From positions 1 to 44,333 of the forward strand of contig NZ_ABXA01000032.1 in NCBI RefSeq assembly GCF_000173355.1: a stretch of 44,333 bases of DNA, read 5' to 3'. The stretch's first letter is position 1. Every line of letters begins with the position of its first letter. Under the pieces are notes generated by a model. The model did no database searches, was not told the DNA's origin, and saw only the letters and a list, made by a program, of their open reading frames with translations. This document shows positions 1-44,333 of this stretch, piece by piece. This stretch comes from Anaerococcus hydrogenalis DSM 7454. GTDB taxonomy: Bacteria > Bacillota > Clostridia > Tissierellales > Peptoniphilaceae. Position numbers and translations under genes: made by a program.

Positions 1-322
1 TATATCCCTTGTTAAAAGTTCTGTAAAACTTTTCGCTCTTTCTTCAGTTAGTTCTTTATCTAAATTTTAATAATATATTTATATAATCATCTTCATCTTC
101 GACTATAGTAATAATTCTTATAAAGCCATTACCGCCTCTTTTGCTTTCAATTAAATATCCATTGTATGGAGTAAATCTTGTAGAAAGCACATAATTAATT
201 TGACTTGGAGAACACTCAAACCTTGTTGCCAAATCATTTCTTCCAATTTCTACAAAACCTTCTTGAGCATTTTCCAAAAGGGCTTTCAAGAATTTTTCTA
301 TATCAGACGTTAATCCTGCCAT
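1..322 (-). pseudogene. ctsR: CtsR heat-shock repressor, 3' end outside window, apparent frameshift
   Basis: CtsR represses clp/class III heat-shock genes in Firmicutes. The first 88 residues match its winged-helix DNA-binding domain: RNDLATRFECSPSQINYVLSTRF-like helices followed by the glycine-rich wing (ESKRGGNGFIRI). The family is about 150 residues long, but this frame stops at position 56. The next frame continues with NLDKELTEERAKSFTELL to the window edge, which looks like the C-terminal domain. The break falls at the T-run 65-68 (AAAA on the coding strand), consistent with one extra base. The start at 322 has a GAGGT ribosome site. A CtsR box lies just upstream, so the gene is probably autoregulated. 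In relatives mcsA, mcsB and clpC follow, which would be left of the window. Seen: domain, stop and box. Inferred: the frameshift is a sequence error or a recent mutation. Confidence 0.85.
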
Positions 323-339
323 AGATTTACCTCGATTTC

Positions 340-356
340 TTTGACTTTCTCTGACC
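340..356 (-). promoter_or_regulatory. CtsR operator
   Basis: The minus strand reads GGTCAGAGAAAGTCAAA. This is a direct heptamer repeat that differs at one position from the known CtsR consensus RGTCAAANANRGTCAAA. It lies between the -10 hexamer and the ribosome binding site of ctsR, a standard position for autorepression. Confidence 0.85.
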
Positions 357-365
357 TTTTATTTT

Positions 366-393
366 ATTGTACACTAAAATAGTATAGATTCAA
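366..393 (-). promoter_or_regulatory. ctsR promoter
   Basis: On the minus strand there is a -35 TTGAAT (388-393), a 16-bp spacer and a -10 TACAAT (366-371). The CtsR box begins 10 bp downstream of the -10. Confidence 0.6.
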
Positions 394-414
394 GAATAAT
401 GACTTTCTAAAAAA

Positions 415-446
415 ATATAAAAAAATAAGGCTAAAAAATTTAGCCT
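415..446 (-). terminator. Rho-independent terminator, distal hairpin copy beside element A
   Basis: The hairpin at 427-446 (AGGCTAAA/TTTAGCCT) is followed in the minus direction by a T-rich run. It probably ends transcripts of the metallopeptidase gene. A diverged second copy of the hairpin (614-633) lies on the other side of element A. Confidence 0.6.
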
Positions 447-613
447 CAGACTGTTGACAAAGTATGAAATTAGATAATATTTATTTGAAATAAAATTAAG
501 CTAAGTGCCATCTCGACTAAGTGAGTGAAACGAACACATGGAGAGATCTCATGAGATTTCTCCGCTCGTTGCACTCGGTCGAAATGGTTGAAATTTTAGT
601 TTGTCGACAACCT
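447..613. mobile_element. Interspersed element A (MITE-like), terminator-flanked
   Basis: This 167-bp copy of an interspersed family starts CAGACTGTTGACAAAGTATGAA and ends TTTGTCGACAACCT. It contains the family's GGAGAGATCTC..GAGATTTCTCC hairpin and the CTCGAC..GTCGAAATGG outer arms. It is a shorter copy that lacks the variable-stem hairpin of the others. Hairpin copies flank it at 427-446 and 614-633, identical except for small changes. It carries no transposase. A 91-codon open frame across it has no ribosome site and is not a gene. Related copies lie at 8823-9027, 11476-11730, 27884-28139, 32621-32872 and 36777-36973. Confidence 0.75.
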
Positions 614-635
614 AAGGCTAAAAATTTATCCTTAT

Positions 636-1322
636 TTAATCATCTCTCCTATTTCCAAACAAAATCCAAAGTCTTAAAAATTGAAGGGCTGTGGAAATTG
701 TTGCTGCTACATAAGTTAGGGCAGCAGATTTTAACATATCTTTTGCATAATCATTTTCAACTCCAACAAGCATACCAGATTCTTTTAAAACTTTAAGGGC
801 CCTTCTTGAAGCGTCAAATTCTACCGGAAGGGTAATTATTTGGAAAATTAAGACAAAAGAAAATAAAAATATTCCAATAGTAATTAATTTTCCCATAGAA
901 AGAAAAATCCCCAATAAAATCATAGGAAAGGATAATTTTGATCCAAGATTTACAGCTGGTACTATGTAGGATTTTATCTTTAAAGGAATATAGCCTTCTT
1001 TGTATTGGATAACGTGACCACATTCGTGAGCTGCAACTGCCAAAGATGCAATTGATGTATCAGTCATAGAAGTTTCTGATAAGGCTACTTCCTTACTCAC
1101 TGGATTAAAATAATCAGATAAGGACCCTCTAACTTTTTTTATGGAAATATCATTGTAAGAATTTGTAGACAAAATATATCTTGCCGCATCAAAGCCTGTA
1201 ATAGATTTTTGAGTTTTTATTTTTTTATACTTATCAAATTTTCTTTGAATATTAGTTTGAGCCAGACTACTAATAAGAAGTCCAATCAAAACTAGAACAT
1301 AAGTTCTGTCAAAATAAAACAT
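636..1322 (-). CDS. YugP-type zinc metallopeptidase, membrane bound
   Basis: This 228-residue protein belongs to the Zn_peptidase_2 (YugP) family. A hydrophobic N-terminal segment (about 6-22) is followed by the zinc/catalytic motif HECGH at 99-103 (AAHECGHVIQY). Further hydrophobic segments lie at about 120-170 and 195-220, so the peptidase domain is held at the membrane. A conserved VEFDASRRAL stretch late in the protein fits the family. The start at 1322 has an AAAGGAG ribosome site. The natural substrate of this family is not well established. It stands alone: its terminator region carries element A, and upstream is a gene-poor stretch. Confidence 0.85.
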   Translation of the reverse strand: MFYFDRTYVLVLIGLLISSLAQTNIQRKFDKYKKIKTQKSITGFDAARYILSTNSYNDISIKKVRGSLSDYFNPVSKEVALSETSMTDTSIASLAVAAHECGHVIQYKEGYIPLKIKSYIVPAVNLGSKLSFPMILLGIFLSMGKLITIGIFLFSFVLIFQIITLPVEFDASRRALKVLKESGMLVGVENDYAKDMLKSAALTYVAATISTALQFLRLWILFGNRRDD

Positions 1323-1427
1323 AATTTTCTCCTTTTATTTTTTTCAATATACTATTGGGATTTTTTATTTCAATAATTAAAAATAAAATACAGGGAAATA
1401 GAAAATTAAAATATAAAAGTAATAAAG

Positions 1428-1680
1428 AGATCTCTCGACTACTAAAAGCAGTTTTCTTCGAAAACTTTTCCGTGCTCTCGCACTAATTTTTAGTGATAAT
1501 TATGCCAAATCAAGGCATAATTATCTGCTCGAGATGGGGAATTATTGGATTTATATTTGTGCTAAAGGATAAATTAAAATAATTATCTGAGAAATTTTAA
1601 AACTATTATTATATATATAAATTCAAACGAAGAAGTTCCCATCCCGACCGAAGTGGAGGGATCTCATGAATTAAATTTAC
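1428..1680. repeat. Degenerate copy of the interspersed element (B)
   Basis: No clear terminal repeats are visible, but the core is recognisable: CTCTCGACTA, the GTGCTCTCGCAC hairpin, a long hairpin at about 1497-1532 with stem ATAATTATGCC/GGCATAATTAT and loop AAATCAA, then CTCGAGATGG. A second fragment at about 1639-1668 (CCATCCCGACCGAAGTGGAG) resembles the other arm. It looks like a decayed relative of elements A and C-F. No gene is visible between 1323 and 1928. Confidence 0.5.
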
Positions 1681-1715
1681 AAAAATAGAAATTTTAAAGA
1701 ATTTTAGGCAAAATA

Positions 1716-1740
1716 AAAAGACCCTAAAGGCCTTTTTATA
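1716..1740. terminator. Possible terminator downstream of ktrA
   Basis: The hairpin AAGACC-CTAA-AGGCCTT contains one mismatch and is followed by T5 on the plus strand and an A-rich run on the other side. It is weak but suitably placed to end minus-strand ktrBA transcripts. A smaller hairpin (TAGTTTTC/GAAAACTA, about 1766-1786) lies between it and ktrA. Confidence 0.35.
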
Positions 1741-1928
1741 ATATAGAAAAGAATAAGTTAGTCCTAGTTTTCTATAGGGAAAACTATAAGGAATTAATAA
1801 TGAAAAACCTAGCTATTTACTAGCTAATATTATTATAGCATGATTTTTAAAAAATGCAAACTTTTTTTCGATATTTTTCTTTCCTTTAAATTTCAAGGCT
1901 TATTCTCATAGTTTTCGTTTTCCTAATT

Positions 1929-2593
1929 TTATTTGTACTTATCAACTTCTTTTTGAAGTTTTTCAGAGTTTTCACTATCACCTAACAAAACAAGGGTATC
2001 ATCTTTTTCAATTTTCCAATTAGCATCAGGATTTATAACCAATTCACCATCTCTTTTATAGGCTATAACCATCATCCTATATTTTTTCTAAAATCTATTT
2101 CTGCCAAAGTTTTTCCAACAATATCTTCAAAGGCCTTTAGTTCCAGCATAGAATAATCATCAGAAAAATGGAAAAATTGTAGGAGGTTTGATCCTGCTAT
2201 GCTTCTTGCAAGTTTTTCTCCCATATCAATTTCCGGGAAAATTATTTGATCTGCCCCAATTTTTTTCAAAATTCTAGCATGATTTCTAGAAGTTGCCTTG
2301 GCAATAATTTTTTCTACCTTATGATCTTTTGCATAAAGAGTTGCTGCCATTGAAGCTTCAAGACTCTCTCCTGTTGCAATTACTGCAACATCAAAATTTC
2401 CCATTCCCAATTCTTCAAGGGCATTGTCATTTGCAATATCACATTGGACTGCACTTGTTACCTTATCAGCAATATTTTGTACCAAATCATAATCCTTATC
2501 TACTGCCATAACTTCCAAGCCATCTTCAAAAAGTTTTGTGGCAACTCTTTCTCCAAATCTTCCTAGTCCTAAAACTATTACATTTTTATCCAT
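1929..2593 (-). pseudogene. ktrA: KtrA/TrkA-type K+ channel regulator, apparent frameshift
   Basis: This is the cytosolic nucleotide-binding RCK subunit that gates the KtrB potassium channel. The Rossmann motif GLGRFGERVATKL is at about 9-21 and the acid DKDYD at about 37-41. The RCK-N domain runs to about 140. The first frame stops after 173 residues, but the neighbouring frame continues at once with MMVIAYKRDGELVINPDANW and runs to a stop at 1929. This restores the TrkA-C domain and a normal length near 220. The break is the T6 run 2082-2087 (A6 on the coding strand); one additional A would restore the frame. It starts 9 bp after ktrB with an AGGAGAT ribosome site, forming a ktrB-ktrA operon. 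The shift could be a homopolymer error or real inactivation. Confidence 0.85.
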
Positions 2594-2602
2594 TTTTATC
2601 TC

Positions 2603-3970
2603 CTAACCTATACTAATATTTGCTTCTGGATATCTAATATATTTTGTCTTTGATTTAAGTCCAATTGAATAAGCCATAGTCATTGGACCAATCCTTCCCA
2701 AATACATACTTAAAGTTATCAAAATTTTTCCAATATTTGAAAAATCACCCGTAATCCCTCTACTTGCTCCAACTGTTCCAAATGCCGAAGCAACTTCGTA
2801 GGAAATATCTAAAACCTTAAAATTCTCGCTTATAGATAAGATAAAAATTACAAAAAATATCAATCCCAAATAAACCATTATAATTGCAAGTGCCTTTCTA
2901 ATAGTTTTTGAATCTATGTGTTTATTAAAAATTGTAACCTCATCTTCTTCTTTAAAAATTGAAATTGTTGATAAGACCAAAACTCCAAAGGTTGTAGTTT
3001 TTAATCCTCCGGCAGTTGATCCTGGTGATCCTCCTATAACCATCAAAACTATCAAAAACAAAACACTAGTGTCATGCATTTGATTTAATTTTACCGAATA
3101 AAATCCTGCCGTTCTTGCAGAAATTGACTGGAAGGCTGATTGCATTATAGAATTTTTAAACCCTTCTTTATATAAAACTCCCCCAACTTGTCTTTCAATC
3201 AAATAAAAGGCAAGTGTTCCTATTACAATTAAAAAGGCACTTATTATAAAAACCAACTTGGCATGGACTGATAATTTTTTGAAAGATCTTTTTCTAAAAA
3301 ATTCAGCTGTAACCATAAAACCAAGCCCACCAATTACAACCAGGCTCATTAAGGTTACATTTATCAAATTATCATTTCTGTAGGGATAAATTGAATCTCC
3401 CAAAAGATCAAAACCTGCATTACAAAAGGCAGAAATCGAATGGAAAATTGAATACCACCAGCCCTTTGCCATTCCAAAAATCGGTACGAAACGAAGGGAT
3501 AATAAAAATGCTCCCAAAAATTCTACTAAAAAGGTAAAAACCAAAACATACCTAAATAATTTCATAATTCCTTGAAGAGTGTCTATATTTAATTGCTCTT
3601 TTAAAATTTGTCTTGATTTTAGGCCAATTTTTTTTCTCAAAAGTAAGGGAAAAAGTGTGGCCAAAGTCATTACACCAAGACCTCCGATTTGAATTAAAAA
3701 TAAAATCAAAAGGTGGCCGTAAGAGTTCCAATGCTCGGCTGTATTTACAGTTGTAAGTCCTGTTACACAAGATGCAGATGCTGCTACAAAAATTGAGTCA
3801 ATTAAATTTGTAGATTCACCAGTTCTTGTAAAAATCGGAAGAGATAAAATAAATCCACCTATAAGAATTAAGATTGCAAAACCCAAGGTCAAATACAAGG
3901 GTGGATTCGATGTAATCTTATCCGATAATTTCTCCAAAAAATTTTCTTTATTTTTTCTAATATTTGTCAT
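2603..3970 (-). CDS. ktrB: KtrB/TrkH-family potassium uptake membrane subunit
   Basis: This 455-residue integral membrane protein has the repeated TM-P-TM pattern of Trk/Ktr/HKT transporters. Selectivity-filter-like turns are visible: ASASCVTGLTTVN near residue 65, SAFCNAGFDLLGDS in the middle, SISARTAGFYSV, and TVGASRGITGDFS near the end. GGSPGSTAGGLKTTT marks the conserved intramembrane loop. It takes up K+ (often Na+-coupled) with the RCK protein encoded just downstream. The start at 3970 has an AAGGAAAG site. A TTGACA on the minus strand at 4052-4057 may be its -35, but no well-spaced -10 is evident. No c-di-AMP riboswitch was seen in the short leader. Confidence 0.9.
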   Translation of the reverse strand: MTNIRKNKENFLEKLSDKITSNPPLYLTLGFAILILIGGFILSLPIFTRTGESTNLIDSIFVAASASCVTGLTTVNTAEHWNSYGHLLILFLIQIGGLGVMTLATLFPLLLRKKIGLKSRQILKEQLNIDTLQGIMKLFRYVLVFTFLVEFLGAFLLSLRFVPIFGMAKGWWYSIFHSISAFCNAGFDLLGDSIYPYRNDNLINVTLMSLVVIGGLGFMVTAEFFRKRSFKKLSVHAKLVFIISAFLIVIGTLAFYLIERQVGGVLYKEGFKNSIMQSAFQSISARTAGFYSVKLNQMHDTSVLFLIVLMVIGGSPGSTAGGLKTTTFGVLVLSTISIFKEEDEVTIFNKHIDSKTIRKALAIIMVYLGLIFFVIFILSISENFKVLDISYEVASAFGTVGASRGITGDFSNIGKILITLSMYLGRIGPMTMAYSIGLKSKTKYIRYPEANISIG

Positions 3971-4128
3971 TTTCTTTCCTTATAATATAAATTAATAAAT
4001 CAAAGCCTATTTTAAGCCTATCTTATCTAATTTTATACCCTATATTATAAATGTCAACACATTAGATTTTCCATATTTTTTATTTTACTATTTTGGGGTA
4101 TAAAATTATCAAAGAAATGGAGTTTTTT

Positions 4129-4632
4129 ATGAAAAAATATTATTTTAAGGAAAAGTTTTTTAAAATTACAGATAAGTATCCAATTTTGGATGAAAATGGA
4201 AATGAAGTTTATTTTTTTGACCAAGATTTTAAATTTGTTGGCTATAAGGCTAAACTAAAAGATATGGATGGTAAAGTTTTGTTTGATATTTCCAAAAAAA
4301 TTTTATCCTTTCTTCAAACTTACTATGTAGATTTTTATGATGGAAGTCATATGGAAATAAATCAAAAATTATCTTTTTTAAAAAGAAAGGTCGAAATTAA
4401 TTACCAAGGGGAACATTTTTCCCTAAAGGGTTCTATTATGGACCATGATTTTGAGGTTTATTATAAAAATAATTTGATTGCTGAAATGAACAAGAAATTT
4501 TTCGCCCTTACCGACCAATACGAGCTTACAGTTTATGATGAAAAGTATAGCTTAATTTTAATCGCCCTTTGTCTTTGCATTAATGAAATGAAAGATAGGG
4601 ATGATGCAGCTGCGGCTGCATCTAGCAATTAA
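4129..4632 (+). CDS. LURP-one-related (LOR/Tubby C-like) family protein
   Basis: This 167-residue soluble protein has the LOR pattern: an N-terminal YYFKEKFFKITDKYPILDENGNEVYFFDQ strand-turn series, then repeated beta segments with DMDGKVLFDI and basic KRKVEINYQGEHF. The fold is a Tubby-like beta barrel; the bacterial function is unknown. I chose the ATG at 4129, preceded by GGAG, over an in-frame TTG at 4093 that has no good ribosome site. The extreme C-terminus is odd: a run DDAAAAASSN encoded by a perfect inverted repeat (4603-4622). The riboswitch-controlled ATPase follows, but with its own promoter, so the two need not be linked. Confidence 0.7.
   Translation: MKKYYFKEKFFKITDKYPILDENGNEVYFFDQDFKFVGYKAKLKDMDGKVLFDISKKILSFLQTYYVDFYDGSHMEINQKLSFLKRKVEINYQGEHFSLKGSIMDHDFEVYYKNNLIAEMNKKFFALTDQYELTVYDEKYSLILIALCLCINEMKDRDDAAAAASSN
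4603..4622. repeat. GC-rich inverted repeat inside the 3' end of the LOR gene
   Basis: GATGCAGC-TGCG-GCTGCATC is a perfect 8-bp stem with a 4-nt loop. It lies in the last codons of the LOR gene and encodes the polyalanine tail. No T-run follows, so it is not a standard terminator. Confidence 0.6.
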
Positions 4633-4634
4633 GA

Positions 4635-4662
4635 TTGATTTTTATAATATTTGATATATAAT
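4635..4662 (+). promoter_or_regulatory. Promoter of the riboswitch/ATPase transcript
   Basis: The -35 TTGATT (4635-4640), 16-bp spacer and -10 TATAAT (4657-4662) place the transcript start close to 4669, just before the first conserved riboswitch bases. Confidence 0.7.
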
Positions 4663-4667
4663 TATAT

Positions 4668-4775
4668 CAACAAGAGGGAGTAGCTTAATTATTCAATCGT
4701 CATTACGGTTTAACCCGGTTGAATAAACCATCTGGTAGCAAGACTTTTGGCATATGCCAGAAGTCTTTTCTTTTT
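4668..4775 (+). promoter_or_regulatory. yybP-ykoY manganese riboswitch
   Basis: The leader carries both conserved blocks of the yybP-ykoY aptamer: GAGGGAGTAGC at 4674-4684 and TAGCAAGAC at 4736-4744. The paired region between them includes TTCAATCG..CGGTTGAA. This family senses Mn2+ and turns genes on when Mn2+ is high. The expression platform is the terminator at 4740-4775, which shares the AAGAC bases with the aptamer, so ligand binding would compete with terminator formation. It lies directly upstream of a P-type ATPase, a well-known target gene type. Confidence 0.85.
4740..4775 (+). terminator. Riboswitch expression-platform terminator
   Basis: AAGACTT-TT-GGCATATGCC-AG-AAGTCTT is followed by TTCTTTTT. 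Its 5' arm overlaps the 3' conserved block of the aptamer. Confidence 0.85.
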
Positions 4776-4802
4776 GTAATGAAAATTTTTAAGGAGGTAG
4801 AA

Positions 4803-7505
4803 ATGGACTATTTAGGTCAAAAAAATGAAATTGTAAAAAAACTTGACTCTGATAGCTCAAGGGGTTTATCAAAAGATCTTGCAGCTAAACGTCTTGAAGA
4901 AAACGGCCCAAATAAAATTGAATCCAAGAAGAAAAAATCTCTTGGCAAAAAAATCGCCGAACAAATTATTGACCCTATGGTAATTTTGTTGATAGTTGCA
5001 TCAATCGTATCAGCCTTTACTGGAGATACTGTTGAGTGTTTTATAATTATTGCCATTGTTATTATTAATGCAATCATGTCAATTATTCAAGAAGGAAGAG
5101 CTGAAGATTCTGTTGAGGCCTTACAAAAAATGTCATCACCCGAAGCTAGTGTAATTCGTGATGGCAAAAAAATAAAAGTTAAGGCAGAGGACTTGGTTGT
5201 TGGAGATATTGTTGTAATTGAAACTGGAGATATTGTTCCAGCTGATATGCGTTTATTGGAATCATCAAATTTACAAATCGATGAGTCTTCTCTTACAGGA
5301 GAATCTGTCGCAGCAGAAAAAAATTCTGAAGTTATTTATGACAGCGAGGTAGGAATTGGTGATAGGGAAAATTTTGCTTTCTCATCAACAATAGTAACTT
5401 ATGGTCACGGAAAAGGAATTGTTACTCAAACTGGATCTGATTCAGAAATGGGAAAAATTGCATCAAGCCTTCACAAAGTTGAAGATAAGGACACACCTTT
5501 ACAAAGACAATTAAATAAATTATCAAAACTTTTGGCAATACTTGTAGTTGTCGTTTGTATAATTGTATTTGTTGTTGGATATTTTAGAACTGGAGATTCC
5601 CTATTAGAAAACTTAATGGTTGCAGTTTCTCTTGCAGTTGCAGCAATTCCTGAAGGACTTACTGCAGTTGTAACAATTGTTTTATCAATCGGAATGAACA
5701 GGATGGCAGAAAGAAAGGCCATTGTAAAATCTCTAGTTTCTGTAGAAACACTAGGAGCAACAACAGCAATTTGTTCAGATAAAACTGGAACTTTGACTCA
5801 AAACGAGATGACCATTACAAAAATTTGGACAAATGAAAAAGAATATGAAGTTGAAGGAAGCGGATATGAACCAAAAGGTCACATAAAGCTTGACGATGAA
5901 AAAATAGAAGATGAAGAAAATATAAAACTTCTAATGAAAATTTCAACTTTGTGTAATGACGCTGACCTAACTCGTGAGGGCGACCAATATAAAATTATTG
6001 GAGATCCAACAGAAGGGGCCATGCTTACATTTTCTGAAAAATGGGGAATTGTTCAAGAAGATATGGAAGATAAACATCCAAGACTTGAAGAAATTCCTTT
6101 TGATTCTGACAGAAAAATGATGACAACCTTCCACAACATTGAAGAAAATTATAAGTCAATGACAAAGGGAGCTCCAGATATAATAATTTCAAATTCTTCA
6201 AAAATTTTATTAAATGGAGAAATTGTAGATTTCACTGAAGATTTAAAGAAAAAGGCAATGGATGAAAATAAAAATCTTGCCAAACAAGCTCTTCGTGTAA
6301 TGGCTTACGCCTTTAGAGAATTTGATTCAATAAAAAATGAAGAATTGACAAGCGAAAATATAGAAAGAGAAATGGTATTTGTAGGTCTTACTGGAATGAT
6401 AGATCCACCAAGACCAGAGGCTAAAAAAGCAGTAGCAGAATGTCACTCATCAGGAATTGATGTTTTAATGATTACTGGAGATTATTTAGAAACAGCCTTC
6501 GCCATAGCAAGAGATTTGGGAATTGCAGATTCCAAAGACCAAGCTATCGAGGGAAAAGAATTAAATAATATGAGTGATGAAGAAATTAGAGAAATTGCCA
6601 AAGAAAAAAGAGTTTTTGCAAGAGTATCTCCTCAAAATAAGGTTCAACTTGTAAACGCCCTCCAAGAAAACGGAGAAATAGTTGCCATGACAGGAGACGG
6701 AGTAAACGATGCTCCAGCAATTAAAAACGCTGATATTGGAATTTCTATGGGAATTACAGGAACTGACGTTGCCAAAGATACAGCAAATATGATTTTGGTT
6801 GACGATAACTTTGCAACAATTGTAAATGCAGTTGAAGAAGGAAGAATAATTTTCTCAAATATCAGAAAATTCGTTTCATTCCTACTTTCATGTAACATTG
6901 CAGAAGTTTTGATTGTATTTTTGTCAATTTTATTTGGCCTACCTTCCCCACTTACACCTATCCAACTACTCTGGTTAAACCTAGTAACAGATGCTTTCCC
7001 AGCCCTTGCCCTTGGAGTTGAACCAGGAGAAAAAGATATAATGGAAAGAAAACCAAGAGATCCAAAAGAATCAATAATTTCTGGAGATTTGAAAAATTCA
7101 CTAATTGTTCAATCACTAGCAATTACACTTTCAGTTTTAGCATCTTATTTGATAGGACTTAAATGGATTTTCCCAGGAAATATAGAAGGAGCCCACACAA
7201 TGGTTTTTGCAACCTTAATTACAAGTGAGCTTTTAAGAGCATTTTCTGTAAGAAGTACAAAATACACCCTAAAAGAATTAGGAATTGGATCAAACAAACA
7301 ATTAATAAAAGCAAATCTCTTATCATTTGCCCTACTTTTACTAGTAATGTATGTAGGACCATTAAGATATTTATTTGAATTAGAATTTATCACCTGGCAA
7401 TGGATAATAATTCTAGCCCTAGCCTTTATCCCATTAATTCTAGGAGAAGTTCACAAAATTAGTTCTAGAAAAAATAAAATATTTTTTAAAAAGCAAGAGT
7501 TTTAA
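4803..7505 (+). CDS. P2A-type cation ATPase, Ca2+ or Mn2+ exporter
   Basis: This 900-residue P-type ATPase pumps divalent cations out of the cytosol. Motifs in order: actuator TGES at 165-168, transmembrane PEGL at 283-286, phosphorylation site DKTGTLT with Asp326, the nucleotide-binding domain (KGAPD), and hinge GDGVND at 631-636. Ten membrane segments are expected, with the C-terminal cation ATPase domain complete. The overall type is PMR1/SERCA-like. The reading frame stays open back to 4719, inside the riboswitch, but the start at 4803 follows AAGGAGGTAGAA and matches the family N-terminus. Control by a yybP-ykoY riboswitch argues for Mn2+ as a physiological substrate, as for the similar pneumococcal exporter; Ca2+ remains possible. 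A strong terminator overlaps the stop. Confidence 0.92.
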   Translation: MDYLGQKNEIVKKLDSDSSRGLSKDLAAKRLEENGPNKIESKKKKSLGKKIAEQIIDPMVILLIVASIVSAFTGDTVECFIIIAIVIINAIMSIIQEGRAEDSVEALQKMSSPEASVIRDGKKIKVKAEDLVVGDIVVIETGDIVPADMRLLESSNLQIDESSLTGESVAAEKNSEVIYDSEVGIGDRENFAFSSTIVTYGHGKGIVTQTGSDSEMGKIASSLHKVEDKDTPLQRQLNKLSKLLAILVVVVCIIVFVVGYFRTGDSLLENLMVAVSLAVAAIPEGLTAVVTIVLSIGMNRMAERKAIVKSLVSVETLGATTAICSDKTGTLTQNEMTITKIWTNEKEYEVEGSGYEPKGHIKLDDEKIEDEENIKLLMKISTLCNDADLTREGDQYKIIGDPTEGAMLTFSEKWGIVQEDMEDKHPRLEEIPFDSDRKMMTTFHNIEENYKSMTKGAPDIIISNSSKILLNGEIVDFTEDLKKKAMDENKNLAKQALRVMAYAFREFDSIKNEELTSENIEREMVFVGLTGMIDPPRPEAKKAVAECHSSGIDVLMITGDYLETAFAIARDLGIADSKDQAIEGKELNNMSDEEIREIAKEKRVFARVSPQNKVQLVNALQENGEIVAMTGDGVNDAPAIKNADIGISMGITGTDVAKDTANMILVDDNFATIVNAVEEGRIIFSNIRKFVSFLLSCNIAEVLIVFLSILFGLPSPLTPIQLLWLNLVTDAFPALALGVEPGEKDIMERKPRDPKESIISGDLKNSLIVQSLAITLSVLASYLIGLKWIFPGNIEGAHTMVFATLITSELLRAFSVRSTKYTLKELGIGSNKQLIKANLLSFALLLLVMYVGPLRYLFELEFITWQWIIILALAFIPLILGEVHKISSRKNKIFFKKQEF

Positions 7506-7520
7506 TTCTTGCTTTTTTTT
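7491..7520 (+). terminator. Terminator of the cation ATPase gene
   Basis: The hairpin AAGCAAGA-GTTTTAAT-TCTTGCTT followed by T-run overlaps the ATPase stop codon. Its 3' arm also supplies the TTGCTT -35 of the first small RNA. Confidence 0.85.
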
Positions 7521-7537
7521 TGCTTAATTAGTATAAT
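7509..7537 (+). promoter_or_regulatory. Promoter of antitoxin-like RNA 1
   Basis: TTGCTT (7509-7514), 17-bp spacer, TATAAT (7532-7537). The -35 is built from the ATPase terminator. Confidence 0.7.
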
Positions 7538-7542
7538 GTAAG

Positions 7543-7608
7543 TGACAAAAAGTTATGACAAGATAATGATAATCACAAAAAAGCAGGAGGGCCAACTCCT
7601 GCTTTTTT
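7543..7608 (+). ncRNA. Antisense-type small RNA 1 (putative antitoxin)
   Basis: This predicted transcript of about 66 nt runs from the promoter at 7509-7537 to the hairpin GCAGGAG-GGCCAA-CTCCTGC with T6. Bases 7550-7576 (AGTTATGACA and ATGATAATCAC) repeat the plus-strand sequence over the translation start region of peptide 1 (7694-7721). The RNA could therefore pair with that mRNA's ribosome binding site. The hairpin is palindromic and ends both this RNA and the opposing mRNA, the geometry of par RNA II/RNA I. Confidence 0.65.
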
Positions 7609-7616
7609 ATTTTGGG

Positions 7617-7721
7617 CTAATTATCGCTAAAATATCTATCTAGCCACTTGCAGGTAATATTACAAATTACACCTGCCAAAATAGATATTATTAAAGTTAT
7701 GACATAATCTATGATAATCAC
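7617..7721 (-). CDS. Small hydrophobic peptide 1 (putative type I toxin)
   Basis: This short frame of about 30-34 residues has a hydrophobic helix (VITLIISILAGVICNITC) followed by a charged tail (KWLDRYFSDN). That is the build of Fst/Ldr-type membrane toxins. The stop is at 7617. The mRNA has an extended -10 (TGATATAAT, -10 at 7763-7768), a 5' hairpin and a strong site AGGGGGGTGAT. The start is unclear: the only canonical codon is the GTG at 7721, which lies inside the ribosome site. The well-spaced codons are ATC or ATA, where peptide 2 has TTG. This copy may initiate at a non-standard codon or be a weakened copy. Homology to Fst is by architecture only. Confidence 0.55.
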   Translation of the reverse strand: MIIIDYVITLIISILAGVICNITCKWLDRYFSDN

Positions 7722-7731
7722 CCCCCTAACT

Positions 7732-7770
7732 GTTACCAGTTTAGGTTAACGATAACAAAAATATTATATC
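7732..7770 (-). promoter_or_regulatory. Promoter and 5' hairpin of peptide 1 mRNA
   Basis: The extended -10 TGATATAAT has its hexamer at 7763-7768, so the start is near 7756. The first bases form GTTATC (7751-7756) pairing with GGTAAC (7732-7737) through one U-G pair, directly before the ribosome site. Confidence 0.6.
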
Positions 7771-7821
7771 ACAATTTAAATTTCACAGTTTACGAGCTGA
7801 ATTTATTTTGAAAATATTCTA

Positions 7822-7849
7822 TTGCTTTTTCCTTGTATTTTAGTATAAT
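7822..7849 (+). promoter_or_regulatory. Promoter of antitoxin-like RNA 2
   Basis: TTGCTT (7822-7827), 16-bp spacer, TATAAT (7844-7849). Confidence 0.7.
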
Positions 7850-7855
7850 GAAATT

Positions 7856-7919
7856 ACTAAGAGATATGAAAATATACAACCAATCAAAAAAAGCAGGAGC
7901 GGCAACTCCTGCTTTTTTT
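7856..7919 (+). ncRNA. Antisense-type small RNA 2 (putative antitoxin)
   Basis: This RNA of about 64 nt ends at GCAGGAG-CGGCAA-CTCCTGC with T7. Its body (ACTAAGAGATATGAA and CAACCAATCA, 7857-7885) matches the plus-strand sequence over the start region of peptide 2 (7994-8019: ACTAGAGATATGAA, AACCAATCA). It does not match units 1 or 3, so its pairing would be specific. Confidence 0.65.
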
Positions 7920-7921
7920 GC

Positions 7922-8011
7922 CTAATTATCGTCAATATATCTATCTAAAAATTTACAAATATAGTGGCAAATTATACCTGCTAAGATAGAAAGTACTAGA
8001 GATATGAACAA
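7922..8011 (-). CDS. Small hydrophobic peptide 2 (putative type I toxin)
   Basis: This 29-residue peptide starts at a TTG placed 7 bases after AGGGGG. It has a hydrophobic segment FISLVLSILAGIICHYIC and a charged tail KFLDRYIDDN. It is clearly homologous to peptide 1 (shared SILAG, C..K.LDRY and a D-N ending). The predicted mRNA starts near 8054 with an extended -10 at 8061-8066 and a 5' hairpin (8030-8054), and ends at the shared bidirectional hairpin 7893-7912. Membrane toxicity is inferred from family architecture and the antisense partner. Confidence 0.65.
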   Translation of the reverse strand: MFISLVLSILAGIICHYICKFLDRYIDDN

Positions 8012-8029
8012 ACCAATCACCCCCTAACT

Positions 8030-8068
8030 GTTACCAGTTTAGGTTGACGATAACAAAAATATTATATC
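8030..8068 (-). promoter_or_regulatory. Promoter and 5' hairpin of peptide 2 mRNA
   Basis: The extended -10 TGATATAAT has its hexamer at 8061-8066. The 5' hairpin GTTATC..GGTAAC (8049-8054 with 8030-8035) is the same design as in unit 1. Confidence 0.6.
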
Positions 8069-8106
8069 ATAATTTTTATTTCTCAGTTTTAGCATGAAAA
8101 TTTTCA

Positions 8107-8134
8107 TTGATTTTTTATTTTAAATAAGTATATT
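8107..8134 (+). promoter_or_regulatory. Promoter of orphan small RNA
   Basis: TTGATT (8107-8112), 16-bp spacer, TATATT (8129-8134). Confidence 0.5.
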
Positions 8135-8140
8135 GTTTTT

Positions 8141-8200
8141 GAGTAAAAGAATATAGATTCATGGAATCAAAAAAGCAGGATGACAAATCTTGCTTTTTTT
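8141..8200 (+). ncRNA. Orphan antitoxin-like small RNA
   Basis: The layout is the same as the other small RNAs: a promoter, about 30 nt of unique sequence (GAATATAGATTCATGGAATC) and a diverged terminator, GCAGGA..TCTTGC with T7. The next unit's promoter begins inside this terminator, so there is no room for an opposing peptide gene. It is probably what remains of a unit that lost its toxin, or an RNA acting in trans. Confidence 0.5.
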
Positions 8201-8218
8201 CTTATGTCTTAGTATAAT
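8190..8218 (+). promoter_or_regulatory. Promoter of antitoxin-like RNA 3
   Basis: TTGCTT (8190-8195), 17-bp spacer, TATAAT (8213-8218). The -35 lies in the 3' arm of the orphan RNA's terminator. Confidence 0.7.
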
Positions 8219-8224
8219 GAAAAT

Positions 8225-8288
8225 GACTAAAGGAACATATAGTTCATTGTAAGACTAAAAAAGCAGGAGGGCCAACTCCTGCTTTTTT
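8225..8288 (+). ncRNA. Antisense-type small RNA 3 (putative antitoxin)
   Basis: This RNA of about 64 nt ends at GCAGGAG-GGCCAA-CTCCTGC with T6. Bases 8229-8252 (AAAGGAACATATA, TTCATTGTAAG) match the plus-strand sequence over the start codon and ribosome site of peptide 3 (8372-8399: AAAGGAACATATA, TTCATTGCAAG). It is specific to this unit. Confidence 0.65.
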
Positions 8289-8294
8289 ACTTGG

Positions 8295-8393
8295 CTAGTT
8301 ATCGCAGTTGTCATTGGCATCTAACCATTTACAAATAAAATGACCAATTATATTTGTCAAAATGCCAATTATAAAGGAACATATAATTTTCAT
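8295..8393 (-). CDS. Small hydrophobic peptide 3 (putative type I toxin)
   Basis: This 32-residue peptide has a standard ATG and a GGAGGTG ribosome site. It has a hydrophobic core (IICSFIIGILTNIIGHFIC) and the tail KWLDANDNCDN. It shares the C-K-W/F-L-D motif and D-N ending with peptides 1 and 2 but is the most diverged. The mRNA starts near 8434 (extended -10 at 8441-8446). Its 5' hairpin GTTATC..GATAAC is fully paired, where units 1 and 2 use a G-U pair. Of the three, this copy has the clearest start signals. Confidence 0.7.
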   Translation of the reverse strand: MKIICSFIIGILTNIIGHFICKWLDANDNCDN

Positions 8394-8411
8394 TGCAAGC
8401 ACCTCCATTCT

Positions 8412-8448
8412 GTTATCAGATTGGATGCGATAACAATGTAATTATATC
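8412..8448 (-). promoter_or_regulatory. Promoter and 5' hairpin of peptide 3 mRNA
   Basis: The extended -10 TGATATAAT has its hexamer at 8441-8446. The hairpin pairs 8429-8434 with 8412-8417. Confidence 0.6.
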
Positions 8449-8508
8449 ATAATAAAATTGAAAATTTAGAGGTAGATTTATGAGAAAAAAGAAAAACAAA
8501 AGTATTTT

Positions 8509-8769
8509 ATGGAAAAACTTCACCAAATTTACAATGATAAAAATTTAAATTTAACTGAAACTTGTAGGAAAAAAATTTTAGACCAATATAAAGAATTATT
8601 AAATAATAAGACAAATATAAATTATGCCTCATATAAGCTCTATCCATATTTGAGAGATGCCCTTTATGACAATAAGGACTCCGAACTTTTAGGTGATTTT
8701 ATGAAAATTATTTTAAAATACAGGTGGAAGGCATATTTTGCAATGATTTTACCTGTAAGCTTTAAGTAG
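8509..8769 (+). CDS. Hypothetical small protein, start uncertain
   Basis: This 86-residue protein is hydrophilic, lysine/tyrosine rich, with a hydrophobic end (AYFAMILPVSF). I do not recognise it. The ATG at 8509 has no convincing ribosome site, while an ATG at 8480 with AGAGGT upstream opens a different frame that ends after 22 codons. Adding one A in the A6 run near 8485-8490 would join the two into MRKKEKQKYFMEKLHQIYN.., so this may be another homopolymer-broken gene starting at 8480. It lies between the small-RNA array and element C. Confidence 0.4.
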   Translation: MEKLHQIYNDKNLNLTETCRKKILDQYKELLNNKTNINYASYKLYPYLRDALYDNKDSELLGDFMKIILKYRWKAYFAMILPVSFK

Positions 8770-8794
8770 TTAATTTAAAATAATATATAAGTCA

Positions 8795-8822
8795 ATAAAA
8801 AAAGTAGGAAGATATATCCTAC
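8795..8822. terminator. Terminator hairpin beside element C
   Basis: GTAGGA-AGATATA-TCCTAC (8804-8822) is followed in the minus direction by T7 (A-run 8797-8803). It probably terminates the transporter pair on the minus strand. Only the half ATCCTAC is repeated at 9028-9034 on the far side of element C. Confidence 0.6.
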
Positions 8823-9027
8823 CAGTCTGTTGACAAACTAAAAATTCTTCCATTTCGAGCGAACGTAGTGAATCGAGAAATCTCATGAGATCTCTCCGTG
8901 CTTTCGCACTTAATTTTAGGGATAAATGTGCAAAATCAATGCACATTTATCTAGTCGAGATGGTACGTAGCTTAATTTTTATTTTAAAATAAATTATTAT
9001 ATATATTCATACTTTGTCTACGCTCTG
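8823..9027. mobile_element. Interspersed element C (MITE-like), inverted orientation
   Basis: This 205-bp copy is in the opposite orientation to D-F. It begins CAGTCTGTTGACAAACTAAAA and ends TTCATACTTTGTCTACGCTCTG. It contains the GAGAAATCTC hairpin, GTGC..GCAC, and the variable-stem hairpin GATAAATGTGC..GCACATTTATC with loop AAAATCAAT. It carries no coding sequence. The flanking duplication is partial: a full hairpin on the left, a half on the right. Confidence 0.75.
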
Positions 9028-9039
9028 ATCCTACTTTTT

Positions 9040-9600
9040 TTACAATTTAAACACAATTCCAAAAACTGCCCCCATCCCTATTATTAATAAGGGATGGATT
9101 TTTTTGTATTTTCTTAATAAAAATAAAAATCCTATAAACAAAACAAGCTGAATTATTTGGAATAAATCTAGGAAATTTCCTGTTTTTTGGTATAATTTCA
9201 CATTAAATAAGGAAATCACCATTACATTTAACATAGCACCCAAGATAAGGCCTGCCGTTGATGGCCTTATATATTCAAAGGCATTTTTTACCCTAAGAGA
9301 TTTTTTAAATTTATCCATAGATTTTGCTATTATTAAAACTATTATTATTGCAGGACTTATTAAAGAAAAAGTTGCAAGAATTGCCCCAACAATTCCATAG
9401 GCCTTATATCCTGCAAAACTTGCTGCATTTATTCCAATTGCCCCTGGAGTTGATTCTGAAACTGCAATCATATCTAATAATTCTTCACTTGTAAACCAAT
9501 CATAATTTTCTGCCATTTTTTGTAGGAAGGGAAAAGTTGCCATTCCTCCTCCTATTGCAAAAAGTCCAGTTTTGAAAAATTCCCACATCAAGCTAAGCAT
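9040..9600 (-). CDS. Chromate-transporter family protein, C-terminal-type half
   Basis: This 186-residue membrane protein is one half of a split (short-chain) CHR transporter pair. It has the GGGMATFPFLQKM signature near the N-terminus and the conserved STPGAIGINAASFAGYK stretch, then four to five hydrophobic segments. I chose the ATG at 9600, after GGAGGAAAAT, over an in-frame ATG at 9633. This start overlaps the stop of the upstream half by 8 bases, so translation is probably coupled. The two halves presumably form a heterodimer. The family name implies chromate efflux, but the true substrate of many anaerobe members is unknown. Confidence 0.85.
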   Translation of the reverse strand: MLSLMWEFFKTGLFAIGGGMATFPFLQKMAENYDWFTSEELLDMIAVSESTPGAIGINAASFAGYKAYGIVGAILATFSLISPAIIIVLIIAKSMDKFKKSLRVKNAFEYIRPSTAGLILGAMLNVMVISLFNVKLYQKTGNFLDLFQIIQLVLFIGFLFLLRKYKKIHPLLIIGMGAVFGIVFKL

Positions 9601-10126
9601 ATTTTCCTCCAAAAAGAATTCCAAAAATTCCACAAGCTATAACGATAATTATGGGTGAAATTGAAAATATTCCAATTGCTATAAAAGTTAATAAAAATAT
9701 TAAAATTTTTATTTTTGTATTAGCTGTTTTTTTTACCATATTTATTACTGTATTTAAAACTAAGGCTGAAACTGCAATCCTAATTCCGGCAAAGGCGTGT
9801 TGGATGATTAGTAAATGGGAAAATTCTTTTAAAAAATTAGCAATAAGGGTGATGATTATTATTGATGGGGTGATAAAGCCCAAAGATGCAATTATTCCTC
9901 CCAAATTGCCTTTTCTTTTTCTCCCACAAAATGTTGATGTATTTACAGCAATTATTCCTGGTGTTGTTTGGCCTATTGCATAATAATCTAGCATTTCTTC
10001 TTCTGTAATCCACTTTCTTTTATCAACCAATTCCCTTTGTAAAAGAGGAAGCATGGCATAGCCTCCTCCAAAGGTAAAGGCCCCTATTTTAAAAAAAGTT
10101 ATGTAAAGATCTAATAATATTTTCAT
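9593..10126 (-). CDS. Chromate-transporter family protein, N-terminal-type half
   Basis: This 177-residue partner of the previous gene has the matching signature FGGGYAMLPLLQREL at about 19-33 and QTTPGIIAVNTSTFCGRK, followed by hydrophobic helices. It starts at 10126 with AAAGGAGAATTAAA. Both halves show the internal similarity expected from gene duplication. Predicted to be an inner-membrane anion transporter working as a pair. It lies divergent from the GNAT gene. Confidence 0.85.
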   Translation of the reverse strand: MKILLDLYITFFKIGAFTFGGGYAMLPLLQRELVDKRKWITEEEMLDYYAIGQTTPGIIAVNTSTFCGRKRKGNLGGIIASLGFITPSIIIITLIANFLKEFSHLLIIQHAFAGIRIAVSALVLNTVINMVKKTANTKIKILIFLLTFIAIGIFSISPIIIVIACGIFGILFGGKYA

Positions 10127-10180
10127 TTTAATTCTCCTTTTAATTTATTATAGCACAAGGGGAGACTTTGGCTAAATTGC

Positions 10181-10208
10181 TTGAATAGAGCCTTTTTATT
10201 AGTATAAT
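10181..10208 (+). promoter_or_regulatory. Promoter of the GNAT-HAD pair
   Basis: TTGAAT (10181-10186), 16-bp spacer, TATAAT (10203-10208), 32 bases before the GNAT start. Confidence 0.65.
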
Positions 10209-10240
10209 AATTTTTATAGCGATTAAATGAAAGGAATTTT

Positions 10241-10780
10241 ATGAATTTAACTTTATCAGACTCCTACTTAAAGTATTTAAATGAAATTAATGATTTATAT
10301 ATAGAAGCTTTTCCAAAGGCTGAAAGAAAACCAATGGATCAAATTATTAAAGTTTGCCAAAATGGTTACGGAAGAATTATTCCAATTTTGATGGATGATG
10401 AATTTGTTGGGATGTTTATAACCCTTGATTCTGATGGTGATAATACACTTTTAATTGATTATTTTGCAATAAAAAGTGATTACAGGGGCCTAAGTCTTGG
10501 TTCAAAAGCTATTGAGCTTTTAAATGAGATGGAAAATAAAACTATAATTATTGAGATTGAACCTTGTGTAAATGAGGCTAGCAATCTTTTGCAAAGGCAA
10601 AAAAGAAAGAAATTTTATGAAAATCTCGGTTTTAAGCAAACTGACATAAATATTTCTTGGTTCGGGGTTGATTTGGAATTAATGAGCCTTAATAAGACTA
10701 TTAATTTTAACCACTACATGGACTTATTAACTTCAATTTTCCCAAGGGCTTATATTGAAGAGAACATTAAGCTTACTTAA
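10241..10780 (+). CDS. GNAT family N-acetyltransferase
   Basis: This 179-residue protein has the GNAT core: substrate-side helices (LYIEAFPKAERKP), strand-turn MDDEFVGMFITLD, beta-4 LLIDYFAIKSDYRGLSLGSKAIELL (acetyl-CoA pyrophosphate loop, here RGLSLGSKA) and the later KFYENLGF motif typical of the fold. The substrate cannot be told. GAAAGGAATTTT precedes the start. It is co-directional with the HAD gene 16 bp downstream, and both probably come from the promoter at 10181-10208. Confidence 0.8.
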   Translation: MNLTLSDSYLKYLNEINDLYIEAFPKAERKPMDQIIKVCQNGYGRIIPILMDDEFVGMFITLDSDGDNTLLIDYFAIKSDYRGLSLGSKAIELLNEMENKTIIIEIEPCVNEASNLLQRQKRKKFYENLGFKQTDINISWFGVDLELMSLNKTINFNHYMDLLTSIFPRAYIEENIKLT

Positions 10781-10796
10781 ATCTTAAGGAGATTTT

Positions 10797-11450
10797 ATGA
10801 AATTATTATTTGATTGTGATGGAACTATTCTTGATTCTATGCATATATGGCTAGAACCTATTGGGAAATTGTTGGATGCTTATAATTTTAAACTTACAAC
10901 TGAACAAAAGGGACAAATTGAAGCCTTGACTTTTATTGATACAGTAAGGTGGTTAAATAAAAATGTCTGTCCTGAAAGAAGCGAGGAAGATATAATAAAT
11001 TATTTTTCTGATACAATAACAGACGCCTACAAAAATTCTCTCATGCCAAAAGTTGGTGCTGAGAAAACTTTAAGAAAATTAAAGGATGAGGGCTATGATA
11101 TGTGTATTTGCTCTTCAACTGACAGGGTTCATTTGGAAAATGCCCTAAAAAGATTAGATCTTTTCGATTTATTTGATTTTATCCAAACACCTGATACAAT
11201 TGGTTATAAAAAAAATCAAATAGAATATTGGCAAGATGCCCTCGATAAATACCAAATAAAGGCTGAGGAAGCTGTTTTATTTGATGATGCCCTTTATGCT
11301 ATAAAAACAGCAAAAAAACTTGGCATAAAAATCGTAGGAATTAAAGATTTCCCTCACAACAAAAATGAGTGGGAAGAGATAAAAAAAGAATCTGATATAA
11401 TTCTTGATAATATAAAAGATCTTGATATGGAAAAAATTAAAAATTTATAA
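10797..11450 (+). CDS. HAD-superfamily phosphatase
   Basis: This 217-residue HAD hydrolase of the phosphoglycolate/beta-phosphoglucomutase-like subfamily has motif I DCDGT (Asp6 nucleophile, Asp8 acid/base), a helical cap, motif II CSSTD near residue 102, and motif IV VLFDDALYAIKTAKKLG near 162. It dephosphorylates small metabolites; the substrate is unknown. AAGGAG precedes the start. It ends just before the left hairpin copy of element D. Confidence 0.85.
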   Translation: MKLLFDCDGTILDSMHIWLEPIGKLLDAYNFKLTTEQKGQIEALTFIDTVRWLNKNVCPERSEEDIINYFSDTITDAYKNSLMPKVGAEKTLRKLKDEGYDMCICSSTDRVHLENALKRLDLFDLFDFIQTPDTIGYKKNQIEYWQDALDKYQIKAEEAVLFDDALYAIKTAKKLGIKIVGIKDFPHNKNEWEEIKKESDIILDNIKDLDMEKIKNL

Positions 11451-11455
11451 AAATA

Positions 11456-11475
11456 AAACCACCAAATGGTTGTTA
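11456..11475. terminator. Bidirectional terminator hairpin, left copy beside element D
   Basis: AAACCACC-AAAT-GGTTGTT is followed by a T-rich run in the minus direction. The near-identical right copy (11731-11750) is followed by T7 in the plus direction. Together they separate the convergent HAD and MATE genes. Confidence 0.65.
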
Positions 11476-11730
11476 CAAAGTGTAGACAAAGTATGAATGT
11501 AGATAATGATTTATTTAAAAATAAAAATTAAGCTATATACCATCTCGACTATATGATTGTACCTTGAGTTGGTACAATCATCCCTAAAACCAAGTGCGAA
11601 AGCACGAAGAATTTTGCGAAGCAAACGTGTTTTAGTGTGAGTGAAACGAACGCACGGAGAGATTTCACGAGATTTCTCCGCTCACTGCGTTCAGTCGAAA
11701 TGGATATTTTTTTAGTTTGTCAACAGTCTG
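11476..11730. mobile_element. Interspersed element D (MITE-like), terminator-flanked
   Basis: This 255-bp copy begins CAAAGTGTAGACAAAGTATGAA and ends TTTAGTTTGTCAACAGTCTG. Internally it has the CATCTCGAC arm, variable-stem hairpin GATTGTACC-TTGAGTT-GGTACAATC, a GTGCGAAAGCAC hairpin, GGAGAGATTTC..GAGATTTCTCC and the closing TCGAAATGG arm. The flanks are 20-bp copies of the terminator hairpin (11456-11475 and 11731-11750) differing at one base. Confidence 0.8.
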
Positions 11731-11775
11731 AAACCACCAAATGGTGGTTATTTTTTTGTTATTTTTGAAAAAATT

Positions 11776-13137
11776 TTATCTAAAATCCACAAATTTTAAA
11801 TTCTTTTTAATTTTCTTTCTCAAAAGATAAAGTGAAAGTATGCCCTTTATTATTGATGTTATGGTCATTGATAACCAAATTCCCAAAACTCCAAAATATG
11901 GGATTAATAAAAGTGAAATTGGGATTCTTGCTCCATTAAAAATTACAGAAATTATTGATGGAGTCCTTGTATCAGATAGGCCTTGGAAAATTCCTGTAGA
12001 TCCAATTTCTAAAGACATCATTAATTGGCTTGCTGAAAGAATTGCCAAATATTTTGCCCCCAAATTTATTGTTTCTAAATCTCCCGGCACAAAAACTTTA
12101 AATAAGGAATTTCTAAATCCAAAAAGAATAATACTTGCAATAAGTCCAATTGCCCCTACAAGTTTTAAACTTTCTTTTACGCCTTTTTTTACCCTATCAA
12201 CAAGTCCTGCCCCATAGTTTTGGGCAATCAAGGATTGGATTACAGCTTGGCAACCCTCGGTTGTTTTCCAAGAAATTGATTCAAGTTGACTTCCTATAGA
12301 ATAAACTGCAACTGGTTTTGGCCCAAAACCTGCCATAAGTTTATTTAAAATTATAGTTATAAGGGCATGGATACCACTTATAAAAGAAACTGGTAGACCC
12401 AATTTAAAAATTCTTTTTTGCCATTTTGTAGAAAGAGTAAAATTTTCTAAAGAATTTTTTATAACTCCGTCTTTTCTTTTCATCACAAATAAAAAAATTA
12501 TAAAAACAGTAGCCTGACCAGTAACTGTTGCAAAAGCTGCCCCTCTTATCCCCATAGCTGGAATTGGCCCAAGACCAAAAATAAAAATAGGGTCCAAAAT
12601 AATATTTAAAACAAGGCCAATTGTATTTATTTTAAAAGGAGTTACACTCTCACCAATAGAATAAAAGGCTTGGGAGAAAATAGGATTTAAAAAAACAAAA
12701 ACATAGCCTAGGGCAGTTATTGAAAGGTATTGGTTGGCAAATTTAGAAACCACATCTCCAAGCTTATAAAAATCAATAATATAAGTTTTAAAAGTTAAAA
12801 TCAAAATTATGTAAATAATTGAAGTAATAAAGCCTTGTAAATATCCATTTTGAAGGATCAAGGAGGTAAGTTTTTTATCTTTTCTTCCATAGGCTTGAGA
12901 GGCATAAACTCCTCCACCAATTTTTGCAATCAAAGAAAGGGCTTCAGCAATCCAAGCCAAAAAATATGAAACTCCAACAGCAGCTACAGCATTTGATCCA
13001 ATTCTTCCAATCCAAACCATATCAACCAAGGTGTAGGCTATTTGCACAAAGGCTGTAAGAGTTAGGGGAATCGATAAAAGTATCAAAGATTTTCCAATAT
13101 TTTCTTTTGTTAAGTCAATATCTTTTCTTTTTTCCAT
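11776..13137 (-). CDS. MATE family efflux transporter
   Basis: This 453-residue MatE protein has twelve expected membrane helices in two six-helix halves. The N-terminus (LILSIPLTLTAFVQIAYTLVDMVWIGRIGSNAVAAVG) carries the family hallmark. PAMGIRGAAFATVTGQ and LGVLGIWLSM mark equivalent loops of the two halves. It exports drugs or metabolites in exchange for Na+ or H+; the substrate is unknown. The start at 13137 follows AAAGGAGGTCTT. It converges on the HAD gene across element D. Confidence 0.9.
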   Translation of the reverse strand: MEKRKDIDLTKENIGKSLILLSIPLTLTAFVQIAYTLVDMVWIGRIGSNAVAAVGVSYFLAWIAEALSLIAKIGGGVYASQAYGRKDKKLTSLILQNGYLQGFITSIIYIILILTFKTYIIDFYKLGDVVSKFANQYLSITALGYVFVFLNPIFSQAFYSIGESVTPFKINTIGLVLNIILDPIFIFGLGPIPAMGIRGAAFATVTGQATVFIIFLFVMKRKDGVIKNSLENFTLSTKWQKRIFKLGLPVSFISGIHALITIILNKLMAGFGPKPVAVYSIGSQLESISWKTTEGCQAVIQSLIAQNYGAGLVDRVKKGVKESLKLVGAIGLIASIILFGFRNSLFKVFVPGDLETINLGAKYLAILSASQLMMSLEIGSTGIFQGLSDTRTPSIISVIFNGARIPISLLLIPYFGVLGIWLSMTITSIIKGILSLYLLRKKIKKNLKFVDFR

Positions 13138-13384
13138 AAGACCTCCTTTTATTTTGAATTTAAATTATTTTATCAAATTTTAAAAATTTTTTCTATAATT
13201 TATATGATATTCAATACCCTAGATTTTACAAAATATAAATTATTTTGTCAATAATTATCAATTTGTTTTTTAATTAATAATTTATACATTTATATTTGAC
13301 AAATTAAATAAATAAAATTTTCATAATTACTTAGTTTAAAAAATAATAGAAGACACATAGAATAAAAATAAAGTGGATTTTGAA

Positions 13385-13477
13385 ATGGAAAATTTTATAA
13401 TTGAAAGCGAAAAAAAAATTTCTATTTATTTAAAAGGGAATCAGAATTTTATATTTTATATTACTAACAAAATATAA
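13385..13477 (+). CDS. Possible 30-residue peptide upstream of a long hairpin
   Basis: This short frame (MENFIIESEKKISIYLKG..) lies alone in a 500-bp gene-free stretch and ends 12 bases before a 20-bp perfect hairpin. There is no strong ribosome site (only AAAGTGG at a distance) and it contains an A9 run. It could be a small gene, a degraded fragment, or chance. Nothing else was seen between 13138 and 13648 apart from the hairpin. Confidence 0.2.
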   Translation: MENFIIESEKKISIYLKGNQNFIFYITNKI

Positions 13478-13489
13478 AACAAAAAATAT

Positions 13490-13535
13490 AAAGGAGTTTA
13501 ATAATATATCTAAAAATATATTATTAAACTCCTTT
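13490..13535. repeat. Perfect 20-bp inverted repeat
   Basis: The arms AAAGGAGTTTAATAATATAT (13490-13509) and its exact complement (13516-13535) enclose the 6-base loop CTAAAA. Only T4 follows on the plus strand and there is an A-rich run on the other side. It may terminate the gntP operon, whose stop is 113 bases away, or the small frame to its left. The long perfect stem is unusual for a terminator here. Confidence 0.75.
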
Positions 13536-13648
13536 TGCTAAATGCACATTGTTAGCTATCATAAATATTAAATTCTAATTTTAAATTCATGACTACTAAA
13601 AACTTCACAATAAATAGATAAAAAACTTTTAAAATATTTTAATAAATT

Positions 13649-15028
13649 TTATCCAAATAATAGATTTAAAATAACTATTGAAACAAATCCAACAGCCCAA
13701 GCTATTGTTGATATTATTGAATATCCTTTTATTTGCTCTTTAGCCTTTGTTAAACCTAGTGACCTATTTACAACCCAGAAAAATGAATCATTAAAGTATG
13801 AGAAAAATACTGATCCAACACAGGCTGATAGGGTTGCAAACACTGGATCTACTCCCAACTCTAAAACTATAGGAGCTGAAATTGATGCTGATGTTAACAT
13901 AGCAACCGTTCCTGATCCTTGTATAAATCTAATTAATGTTGATATTATAAATGGCAACAATAGTGGATTTATTTTCATCTTTGAAATTGAAGTTGCTATA
14001 TCAGATCCAACACCAGATTCTGTTAGAACTTTTCCTAAGGCTCCTCCACCGCCTGTAACAAGAATTATTATTCCTGCAGATTGGATGCCCACTTCTAGCT
14101 CTTTTATTACCTTATCTCTTGACATATTTTTAGTTAGGGTAATAATCGCTATTACTAAACCTATTCCAACAGCAACTATTGGTGTTCCCAAAAATACAAA
14201 AGTGCTTAAAATCCCTTTTATTTCAAATCCTTTTACTTTTGAAAGAGCTCCTATTATTGTATTTATTAAGATAAGTATTATAGGAACTATTATTGGTAAA
14301 AATGCTATTGTTGCTGATGGCATTTTTTCATTTTCATCTAATTTATAATCAACTATTTTACTTTCTTCTTGAATTTCTGGTCTTATCCAATCTCCATTTT
14401 CATCTGGCAATTGGTAAACCTTTTTCCCATAGTATCTAGCGTATAATAAGGTTGCTAAAACCATTGGTATTGCTATTACTATCCCCCACAAAATAACAGC
14501 ACCTACATTTGCTCCAAAAATTCCAGCAGCTCCTACAGGTCCTGGAGTTGGCGGAACCAAGGTATGGGTTATTACAAGTCCTGATGCTAGGGCAAGTCCT
14601 AATGTAATAACTGATTTTCTTGTATTTTTTGATAGTGCCTTTGCCACTGGAAATAAAATTATAAAGCCTGAGTCACAATAAATTGGAATTGAAACTAAAA
14701 ATCCTGTAATGGCCATGGCCAAATCTTCCCTACCCTTACCAAATATTTTTATAAAGGTTAGGGCCATTCTTTTTGCAGCATTTGAAATTTCAAAAAGCTG
14801 TCCCATCATTACCCCAAATCCAATTATTATTCCTATGCTTCCAAGTGTACCTCCAAATCCATCCGTCACACTTTTTATTACTTCCTCATAAGGCATTCCG
14901 CCGGCTACTCCTATAAAAAGAGCTGAAATAATAAGAGCTAAAAATGTATGTATTTTTGTTTTTACAATAAGCCCTATTAGTAGGACAAGTCCTACTATTA
15001 AGGCTATTAATATTCTATTATCTGACAT
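13649..15028 (-). CDS. GntP family sugar-acid permease
   Basis: This 459-residue gluconate:H+ symporter family protein has about 12-14 membrane helices. Family stretches include GFGGTLGSIGIIIGFGVMMGQLFEIS, SIPIYCDSGFIILFPVAKALSK, THTLVPPTPGPVGAAGIFGA and a C-terminal SACVGSVFFSYFNDSFFWVVNRSLGL. It is encoded 10 bp downstream of pdxA2 in the deoR-dtnK-pdxA2-gntP operon. By context it probably imports a four-carbon sugar acid such as threonate or erythronate rather than gluconate; that is inference. Confidence 0.88.
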   Translation of the reverse strand: MSDNRILIALIVGLVLLIGLIVKTKIHTFLALIISALFIGVAGGMPYEEVIKSVTDGFGGTLGSIGIIIGFGVMMGQLFEISNAAKRMALTFIKIFGKGREDLAMAITGFLVSIPIYCDSGFIILFPVAKALSKNTRKSVITLGLALASGLVITHTLVPPTPGPVGAAGIFGANVGAVILWGIVIAIPMVLATLLYARYYGKKVYQLPDENGDWIRPEIQEESKIVDYKLDENEKMPSATIAFLPIIVPIILILINTIIGALSKVKGFEIKGILSTFVFLGTPIVAVGIGLVIAIITLTKNMSRDKVIKELEVGIQSAGIIILVTGGGGALGKVLTESGVGSDIATSISKMKINPLLLPFIISTLIRFIQGSGTVAMLTSASISAPIVLELGVDPVFATLSACVGSVFFSYFNDSFFWVVNRSLGLTKAKEQIKGYSIISTIAWAVGFVSIVILNLLFG

Positions 15029-15038
15029 ATTTTACCTA

Positions 15039-16031
15039 CTATCTTCTAAATTGTGGGCCATATTTTGCAGCAAGTTTCACAGCCTCTACCATACTTACTT
15101 CTGATGCAATATTTTTTCCTGCAACATCAAAGGCTGTTCCATGGTCTACAGAAGTTCTTAAAAATGGCATTGAATTTGTAAGTGAAATTGTCTTCATAAA
15201 GTTATATGTTTTTGTAGCAATGTGTCCTTGATCGTGATAAAGTGACAAAACTGCTCCATATTTTCCTTGAAGTCCTTGAGCAAAGACTGAGTCAGCCCCA
15301 ACAGGTCCTGTAACATCAAATCCTTTTTTCTTAGCATCTTCAATTGCTGGACTAATCTCTTCTACTTCCTCATAGCCAAATAAACCATGTTCACCTGAGT
15401 GTGGATTTAATCCAGCAACTGCAAGAGTTCCTTCAACTCCCAATCTCTTCATAGCTTCTGTACATCTTTCAATATATTCATAAACCTTATCATATTTAAC
15501 TTGATCTATTGCATCTTTTAGTGAAAGGTGTCTTGATAAGAAAAATACTCTCAATCCTTCTACTTCAAACATTGTAAGTGGATCTTTTACTCCAGAAATT
15601 TTTTCAAACATTTCTGTATGTCCTATAAATGGTATATCAGCTGCCCTTAGTGATTCTTTATTGATTGGTGATGTAGCAACAGATTCTACTTCTCCATTCA
15701 TAGCAAGTTCACCAGCTTTAAAAATATATTCATAAGCTGCCTTACCACAAGCTGCACTTACCTCTCCAAATTCATAATCTTCTGGCATATTTTTTAAATC
15801 TATTAAATCTATTGTTCCAAATTCATATTTTCCTTCGTTTACATGTTCAATTATATTTATTTTTAAATCAAGACCTGTAACTTTTAATGCTTTTTCTAAA
15901 ACATTCTTATCTCCTACCAAAACTATATCAGCTTGGTCATACAATTCTTTTACATTAAATGTTTTTGCTACTATTTCTGGTCCTATTCCTGCTGGATCTC
16001 CTAATGTTACTGCTATTCTACTTCTTTTCAT
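15039..16031 (-). CDS. pdxA2: PdxA2-type 4-phosphothreonate dehydrogenase
   Basis: This 330-residue protein belongs to the PdxA family (GDPAGIGPEIVAK at 11-23; GHTEMFE, LNPHSGEHGLFGYEE with metal histidine, and YHDQGHIATKT). PdxA itself acts in pyridoxal phosphate synthesis. No other pdx gene is near, and the gene sits 2 bp after a DUF1537 sugar-acid kinase, the arrangement known for PdxA2. That enzyme oxidatively decarboxylates 4-phospho-D-threonate (or erythronate) to dihydroxyacetone phosphate. The start has AAAGGAGAG. The assignment to PdxA2 rather than PdxA rests on context. Confidence 0.82.
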   Translation of the reverse strand: MKRSRIAVTLGDPAGIGPEIVAKTFNVKELYDQADIVLVGDKNVLEKALKVTGLDLKINIIEHVNEGKYEFGTIDLIDLKNMPEDYEFGEVSAACGKAAYEYIFKAGELAMNGEVESVATSPINKESLRAADIPFIGHTEMFEKISGVKDPLTMFEVEGLRVFFLSRHLSLKDAIDQVKYDKVYEYIERCTEAMKRLGVEGTLAVAGLNPHSGEHGLFGYEEVEEISPAIEDAKKKGFDVTGPVGADSVFAQGLQGKYGAVLSLYHDQGHIATKTYNFMKTISLTNSMPFLRTSVDHGTAFDVAGKNIASEVSMVEAVKLAAKYGPQFRR

Positions 16032-16033
16032 TT

Positions 16034-17314
16034 TTACTCTCCTTTGCTTAATAATCTATCGATACATTTTACCATTATTTGGTCTGTTCCAACCATGCCA
16101 CCCTTACTTACAATTTTTAAACCATCTACACATCCACCTATAAGTCTTCCATAGGCAACTAGAGGTTCTATTTCTTCTCTTATTTCGATTCCTTGGCTTC
16201 CAAGCTCTTCTGTTACTGCTATTGTTACATCTCCTCCAGAAGTAAATGCCCCAGATATTGCCTTGTCCTTAACTATTATTTTTTTTGCAATTTTGGCAAG
16301 TCCTCTAGAAATCATAAGAGATAAATCATCAATACTCATCTTTTTTTCTTCAGAGATTGATTTTAAATCAAGTCTTTTTTCAATATCATCTGGTGTTGTA
16401 GTTATTACAACTAATTTCCTTTCCTTTAACTCTTTTTCTGCAAGATTTGTTGCTCTTTCGATTTCTTCCAAAGCTAGGTCTATATCTATTAGTTTTATAG
16501 GATCTACTTCAAGTTTAAAAGAATTGAAATTTTTGTATAATTGTTTCATTTGATTAATTGTCACGTTTGTAACTGAGCCGATTACCGCCAAAGCTTTTGT
16601 ACTAATGTGACTTTGCTTATAAAGAATTTTGGTTACTTCTTTTGTAAATGGACCTGGATCTACGCTAATAAAGTTTACTTTGCTTTCTATACTTGCTTTA
16701 GCAATCTTTCTTATTTGCTCATTTGTTATAGCATCAAAGATAAGAAGGTCATAGTCTTTATTTTCAATTATTAATTTTTTTATATTTTCAATGCCCTTTT
16801 CAATATCATTTATAGATATATGTTTGATTTTTCCTTCATAATCTTTTTTAAAATTCTCAGTAACCAGGTTAGATACGGCTGATATTTTTGAATCCTTGCC
16901 TGCATCTGTATTCATTAAGGGAATTCCATCTACATACATAAAATCGTTTACTACAATTCTTTTAGAATCTGGAAAGGATGGAACACAAATAGCCAATCTT
17001 TTATCTCCTAAAGCATCTTGGTAAGCCTTAAGTTCCGATCCTAGGTTTCCTCTTAGGGTAGAATCTATCCTTTTAGAATATAAAATCACTTCATCTTTTT
17101 TAAATTTATTAACTTTTTCAAAAACTCTTTTATAAGCTTGAGCTGAACTCATAGCCCTAGAGTCTGTTGTAAAAGCAAATACATCAATTTCTCCACGAAG
17201 ATCACTAATATCGTTTCCAGTGATACTTGCAGTTGTTAAGCCTATCCCCTTCATCAAGGCACAATTTGCATTAGCACCCGTCAGATCATCGGCTATTATC
17301 ATAACCTCTTTCAT
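16034..17314 (-). CDS. dtnK: Four-carbon acid sugar kinase (DUF1537; D-threonate kinase type)
   Basis: This 426-residue protein has both domains of the four-carbon acid sugar kinase family. The N-terminal substrate domain starts with MIIADDLTGANANCALMKG and has YSKRIDSTLRGN at about 80-91. The C-terminal nucleotide-binding domain has SGAFTSGGDVTIAV and YGRLIGGCVDGLKIVSKGGMVG. It phosphorylates threonate/erythronate at C4 using ATP, producing the substrate for PdxA2. AAAGGAGGG precedes the start. It is the second gene of the operon after the DeoR regulator. Which stereoisomer is used cannot be read from sequence. Confidence 0.85.
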   Translation of the reverse strand: MKEVMIIADDLTGANANCALMKGIGLTTASITGNDISDLRGEIDVFAFTTDSRAMSSAQAYKRVFEKVNKFKKDEVILYSKRIDSTLRGNLGSELKAYQDALGDKRLAICVPSFPDSKRIVVNDFMYVDGIPLMNTDAGKDSKISAVSNLVTENFKKDYEGKIKHISINDIEKGIENIKKLIIENKDYDLLIFDAITNEQIRKIAKASIESKVNFISVDPGPFTKEVTKILYKQSHISTKALAVIGSVTNVTINQMKQLYKNFNSFKLEVDPIKLIDIDLALEEIERATNLAEKELKERKLVVITTTPDDIEKRLDLKSISEEKKMSIDDLSLMISRGLAKIAKKIIVKDKAISGAFTSGGDVTIAVTEELGSQGIEIREEIEPLVAYGRLIGGCVDGLKIVSKGGMVGTDQIMVKCIDRLLSKGE

Positions 17315-17332
17315 AATCCCTCCTTTGAATTT

Positions 17333-18063
17333 TTAAATATTAGATTTAAAATCTTCAGTTATAAAATAATCAAATTCATCACACTTGTTGAAAGAATAGA
17401 AACCTGTTTTCCCAAATTTACTCGTATCTGTCATCATTATGGATAAATTAGAATTTTCAATCATTTTTCTTTTTATTCTTCCCTTTTTTTTCAGAAGTTG
17501 AATAAACAAACTTTTCATCATAGGCATCTGTACCCATAAAACAAATGTCTGCATGCAGTCTTGATAAGTTCTCAAGCCCATCAATAGAAGATAAGGTTCT
17601 TGTTTTTCTATCTACATATCCACCTAATAAATATGTTTTTATATTTTCAAAATCCGATAAGCTGTAGGCTATTCCTAAATCATATGTAATAACTTCTATG
17701 TTTTTATATTTTTTAATATAATCAACAAGCATATAAGTTGTAGTTCCAGAATCTAAGAATATAACTATATCATCTTCTAAAAACTTACTTGCCTTTAAGG
17801 CTATAGATTTTTTTTAAATCTATATTTATGGTTTTCTTGTTATCAACCGCAAGTTCTTTTATATTTTTTTGAATCTTAATAGCCCCACCGTGGGTTCTTT
17901 TGGCAATATTTTTTTCTTCAAGCTCTTTCAAATCTTTTCTTATAGTTACTTCAGAAACTTTAAGATCATCTGCCAAATCGGAAACATTAACCCTGTAATC
18001 TTTATTAAGTTTGCTTTCGATAAATTTCAATCTTTCTTCTAAAAACATTTTATTTAATTTCAT
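17333..18063 (-). pseudogene. DeoR-family regulator with two apparent frameshifts
   Basis: The three overlapping frames together form one DeoR repressor of normal length, about 245 residues. The HTH begins MFLEERLKFIESKLNKDYR, with VSDLADDLKVSEVTIRKDLKELEEK and KRTHGGA. The effector domain has FLDSGTTTYM, YLLGGYVDRKT and FMGTDAYDEK. The C-terminus has RKMIENSNLSIMMTDTSKFGK. The breaks are two T8 runs, 17808-17815 and 17484-17491 (A8 on the coding strand); removing one A from each restores one frame. I placed the start at the ATG 18063 just after AAAGGA; an ATG at 18051 is equally possible. As first gene it probably controls the dtnK operon in response to a phosphorylated sugar acid. Confidence 0.85.
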
Positions 18064-18083
18064 TTCCTTTCGTTTACTTTTAT

Positions 18084-18112
18084 ATAATACCACGCTTAAA
18101 AATTTTTTGCAA
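18084..18112 (-). promoter_or_regulatory. Promoter of the deoR-dtnK-pdxA2-gntP operon
   Basis: On the minus strand: TTGCAA (18107-18112), 17-bp spacer, TATTAT (18084-18089), about 20 bases before the deoR start. The AT-rich stretch 18113-18335 shows no gene. Confidence 0.65.
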
Positions 18113-18335
18113 ACATTTTTATAAAAAAATAAATTTACATATTGGCTTGCTATAGAAATTATTTAGAATTAAAGTATACATTATTAATCTAATTGGAAAA
18201 TGATTTGTTAGTATAAGTCATATTTCTACAAAAATTGCTGAATATTTTTTCTTTAATACCTTCAGGTGTATCCGACCATTTTCCTTCTATGTACAACTTT
18301 AATTTTTTTTAAAATCTTAACTATATTTCACAAAA

Positions 18336-18376
18336 ATACCCTCTCTACTGGGTTGTCCAGTAAAGAGGGTATTTTT
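18336..18376 (-). terminator. Terminator of the maltodextrin operon
   Basis: ATACCCTCT-ct-ACTGG-gttgt-CCAGT-aa-AGAGGGTAT has T-runs on both strands, directly after the glgP stop. Confidence 0.9.
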
Positions 18377-18378
18377 TA

Positions 18379-20673
18379 TTATAGGTTCCAGATTTTTCTG
18401 TTATAATCTCTAATACTCCTATCAGATGAGAAAAATCCTGCCTTTGCTATATTGTTGATGGCCATTTTTGCAAATGATTTTTTGTCTGTATATGCTTCTA
18501 TTAATTTATTTTTAACTTCAATATATTCCTCAAGATCTATTAGGGCCATAAAGTAATCTTTATTTATTAGGTCATTGTGAAGGCTTTCTAACATTTCCTT
18601 ATGACCAATTTCTAAAATTTCTTTTGATACTATAAAGTCAACAGCTCTTTTTATATCTTCATTTTTTTCGTAGATTTCTTTTGCCTTATAAGAGTCTTTT
18701 TCATAAAGGTCTATTATTTGATCAGCTTTTTTACCAAAAATATAAATATTTTCATCTCCAACCAAGTCTCTTATCTCTACATTTGCACCATCCAAGGTTC
18801 CCAAAGTTACTGCTCCATTAAGCATCATTTTCATATTTCCTGTTCCAGATGCTTCTTTTGATGCTAGGGAAATTTGCTCAGAAATTTCTGTTGCTGGAAT
18901 TATTTTTTCTGCGTATGAGACATTATAATTTGTCAACATTACAACTTTCAAATACTTATTTACATCCTCATCCTTATTAATTAATTCTTGTAAGCACAAG
19001 ATTAGGTGGATAATATTTTTCGCCATGTAATAAGAAGGTGCTGCCTTTGCCCCAAAAATTACTGTTATAGGATTTTTTGGTAGGATACCTTTTTTAATTT
19101 TTAGGTAGGTATCTATTACATAAAGGGCGTTCATTTGTTGTCTTTTGTATTCGTGAAGACGCTTGATTTGAACGTCGAAAATAGAATTTGTGTCTAATTC
19201 TACCCCCTCTTTTTCTTTTACATATTTAGAGAAATTTTCTTTGGATATTTCTTTTACCTTCAAAAATTTATCCAAAACTTCTGGGTCATCTTGGAATTTT
19301 AATAATTCTTCTAGCTTAGTAGGATCATCTTTAAATTCAGGACCTATCAAGGATTCTATTAATTTTGTTAAGTCTTCATTACAATTGTGGAAAAATCTTT
19401 TGAAGGAAATTCCATTTGTCACATTTTCAAACTTATCTGGATATATTTCATAAAAATCTTTTAGGGTTTCATTTACCAATATATCGCTATGAAGTTGGGC
19501 AACTCCATTTACCTTTGATGAAAAATGTATGGCTATATTTGCCATGTGGACAATTCTTGTAAGTTTTTCTGGATTTTTTTCATCCTCTTTTTTATTTTCT
19601 ATAATATAAACTTTTTCGTTGTCATAATTTTTTCTTACAATTTCATCTAATTTTTCAATTATTGGCATCAAAGCTGGAACTACATCTTCTAGCATTTGGT
19701 AATTCCATTTTTCCAAGGCCTCTTGTAAAATTGTGTGATTGGTGTAAGCGCATGCTTTTGTAATTTCTTCAACAGCCTTTTCAAAACTTAGGCCCTTATT
19801 TGTAAGTAGCCTAATCATTTCAGGAATTATCATAGTTGGGTGGGTGTCATTTATTTGGATTCTAATCTTATCTCCAAACTCTTCAAGTTTTCCCCCATTT
19901 TTTATATACTCATCTAAGATATATCTTCCACCACATGAAACCATAAAATATTGTTGGTAAATTCTAAGTTTTTGTCCATCTTCGTCGCTATCATCAGGAT
20001 ATAAAAATAGGCTTAGGTTTTTTTCTATATCTTTTTTATCAAAAGAAATTCCTTCTTTTACTATTGACTCATCTACACTATCTATATCAAAAAAATGTAT
20101 TGTTGATCTTGAGTCTTTCCTTGCAGAAATTGGCAAGTCATACATTGTAGCTCCAACCTTTTGGTTTTTAAAATTTACATGGTATTTTGTATCAGTTTTT
20201 ATTAGGGCGTTTGAATCATCAAGCCAAGGATCTTTGACTTCTTTTTGCTTATAATCTTCAAATTTTTGCCTAAAGAGTCCAAAATGATAACAAATTCCAA
20301 TTCCTTCTGCATTTAAGCCTAAATTTGCAAAAGAATCCATAAAACAAGCAGCAAGCCTTCCAAGTCCACCATTTCCCAAAGATGGTTCAGCTTCAAACTC
20401 TTCTGCTTTTTCTATATCCTTTCCATTTTTAGATAAAATTTCTTTAATCTCATCCCTTATTCCCAAATTTGATAAGTTATTTTTCAAAAGTTTACCTAAA
20501 AGAAATTCTGCTGAAAAATAATAAAGCTTTTTATCACTTTTCTTTGGTTTTTCAATTTTATTTAATAAATTATTCGAAAATTCTGATAAAAGAAGATAAA
20601 GCTCCTTATCATTTAAATCAAGAATTTCTTTGCCAAAAAGTTTTTGGGCTAAATCTTTCAATTTTTCTTCCAT
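18379..20673 (-). CDS. glgP: Glycogen/maltodextrin phosphorylase
   Basis: This 764-residue GT35 phosphorylase releases glucose 1-phosphate from alpha-1,4-glucans. It shows the N-terminal EPSLGNGGLGRLAACFMDS, the central QINDTHPTMIIPEMIRLL, NVTNGISFKRF, and the pyridoxal phosphate site EASGTGNMKMMLNGAVTLGT with Lys615. The length is that of the short bacterial form. It is the last gene of the mal operon, 25 bp after the ATPase, so with MalQ it would degrade imported maltodextrin. The start has TAGGGAAATT. Confidence 0.92.
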   Translation of the reverse strand: MEEKLKDLAQKLFGKEILDLNDKELYLLLSEFSNNLLNKIEKPKKSDKKLYYFSAEFLLGKLLKNNLSNLGIRDEIKEILSKNGKDIEKAEEFEAEPSLGNGGLGRLAACFMDSFANLGLNAEGIGICYHFGLFRQKFEDYKQKEVKDPWLDDSNALIKTDTKYHVNFKNQKVGATMYDLPISARKDSRSTIHFFDIDSVDESIVKEGISFDKKDIEKNLSLFLYPDDSDEDGQKLRIYQQYFMVSCGGRYILDEYIKNGGKLEEFGDKIRIQINDTHPTMIIPEMIRLLTNKGLSFEKAVEEITKACAYTNHTILQEALEKWNYQMLEDVVPALMPIIEKLDEIVRKNYDNEKVYIIENKKEDEKNPEKLTRIVHMANIAIHFSSKVNGVAQLHSDILVNETLKDFYEIYPDKFENVTNGISFKRFFHNCNEDLTKLIESLIGPEFKDDPTKLEELLKFQDDPEVLDKFLKVKEISKENFSKYVKEKEGVELDTNSIFDVQIKRLHEYKRQQMNALYVIDTYLKIKKGILPKNPITVIFGAKAAPSYYMAKNIIHLILCLQELINKDEDVNKYLKVVMLTNYNVSYAEKIIPATEISEQISLASKEASGTGNMKMMLNGAVTLGTLDGANVEIRDLVGDENIYIFGKKADQIIDLYEKDSYKAKEIYEKNEDIKRAVDFIVSKEILEIGHKEMLESLHNDLINKDYFMALIDLEEYIEVKNKLIEAYTDKKSFAKMAINNIAKAGFFSSDRSIRDYNRKIWNL

Positions 20674-20697
20674 AATTTCCCTATTCTTTCTATATTT

Positions 20698-21810
20698 TTA
20701 TTCTATAATTAATTTTGTCTCAGGATCAAACAAGTATGATTTTTCCATATCAAAGGCAAATTTTGTATTTTCTCCAACCCTTGCTTTTGTTGATGGTTTT
20801 ACCCTGGCAGTAATTTGATCATCACCAAGGTCAAAATATAAATAAACTTCTGCTCCCATAAGCTCATAAACTCTTACTTTTGCTTCAATAATTGACCCTT
20901 GGTCTGTTTTTTCTAAATAATCGTCATCATCATATAAAGATTCTGGTCTTATTCCAAAAACTACTTTTTTTCCTATATAATTTTTATCTTCAAGGGCACG
21001 ACCCTTTTCTTCAGGAAGTTTTAATTTTATATGATCATTTTTTACATAAATTCCATCATCTTCTTTTAAAATTTCTACATCAATCAAGTTAATTTGAGGA
21101 GAACCTATAAATCCTGCCACAAATAAGTTTCTTGGATGGTCATAAAGATTTTGTGGGGTGTCGATTTGTTGGACAATTCCGTCTTTCATTACAACAATCC
21201 TTGTACCAAGAGTCATAGCCTCTGTTTGGTCATGGGTTACATAAATCATTGTAGTTCCCAATTTTTGGTGGAGTTTTGAAATTTCTATTCTCATTTGAAC
21301 CCTAAGTTTTGCATCCAAGTTACTTAAAGGCTCATCCATCAAAAATACTTTTGGATTTCTAACAATAGCTCGTCCCATGGCAACTCTTTGTCTTTGACCA
21401 CCGGATAATTGTTTTGGTTTTCTCTTTAATAAATTTTCTATTCCCAAAATTTGGGCAGCTTCTTTTACTTTTTTATCAATTTCATCTTTTGGCATTTTTT
21501 TAATTTTTAGAGAAAATGCCATATTATCATAAACTGTCATATGAGGATAGAGGGCATAATTTTGAAAAACCATGGCTATATCCCTATCTTTTGGAAGGAT
21601 GTCATTCATTCTTTTTCCATCAATTTCAAGATCACCGGAACTTATGTCTTCAAGGCCAGCTATCATTCTTAAAGTTGTAGACTTACCACAACCTGATGGA
21701 CCAACAAAAATTATAAATTCCTTATCCTCAATTTCCATATTAAAATCTTTTACAGCATGAAAGCCGTTATCATAAATTTTATTTATATTTTTTAAACTTA
21801 AATTTGCCAT
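20698..21810 (-). CDS. msmK: Sugar ABC transporter ATP-binding subunit (MsmK/UgpC/MalK type)
   Basis: This 370-residue ATPase has Walker A GPSGCGKST at 37-45, the Q-loop QNYALYPHMTV, signature LSGGQRQR, Walker B VFLMDEPLSNLDA and H-loop YVTHDQTEAM. A C-terminal MOBE/TOBE-like domain (about 240-370) is typical of CUT1 sugar importers. The start at 21810 follows AAAGGAG; an ATG at 21837 is in frame but lacks a site. It energises the MalFG permease encoded in the same operon. Such subunits often serve several sugar transporters. Confidence 0.88.
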   Translation of the reverse strand: MANLSLKNINKIYDNGFHAVKDFNMEIEDKEFIIFVGPSGCGKSTTLRMIAGLEDISSGDLEIDGKRMNDILPKDRDIAMVFQNYALYPHMTVYDNMAFSLKIKKMPKDEIDKKVKEAAQILGIENLLKRKPKQLSGGQRQRVAMGRAIVRNPKVFLMDEPLSNLDAKLRVQMRIEISKLHQKLGTTMIYVTHDQTEAMTLGTRIVVMKDGIVQQIDTPQNLYDHPRNLFVAGFIGSPQINLIDVEILKEDDGIYVKNDHIKLKLPEEKGRALEDKNYIGKKVVFGIRPESLYDDDDYLEKTDQGSIIEAKVRVYELMGAEVYLYFDLGDDQITARVKPSTKARVGENTKFAFDMEKSYLFDPETKLIIE

Positions 21811-21869
21811 TTTTTCTCCTTTAATATCAAAATTCACAAGCTAAAGATGTAAATTTTAATATTTCGAAT

Positions 21870-23330
21870 TTATTTCCTATTTTTTTCTATGATTTCTTTC
21901 AAAAATTCTTCTTTTTCTTTTAAATTTTCCATGGATGTGAATTTGAAAGACCAATTTTTATCATTTAAAGTTGCAGGCTCATTGATTCTAGCCTCATCAC
22001 CCAAGCCCAAAATATCTTGGAGAGGAATTATTACATACTCACTATCCCTTTTCATGGCAAATTCAAAGAAATCATCATAAATAGTATCATTTTTTATGCC
22101 AAGTTTTTCAAAAAGTTTTTTTACATCTTTCTTTTTATCCTTATCCAACTCGTCAAACCAGGCCATAAGAGTTTTGTTATCGTGAGTTCCTGTATAGGCT
22201 ACAGAATTTTCTGGGGCATCTATATACTTTTCCTCTTTTGGTTTTAAAAATTCTTGGATAATAACCATGCCCTTTAAGTCAAAATAATCCCTAAGCTCAA
22301 AAACTTCTGGCCTTATTTCTCCCAAATCTTCTGCAATAAATTCCACATCATTTAATTCTTTTTTCACTTTTTTAAATAAGTCATAACCTGGGGCAAGATG
22401 CCACTTTCCTTTAATAGCTGTTTTTTCTTTTGCATCAATTACCCAATAGGTATCAAAGGCCCTAAAATGATCAAGCCTTACAATATCATAGAGTTTTCCG
22501 TTATAAGAAAGCCTATTTATCCAAAATGAAAAATCATCTTCTTTTATTTTTTCCCAATTATAAATTGGATTTCCCCATCTTTGGCCTGTAGCTGAAAAAT
22601 TATCTGGTGGTACTCCCGCAATTAATTTTTCTCTACCATCTTTAGTTATTTGGAAATATTTTTGATTTTCCCAAACATCAAGGCTATCAAGACCTACATA
22701 AAAAGGAATATCTCCAACAATTTTTATCTTATTTTCATTGGCATATTCTTTTAACTTCATCCATTGTTTGTAGAAAATATATTGGATAAAAATTTCATAA
22801 TTTATCTTATCCTCATAAGGACTTAAGTCTAGCTTTTTATCCCTTATCCAATTTTTCATCTCATCTGGCCATTCATTCCATGACCTTAGACCATTTTCTT
22901 TTTTAAATGTTATAAAAACCCCGTAATTGTAGACAAAATCAAATTTCAAAAAATCTTTGTAAGACTCATCTTCATATCCCTTATTTTTTTTGAAATTTTC
23001 ATAGGCTAATTTTAAATATTTTTCCTTAAATTTTCTTACAAATTCATAGTCAATTCTTGATTTTTGGTCTAATTTTTTTGGTTTTTGATCAAGAAGTCCA
23101 TCCTTATATAATAGTTCTAAGGATATATAAATTTCATCTCCTGCGAAGGATGAGTAGGGTTGGTAGGGAGAATTTCCATAGCCTAGTGGATTTAGGGGCA
23201 AAATTTGCCACATATCAAACCCAGATTTTTTTATTATATCTATAAACTCATATGATTTTTCTCCAAAATCTCCAATCCCGTAATCTCCGTTTATACTTTG
23301 TAGGGGTAATAAAATACCTGCTTTTTTCAT
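21870..23330 (-). CDS. malQ: 4-alpha-glucanotransferase (amylomaltase)
   Basis: This 486-residue GH77 enzyme transfers alpha-1,4-glucan segments between maltodextrins. Signature blocks: WQILPLNPLGYGNSPYQPYSSFAGD near the N-terminus, VGDIPFYVGLDSLDVW, VRLDHFRAFDTYW (nucleophile Asp), FIAEDLGEIRPEV (acid/base Glu) and YTGTHDNKTLMAWF (stabilising Asp). The start with GGAG lies 1 bp after the stop of the LacI-type gene, so the two are tightly coupled. It works with GlgP to turn maltodextrins into glucose and glucose 1-phosphate. Confidence 0.93.
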   Translation of the reverse strand: MKKAGILLPLQSINGDYGIGDFGEKSYEFIDIIKKSGFDMWQILPLNPLGYGNSPYQPYSSFAGDEIYISLELLYKDGLLDQKPKKLDQKSRIDYEFVRKFKEKYLKLAYENFKKNKGYEDESYKDFLKFDFVYNYGVFITFKKENGLRSWNEWPDEMKNWIRDKKLDLSPYEDKINYEIFIQYIFYKQWMKLKEYANENKIKIVGDIPFYVGLDSLDVWENQKYFQITKDGREKLIAGVPPDNFSATGQRWGNPIYNWEKIKEDDFSFWINRLSYNGKLYDIVRLDHFRAFDTYWVIDAKEKTAIKGKWHLAPGYDLFKKVKKELNDVEFIAEDLGEIRPEVFELRDYFDLKGMVIIQEFLKPKEEKYIDAPENSVAYTGTHDNKTLMAWFDELDKDKKKDVKKLFEKLGIKNDTIYDDFFEFAMKRDSEYVIIPLQDILGLGDEARINEPATLNDKNWSFKFTSMENLKEKEEFLKEIIEKNRK

Positions 23331-23331
23331 T

Positions 23332-24363
23332 TTAACTCCTAACTTTTTTTGTGGTTTTTCCTATATATAATTTCGCATCAAACTTACTTATCTTTTCGTA
23401 TTCTTTTTTATCAATTATTTTAAATAATTCTTTTACAGACTTATAGGCTATTTCTGATGCAGGTTGGACTATGGTTGTTATCGGTTTTAGTAAGTATTTA
23501 TTTATCTCTAGTCCATCAAAACCTGCAAGAGAATAATCTTCTGGAACTTTTTTTCCAAAATCATCAATAGCCTTCATAGCCCCCATGGCAATGGTATCTG
23601 AAATTGCATAAATTGCCGTGCAAGAAATATTTTCTTTGACAATTTTTTTGCCAACCTCATAACCATGTTCTAGGGAGTAAGGGTTTAAGCCTTTATTTGA
23701 ATAAAAAACTAATTTTTCATCAAATTCTATCCCATTTTCTTCTAGGGCCTTTTTGTAACCTAGAAGTCTAAGCTTTCCTATACTTTCATCATCATATCTT
23801 GGTCCAATCAAGGCGATTTTTTTGTGACCTAGACTTATCAAATATTCTACTAATTTTTTGCTTTGAAGAAAATCATCTATTCCCAAGCAAGCTGACCTTG
23901 GAATTTGTAGGGTTTGATTTATTATTGTTGTCATTGTAAAAGGCACTGCTAATGACTTTAATTTTTTACTATCATTTATAAAATATCCTCCCAAAAATAT
24001 TATTCCTTCCGGTTTTAAAGTTTTTACAATTTTTTGGGCCAGATCTATCTCGCTTGAATTTTCTTCAACTTTTTGTAGGGCAAAAGTGTAACCAGAATTT
24101 GTAATTTCTTCTTCTAAGACCTTTAGCATGGGTGTGAAAAAAGGATTTGTAATTCCCTTTATCAAAACTGCAATAGTTTTTGTTTTTGTTATTTTTAAAT
24201 TTCTTGCATTTTGATTTGGTGTATAGCCAACTTCTTTTATAGTATCAAGGATTTTTTTTCTTGTTTTTTCGCTTATTTCATCATTATTATTTATAGCTCT
24301 TGAAACTGTACTTACACTTACTCCACACAAGGATGCTATTTCTTTTATGGTTACTCTTTTCAT
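23332..24363 (-). CDS. LacI-family transcriptional regulator (MalR type)
   Basis: This 343-residue repressor has an N-terminal HTH (VTIKEIASLCGVSVSTVSRAINNNDEISEKT), the hinge helix NQNARNLK, and a periplasmic-binding-protein-like sensor domain (KTIAVLIKGITNPFF; YAISDTIAMGAMKAID; YSLAGFDGLEINKYL). It is encoded inside the maltodextrin operon between malG and malQ. The likely target is the palindromic site GGAAACGATACC at the malE promoter. Maltose or maltodextrin as inducer is inferred from neighbours. Confidence 0.88.
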   Translation of the reverse strand: MKRVTIKEIASLCGVSVSTVSRAINNNDEISEKTRKKILDTIKEVGYTPNQNARNLKITKTKTIAVLIKGITNPFFTPMLKVLEEEITNSGYTFALQKVEENSSEIDLAQKIVKTLKPEGIIFLGGYFINDSKKLKSLAVPFTMTTIINQTLQIPRSACLGIDDFLQSKKLVEYLISLGHKKIALIGPRYDDESIGKLRLLGYKKALEENGIEFDEKLVFYSNKGLNPYSLEHGYEVGKKIVKENISCTAIYAISDTIAMGAMKAIDDFGKKVPEDYSLAGFDGLEINKYLLKPITTIVQPASEIAYKSVKELFKIIDKKEYEKISKFDAKLYIGKTTKKVRS

Positions 24364-24367
24364 TTAC

Positions 24368-25204
24368 CTATCCCTTAATTGCTCCAGCGGCAACTCCTTT
24401 CACAATATGTTTTTGCATTGTCAAGTAAAATACTATCACAGGTAGCATAGATAATACAAGCATAGCCATCATAGCTCCTAAGTCTTTGTTTCCATTACTT
24501 CCAACAAGCATTTGGATTACAACTGGAATAGTTTTATATGGGGTGCTTACTCCTATTACAAGATAAGGTAGGAGGTAATCATTCCAAATCCACATAGTGT
24601 TTAAAATTGCTACTGTTATTGCTGTTGGTTTTAAAATTGGAAGAATAATATAGAAGAAATGTTTTATTGGCGAACATCCATCTATCATCGATGCTTCTTC
24701 GATTTCTATTGGGATTGATTTTATAAATCCTGCAAACATAAATACTGAAAGCCCACTTCCAAAGCCCAAATACAAAACAACCATACCTATTGGATTGTTT
24801 AAATGAAGCATGTCTGCAACTTTTATTGTTGGAAACATAACCATTTGGAAGGGAACTATCATTGAAAATACAAATAAGTAATAAATTACTTGTGTAAATT
24901 TATTTTTCACCCTGGTTAAATAATAGGCTGTCATCGCTGAAAAAAGTACAACAACTGCAACAGAAATTATTGTTATAAAAAATGACCAGCCAGCTGCTTG
25001 GAAAAACCCTGTCCTTGCAAGACCAGAAACATAATTTTCAAGACCTGCAAAAGAATCTCCTTTTGGAAGGCTAAATGGTGAATCACTTATAAAAAATTTT
25101 CCTTTAAAAGAATTTATTAGGATAAATCCAATAGGAAATAGGAAAATCACAAGTAAAAACAACATTATGACAAATAAAATTGCATTTATAGTTTTTTCTT
25201 TCAT
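24368..25204 (-). CDS. malG: Maltodextrin ABC transporter permease MalG
   Basis: This 278-residue inner-membrane permease has six expected helices and the EAA loop IEEASMIDGCSPIKHFFYIILPILKP that contacts the ATPase. It begins on the last base of the malF stop (shared at 25204). It forms the channel with MalF. Confidence 0.9.
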   Translation of the reverse strand: MKEKTINAILFVIMLFLLVIFLFPIGFILINSFKGKFFISDSPFSLPKGDSFAGLENYVSGLARTGFFQAAGWSFFITIISVAVVVLFSAMTAYYLTRVKNKFTQVIYYLFVFSMIVPFQMVMFPTIKVADMLHLNNPIGMVVLYLGFGSGLSVFMFAGFIKSIPIEIEEASMIDGCSPIKHFFYIILPILKPTAITVAILNTMWIWNDYLLPYLVIGVSTPYKTIPVVIQMLVGSNGNKDLGAMMAMLVLSMLPVIVFYLTMQKHIVKGVAAGAIKG

Positions 25205-26049
25205 TATTGTTCCACCTCTTTTTCTCTAGTAAGTTTGATTTGAAGATAGGCTATAAAGGCTACGATTATAAAAAATATTACAGCTTTTGCCTGTCCTACT
25301 CCCTCAAATCCATTTCTTGAAAACATTGTATCAACTATATTCATAGCAAGCATTTCAGTTTTATACATTGGAGCTCCTGCTGTTAGGGCAAGGTTTTGGT
25401 CGTATAATTTGAAACTATTGGTAAGGGTTAAGAAGGTACAAATTGTAATTGATGGCATTACCATTGGAATTGTTATTGACTTTAAAATTTGTCCCTTGCT
25501 AGCCCCATCAATTTCTGCAGCTTCTATCAAAGCAGGAGGCACATTTTGAAGGCCTGCTATATAAATTACCATCATATAACCAATCAATTGCCAATTCATA
25601 AGAATTACCAAACCCCAAAAACCAAATTTTGGATTTGCCAAAAGTGTTTGGCCAAATTTTAATAAAAACGAATCAATCATAACTTGCCAAGTATAACCAA
25701 GGACTATTCCACCTATTAAGTTTGGCATAAAAAATACAGTCCTAAATAAATTTGTTCCCCTGATTTTTCTAGTAAGAACAACAGCAAGTGAAAATGCCAA
25801 GACATTTATAGAAATAACACAAATAATTGTAAAAATTACTGTAAATACAAAGGCTTTTCCAAATCTTTGCCCACTTGAAAGGGCTGTAACATAATTTTGT
25901 AAACCTACAAACTCAGAATTAAAAATTGTAGTAAATTTTGTAAAAGAAAGTCCAATTCCTAAAATAAAAGGAATGATAAAAACTATACAAAAAACTAAAA
26001 AAGTAGGTAAGACAAAAAATGGGAAATATTTTTTCAATATTTTTTCCAT
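25204..26049 (-). CDS. malF: Maltodextrin ABC transporter permease MalF
   Basis: This 281-residue permease has the EAA loop LIEAAEIDGASKGQILKSITIPMVMP and six helices. It is a short MalF form without the large periplasmic loop of E. coli. The start at 26049 has GGAGG. It is separated from malE by an intercistronic hairpin that probably lowers permease expression relative to the binding protein. Confidence 0.9.
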   Translation of the reverse strand: MEKILKKYFPFFVLPTFLVFCIVFIIPFILGIGLSFTKFTTIFNSEFVGLQNYVTALSSGQRFGKAFVFTVIFTIICVISINVLAFSLAVVLTRKIRGTNLFRTVFFMPNLIGGIVLGYTWQVMIDSFLLKFGQTLLANPKFGFWGLVILMNWQLIGYMMVIYIAGLQNVPPALIEAAEIDGASKGQILKSITIPMVMPSITICTFLTLTNSFKLYDQNLALTAGAPMYKTEMLAMNIVDTMFSRNGFEGVGQAKAVIFFIIVAFIAYLQIKLTREKEVEQ

Positions 26050-26073
26050 AAAAACCTCCTTTATGGATTTTTA

Positions 26074-26120
26074 AAAAAAGTCTGAATGTTTTAATGATTT
26101 ATCATACATTCAGACTTTTT
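26074..26120 (-). terminator. Intercistronic hairpin between malE and malF
   Basis: The arms AAAAAGTCTGAATGT and ACATTCAGACTTTTT enclose an AT-rich loop. The minus-strand transcript has a T-run after it. It probably acts as a partial terminator or mRNA stabiliser at the 3' end of malE, allowing more binding protein than permease. Confidence 0.75.
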
Positions 26121-26159
26121 CTATTAGGATAGATTAATCAGAGATAATCTTTTGTTCTT

Positions 26160-27518
26160 TTACTTTTGAGCTGCTTTTTCATCTTTCCAAGATTTTACAA
26201 ATGAATCTTTAACTTCATTCCATTTCATTTCTCCAGATGCATATTGACCTAGAGCTTGTCCAAAGAAGTCTTTGAAAGCTTGGCTTGGGAATGATGTGAA
26301 GTTCCAATCAACATTGTATAAGTCTTTGTTTGACATGTATTTTACAACTTCTTTTGCAAGAGGATCTTCTGGTTGATCTTCTTCTTTGAATGTATCAAAT
26401 GGTGAAATAAATCCAAGATCTTTTGTTACAAATTCTTTTCCCTTATCAGATGTAAATAACCAATTTAAGAATTCTTCTGTAGCTTTTTGGTCTTCTTCAC
26501 TAGCCTTTGAATTTACTGAGAAGAAGTTTTCAGTACCAATACAGATACCTTGTTTTTCTTCACCCTTTACTCCTGTATAAATTGGTAAGAATTTAATATT
26601 TTCAGCCTTAACCTTGTTGCCAGAAACTTCTGAAATTTGGCTCCATGCCCAGTTTCCATTTTGAACAAAGGCAGCTTTTTCAAGTGCAAATTCAGCCATA
26701 GAATCTGTTACTGCTTTTCCAGTTAAAGCATTTGGTTCAACTGTTGAATTTTGAATATAAAGATCAAAAATATTTTTGTAATTATCAGAATATTTGAATT
26801 TAACTTCATCCATATCCTTTACTTTGTTGTCCCTATATTCATAAAAAATTGGTAAATTTGCAAGGTGAGTTTGCCATCTCCAATCTTCACCCGGTTTTAA
26901 AGAAGTACAAGCAAAGGCTCCGTCTATTCCAAGATCAGCTTTTTTAGCTTGCATATCCTCAGCAACTTCTTTTAATTTTTCAAAATTATTAATTTCATCA
27001 ACGCTTTTAATTTTTGCACCGTCAAGTTTTATATATTTTTGTAAAATTGCATCGTTATAGATTATTCCATATCCTTCAACAACATAAGGAATACCAAAAA
27101 CTCCTTCCCCATCCTTAACAGCAAGGTCTTTATCTATAAGGTGTTTATAAAGTTCAGAATCCTTTAAATCCTTTGTATAATCTTTCCAGTTTTTGTAACC
27201 GATAGGTCCATTAATTTGGAAAAGTGTTGGGGCATCAGATTTTGTAATTTCTGCCTTCAAAGTTTTTTCATAAGTTCCACTTGCAGCAGTAACAACCTTA
27301 ACAGGAACACCCGTTTCATCAGTATAAGTTTTTGCAATCTCATTCCAAACCTTTTCAACTTCTGGTTTGAAATTCAAATAATAAACAGATCCCTTTGCAC
27401 TATCGCCACTTTTTGCATTAGAGCTATTGTCAGCATCATTTTTTTGCCCACAAGATGTAAGTGATAAAGATGTTGCAAGAAGCAAGGCTGTTGCCAATAA
27501 CGTTTTCTTCAATTTCAT
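26160..27518 (-). CDS. malE: Maltodextrin-binding lipoprotein (ABC solute-binding protein)
   Basis: This 452-residue CUT1 binding protein has an N-terminal lipoprotein signal: hydrophobic core LLATALLLATSLSL and lipobox LTSC with Cys23 for lipidation. The mature part matches bacterial extracellular solute-binding protein family 1 (GTYEKTLKAEI, EKAAFVQNGNWAWSQ, EEFLNWLFTSDKGKEFV). It is the first gene of the operon, with GGAGG upstream of the start, and tethers sugar capture to the outer face of the membrane. Specificity for maltodextrin comes from malQ and glgP in the same operon. Confidence 0.88.
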   Translation of the reverse strand: MKLKKTLLATALLLATSLSLTSCGQKNDADNSSNAKSGDSAKGSVYYLNFKPEVEKVWNEIAKTYTDETGVPVKVVTAASGTYEKTLKAEITKSDAPTLFQINGPIGYKNWKDYTKDLKDSELYKHLIDKDLAVKDGEGVFGIPYVVEGYGIIYNDAILQKYIKLDGAKIKSVDEINNFEKLKEVAEDMQAKKADLGIDGAFACTSLKPGEDWRWQTHLANLPIFYEYRDNKVKDMDEVKFKYSDNYKNIFDLYIQNSTVEPNALTGKAVTDSMAEFALEKAAFVQNGNWAWSQISEVSGNKVKAENIKFLPIYTGVKGEEKQGICIGTENFFSVNSKASEEDQKATEEFLNWLFTSDKGKEFVTKDLGFISPFDTFKEEDQPEDPLAKEVVKYMSNKDLYNVDWNFTSFPSQAFKDFFGQALGQYASGEMKWNEVKDSFVKSWKDEKAAQK

Positions 27519-27658
27519 AAAAATTCCTCCATTTTGATTTTTTGCCTAGCAAAGATATTTTTCGATAAAAAAGCCTAATTTTTTTAATTAGTATTTTTAA
27601 ATTAGCATTTTTTAGAATTAAACTTTTTATACTTAGAAAAATTCATGCAAACTATTTT

Positions 27659-27672
27659 CGGTATCGTTTCCG
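27659..27672 (-). promoter_or_regulatory. LacI-type operator of the maltodextrin operon
   Basis: CGGAAACGATACCG on the minus strand is a near-palindrome with the CG centre typical of LacI-family (and cre-like) sites. It lies about 8-21 bp past the -10, over the transcript start, fitting repression by the LacI-type protein of this operon; CcpA binding is an alternative. Confidence 0.65.
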
Positions 27673-27679
27673 TAAATTA

Positions 27680-27708
27680 ACTATAGCATATTTAAAAATA
27701 AAAATCAA
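27680..27708 (-). promoter_or_regulatory. malE operon promoter
   Basis: On the minus strand: TTGATT (27703-27708), 17-bp spacer, TATAGT (27680-27685). The leader to malE is about 155 bases and otherwise featureless. Confidence 0.7.
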
Positions 27709-27858
27709 GCCTTTAATTAATTTTTTCAAAAAATATTTTTTTCTATTTAATCCTCTAATTTTAGCTTTTTATAAGAAGTAGGTATATTTTTCAAAATTTT
27801 TTTGAAATTTTCTTAAAGTTCTGTATTAATAAAAACAAAAAATTATAACATTTTCCTA

Positions 27859-27883
27859 AATAAAAAAAGACCCTAAGGTCTTA
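27859..27883 (-). terminator. Terminator, distal hairpin copy beside element E
   Basis: The hairpin AAGACC-CTAA-GGTCTT is followed by T7 in the minus direction. The proximal copy at 28140-28157 differs by one base. It serves the small membrane protein operon. Confidence 0.75.
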
Positions 27884-28139
27884 CAGAGCGTAAACAAAGT
27901 CAGTTTAATAATTAATCAATGATTTAAAAATAAAATTACGCTAAAAAACCATCTCTACTAGATAAATATGCCTTGATTTGGCATATTTATCCCTAAAACT
28001 AAGTGTGAAAGCACGAAAAAGTTTGCAAGGCAAACGTGTTTTAGTATGAGTGAAGCGAACGCATGGAGAGATCTAATGAGATTTCTCCGCTCGTTGCACT
28101 CGGTCGAAATGAGAAAATTTTTAGTTTGAAAACAGTCTG
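27884..28139. mobile_element. Interspersed element E (MITE-like), terminator-flanked
   Basis: This 256-bp copy begins CAGAGCGTAAACAAAGTCAG and ends TTTAGTTTGAAAACAGTCTG. It contains the variable-stem hairpin GATAAATATGCC-TTGATTT-GGCATATTTATC, GTGTGAAAGCAC, GGAGAGATCTA..GAGATTTCTCC and the outer TCGAAATG arm. Its 18-bp flanking copies of the terminator hairpin (27866-27883, 28140-28157) differ by one base. Confidence 0.8.
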
Positions 28140-28197
28140 AAAGACCCTGAGGTCTTAATTTTTAAGTAGTAATATAAAAAAGTAATTTTTTTATAAA

Positions 28198-28464
28198 TTA
28201 ATAAATCATATATCCAATTATATTTGTAAAGAAAAATGTAAATATTAATAAAATATTTAAAAACAAAAATACATAATTTTTATTTTTTACAGAAAAAATT
28301 GATCCTATAATCCCACATATAGGACACAAATATAAACTTGTAAATCCTAAGGGTCTAAGTCCTTTACCAAATATAAATTCCATTGAATCATATGGGACAA
28401 TTATTGAAATTATCAAAATTATTATAGCAAAGGTAAATATATAAATTTCTGGTCTTTTTTTCAT
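28198..28464 (-). CDS. Small membrane protein, function unknown
   Basis: This 88-residue protein has about three hydrophobic segments (IYIFTFAIIILIISIIVPY; LYLCPICGIIGSIFSV; YVFLFLNILLIFTFFFTNIIGYMIY) and a CPIC motif. I do not recognise a family. GGAG lies before the start at 28464. It follows another small membrane protein 8 bp upstream and is the last gene of a run that includes the DNA-repair pair. Confidence 0.6.
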   Translation of the reverse strand: MKKRPEIYIFTFAIIILIISIIVPYDSMEFIFGKGLRPLGFTSLYLCPICGIIGSIFSVKNKNYVFLFLNILLIFTFFFTNIIGYMIY

Positions 28465-28472
28465 ATTTTCTC

Positions 28473-28739
28473 CTAAAGCATTTCCAAAAAACTTACAATC
28501 ATCAAAATAAACGACCCTATCATAGTTAAAATATACCCTATCATAGTTAAAATATTAAAAAACATATTATTTTTTTCTTTTTTAATAAATATTTTATAGA
28601 CCATTCCACTAAATACAATGGAATAAAAGATAGCATTTGGCCCACTTGTTGGAAGTTTTTTTGTCCATGAGATTATCATTACTATCATATAAGAAATTGC
28701 TCCCCCAATAACTTGGTAGTCTGAAATCTTGTCTTTCAT
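28473..28739 (-). CDS. Small membrane protein with internal tandem repeat, function unknown
   Basis: This 88-residue protein starts at 28739 (AGGAGG, 5 bp spacing); a longer in-frame start at 28775 lies inside the upstream gene and lacks a site. It has about three hydrophobic segments. A perfect 21-bp tandem duplication (28514-28534, 28535-28555) encodes the doubled LTMIGYI segment in the last helix. No family is recognised. Its start overlaps the stop of the TIGR03915 gene, so it is translationally coupled to it. Confidence 0.6.
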   Translation of the reverse strand: MKDKISDYQVIGGAISYMIVMIISWTKKLPTSGPNAIFYSIVFSGMVYKIFIKKEKNNMFFNILTMIGYILTMIGSFILMIVSFLEML

Positions 28740-29470
28740 TATTTCCTCCTGTTTTTTTCTGGCAAATATTTCCAATATTTTTTTGGCATATTTGAAATCA
28801 TAAGTTTTTTATTTTTTCGCTCTTTTATAGAAATTGCATCATAAAATCCTATCCAAAGATTTTGAAAAAATTTCTCTTGGTCACTTTCTTCTATATCGAG
28901 ATTTAAAATTTCTATAACTTCTACATTTCCATAAATTGAAATAAATGCTTTTTTTCTATTTTTATCGTAAATAATAAATTTTTCCTTGGGCATTCTTCTT
29001 AAAAAATGTCTTGAAAGATCTTCCAAAATATTATTGTGAGATTGGTACTCAGAAAATAAAAATCCCTCTTGAATTTCTCTAAATCTCAATAGCCCCTTAT
29101 AAGCATGAGCTTCGCTTGTATAATTTTTTATCATTTTATTAAAAGCTATAGAGTATTTATTTGTAGAATTTATAATATTTTTACCCTTTAGAAAAGAAAG
29201 TTTTATAAGTCTTGCAATTATTATGTCCTTATTTTTATAATCTGACCTAAAGGCTATTTTTATTTGATAAAAAAATTCTTTTGATATATTTTTCTTTATA
29301 GAATTTTCTACCCTTCCTGCCTTATCATATTCTGTTTTTATAAAAGTTTGGTCAAAAAGAGAAATTTGATTATTTTCACTTTCAATTTTAATTTTAAAAA
29401 GATCCTTATAAAAAAGAAAAACTACTGTTAAAAATCCCTCAAATGACCCATCATATACAATATTTTTCAT
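28739..29470 (-). CDS. TIGR03915-family putative DNA repair protein
   Basis: This 243-residue protein matches the TIGR03915/DUF4130-type family: YDGSFEGFLTVVFLFYK at the start, AHAYKGLLRFREIQEGFLFSEYQSHNNILEDLSRHFLRRMPKE in the second half, and PKKYWKYLPEKNR at the end. It is almost always paired with the radical SAM protein encoded immediately upstream (gap 3 bp). The family is predicted, not shown, to act in DNA repair or modification. Confidence 0.82.
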   Translation of the reverse strand: MKNIVYDGSFEGFLTVVFLFYKDLFKIKIESENNQISLFDQTFIKTEYDKAGRVENSIKKNISKEFFYQIKIAFRSDYKNKDIIIARLIKLSFLKGKNIINSTNKYSIAFNKMIKNYTSEAHAYKGLLRFREIQEGFLFSEYQSHNNILEDLSRHFLRRMPKEKFIIYDKNRKKAFISIYGNVEVIEILNLDIEESDQEKFFQNLWIGFYDAISIKERKNKKLMISNMPKKYWKYLPEKNRRK

Positions 29471-29473
29471 ATT

Positions 29474-30709
29474 TTACCCAAAAAGTGATAATTGCTCAAA
29501 AGATTTAGGATCAGAAAGGATCATCCTTTCCCTCAAATCTTTTTGGTCCTTAAATTTTAAACCTTGGTATTTTCCGTTTACTGTAATAAAATTTCTAGCT
29601 TTTTTTACAGAAATGTTTAAGGATTTCAAGTGGTAATATTCAAGATTTCTGTATTCTCTTGCATTTACAATTCTTCTTGCTGAAATTCTTCCAATACCTG
29701 GAACTTTCATTAAATCAGAAAAGCTTGCCTTATTTATTTCAACAGGAAATTTATCAATATTATTTATTGCCCAATCTGTTTTAGGATCAATTCTTAAGTC
29801 AAAGTTTTTATTTTCTTCATTTAATAAATCAGATGATTTAAAACCATAAAATCTTAAAAGCCAATCAGCCTGATAGAGTCTGTGTTCTCTTAAAAGTGGA
29901 GCTTTTTTTACATCTTTTGTAAATTCACTTTTTACAACAGGAACAAAAGCTGAATAAAAAACTCTTTTTAACGAATAAGAGTTGTACAAATTTTCTGCCC
30001 TATTTACTATATCAAAATCAGATTCTCCTCCTGCTCCAATTATCATTTGGGTAGTTTGACCTGCAGGGAGGAATTTTGGAGTATGCCTATACAATTTTAT
30101 TTCATTTTTTCTTTGGATTATTTTTTCCTTGGCAAAATTCATAGAAGATTCTATGGCCTTGGTAGATTTTTGGGGAGCTAAAATTTTTAGAGAATTTTCT
30201 GATGGAAGTTCAACATTAACGCTCATCCTATCAACCAAAAGACCCATTCTTTTAACTAAATCAGAGTCAGCTCCAGGTATAGATTTCATATGTATATATC
30301 CATTATAATGATATTCATTTCTCAAAATATCAGCCGTTTTTATCAAAAGCTCCATTGTATAATTTGGATTTTTGATAATTCCCGATGATAAAAATAAACC
30401 TTCTATATAATTTCTCCTATAAAAATTAATAGTCAAATCAGCAACTTCTCTTGGAGTAAATTCTGCTCGTTTTGTGACATTTGATGACCTATTTATACAA
30501 TATTCACAATCATAAACGCACTTATTGGTAAATAAAATTTTCAAAAGAGAAATACACCTACCATCTTCGCTCCATGAATGACAAATCCCAGAAAGATGAC
30601 TATTTCCCAAACCTTTTGATGAATTTTTTCTATTCGATCCTGAAGAAGAACAAGACACATCATATTTAGCAGCATCTGTCAAAATCTCCAATTTTTCTAA
30701 AATATCCAT
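29474..30709 (-). CDS. TIGR03916-family putative DNA modification/repair radical SAM protein
   Basis: This 411-residue protein has the radical SAM cluster motif CVYDCEYC (Cys64, Cys68, Cys71). It is preceded by a cysteine-bearing N-terminus (CSSSGSNRKNSSKGLGNSHLSGICHSW). The barrel includes VDRMSVNVELPSE. A C-terminal helix-hairpin-helix DNA-binding segment (about 335-365, LMKVPGIGRISARRIVNAR) supports action on DNA. It forms an operon with the TIGR03915 partner. The start at 30709 has AAGGGATT. Confidence 0.88.
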   Translation of the reverse strand: MDILEKLEILTDAAKYDVSCSSSGSNRKNSSKGLGNSHLSGICHSWSEDGRCISLLKILFTNKCVYDCEYCINRSSNVTKRAEFTPREVADLTINFYRRNYIEGLFLSSGIIKNPNYTMELLIKTADILRNEYHYNGYIHMKSIPGADSDLVKRMGLLVDRMSVNVELPSENSLKILAPQKSTKAIESSMNFAKEKIIQRKNEIKLYRHTPKFLPAGQTTQMIIGAGGESDFDIVNRAENLYNSYSLKRVFYSAFVPVVKSEFTKDVKKAPLLREHRLYQADWLLRFYGFKSSDLLNEENKNFDLRIDPKTDWAINNIDKFPVEINKASFSDLMKVPGIGRISARRIVNAREYRNLEYYHLKSLNISVKKARNFITVNGKYQGLKFKDQKDLRERMILSDPKSFEQLSLFG

Positions 30710-30865
30710 ATAATCCCTTTCATCGTTTAGACTCTTACTGTCTTATAATTATATGGGAATATTTAAAAACTTTCAAGAAAAAAATAGATAAAAACTTATT
30801 TGATATTTCCTACACTAATTGAAAATAATAAAATCAACTCAAAATTTTATATTATTATAAACTTC

Positions 30866-31594
30866 CTACTTTTTATCAATTGCTATAAATGAAAAAGCAA
30901 ATTTATAGCCTGCATTAATGGATAAATTCATAGAATCTATGTGAGAGAATTGACTTGCTGTAATTGGCAATATTTCTTTATGATTTTTTAAAATTTCATG
31001 GGTCATATTATTTAGCATAAGACTCATTAATTTTTTATATTTGGGATCTTTGGAAAATTTTTGACAGGAAAATTCCCATAAATATTTAGAATTTTTACTA
31101 AAAGATGCTAAGGCTATTAACTTTTCATAATCATAATAAGCATAGGCAAATTTCGAATTAAAATAGGGATCATCAAAATCAAAAATGAATTTGTATTTTC
31201 TGTATTTTTCAGCATTTTTAAGGTCGATTTTTTCAAATTTAAAAGCTCCTTCAATTTTTTTGAAATTGTTATTAGGCTCAAATACTGGACCATAATTTAT
31301 ATTTTTTTGACCATATTTTCCAATAATTTTATCTATTTTATAAATATTTTCATATTCAAAAAACCATTCTGATGGAAAATCTTCCAATTCATCTTTCAAT
31401 TCTTCTAACATTTTCTTATTATCTGATTTTATTAGGACATTTTTCCCACATCCAATTATAGAAGTTGGATAAAGATTATAGGTCAAAGATTCTTTTTTAA
31501 ATTTCATATTTAAAAAAATATTTTTATTTTCAACTAAGTCATCATTTTTTAAATCGAAGTCATAAAGAATTTGTTTTCTTGTTAAATTTCTCAT
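30866..31594 (-). CDS. GNAT-like acetyltransferase, substrate unknown
   Basis: This 242-residue protein has a variable N-terminal half and a C-terminal half with a GNAT-like layout. It shows strand YAYYDYEKLIALASFSKNSKYLWEFSCQ, helix KYKKLMSLMLNNMTHEILKNH, then a late MNLSINAGYKFAFSF stretch like the usual N-x-x-L-x-x-x-G-Y/F motif. It resembles the acetyltransferase-like group with a long N-terminal region, but the acetyl-CoA loop is not clear. Assignment is moderate; hypothetical protein is the fallback. Confidence 0.55.
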   Translation of the reverse strand: MRNLTRKQILYDFDLKNDDLVENKNIFLNMKFKKESLTYNLYPTSIIGCGKNVLIKSDNKKMLEELKDELEDFPSEWFFEYENIYKIDKIIGKYGQKNINYGPVFEPNNNFKKIEGAFKFEKIDLKNAEKYRKYKFIFDFDDPYFNSKFAYAYYDYEKLIALASFSKNSKYLWEFSCQKFSKDPKYKKLMSLMLNNMTHEILKNHKEILPITASQFSHIDSMNLSINAGYKFAFSFIAIDKK

Positions 31595-31683
31595 CTTTTT
31601 TCTCTTTTCTACTTATGTGATTAAATTTGACATCTTTATTTATATATAATATTTTATAAATAGAGAAAAAGAAAGGATTTTTT

Positions 31684-31950
31684 ATGAAAACCACAGTGAT
31701 TTTTATAGTAATTTTAATAATAAGTGCAATAGTTAATGTTCTTTTATTGTCAAAATTTAGTTTTGGTGATGATAGGGATAGAAAAATTTTTAATAAAACT
31801 TGTTCTCACACCCTAATGGCCTTTATAATTTATCTTTTACTTGATATGATTTTACCTTTTACAAATAATACTGATTCTTTTACAAATCTTTTTGTAATTT
31901 CTCTTTTATTTTTGATAAATCAACTTGTCTACAGGAAGAAATTATCATAA
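31684..31950 (+). CDS. Small membrane protein, function unknown
   Basis: This 88-residue protein has three hydrophobic segments (TTVIFIVILIISAIVNVLLL; MAFIIYLLLDMILPF; NLFVISLLFLINQLVY) and a short charged loop (GDDRDRKIFNK). It has an AAAGGA site and a correct ATG. No family is recognised. It stands alone, divergent from the GNAT-like gene. Confidence 0.55.
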   Translation: MKTTVIFIVILIISAIVNVLLLSKFSFGDDRDRKIFNKTCSHTLMAFIIYLLLDMILPFTNNTDSFTNLFVISLLFLINQLVYRKKLS

Positions 31951-31987
31951 TTTTTTAATAAAAAACCAAATATTTAAATTTCAGCAC

Positions 31988-32036
31988 AAAAAAATCGACT
32001 TTAAACTTTCTTTACAATTTAAAGTCGATTATTTTA
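31988..32036. terminator. Bidirectional terminator
   Basis: AATCGACTTTAAA..TTTAAAGTCGATT is a long stem. In the minus direction it is followed by T7; in the plus direction by ATTATTTTAT. It serves the 31684-31950 gene and anything transcribed leftward from 32.0-32.5 kb. Confidence 0.75.
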
Positions 32037-32038
32037 TA

Positions 32039-32467
32039 TGTCCACTAGCACAGCTTTCTGATTTTGGTTCAATCACGCTTAAGTCCTTTCTTTTTTCATA
32101 TTTAAATTTATTTAAATACCTCGGCATATTGACAGTTTTGTATATTTTTTACTTTATGGGAAAACTTCCTCCTAACACTTTTATCATATTCAATTGTAAT
32201 TTGGCTCTTTTTTATTTAGCTACAAACAAATCCTTTTTAGAAAAATGTCAGATGGCTATATTTTACACTTGATTTCCACCACTTTTTCTATGAAATTTTG
32301 ATTCTTTTTTTAAATAAATATCACTATTGTAAAGACTTTAATTAGAAATTTCAGATTTTAAATCCATTTAAATTCTCATAGTCTAAATACATTTATAGGT
32401 TAAACTTTTTACTATAATTAATTTCCTATAAAATTAAGCCCTCGTCCTTTCTATGCTAGTGGACTAT
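32039..32467. repeat. Gene-free segment bounded by inverted repeats
   Basis: GTCCACTAGC near 32041-32050 and its complement GCTAGTGGAC near 32456-32465 bracket about 430 bp with no convincing gene. The match extends with one mismatch (TCCACTAGCAYAG). On the minus strand a 32-codon frame (ends ..SESCASGHIK, then TAA) lies just before the terminator at 31988-32036, but it has no ribosome site. It could be the closing stem of a structured RNA, a decayed element, or chance. Confidence 0.35.
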
Positions 32468-32591
32468 CAGAAGTATCTTATCTTCTGTTATTATAATGAT
32501 ACCCCATGAAATCGATTCTAAACATTTTTTTATAAATTTTTTAAATTTTTTATTTTCATTAAATAAAATAGCATACATATTATTTTAAAAA

Positions 32592-32620
32592 ATAAAAAAA
32601 TCTCCCAATTAAGGGAGATA
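32592..32620 (-). terminator. Terminator, distal hairpin copy beside element F
   Basis: TCTCCC-AATTAA-GGGAGA with T7 in the minus direction. An identical hairpin at 32873-32894 lies directly after the methionine gamma-lyase stop. Confidence 0.8.
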
Positions 32621-32872
32621 CAGAGCGTAGACAAAGTATGAAATTAGATAATATTTTATTTTTAAATAAAAATAAAGCTAAGTACCATCTCGACTAGATG
32701 ATTGTGCCTTGATTTGGCACAATCATCCCTAAAACCAAGTGCGATAGCACGGAAAAATTTGCGAAGCAAATGAGTTTTAGTGAGTGAAACGAACGCATGG
32801 AGAGATCTCAAGAGATTTCTCCACTCGTGCACTCGGTCGAAATGAGAAATTTTTTAGTTCGTCAACATTCTG
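32621..32872. mobile_element. Interspersed element F (MITE-like), perfect terminator duplication
   Basis: This 252-bp copy begins CAGAGCGTAGACAAAGTATG and ends TTAGTTCGTCAACATTCTG. It has the variable-stem hairpin GATGATTGTGCC..GGCACAATCATC (loop TTGATTT), GTGCGATAGCAC, GGAGAGATCTC..GAGATTTCTCC and outer CATCTCGAC..GTCGAAATG arms. The flanking 22-bp copies of the terminator hairpin (32599-32620, 32873-32894) are identical, which suggests a recent insertion. Confidence 0.85.
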
Positions 32873-32903
32873 AATCTCCCAATTAAGGGAGATAATTTTT
32901 ATT

Positions 32904-34094
32904 TTAGATTAAGTCTAAAGCTTGATTTAGATCTTCTATTATATCATCGCTATCTTCCAATCCTACTGATAATCTTATTAAACCTGGTGCTATTCCTGCT
33001 TCTTTTAAAGCTTGTTCTGTGTAGGTAGAATGGGTCATTGTTGCTGGGTGTTCTATTAATGTTTCTGCATCTCCCAAACTTACAGCAAGTGAGCATAATT
33101 TTACATTATTCATTATTGTTCTTCCTGATTCAATTCCACCTTTTACTTCAAAGGTTACCATTGCACCATAATCTTTCATTTGTTTTTTAGCAACTTCGTG
33201 GTTTTTAAAATCTTCTAGGCCTGGATAGTATACTTTTTCTACATTTTTATGTTTTTGTAAAGCTTCTACTACTTTTTTAGCATTTTCTATATGTTGTTTC
33301 ATTCTAACTTCTAGAGTTTTCATTCCTCTAAAGATTAAAAATGCATCATGAGCAGATAGGACTGAACCTGTAAAGTCTTTTTGTCCAACTAGCCTTACTT
33401 GGGTCATTAATTCTTTTGATCCACATGAAAATCCTGCTATTACATCCCCGTGGCCGTTTAGGTATTTGGTTGCTGAGTGTACTACTATATCTGCTCCAAG
33501 TTTTAGTGGATTTTGTAAATATGGAGTTGCAAAGGTATTATCTGCTATTACCATAGTATCTTTTGAGTTTGCTTTTGCTAGTTTTACAACTTCTTCTATA
33601 TCTATTATATCAAGGGTTGGATTTGCTGGTGTTTCTAGATAAACTATTCTTGTATTTTCTTTTAGATGACTTTTTACCTCTTCTAGATTTGTCATATCTA
33701 TAAACTCTACTTCTACATTAAATTTTTTAATTTCATTTAAAAAGGCAAAGGTGCATCCATAAAGTGTTCCACAAGCAAGAATATGGTCTCCAGCTTTTAT
33801 AAATGGCCAAATTGATGATGTAATTGCTCCCATTCCTGATGCTGTGGATACTGCTGCCTCTGCTCCTTCGAGGGCTGCTAGTTTTTTTTCTAGGGCATCA
33901 TTTGTTGGGTTTCCTAACCTTGAATAGATAAAGCCTTCTTCCTCTAGGGCAAATCTTCTGCCACCTTGTTCTGCACTATCAAATATAAAAGTTGATGTTT
34001 GGTAAACTGGAAGTCCCAAGGAACCATATTTATCTTTCATTGCTCCTGCGTGGATTGTTTGTGTTGCAAATGATCTTTTATTGTTTTCTGCCAT
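32904..34094 (-). CDS. mgl: Methionine gamma-lyase
   Basis: This 396-residue PLP enzyme of the Cys/Met metabolism family has YSRLGNPT at 57-64, the PLP lysine in [11 protein letters not shown] (Lys210), and LYGCTFAF with Tyr112 and Cys114. Cys at this place is a mark of methionine gamma-lyase as against cystathionine enzymes. It cleaves methionine to methanethiol, ammonia and 2-oxobutyrate. It is divergent from a LysR regulator, with an NhaC-type transporter beyond, which might supply its substrate. AAAGGA lies upstream of the start. Confidence 0.88.
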
Positions 34095-34180
34095 TTTTTT
34101 ATCCTTTCTTATTATTTTTTATTACTTTTATTTTTATAAAATATTTAATATAATATATCCAAAGAATTTAAGGAGATATT

Positions 34181-35098
34181 ATGAATTTAAACAAAATTTC
34201 TTACGCTATAGAAGTTTCTAAGACTGGCTCAATTTCAAAAGCCGCCAAAAACTTATATACTTCCCAACCTGCCATTTCCATGGCCATTAATGATCTTGAA
34301 AAAGAATTGGGCTTTAAAATCTTTAAAAGGTCTAAAAGCGGAACTCAAACTACTGTTAAAGGGCTTGAATATCTAATTAAATGTCAAGATTTAATCAGCA
34401 AATATAAGGATATTCAAAGGCAATATTGTCCTGATAAAAATGATATTGCCGAGCTTAGAATTTCAAGCCAACATTTTAACTTTACTGTCTCTGCCTTTAT
34501 GAAATTAATCGAAAAATACAAGAACTCTCCATTTAAGTTCTACCTTAAGGAAACGACTTCCCTCCATGCCATTAACCATGTTGAAAATGATTATTCAGAC
34601 CTTTCCTTTATCTACATAAATAAATCTTATAGGGAGGCTATCTTTAATTTGTTTAAGGAAAAATCCCTAACATATGTATCGATAGCCAAGGTTATTCCTC
34701 ACGTTTTTATAAACAAGGACCACCCTTTGGCAAAGAAAAAACTTATAAAAATTTCTGACCTTTATTCCTATCCCATGATAATTTATGAGCAAGATAATAC
34801 CCAAGTATTGCCAGAAGAATTTGTAAACTTACCTGACCACAAACAAATCATTTACACCCAAGACAGGGGTACAACTTTAGGATTAATATCTAATACCAAT
34901 TCTTTTAATGTTGGAACTGGTTGCCTTCATCCTAATAACGGATTTTCTAACATAAAAACTGTTAAACTTGAAAATCCTGAAAATTTATCTATGGATATAG
35001 GTTATGTTTACAAATCTTCCAGAAATCTTTCAAAACTTTGTAAAGAATACTTAGACCTTACTAAGCTTGAACTTTTTCATTGTCTTCCAAAACTTTGA
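34181..35098 (+). CDS. LysR-family transcriptional regulator
   Basis: This 305-residue protein has the N-terminal winged HTH (AIEVSKTGSISKAAKNLYTSQPAISMAINDLEKELGFKIFKRSKSG) and a substrate-binding-type effector domain (about 90-300). AAGGAGATATT precedes the start. It is transcribed away from mgl across an 86-bp shared promoter region, so mgl is a natural target. Its 3' end overlaps the 3' end of the convergent NhaC gene by 38 bp. Confidence 0.88.
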   Translation: MNLNKISYAIEVSKTGSISKAAKNLYTSQPAISMAINDLEKELGFKIFKRSKSGTQTTVKGLEYLIKCQDLISKYKDIQRQYCPDKNDIAELRISSQHFNFTVSAFMKLIEKYKNSPFKFYLKETTSLHAINHVENDYSDLSFIYINKSYREAIFNLFKEKSLTYVSIAKVIPHVFINKDHPLAKKKLIKISDLYSYPMIIYEQDNTQVLPEEFVNLPDHKQIIYTQDRGTTLGLISNTNSFNVGTGCLHPNNGFSNIKTVKLENPENLSMDIGYVYKSSRNLSKLCKEYLDLTKLELFHCLPKL

Positions 35099-36455
35099 TA
35101 TGATCAGCTACTTTTGATTCTGGCATATCATATTCAAAATTCCACTTATCTTTTGCAGCTGTAAATGGTACATATATTGAAATTATTGAGATTATTCCAA
35201 GTATAAATTGATACCAGAAGTAAGGGATAATTTGAAATGGAGCTACTGCTCCTTTTGTAAATCCTGCTGCTATCAAAACTTGGGCTGCATAAGGAATTAC
35301 TCCTTGAAATACGCAAGAGAAAGTATCAAGAAGTGATGCCGACCTTCTAGGGTCAATTTTATATTCGTTGCACATTTTCTTTGCAATTGGTCCTGAAATT
35401 ATAATTGCTACAGTATTATTTGCGACTGCAACATCTGCAAGAGAAACTAAGGCTGCTATACCAAACTCTCCAGATTTTTCACCTTTTGCAAATTTTTTAA
35501 TTTTAGAAATGATCCAATTAATTCCACCTTCTTTGGTGACCATATTGGAAAGACCCCCAATCAACATTGATAGTAGGAATATTTCAAACATTCCTGTAAA
35601 TCCTTCCCACATGGTTTGAGAAAGTTCTAATAAATTAAAACCATTGTTCATAAGTAAAACTATTCCGGAAAGTACAATTCCACCAGTAAGTACTAAAAAT
35701 ACATTAACCCCCATAAGGGCAACAACTAGTACAAATAAGTAAGGAATAACCTTGATTATTTCATAATTTAATGCAGCTTGGCTAGGCTCTGATTCTGGAG
35801 ATCCAAATATAAGAAGTAAGATAAAAGTTATTAGACCTGCTGGAAGGGCTAATTTTATGTTCATCCTAAACTTATCTTTCATATCACAATTTTGAGTTCT
35901 AGTAGCAGCTATGGTTGTATCAGAAATTACTGACAAGTTATCACCAAACATTGATCCACCTACCAAGGCTCCAAGCATCAAGGAAAGATTTATCCCTCCT
36001 GAATTTGCAAGGCCTATGGCTATAGGACCAAGGGCTGTAATTGTTCCAACTGAAGATCCAGTAGCTATAGATATAAAACAAGCTATCAAAAATACACCTG
36101 CTGTCAAAAACCTAGCTGGTATAAAAGATAAACCCAATCCCACAACAGAATCAACACCACCAGAAGCAGAAGCTACAGTTGAAAAAGCCCCTGCCAATAT
36201 GTAAATCAAACACATAATAATAATGTTCGAATCCCCACAACCTTCAATCAAATTATCAAACTTATCATCAATGCTTCCACTAAATAAAACAAAAGCACTA
36301 ACAATACCAACAAAGGCTGCTATCGGTGCAGGCAATTGATAAAATGCCATTTCCACCTCTCTTAAATGAAGCACTATACCTGTGGCAAGGTATACAACAA
36401 TAAAAACTAAAAATGGAATTAAGGCTTTACCAGAAATTCTTTCATTCTCTTTCAA
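35061..36455 (-). CDS. NhaC-family Na+/H+ antiporter-type transporter, copy 1
   Basis: This protein of about 464 residues with many helices has FIPARFLTAGVFLIACFISIATGSSVGTITALGPIA, GGSMFGDNLSVISDTTIAATRTQ and SLADVAVANNTVAIIISGPIAKKM, as in the NhaC family. I chose the TTG at 36455 (8 bp after AGGGG), which aligns with the paralogue at 40474-41850; a GTG at 36464 sits inside the ribosome site. Some family members carry amino or organic acids instead of Na+/H+. The setting beside mgl and LysR hints at methionine transport, which is inference only. Confidence 0.85.
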   Translation of the reverse strand: MKENERISGKALIPFLVFIVVYLATGIVLHLREVEMAFYQLPAPIAAFVGIVSAFVLFSGSIDDKFDNLIEGCGDSNIIIMCLIYILAGAFSTVASASGGVDSVVGLGLSFIPARFLTAGVFLIACFISIATGSSVGTITALGPIAIGLANSGGINLSLMLGALVGGSMFGDNLSVISDTTIAATRTQNCDMKDKFRMNIKLALPAGLITFILLLIFGSPESEPSQAALNYEIIKVIPYLFVLVVALMGVNVFLVLTGGIVLSGIVLLMNNGFNLLELSQTMWEGFTGMFEIFLLSMLIGGLSNMVTKEGGINWIISKIKKFAKGEKSGEFGIAALVSLADVAVANNTVAIIISGPIAKKMCNEYKIDPRRSASLLDTFSCVFQGVIPYAAQVLIAAGFTKGAVAPFQIIPYFWYQFILGIISIISIYVPFTAAKDKWNFEYDMPESKVADHIKVLEDNEKVQA

Positions 36456-36747
36456 AATTTTCACCCCTTTTTTTAAATGATTACGTTTTCATAATTATCA
36501 TACATTATTTTAATACCCTAGTAAAATACATATATGTTATGGTTTATATAAGAAAAATTTATAGCTAACAAAGGTCTATTTTTCAAATTAATATTGGTCG
36601 TTAAGAAAAGATATACATTTTATCAAAACAATATAACTTATTTTTTTATTTAAAATAAAACTAAATTTAGGCAAATATTAATAAAATTTTCTCCTATTAA
36701 AATATGGTAAAACTATAAAAATTAGACTACAATATTTAAAATTATAT

Positions 36748-36776
36748 AAAAAATAAGAAAAACTTATTTTAAGTAT
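36748..36776 (-). terminator. Terminator, distal hairpin copy beside element G
   Basis: ACTTA-TTT-TAAGT with T-rich sequence in the minus direction. A repeat at 36974-36988 follows the acyltransferase stop. The stem is weak (5 bp, A/T rich). Confidence 0.5.
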
Positions 36777-36973
36777 CAGAGCGTAGACAAACTCTCAAGC
36801 ACGAATATCCAACTTCAAAAATTGTTTATTTCTAAATTTTAAAATTCTAAAATCGCAAACTCGCTAAGGCTCAAACAGTGCGATTTTTGACGAATTTTTA
36901 AATTTGAAATCAAATCAATTTTTTACGTATTCTATTCTTAGCGTGAGGATTTGTTTACTTTGTCAACAGTCTG
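36777..36973. mobile_element. Interspersed element G: same ends, different body
   Basis: This 197-bp element begins CAGAGCGTAGACAAACTCTC and ends TTTACTTTGTCAACAGTCTG, the ends of elements D-F, and is flanked by a 15-bp repeat of the terminator hairpin (36760-36774, 36974-36988). Its interior differs: it lacks the GGAGA/TCTCC hairpins and instead has AAAATCGCA..TGCGATTTT around an AACTCGCTAAGGCTCAAACAG loop, and AT-rich arms. It is a second sub-family that shares mobilisation ends. Confidence 0.75.
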
Positions 36974-36993
36974 AAACTTATTTTAAGTCCTTC

Positions 36994-38772
36994 TTATTTT
37001 TTTGCCTTTGCTTTTAAGGACTGGTCTATGGATTTTTCTAGCATTTTTAAATAGGCATCATAGGCATTTAATTTTCCATAAAAATGCACCCCATCAGTTC
37101 CAGAATAATATTCTGGGTGGGCCATGCCCTCTTTTTCCCAATCCATTAGGGTTATAAAGTCATATTTTTTAGAAAGATCTCTCATTGCAACAGAAACCCT
37201 GTGCGGTTGGTCGTACCTATTATCATAGCAAGTTACAAAAATCAAACGAGTTTTTTTAGGAACAGTTTTTATAATTTCTTCAAGACTTTCCTTTGGATCT
37301 TTTATGGCATTGGTTCCAAGGGCAATTACCACAAGAGATCCCAAATTCCCATCTTTTTTCATTTGCTTGATAAGGTCACTTGCAGAATCGATTGGCCTGC
37401 TACCTTCTGCATTTACATGTAAATTTTTAATATTTTCTTGGAGCATGTCCCTGTTTCCCAAAAGCACACTATCTCCCAAGACATTAATCATTACATTTTC
37501 CTTTTTAGCGGCATAATCCTTGTTTTCAGCCTTTTTTATAGCCATATCAAGTAAATTTTTATCCATTTTCATCTTATCTATATCTTGTTTTATAGATTTT
37601 TCAAAAATAGTTTTTTCAATCTTTACCATATTATTAGCATTTTCATTTAAAATATAAGCCATGGCTATTGAAGATACAAAGATTAATCCAATAAAAATTT
37701 GGCTAATTGCATTTGAAAGCCTAGAATTTTTCTTTTTCCCACTTGTATTTTTTTCCTTAAATAAGGGTTCAAACAAATGAAAATTGACTAGGGTCAAAAT
37801 TCCCGTTACAAAAATCGATAAGATTATTCCCCAATAATTATTCAAAATACTTGTGCATATAACAAAACTTGGCCAATGGAAAAGGAAAATTCCATATGAA
37901 TACATGGATAATTTATTAATAAATTTATATTCCCTTATATTTTTATTGGAATAGGAGACAATTATCATTAAAACCGTAAATAAATCAGCTAGGATAAAGC
38001 CAAATTTATAGGTAAGTTCATTAGAATAGGATAAAATAAAACTTAGTCCAATCAAAGCAAGACTAAATAGAGCCGTTAAAGTTTTATAAGGAAGTTTTCT
38101 TATTTTTCCTACAAACAAGGCTGCAAAAGCCCCCATCAAAAATGATCCCATACGGGTAAAATCAAAGAAATAAACGAAGGCTATGGCATTATTATAATTT
38201 TTTACCAGATAAACCATCAAAAAATATGAAAGAAGGTATAAAAAAATACAAACCTTCATCAATAAAGAAGAAAATTTCTCCTTAAAATTCCTATCCTTAT
38301 CGAATGTATTTATAAGAAGGGTTAAGACCAAGGGCCAAAGCAAGTAAAAGTGAACCTCGATTGCCAAAGACCAAGTAGGCATAAATAATTGTTTGACAAA
38401 GCCACCCTCATAAGATCCTCCCCTTACCAGTTCAAAAATATTATAATTAAAAGAAAGAGCAGAAATAAATTGGTCCAAAAATCTTACGCTATAATCCTTA
38501 TTTATAAAAAAACAAAGAAGACTTGTTATAAAAACCATCAATAAAAGGGGTGGGAAAATCCTAACAAATCTTTTATAATAAAATTTTTTAATATCAATTT
38601 CTTTATTTTTATAAATTTCTTTCAAAAGGTGGTAGGTGATCAAAAAACCTGATAAAACAAATAAAATATTTACACCCAAAAATCCACCTGGAATAAAATT
38701 CGGAAAAAAATGGTAGGCTACTACCAAAAATATTCCCAATACACGAATATAATCTAAACCCTTAATTCTCAT
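36994..38772 (-). CDS. OatA/OafA-type acyltransferase with SGNH domain
   Basis: This 592-residue protein has an N-terminal acyltransferase-3 membrane domain (about 1-345; RIKGLDYIRVLGIFLVVAYHFFP with the catalytic-type His, about ten helices). A connector helix (around 370) leads to an extracellular SGNH esterase-like domain with block I VLGDSVLLG (Ser), block III ALGTNA and the catalytic DGVHF. This is the architecture of peptidoglycan O-acetyltransferase OatA, which gives lysozyme resistance. Other cell-surface glycans are possible targets. Its start overlaps the MORN gene stop by 11 bp. Confidence 0.87.
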   Translation of the reverse strand: MRIKGLDYIRVLGIFLVVAYHFFPNFIPGGFLGVNILFVLSGFLITYHLLKEIYKNKEIDIKKFYYKRFVRIFPPLLLMVFITSLLCFFINKDYSVRFLDQFISALSFNYNIFELVRGGSYEGGFVKQLFMPTWSLAIEVHFYLLWPLVLTLLINTFDKDRNFKEKFSSLLMKVCIFLYLLSYFLMVYLVKNYNNAIAFVYFFDFTRMGSFLMGAFAALFVGKIRKLPYKTLTALFSLALIGLSFILSYSNELTYKFGFILADLFTVLMIIVSYSNKNIREYKFINKLSMYSYGIFLFHWPSFVICTSILNNYWGIILSIFVTGILTLVNFHLFEPLFKEKNTSGKKKNSRLSNAISQIFIGLIFVSSIAMAYILNENANNMVKIEKTIFEKSIKQDIDKMKMDKNLLDMAIKKAENKDYAAKKENVMINVLGDSVLLGNRDMLQENIKNLHVNAEGSRPIDSASDLIKQMKKDGNLGSLVVIALGTNAIKDPKESLEEIIKTVPKKTRLIFVTCYDNRYDQPHRVSVAMRDLSKKYDFITLMDWEKEGMAHPEYYSGTDGVHFYGKLNAYDAYLKMLEKSIDQSLKAKAKK

Positions 38773-39148
38773 CTTTACCTTCTAATCTCATCCAACCATT
38801 TTTCACTCTCTTGTAAGTATAGCCATCACTGTGTTTGATTTTAATATCCTCATTTGCCTTATCCTTATTAAATTTAGCATAATAAACAAAATCATCAAAA
38901 ATAAACTTTCCCTTGCCGTCAAACCTTGAATCTTTAAAGCTTCCAAGATATTTTCCCTCAGGACAAATAAGCTTACCCTTGCCATTTAATTTATTTTTCA
39001 AAATTTGGCCCTTATAAGTAATGTTTTTTGTAGGCTTATAATTTGAAACTTTTTTGGGTCTTAATAAAAACAAAATATAACAAAAAGAAAGAACCATAAA
39101 AGCTCCAACAATACAGGCAAAAATACCATTAAACTTTTTCTTTTCCAT
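38762..39148 (-). CDS. MORN-repeat membrane-anchored protein
   Basis: This 128-residue protein has one N-terminal hydrophobic anchor (GIFACIVGAFMVLSFCYILFLL, about 8-29), then MORN-type repeats: YKGQILKNKLNGKGKLICPEG and YLGSFKDSRFDGKGKFIFDD, plus a degenerate third. MORN repeats form beta-hairpin scaffolds that mediate binding. AAGGGG precedes the start. It is translationally coupled to the acyltransferase, so it may help localise that enzyme; this is inference. Confidence 0.75.
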   Translation of the reverse strand: MEKKKFNGIFACIVGAFMVLSFCYILFLLRPKKVSNYKPTKNITYKGQILKNKLNGKGKLICPEGKYLGSFKDSRFDGKGKFIFDDFVYYAKFNKDKANEDIKIKHSDGYTYKRVKNGWMRLEGKDEN

Positions 39149-39248
39149 ATCTACCCCTTTACTCTTATTATCTTAATTATATCAAAAAAAAGATTTATTT
39201 ACATATTTATTGTAAAAATATTTATCTATAAGAAATAAATTTTTTCAC

Positions 39249-39284
39249 AAAAAAAACTAGGATGTTTCCACCCTAGTTTTTAAA
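39249..39284 (-). terminator. Terminator of the surface protein gene
   Basis: AAAAACTAGG..CCTAGTTTTT with T-runs on both sides, just after the stop at 39296. Confidence 0.85.
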
Positions 39285-39295
39285 ATTAATTTTAC

Positions 39296-40036
39296 TTATT
39301 TTCTTTTTGATTTGAAAAGAGCTGTTGAAGCTGCTGCAAGAGTTGCAACTACACCTGTAAGTCCAGCAACACCTGTTTGTACGTTGTTAGATACAGCTTT
39401 CTTTTCTTCTTTTGGAGCTTCTTTTGGAGCTTCTTTCTTTTCTTCTTTTTTAATTTCTTTTCTTTCAAGTCCTTCAGTTTTTGCTTCATCAACTGTTAAT
39501 TGGATGTAGTATCTTCCATCAGCACCAACTGTTACATTATAACCTTTATTGATTTTTGAATTTTTAACTAAAGCTTCTGCTTGTTTGATAGCTTCTTCTT
39601 TTGTTTTAAATCCATTATCAAAGTTGAATGCTTTTTCATCAGCTTTTTCATCATATTTAGCGTATGGTTTTTCTGGTGTTTTTTCTTCTTTTGGAGCTTG
39701 AACATGGCTTAAATCTTCAGCTGGTGTAAGTACATAGAAGAATTTACCATTGTTTTCTGAAACTGAGAAGTTTTTGTTAAGATTGTCATTTGCTAAAGCT
39801 GCTTTTGCTGCTGCTTCTGCTGCTGCTTTTGTTGAGTAACCATTAGCGTTATCTTCTACTACTGCTGCTGGAGCATTATTTTGTTCCTTATCTACATCAC
39901 CTTTGTATTCTTCTCCTGATTTAATTGCTACATTACCTGAACCTTCAACATTTGATGGTGCATCTGCTGCATAAGCTGTTCCACCGAATACTAATCCTGC
40001 TGCAAGAGCTAATGCTAATACATTTTTCTTTTTCAT
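39296..40036 (-). CDS. Cell-wall-anchored surface protein with NVQTG sorting signal
   Basis: This 246-residue secreted protein has a signal peptide (about 1-23, cleavage after AYA). Two repeats of about 40 residues follow (GYSTKAAAEAAAKAALANDN..FFYVL and GFKTKEEAIKQAEALVKNSK..YYIQL). A Lys/Glu/Pro spacer (KKEEKKEAPKEAPKEEKK) precedes a C-terminal NVQTG, a hydrophobic stretch and the tail KSKRK. The last part has the layout of a sortase signal but with NVQTG instead of LPXTG. AAAGGAG lies before the start and a strong promoter upstream, so it is probably abundant. Binding function unknown; no sortase is encoded in the window. Confidence 0.75.
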   Translation of the reverse strand: MKKKNVLALALAAGLVFGGTAYAADAPSNVEGSGNVAIKSGEEYKGDVDKEQNNAPAAVVEDNANGYSTKAAAEAAAKAALANDNLNKNFSVSENNGKFFYVLTPAEDLSHVQAPKEEKTPEKPYAKYDEKADEKAFNFDNGFKTKEEAIKQAEALVKNSKINKGYNVTVGADGRYYIQLTVDEAKTEGLERKEIKKEEKKEAPKEAPKEEKKAVSNNVQTGVAGLTGVVATLAAASTALFKSKRK

Positions 40037-40076
40037 TATTTTTCTCCTTTTTAATATATATTATTTTGATACTCAC

Positions 40077-40105
40077 ATTATATATCAATTGTGTATATAT
40101 TGCAA
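40077..40105 (-). promoter_or_regulatory. Promoter of the surface protein gene
   Basis: On the minus strand: TTGCAA (40100-40105), 17-bp spacer, TATAAT (40077-40082). The 370 bases between it and the next gene (40106-40473) are AT-rich with no gene or strong hairpin seen. Confidence 0.75.
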
Positions 40106-40473
40106 GTTTATTAGAGTAAATATATATAAAAGCCTAGTAAAATGTTTATTTAGGTATTTTTATTCATTTTCTTTATATTATTTCATCTTGTATGAAAAAT
40201 ATTTATTTTAAAGATTTAATTATCATGATAAAGTATTTACACCTAAATTAAATATTAAGATTTCAATAACAACATTTAAATTAAATACTTATTATTATTT
40301 ATTCTATATTAAATAATAGCAAGTATTTTAACCTGTATTTTTTTAATTTTATGAATAAATATATAAATTAAAAATAGTATTAATATACTTTTTTATAAAG
40401 TGGCTAGTTTTAGGTCTTTACTTGCTTATATTTATTAATTATATTTTTTTCTGAGACACATGATCTAAAAAAT

Positions 40474-41850
40474 TTATTTTTTCTTATTTAAAATATGATT
40501 TTCTACTTCCGATTCTGCCATATCTAATTCAAAATTCCACTTATCTTTTGGCCTTGTAAAGGGGATATATATGGAAATTATAGCAACTAAGCCTAAGATA
40601 AATTGGTAGTAAAAATATGGTATAAGTTGAAATGGTGCAAGTTTCCCTTTACTAAAGCTTGCAGCTATCAAAACTTGGGCGGCATAGGGAATTATTCCTT
40701 GAAATACACAAGAAAAGACATCAAGCAGGGAGGCTGACCTTCTTGGGTCAATCTTATATTCCCCACACATTTTCTTAGCAATTGGACCTGAAATTATTAT
40801 TGCAACAGTATTATTTGCAACTGCCATATCAGCGAGAGAAACAAGAAGGGCTATAGCTAGTTGACCAGATTTTTCTCCCCTTGCTATTTTTTTTATTTTC
40901 CCTATTATCCAATTTATCCCACCTTCCTTATTAACCATATTGGAAAGGCCACCTATTAACATGGACAGTAAAAATATTTCAAACATTCCTGTAAAGCCTT
41001 GCCACATAGTTTGAGAAAGAGCTAAAAAATCAAATCCATTGTCAAAAAGAAGGATTATTCCAGAAAATAAAATTCCACCTGTAAGTACCAAAAATACATT
41101 TAGGCCCATAAGGGCAGAAATTAGTACAAAAATATAGGGAAGAATTTTGATAAGTTCATAGGATAAGTCTTTTTGACTAGGTTCACTTTCTGGCCCTCCA
41201 AATATCAATAAAATAATTAAGCTAATTAAACCTGCAGGAAGGGCCATTTTTATATTCATCCTAAATTTATCTTTCATCTGACAATTTTGGGTTCTGCTTG
41301 CTGCAATTGTTGTATCAGAAATAACTGATAAGTTATCCCCAAACATAGATCCACCTACCAAGGCCCCTAGCATAAGGGCGAGATTAATTCCCCCAGATTC
41401 TGAAAGTCCCACAGCTATTGGACCAAGAGCTGTAATTGTTCCAACAGAAGTGCCGGTAGCTATAGAAATAAAAGAAGATATCAAAAATATACCTGCTGTC
41501 AAAAATTTTCCTGGAATAAAAGAAAGTCCCAAACCAACTACAGAATCAACTCCACCGGATTTTGATGCTAGAGCAGAAAAGGCTCCCGCCAACAAATAAA
41601 TTAAACACATTATAATAATATTTGAATCCCCACAGCCTTCCACTAAGTTATCAAATTTTTCATCTACACTTCCAGAAAACAATAAAAAGGCAGAAATTAT
41701 ACCAACAAAAACTGCAATTGGGGCAGGAAGTTGGTAAAAGGCCATTTCAACTCCCCTAAGTTGGAGAATAATTCCTGTAGATAAATAAATTATAATAAAA
41801 ACCAAAAAGGGAATTAAGGCCTTGGCTGAAATTTTTTCATTTTTTTTCAA
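40474..41850 (-). CDS. NhaC-family Na+/H+ antiporter-type transporter, copy 2
   Basis: This 458-residue protein is a close paralogue of the 35061-36455 gene along its whole length (same FIPGKFLTAGIF.., GGSMFGDNLSVISDTTIAASRTQ, SLADMAVANNTVAIIISGPIAKKM and C-terminal FYYQFILGLVAIISIYIPFTRPKDKWNFELDM). It also starts with TTG (41850), after AAAGGAG with 6-7 bp spacing. It is a separate transcription unit, divergent from the dehydrogenase gene. A duplication with later sub-specialisation is likely. Confidence 0.85.
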   Translation of the reverse strand: MKKNEKISAKALIPFLVFIIIYLSTGIILQLRGVEMAFYQLPAPIAVFVGIISAFLLFSGSVDEKFDNLVEGCGDSNIIIMCLIYLLAGAFSALASKSGGVDSVVGLGLSFIPGKFLTAGIFLISSFISIATGTSVGTITALGPIAVGLSESGGINLALMLGALVGGSMFGDNLSVISDTTIAASRTQNCQMKDKFRMNIKMALPAGLISLIILLIFGGPESEPSQKDLSYELIKILPYIFVLISALMGLNVFLVLTGGILFSGIILLFDNGFDFLALSQTMWQGFTGMFEIFLLSMLIGGLSNMVNKEGGINWIIGKIKKIARGEKSGQLAIALLVSLADMAVANNTVAIIISGPIAKKMCGEYKIDPRRSASLLDVFSCVFQGIIPYAAQVLIAASFSKGKLAPFQLIPYFYYQFILGLVAIISIYIPFTRPKDKWNFELDMAESEVENHILNKKK

Positions 41851-42040
41851 TATATTAGCTCCTTTATATCAATTTTCAAAAGTAAAACTTAAATACCTGC
41901 CTTTAATTATAACAAAAATCTATTAATTAAGTAATAAAACAAGTCCTTTTATAAAAATTATCCAAATCAAAAAAAATAAATTCTCAAGGCAAATTGGGTA
42001 TAAGATATATAAGAGAAAAAAGTTATAAAAGGAGAAAAAA

Positions 42041-42994
42041 ATGAAGATTAAAAATGTAACAGTAGCAGGCGGTGGAGTACTAGGTGCTCAAATAGCTTAT
42101 ATAACAGCATTTCATGGATACAATGTAACTCTTTGGGGAAGAAGTGAGGGGTCAATAGAAAGAATTAAACCAAGAATCGAAAGACTCCACAATATTTTTT
42201 CAAAAGAATTAGATCTTGCCCCATCCTATATAGGAGAAGAAAAACCAGATTATCCAAGATCATTTTTCAAGGACAAAAGTGAAATTACAAAAGAAAAAAT
42301 AGAAGAATTAAAGAAAGTAAATGATGAAATTTATGAAGATTTGAAATATACTACAGACCTTGACGAGGCTTTTTCAAACGCAGACTTAGTAATTGAAGCA
42401 ATAGCAGAAATTGTAGATGAAAAAAAGGCCTTTTACGAAAAAATTTCTACTCACTTAAAAGAAGATACAATAGTAGTTTCAAATTCATCAACTCTCATTC
42501 CTTCACAATTTAGGGAATATACAAAAAGAGAAGATAAGTTTTTAAACCTACACTTTGCAAATAATATTTGGAGACAAAATGTAGCAGAAGTAATGAAACA
42601 CGACAAAACAAGCGATGAATCCTTTGAAAGTGTGATAGAATTTGCTAAATCAATAGGAATGTATCCAGCAATACTAAAAAAAGAACAAGCAGGATATATT
42701 TTAAATTCACTTCTAGTACCCCTATTAGACTCAGCTCTAATGCTTTACGGTGACGATATAGCTGAACCAAAAGATATAGATATGGACTGGAAAATAGGAA
42801 CAGGAGCACCAAAAGGACCTTTTGAAATAATTGATATAGTAGGAATTACAACAGTAATCAATATAACAAAGATAAGTCCAAAAGCCCAAGATCCAAACTC
42901 AGCCCTAGCAAAAGCAGTAAAAAAACTAGAAGAAAGAGCCGAAAAAGGCCTAAAAGGAGTAGAATCTGGCGAAGGATTCTACAAGTATAAATAA
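42041..42994 (+). CDS. 3-hydroxyacyl-CoA dehydrogenase family protein
   Basis: This 317-residue NAD-dependent dehydrogenase has the Rossmann motif GGGVLGAQIAY (10-20), acidic-to-neutral binding strand NVTLWGR, NADLVIEAIAE, VVSNSSTLIPSQF, and the catalytic-type LHFANNIW. The C-terminal 3HCDH domain (GYILNSLLVPLLDSALML..GPFEIIDIVG..GEGFYKYK) is complete. The usual LHFFNP is LHFANNIW here, and an extra loop of about 40 residues at 45-95 is longer than in HbdA. It acts on 3-hydroxybutyryl-CoA or a related hydroxy acid; no butyrate-pathway genes are nearby, so the substrate is uncertain. AAAGGAG precedes the start. Confidence 0.8.
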   Translation: MKIKNVTVAGGGVLGAQIAYITAFHGYNVTLWGRSEGSIERIKPRIERLHNIFSKELDLAPSYIGEEKPDYPRSFFKDKSEITKEKIEELKKVNDEIYEDLKYTTDLDEAFSNADLVIEAIAEIVDEKKAFYEKISTHLKEDTIVVSNSSTLIPSQFREYTKREDKFLNLHFANNIWRQNVAEVMKHDKTSDESFESVIEFAKSIGMYPAILKKEQAGYILNSLLVPLLDSALMLYGDDIAEPKDIDMDWKIGTGAPKGPFEIIDIVGITTVINITKISPKAQDPNSALAKAVKKLEERAEKGLKGVESGEGFYKYK

Positions 42995-43009
42995 AACATA
43001 AATAAAATA

Positions 43010-43047
43010 AAAATGCGATGAAATAAATTATTTCATCGCATTTTTTA
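43010..43047 (+). terminator. Terminator of the dehydrogenase gene
   Basis: AAATGCGATGAAATA..TATTTCATCGCATTT followed by T-run. Confidence 0.9.
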
Positions 43048-43620
43048 TTCCCAATAGGTCCCAATGTCCCAATGGAGACGTTCATCATTGGTACACCAAG
43101 CTGCTTAAATTATTCGAAAGTTTACATCATTTTATTTTGGGTTTATAAAGTAATTATATAAATTATTGTAAATAAAAAGAAGCTAATCCATTAATTAATA
43201 TTTTTAAATAAAATTAGATATAGTAAGATTTAATCCTAAAGAGTTAAGATGATATGAGTTTATATAAAATTTAAGCCAAATATAATTTAGGATAGATGTT
43301 TTTATTTTGATCTGGTAAAAGCCTCCTTAAGACTAAGTGGACAGGACAAGAACTTTTTAATAAATAGATGTTTGTGCCATTGAAATTAAGTTATAGAAAT
43401 TTTTTTAATTCTTCTATAAGCAAAAAATATAAATAACGAAGAAGAATACTATACTTATTGTATTTGCTAGCTATGTAAGAAATGTCTTTGTAAAACCTTA
43501 ATTTATGTGATAGGAAAATCAATATTTAAAACTTTATAGTTTAAATTTGATAAATTCTATTTATTTCATTTCTTAAAATAATTAATACGAAATTTAATCT
43601 TAGCTTAAGGAGAAAAATAA
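43048..43620. other. Gene-free AT-rich region before the rRNA operon end
   Basis: I see no supported gene, RNA or promoter here. A short triple of a 9-base motif (CATTGGGAC-like on the minus strand, about 43050-43077) and a few short frames without ribosome sites are the only structure. Confidence 0.4.
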
Positions 43621-43623
43621 ATA

Positions 43624-43652
43624 TCAAAAAAGACCAGCTTTAGCTGATCTTG
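43624..43652 (-). terminator. rRNA operon terminator
   Basis: On the minus strand GATCAGCT-AA-AGCTGGTC is followed by T6, directly after the 5S gene. Confidence 0.85.
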
Positions 43653-43657
43653 TTTGT

Positions 43658-43772
43658 TTGGCAACTACCTAGTCTCCCGGGAGGTCTCCCTCCGAGTACC
43701 ATCGGCGTTAGAAGGCTTAACTTCTGTGTTCGGTATGGGAACAGGTGTATCCCTTCTGCCATCGTCACCATA
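43658..43772 (-). rRNA. 5S ribosomal RNA
   Basis: The minus strand has the 5S hallmarks: GGTGACGATGGCAGAAGGGA at the 5' end, CCCATACCGAACACAGAAGT in the middle and GGTACTCGG..GAGACTAGG near the 3' end. The length is about 115 nt. Ends are approximate to a few bases. Confidence 0.93.
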
Positions 43773-43811
43773 TTTTTAATATACTGTTTTAACCTAATTA
43801 TTTTATTCTCG

Positions 43812-43881
43812 CTTCGCTGCGAGTGCTCCGCACGGGTCCTCTATGAGCCGGACGGGCTGTCCTCTCTTAGCCGGACGGGCT
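43812..43881. repeat. GC-rich repeats in the 23S-5S spacer
   Basis: AGCCGGACGGGCT occurs twice as a direct repeat (43846-43858 and 43869-43881), preceded by the small hairpin CTCGCTTCGCTGCGAG. The base composition is strikingly GC-rich between AT-rich rRNA flanks. No tRNA is present in the spacer. Confidence 0.6.
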
Positions 43882-43904
43882 AATTCAATAGCTATAAATA
43901 TTTC

Positions 43905-44333
<429 letters not shown>

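Follow-up and report, generated by a model that had tools for sequence, protein, structure and literature searches.

A tandem array of probable par-type type I toxin-antitoxin modules with an orphan antitoxin in Anaerococcus hydrogenalis

The window, a 44,333-nucleotide stretch of DNA from Anaerococcus hydrogenalis DSM 7454, contains three convergent units in tandem between positions 7543 and 8448. Each consists of a predicted plus-strand RNA of ~65 nt and a predicted minus-strand mRNA of ~175 nt, which encodes a hydrophobic peptide of 29 - 34 residues. One terminator hairpin is common to both RNAs of a unit. The three hairpins (7577 - 7608, 7887 - 7918 and 8257 - 8288) are near-perfect palindromes and are predicted to be bidirectional, serving both strands. 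A preliminary description had recognized the three convergent units and their shared palindromic hairpins, and both turned out to be correct; its count of units was incomplete, because a fourth, orphan small-RNA unit at 8129 - 8199 was missed. The array is flanked by a P-type cation ATPase gene and a chromate transporter gene and therefore lies in chromosome-like DNA, in agreement with the earlier impression of a chromosomal location. A dispersed intergenic repeat adjoins the array.

The antitoxin RNA of unit 1 is predicted to span 7543 - 7608 of the plus strand, following a -10 element at 7532 - 7537, and ends in the shared terminator. The opposing toxin mRNA (predicted, 7575 - 7756, minus strand; -10 at 7763 - 7768) contains a 5' hairpin and a 5'-3' helix. 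The unit has two direct repeats: AAAGTTATGACA, with its antitoxin copy at 7549 - 7560 of the plus strand and a second copy at 7693 - 7704 within the toxin frame, and TGATAATCAC, with its antitoxin copy at 7567 - 7576 of the plus strand and a second copy at 7712 - 7721 over the start region. In unit 2 the predicted antitoxin RNA is at 7856 - 7918 (plus strand; -10 at 7844 - 7849) and the predicted toxin mRNA at 7885 - 8054 (minus strand; -10 at 8061 - 8066); the antitoxin copies of its repeats (7860 - 7869 and 7879 - 7886) recur at 7998 - 8007 and 8012 - 8019. Unit 3 comprises a predicted antitoxin RNA at 8225 - 8288 (plus strand; -10 at 8213 - 8218), a predicted toxin mRNA at 8256 - 8434 (minus strand; -10 at 8441 - 8446), and repeats with antitoxin copies at 8228 - 8241 and 8243 - 8253 and second copies at 8372 - 8385 and 8389 - 8399, the latter having one mismatch. 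The orphan is a predicted plus-strand antitoxin RNA of type C, with a -10-like TATATT at 8129 - 8134, a body from about 8141 and a decayed hairpin at 8169 - 8199; the matching toxin is absent.

The peptides of the window have a best 17-residue hydropathy of 2.0 - 2.4, and each is composed of one hydrophobic helix and a charged C-terminal tail. This part of the preliminary description stands, whereas its starts for units 2 and 3 had to be corrected. Toxin 2 (7922 - 8011, minus strand) most likely begins at TTG 8011, giving 29 residues, because the GTG at 8018 - 8020 overlaps the Shine-Dalgarno (SD) sequence. For the same reason toxin 3 (8295 - 8393, minus strand; 32 residues) most likely begins at ATG 8393 and not at the first ATG, which lies within the SD sequence (8406 - 8408). 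The frame of unit 1 (7617 - 7721, minus strand) has 34 codons from GTG 7719 - 7721, and its probable start is the ATA at 7710 - 7712, giving 31 residues. This ATA has the conserved SD spacing of 7 - 8 nt and is found in three orthologues, in all of which the frame is intact. That unit 1 has no standard start codon at the proper distance from the SD sequence counts against the toxin-antitoxin reading.

Among the Anaerococcus units scored, the leader is 35 - 45 nt long in 51 of 59 units, and the SD spacing is 7 or 8 in 56. A conserved W is present in 47 of the 59 peptides as scored, broken ones counted; the unit 2 peptide has F instead of W before LD. The helix motif P/D/S/TXXXG occurs in 24 of 59 peptides: units 1 and 2 carry SILAG, unit 3 only SFIIG, further upstream. 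Coding constraint was measured as pN/pS rather than from the KWLD codons, because units had been chosen by KWLD and synonymous-only change there would be partly circular. Over 66 related, non-independent pairs pN was 0.157 and pS 0.325 (pN/pS 0.48), with pN below pS in 60 pairs. By this measure, the intact toxin frames in relatives are under purifying selection.

The -10 elements of the plus-strand RNAs in the three units are perfect (TATAAT), but the -35 element is a weak TTGCTT matching at 3 of 6 positions, with spacers of 16 - 17, so that the 'strong promoter' of the preliminary description is only partly right. The extended -10 promoter (TGATATAAT) that it had assigned to the minus strand was found before each toxin mRNA. 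A general promoter scan (16 sites against 10.2 expected) listed none of the six promoters predicted for the intact units, but did list that of the orphan antitoxin (8107 - 8134). A terminator scan of 7400 - 8900 gave five sites against 0.5 expected, namely the hairpins of units 1 and 2 (minus strand only), those of the orphan and of the ATPase gene, and 8803 - 8823; the unit 3 hairpin was absent from the list. By consensus matching only, with one -10 mismatch allowed, 61 of 69 units proved to have the hairpin; an opposing -10 element 44 - 62 nt from the loop was also present in 59 of these.

The 5' end of the toxin mRNA pairs with the stop-codon region through covarying bases. In the aligned mRNAs 97.4% of the cells of this helix are paired, five of its eight pairs have changes on both sides, and RNAalifold recovered it unprompted. 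The covariation score of the helix and three hairpin pairs was reached by none of 500 shuffles, and slid partners were only 25 - 72% paired. One of five covariation measures, that for further pair types, gave no excess (364 of 500 shuffles were as high). Part of the SD sequence lies within the 5' hairpin: at least two of the five SD bases are paired in 47 of 51 leaders, and at least three in 28. The hairpin is only modestly more stable than shuffled sequences (mean z -2.0).

Each small RNA is complementary to the mRNA of its own unit at two segments, which lie around the translation start. The cognate duplexes of units 1, 2 and 3 have energies of -30.6, -25.3 and -33.8 kcal/mol (z -7.1, -5.9 and -7.8 against base-shuffled RNA bodies), compared to -8.4 to -14.5 kcal/mol for the six non-cognate pairs in the window. 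In a matrix of seven mRNAs each cognate duplex was stronger than all non-cognates in its row by at least 6 kcal/mol. The genome as a whole has six paralogous RNA pairs and the orphan; cognates range from -25 to -40 kcal/mol and the strongest non-cognate is -22.6 kcal/mol. Each antitoxin probably serves its own toxin, so that the three modules would be independent. Among the Anaerococcus units, 58 of 59 had an antisense z of -4.7 or lower against base-shuffled RNA, and in almost every row of the comparison the pairing coincided with the start codon. For 42 of the 59 there was no better-pairing mRNA; 16 were beaten by one to three mRNAs, and one by 23. Of 65 loci scored in other bacteria, 53 pass the convergent antisense test and 12 fail it. 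The units of the array and their cognate pairing are not due to chance.

The body of the orphan antitoxin is identical to an antitoxin that lies beside an intact toxin in a relative (G007), and it pairs with that toxin's mRNA at -28.9 kcal/mol; with the mRNAs of the window it shows no pairing beyond -11.8 kcal/mol. Across seven versions of the locus there are 11 pairs and six antitoxins without a toxin partner; an intact toxin never occurs by itself. The ancestry of the six lone antitoxins is partly common (the window and G009). Toxin remnants are found at the locus in G003, G008 and G009, and G001 has a decayed toxin leader (about 1566 - 1600 of L248) without its toxin and its antitoxin. At G000:C41:45674 the toxin frame is broken and the antitoxin intact. 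Judged from these sequences, decay in the related strains proceeds toxin first, with the antitoxin left behind. Loss of frames with retention of hairpins had been named beforehand as a sign against the modules; frames are indeed lost in some relatives where the antitoxin remains, and elsewhere they show the pN/pS given above.

The closest known system is par of the Enterococcus faecalis plasmid pAD1, with its toxin Fst and its transcripts RNA I and RNA II; its features are taken here from the available part of PMC7472228. Both par and the array have convergent promoters and a shared bidirectional terminator, two direct repeats that yield antisense segments over the start region, a 5' stem-loop on the SD sequence and a 5' end sequestered by a helix. 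The type I assignment with par/Fst geometry, already proposed in the preliminary description, is supported by features absent from it: the two-segment complementarity, the covarying 5'-3' helix, the partial cover of the SD sequence by the 5' hairpin and the toxin-first loss. The array toxins resemble Fst and Ldr in being ~30-residue one-helix peptides with a conserved W (F in unit 2) and a charged tail. However, they constitute an (I/V)CKWLD lineage unlike Fst and not called by Fst models. Furthermore, the array mRNAs are shorter (about 175 nt compared to ~230 nt), the small RNAs are longer (about 65 nt compared to ~40 nt), and there are three modules and an orphan. The U-turn (YUNR) of pAD1 is not general among units of this type, being present in just 9 of 59 mRNA terminator loops; according to the part of PMC7472228 available, it is not present in all members of the par/Fst family either, and Fst occurs in commensal Clostridia.

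That the peptides do not look like Fst had been noted at the outset, and this is right at the profile level. In the search of type I toxin families proposed there, neither NF033608 (Fst) nor NF047374 (Clostridioides difficile type I toxins) matched the window peptides. NF033608 had no match in the whole genome at E<=0.01 and matched one of 30 relatives (E 0.0023); PF13955 was over its cut-off in none of 31 genomes of the genus. Profile comparison against four genuine Fst peptides gave a probability of 21% (E 0.001). NF047374 also describes a short hydrophobic peptide, but the model has 51 positions; it matched 5 of 30 family members weakly (best E 0.011) and 6 of 299 genomes at E<=0.01, with none of the 299 over the cut-off. 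NCBIfam gave no match to the window peptides, and PADLOC none to the one peptide submitted. Several weak matches were discarded: a DUF and LrgB in Pfam for the window peptides (E 0.027 and 0.14); for 30 relatives, among other models, DUF2158 (8 members, best 0.0069), ATPase_gene1 (7 members, 0.0038) and two models of phage holins (5 and 1 members, 0.052 and 0.072); and, for 37 peptides in PHROGs, phrog_738, which has no function (19 members, best 0.00029), and a holin family (2 members, 0.034). Two matches to solved structures were both irrelevant. Among the titles and abstracts listed in literature searches on type I systems and Fst in Anaerococcus, Peptoniphilus, Clostridia and Lachnospiraceae, and on SpF66, T1TAdb and gut small proteins, none described the locus or the toxin branch. 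The one paper listed for type I systems in Anaerococcus concerns type II markers according to its abstract, Fst with Lachnospiraceae gave no paper, and those listed for SpF66 do not deal with that RNA. Some members may already be included in earlier surveys (Fozo 2010, Weaver 2009 and 2012).

The Rfam family RF02442 (SpF66_sRNA, Streptococcus) is filed as a non-coding sRNA, unlike the mRNAs of the array. Yet of 20 loci in relatives two exceed its cut-off of 42, and in both the match spans a toxin mRNA: one in Pseudobutyrivibrio (L136, 49.7 bits), the other in Veillonella (L156, 44.2 bits). A search of 299 genomes of the phylum gave 16 matches at E<=0.01, of which 14 coincide with places of KWLD toxins; none of the 16 reaches the cut-off, the match in the window (27 bits) included. 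The printed consensus, read by eye, encodes ..ADVIAGIILYFVCK.., which resembles the DXXXG pneumococcal Fst clade mentioned in the available part of PMC7472228. SpF66 thus looks like a toxin mRNA of the present family.

Paralogues of the modules are found at other chromosomal sites and on plasmids. On three plasmids they adjoin replication or partition genes, and in a satellite phage a module adjoins an integrase. Among the plasmid matches listed (25 of 389 records) no gene is annotated under any, the gene table itself being incomplete. In a Lachnospiraceae clade the antitoxin is upstream and divergent of the toxin; nine such loci, initially taken to lack an antitoxin, were dropped from that class when a two-strand scan located it upstream. 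In a genome of the same phylum (G518, L200) a KWLD-type unit has as its neighbor a unit for an Fst peptide (APLIVG..YWL) that scores above the model cut-off; the two share the RNA layout and differ in toxin lineage.

Very probably the locus consists of three type I toxin-antitoxin modules of the par type (Fst-like), arranged in tandem, and an orphan antitoxin. If transcribed as predicted, the mRNA of each module would encode a membrane peptide made up of one helix and a charged (K-W/F-L-D..DN) tail. This mRNA would be held closed by pairing of its first eight bases with the stop-codon region, with the 5' hairpin covering part of the SD sequence. The ~65-nt RNA from the opposite side would first contact it at the complementary terminator loops; pairing would follow at two segments lying between about -10 and +22 relative to the start codon and would block ribosome binding; we infer this order. 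Should the small RNA fall behind, as the relative stability of the two RNAs may dictate, the peptide would be made, insert into the membrane and damage it, and so be toxic.

Whether such modules bring the host any benefit is a separate matter. They may be remnants of addiction modules from mobile elements, of no current use, that persist because loss of the antitoxin ahead of the toxin would do harm. This explanation concerns purpose and is compatible with the toxin-antitoxin mechanism; we regard it as quite possible without favoring it. The orphan, the broken frame beside an intact antitoxin, the abnormal start of unit 1, the toxin remnants and the plasmid relatives all agree with it, whereas purifying selection on the frames and the covarying RNA structure show that many modules are maintained. 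It is improbable that the peptides are non-toxic membrane proteins tuned by the RNA for a useful role, such as acting on the adjacent cation ATPase. The adjacency itself suggests such a role, as does the finding, in the portion of PMC8147318 available, that the Enterococcus gene which pAD1 Fst (not chromosomal Fst) induces most strongly is a homologue of a metal-transporting ATPase; but in relatives whose site holds different toxins or lone antitoxins the same ATPase persists, and paralogues occur elsewhere on chromosomes as well as on plasmids. REP-like tandem hairpin repeats with accidental frames, which palindromes in AT-rich intergenic DNA and the adjoining dispersed repeat might suggest, are rejected as hardly credible because of selection on the frames and covariation, and disagree with the constant leader and SD spacings, the unit-specific antisense segments and the presence of such units in many other bacteria.

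Beyond the array of modules itself, a wider reading is offered tentatively. The KWLD modules may form a large, unlabelled second par-type branch on plasmids, satellite phages and Bacillota chromosomes, with a modular layout. The toxin lineage would be exchangeable on the Fst RNA layout, as in the array that holds both Fst and KWLD toxins, and the antitoxin could move from a convergent to a divergent position, keeping its start-region segments and complementary terminator loop. Chromosomal orphans such as that at 8129 - 8199 might then confer anti-addiction immunity, acting against incoming elements with a matching toxin.

The array adds a toxin branch that annotation has overlooked, and it points to an Rfam 'sRNA' family as being a toxin mRNA. 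Related strains form a natural series at the orthologous site, in which toxins are lost and antitoxins kept, and the six paralogous RNA pairs and the orphan within one genome are material for studying the evolution of antisense specificity.

The window corresponds to contig C21 of a genome of 1.89 Mb in 52 contigs; the genus Anaerococcus belongs to the Peptoniphilaceae of the Tissierellia. Three convergent units (7543-8448) and one orphan, a lone antitoxin RNA of type C (8129-8199), lie in the interval between the ORF of a P-type cation ATPase, which ends at 7505, and genes for a chromate transporter (9040-10126). On the plus strand of each unit a predicted promoter, TTGCTT..TATAAT, is followed by a predicted RNA of about 65 nt. 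The minus strand carries a predicted extended -10, a leader of about 40 nt, an SD sequence, a frame of 29-34 codons and the hairpin shared by both transcripts. The short RNAs, the frames and the common hairpins are present in the sequence as the preliminary description had them, and its proposal of a type I toxin-antitoxin cluster with the geometry of par/Fst, the system of Enterococcus faecalis pAD1, is well supported, as is the reading of the locus as a real par-type array. A terminator scan returned five sites (0.5 expected), including two of the three unit hairpins. A promoter scan listed none of the six unit promoters, although it does list that of the orphan. Toxin 1 has no ATG, GTG or TTG at the conserved SD spacing (7710-7721, minus strand); the codon there is ATA, as it is in the relatives G007, G030 and G008.

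In each unit two stretches of the toxin start region recur in the plus-strand RNA, a feature overlooked in the preliminary description. The repeats are AAAGTTATGACA and TGATAATCAC in unit 1, AGAGATATGA and ACCAATCA in unit 2, and TAAAGGAACATATA and TTCATTG(T/C)AAG in unit 3. Through these repeats each RNA forms an antisense match to its cognate mRNA that covers roughly positions -10 to +22 relative to the start codon. The cognate duplex energies of units 1, 2 and 3 are -30.6, -25.3 and -33.8 kcal/mol, compared to -8.4 to -14.5 kcal/mol for the window's six non-cognate combinations. When the other three units of the genome and the type-C toxin of G007 are included, cognate duplexes span -25.3 to -40.4 kcal/mol and the strongest non-cognate duplex, between the two units of contig C41, reaches -22.6 kcal/mol.

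Members of the same family were found in named Anaerococcus records by a genome-collection scan. A profile of the three window peptides (A1) matched 34 of 61 genomes at E<=0.1. A profile of 30 members (A2), run at E<=0.001 on 249 genomes of the order, matched 22 of the 31 genus genomes and seven others, of which only G100 and G142 gave strong matches. The A. hydrogenalis genome has six units (three on C21, two on C41, one on C24), two further weak matches being outside this count. One paralogue (C41:45674-45727) combines a broken toxin frame with an antitoxin whose match to the mRNA persists (-40.4 kcal/mol). The 66 rows of A1 matches and the three window units make a set of 69; 61 of these yielded a terminator and 59 an opposing -10. 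The 59 include near-identical orthologues. In 58 of them the RNA body pairs with its own mRNA at z between -4.7 and -9.4 relative to 100 base shuffles, and only G011:C2:348183, a unit whose frame is altered, falls outside this range (z -1.3). The own mRNA is unbeaten by any other in 42 units, beaten by one to three others in 16 and by 23 in one. The start lies 7 or 8 nt from the SD in 56 units, and the leader is 35-45 nt long in 51. The start codons are ATG (44), TTG (6), GTG (3) and ATA (4), the remaining two lying in broken frames.

The peptides are constrained as proteins. The pN was 0.157 and the pS 0.325, with pN below pS in 60 of 66 equal-length frame pairs of 70-97% identity, which are not independent. 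The tail reads KWLD in 44 of 59 peptides and KFLD or KRLD in 10; the helix of the window peptides has a mean hydropathy of 2.0-2.4 over 17 residues. RNAalifold was applied to 48 of 51 eligible mRNAs, excluding one misread 5' end, one divergent unit and one frameshifted unit, and gave a helix pairing bases 1-8 with the stop-codon region. Covariation was counted for a structure made of this 5'-3' helix and three hairpin pairs. Pairing amounts to 97.4% in the helix, where five of the eight pairs show changes on both sides, and to 83.3% in the three hairpin pairs. Not one of 500 shuffles came up to the whole structure in percentage paired, in doubly changed cells or in covariation score; 16 came up to its count of doubly changed pairs and 364 to its count of pair types. 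Relatedness among the rows inflates tests of this kind. When the partner was shifted by 1-3 columns, pairing fell to 25-72%. Five units have GTTACTAT at the 5' end, and four of them, L081 being the exception, have ATAGTAAC at the stop; units with GTTATC at the 5' end mostly have GATAAC or GATAAT there. Since the two regions change together, an RNA constraint may lie partly behind the conserved C-terminal Asp-Asn. Two or more SD bases are paired within the 5' hairpin in 47 of 51 leaders, and the stability of this hairpin against shuffles is only modest (mean z -2.0).

At the orthologous site the toxins, rather than the antitoxins, appear to be lost. The window reads A1T1, A2T2, AC, A3T3, where A and T are antitoxin and toxin of a given type. 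G007 has A1T1, A2T2 and ACTC; G030 has A1T1, A2T2 and AC; G008 has A1T1, AC and a toxin-3 remnant; G009 has A2T2, AC, A3 and a toxin-3 remnant; G001 has ACTC and the decayed leader of another unit; G003 has an A2-type antitoxin and a toxin-3 remnant. By a reading of probe matches and sequence, in which the losses are not all independent, the seven versions of the site hold 11 pairs, six lone antitoxins and no intact toxin alone. The decayed leader in G001 (locus L248, ~1566-1600) has neither toxin nor antitoxin beside it and is read as a whole unit lost. The body of the window orphan is identical to that of AC in G007; with TATATT as its -10 and a decayed hairpin, the orphan is of uncertain expression.

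An 86-residue ORF (8509-8769, plus strand) adjoins the array and is present in five of the six relatives (not G030); it had no match in Pfam or NCBIfam. It starts ten codons earlier in the relatives whose start was read, and this extension is out of frame in the window. A dispersed intergenic repeat occurs at 8795-9036, 11476-11730, 27884-28139 and 32621-32867, with 49 matches in the genome, fragments included. The copy at 8795-9036 is missing from the orthologous site in the six relatives and interrupts a hairpin.

The lineage with the (I/V)CKWLD tail (KWLD) extends beyond the genus. A genome-collection scan with [SG][HY][YF]ICKWL confirmed 218 relatives, 80 of which were kept; going by their record titles they are mostly Lachnospiraceae and other Clostridia, and also Veillonella, Gemella and others. 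A profile of 37 members (A4) matched 10 of 299 genomes of the phylum at E<=0.001, the A. hydrogenalis genome among them. Of 71 non-Anaerococcus loci, two end too early, four yielded no terminator and 65 were scored; 53 have a convergent antisense RNA at z < -3 (50 at z < -4). The other 12 comprise L137, L154, L158 and nine loci of Lachnospiraceae and kin (L118, L122, L138, L148, L150, L159, L162, L171, L174), in which the best complement lies roughly 200 nt upstream of the stop and on the other strand. In the eight of these nine that were inspected, several of them near-identical, the complement, read as the antitoxin RNA, is divergent with its own hairpin, and the duplexes have values, taken without shuffle control, of -36.7 to -45.9. 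The terminator loops are complementary in all eight, CUGGCA in the mRNA and UGCCAG in the RNA. That they stay so despite differing stems speaks for a contact between the two loops.

The modules also occur on mobile elements. With one peptide, tblastn gave 389 plasmid records at E<=1, mostly weak and 330 of them from Enterococcus; with another it gave nine phage records. The module adjoins ParA in a Carnobacterium example, a replication protein on an E. faecalis plasmid and on a 4.5-kb Mogibacterium plasmid, and an integrase in the satellite phage Javan542. For the 25 plasmid matches listed, among the 389 records, a gene table that is itself incomplete had no gene at the KWLD modules, and the E. 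faecium stretch fetched had no listed genes. A weak match is seen on many E. faecium plasmids. In the antisense test the fetched loci L268, L270 and L271 scored z -5.2, -6.8 and -7.1; L269, where the script took a different hairpin, scored 0.3, and no terminator was found in L272 and L273. The repeats are seen by eye in L269, L272 and L273.

The array matches par in layout, whereas by sequence its toxins form a lineage separate from Fst. That the peptides do not look like Fst itself was borne out at the level of profiles: Fst models made no call on the window toxins, and hhalign gave a probability of 21% (E 0.001). Of 299 genomes of the phylum the Fst model matched four at E<=0.01, two of them at E<=0.001 and one above the cut-off. 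In G518 one array holds a KWLD unit next to an Fst unit (PLIVG), both with the same RNA layout (L200, 1005-1110 and 1484-1570). The Rfam model RF02442 scored above its gathering score on two of 20 loci searched, spanning toxin mRNAs in Pseudobutyrivibrio (L136, 1466-1670) and Veillonella (L156, 1458-1669); of the 16 weaker matches it has in the 299 genomes, 14 coincide with KWLD places. RF02442 is filed as the Streptococcus sRNA SpF66, and its consensus contains a frame like those of the toxins. By eye, with hidden stretches outside the reading, the printed consensus gives V-L-T-I-I-A-D-V-I-A-G-I-I-L-Y-F-V-C-K. A review of the Fst family names a DXXXG clade in S. pneumoniae (PMC7472228), to which we infer that the SpF66 consensus belongs. 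The phage family phrog_738 of PHROGs, which is without function, matches 19 of the 37 A4 members (best E 0.00029) and for this reason may be identical with the KWLD toxin family. The toxins of the array are an unlabelled branch, with a function predicted from their sequence.
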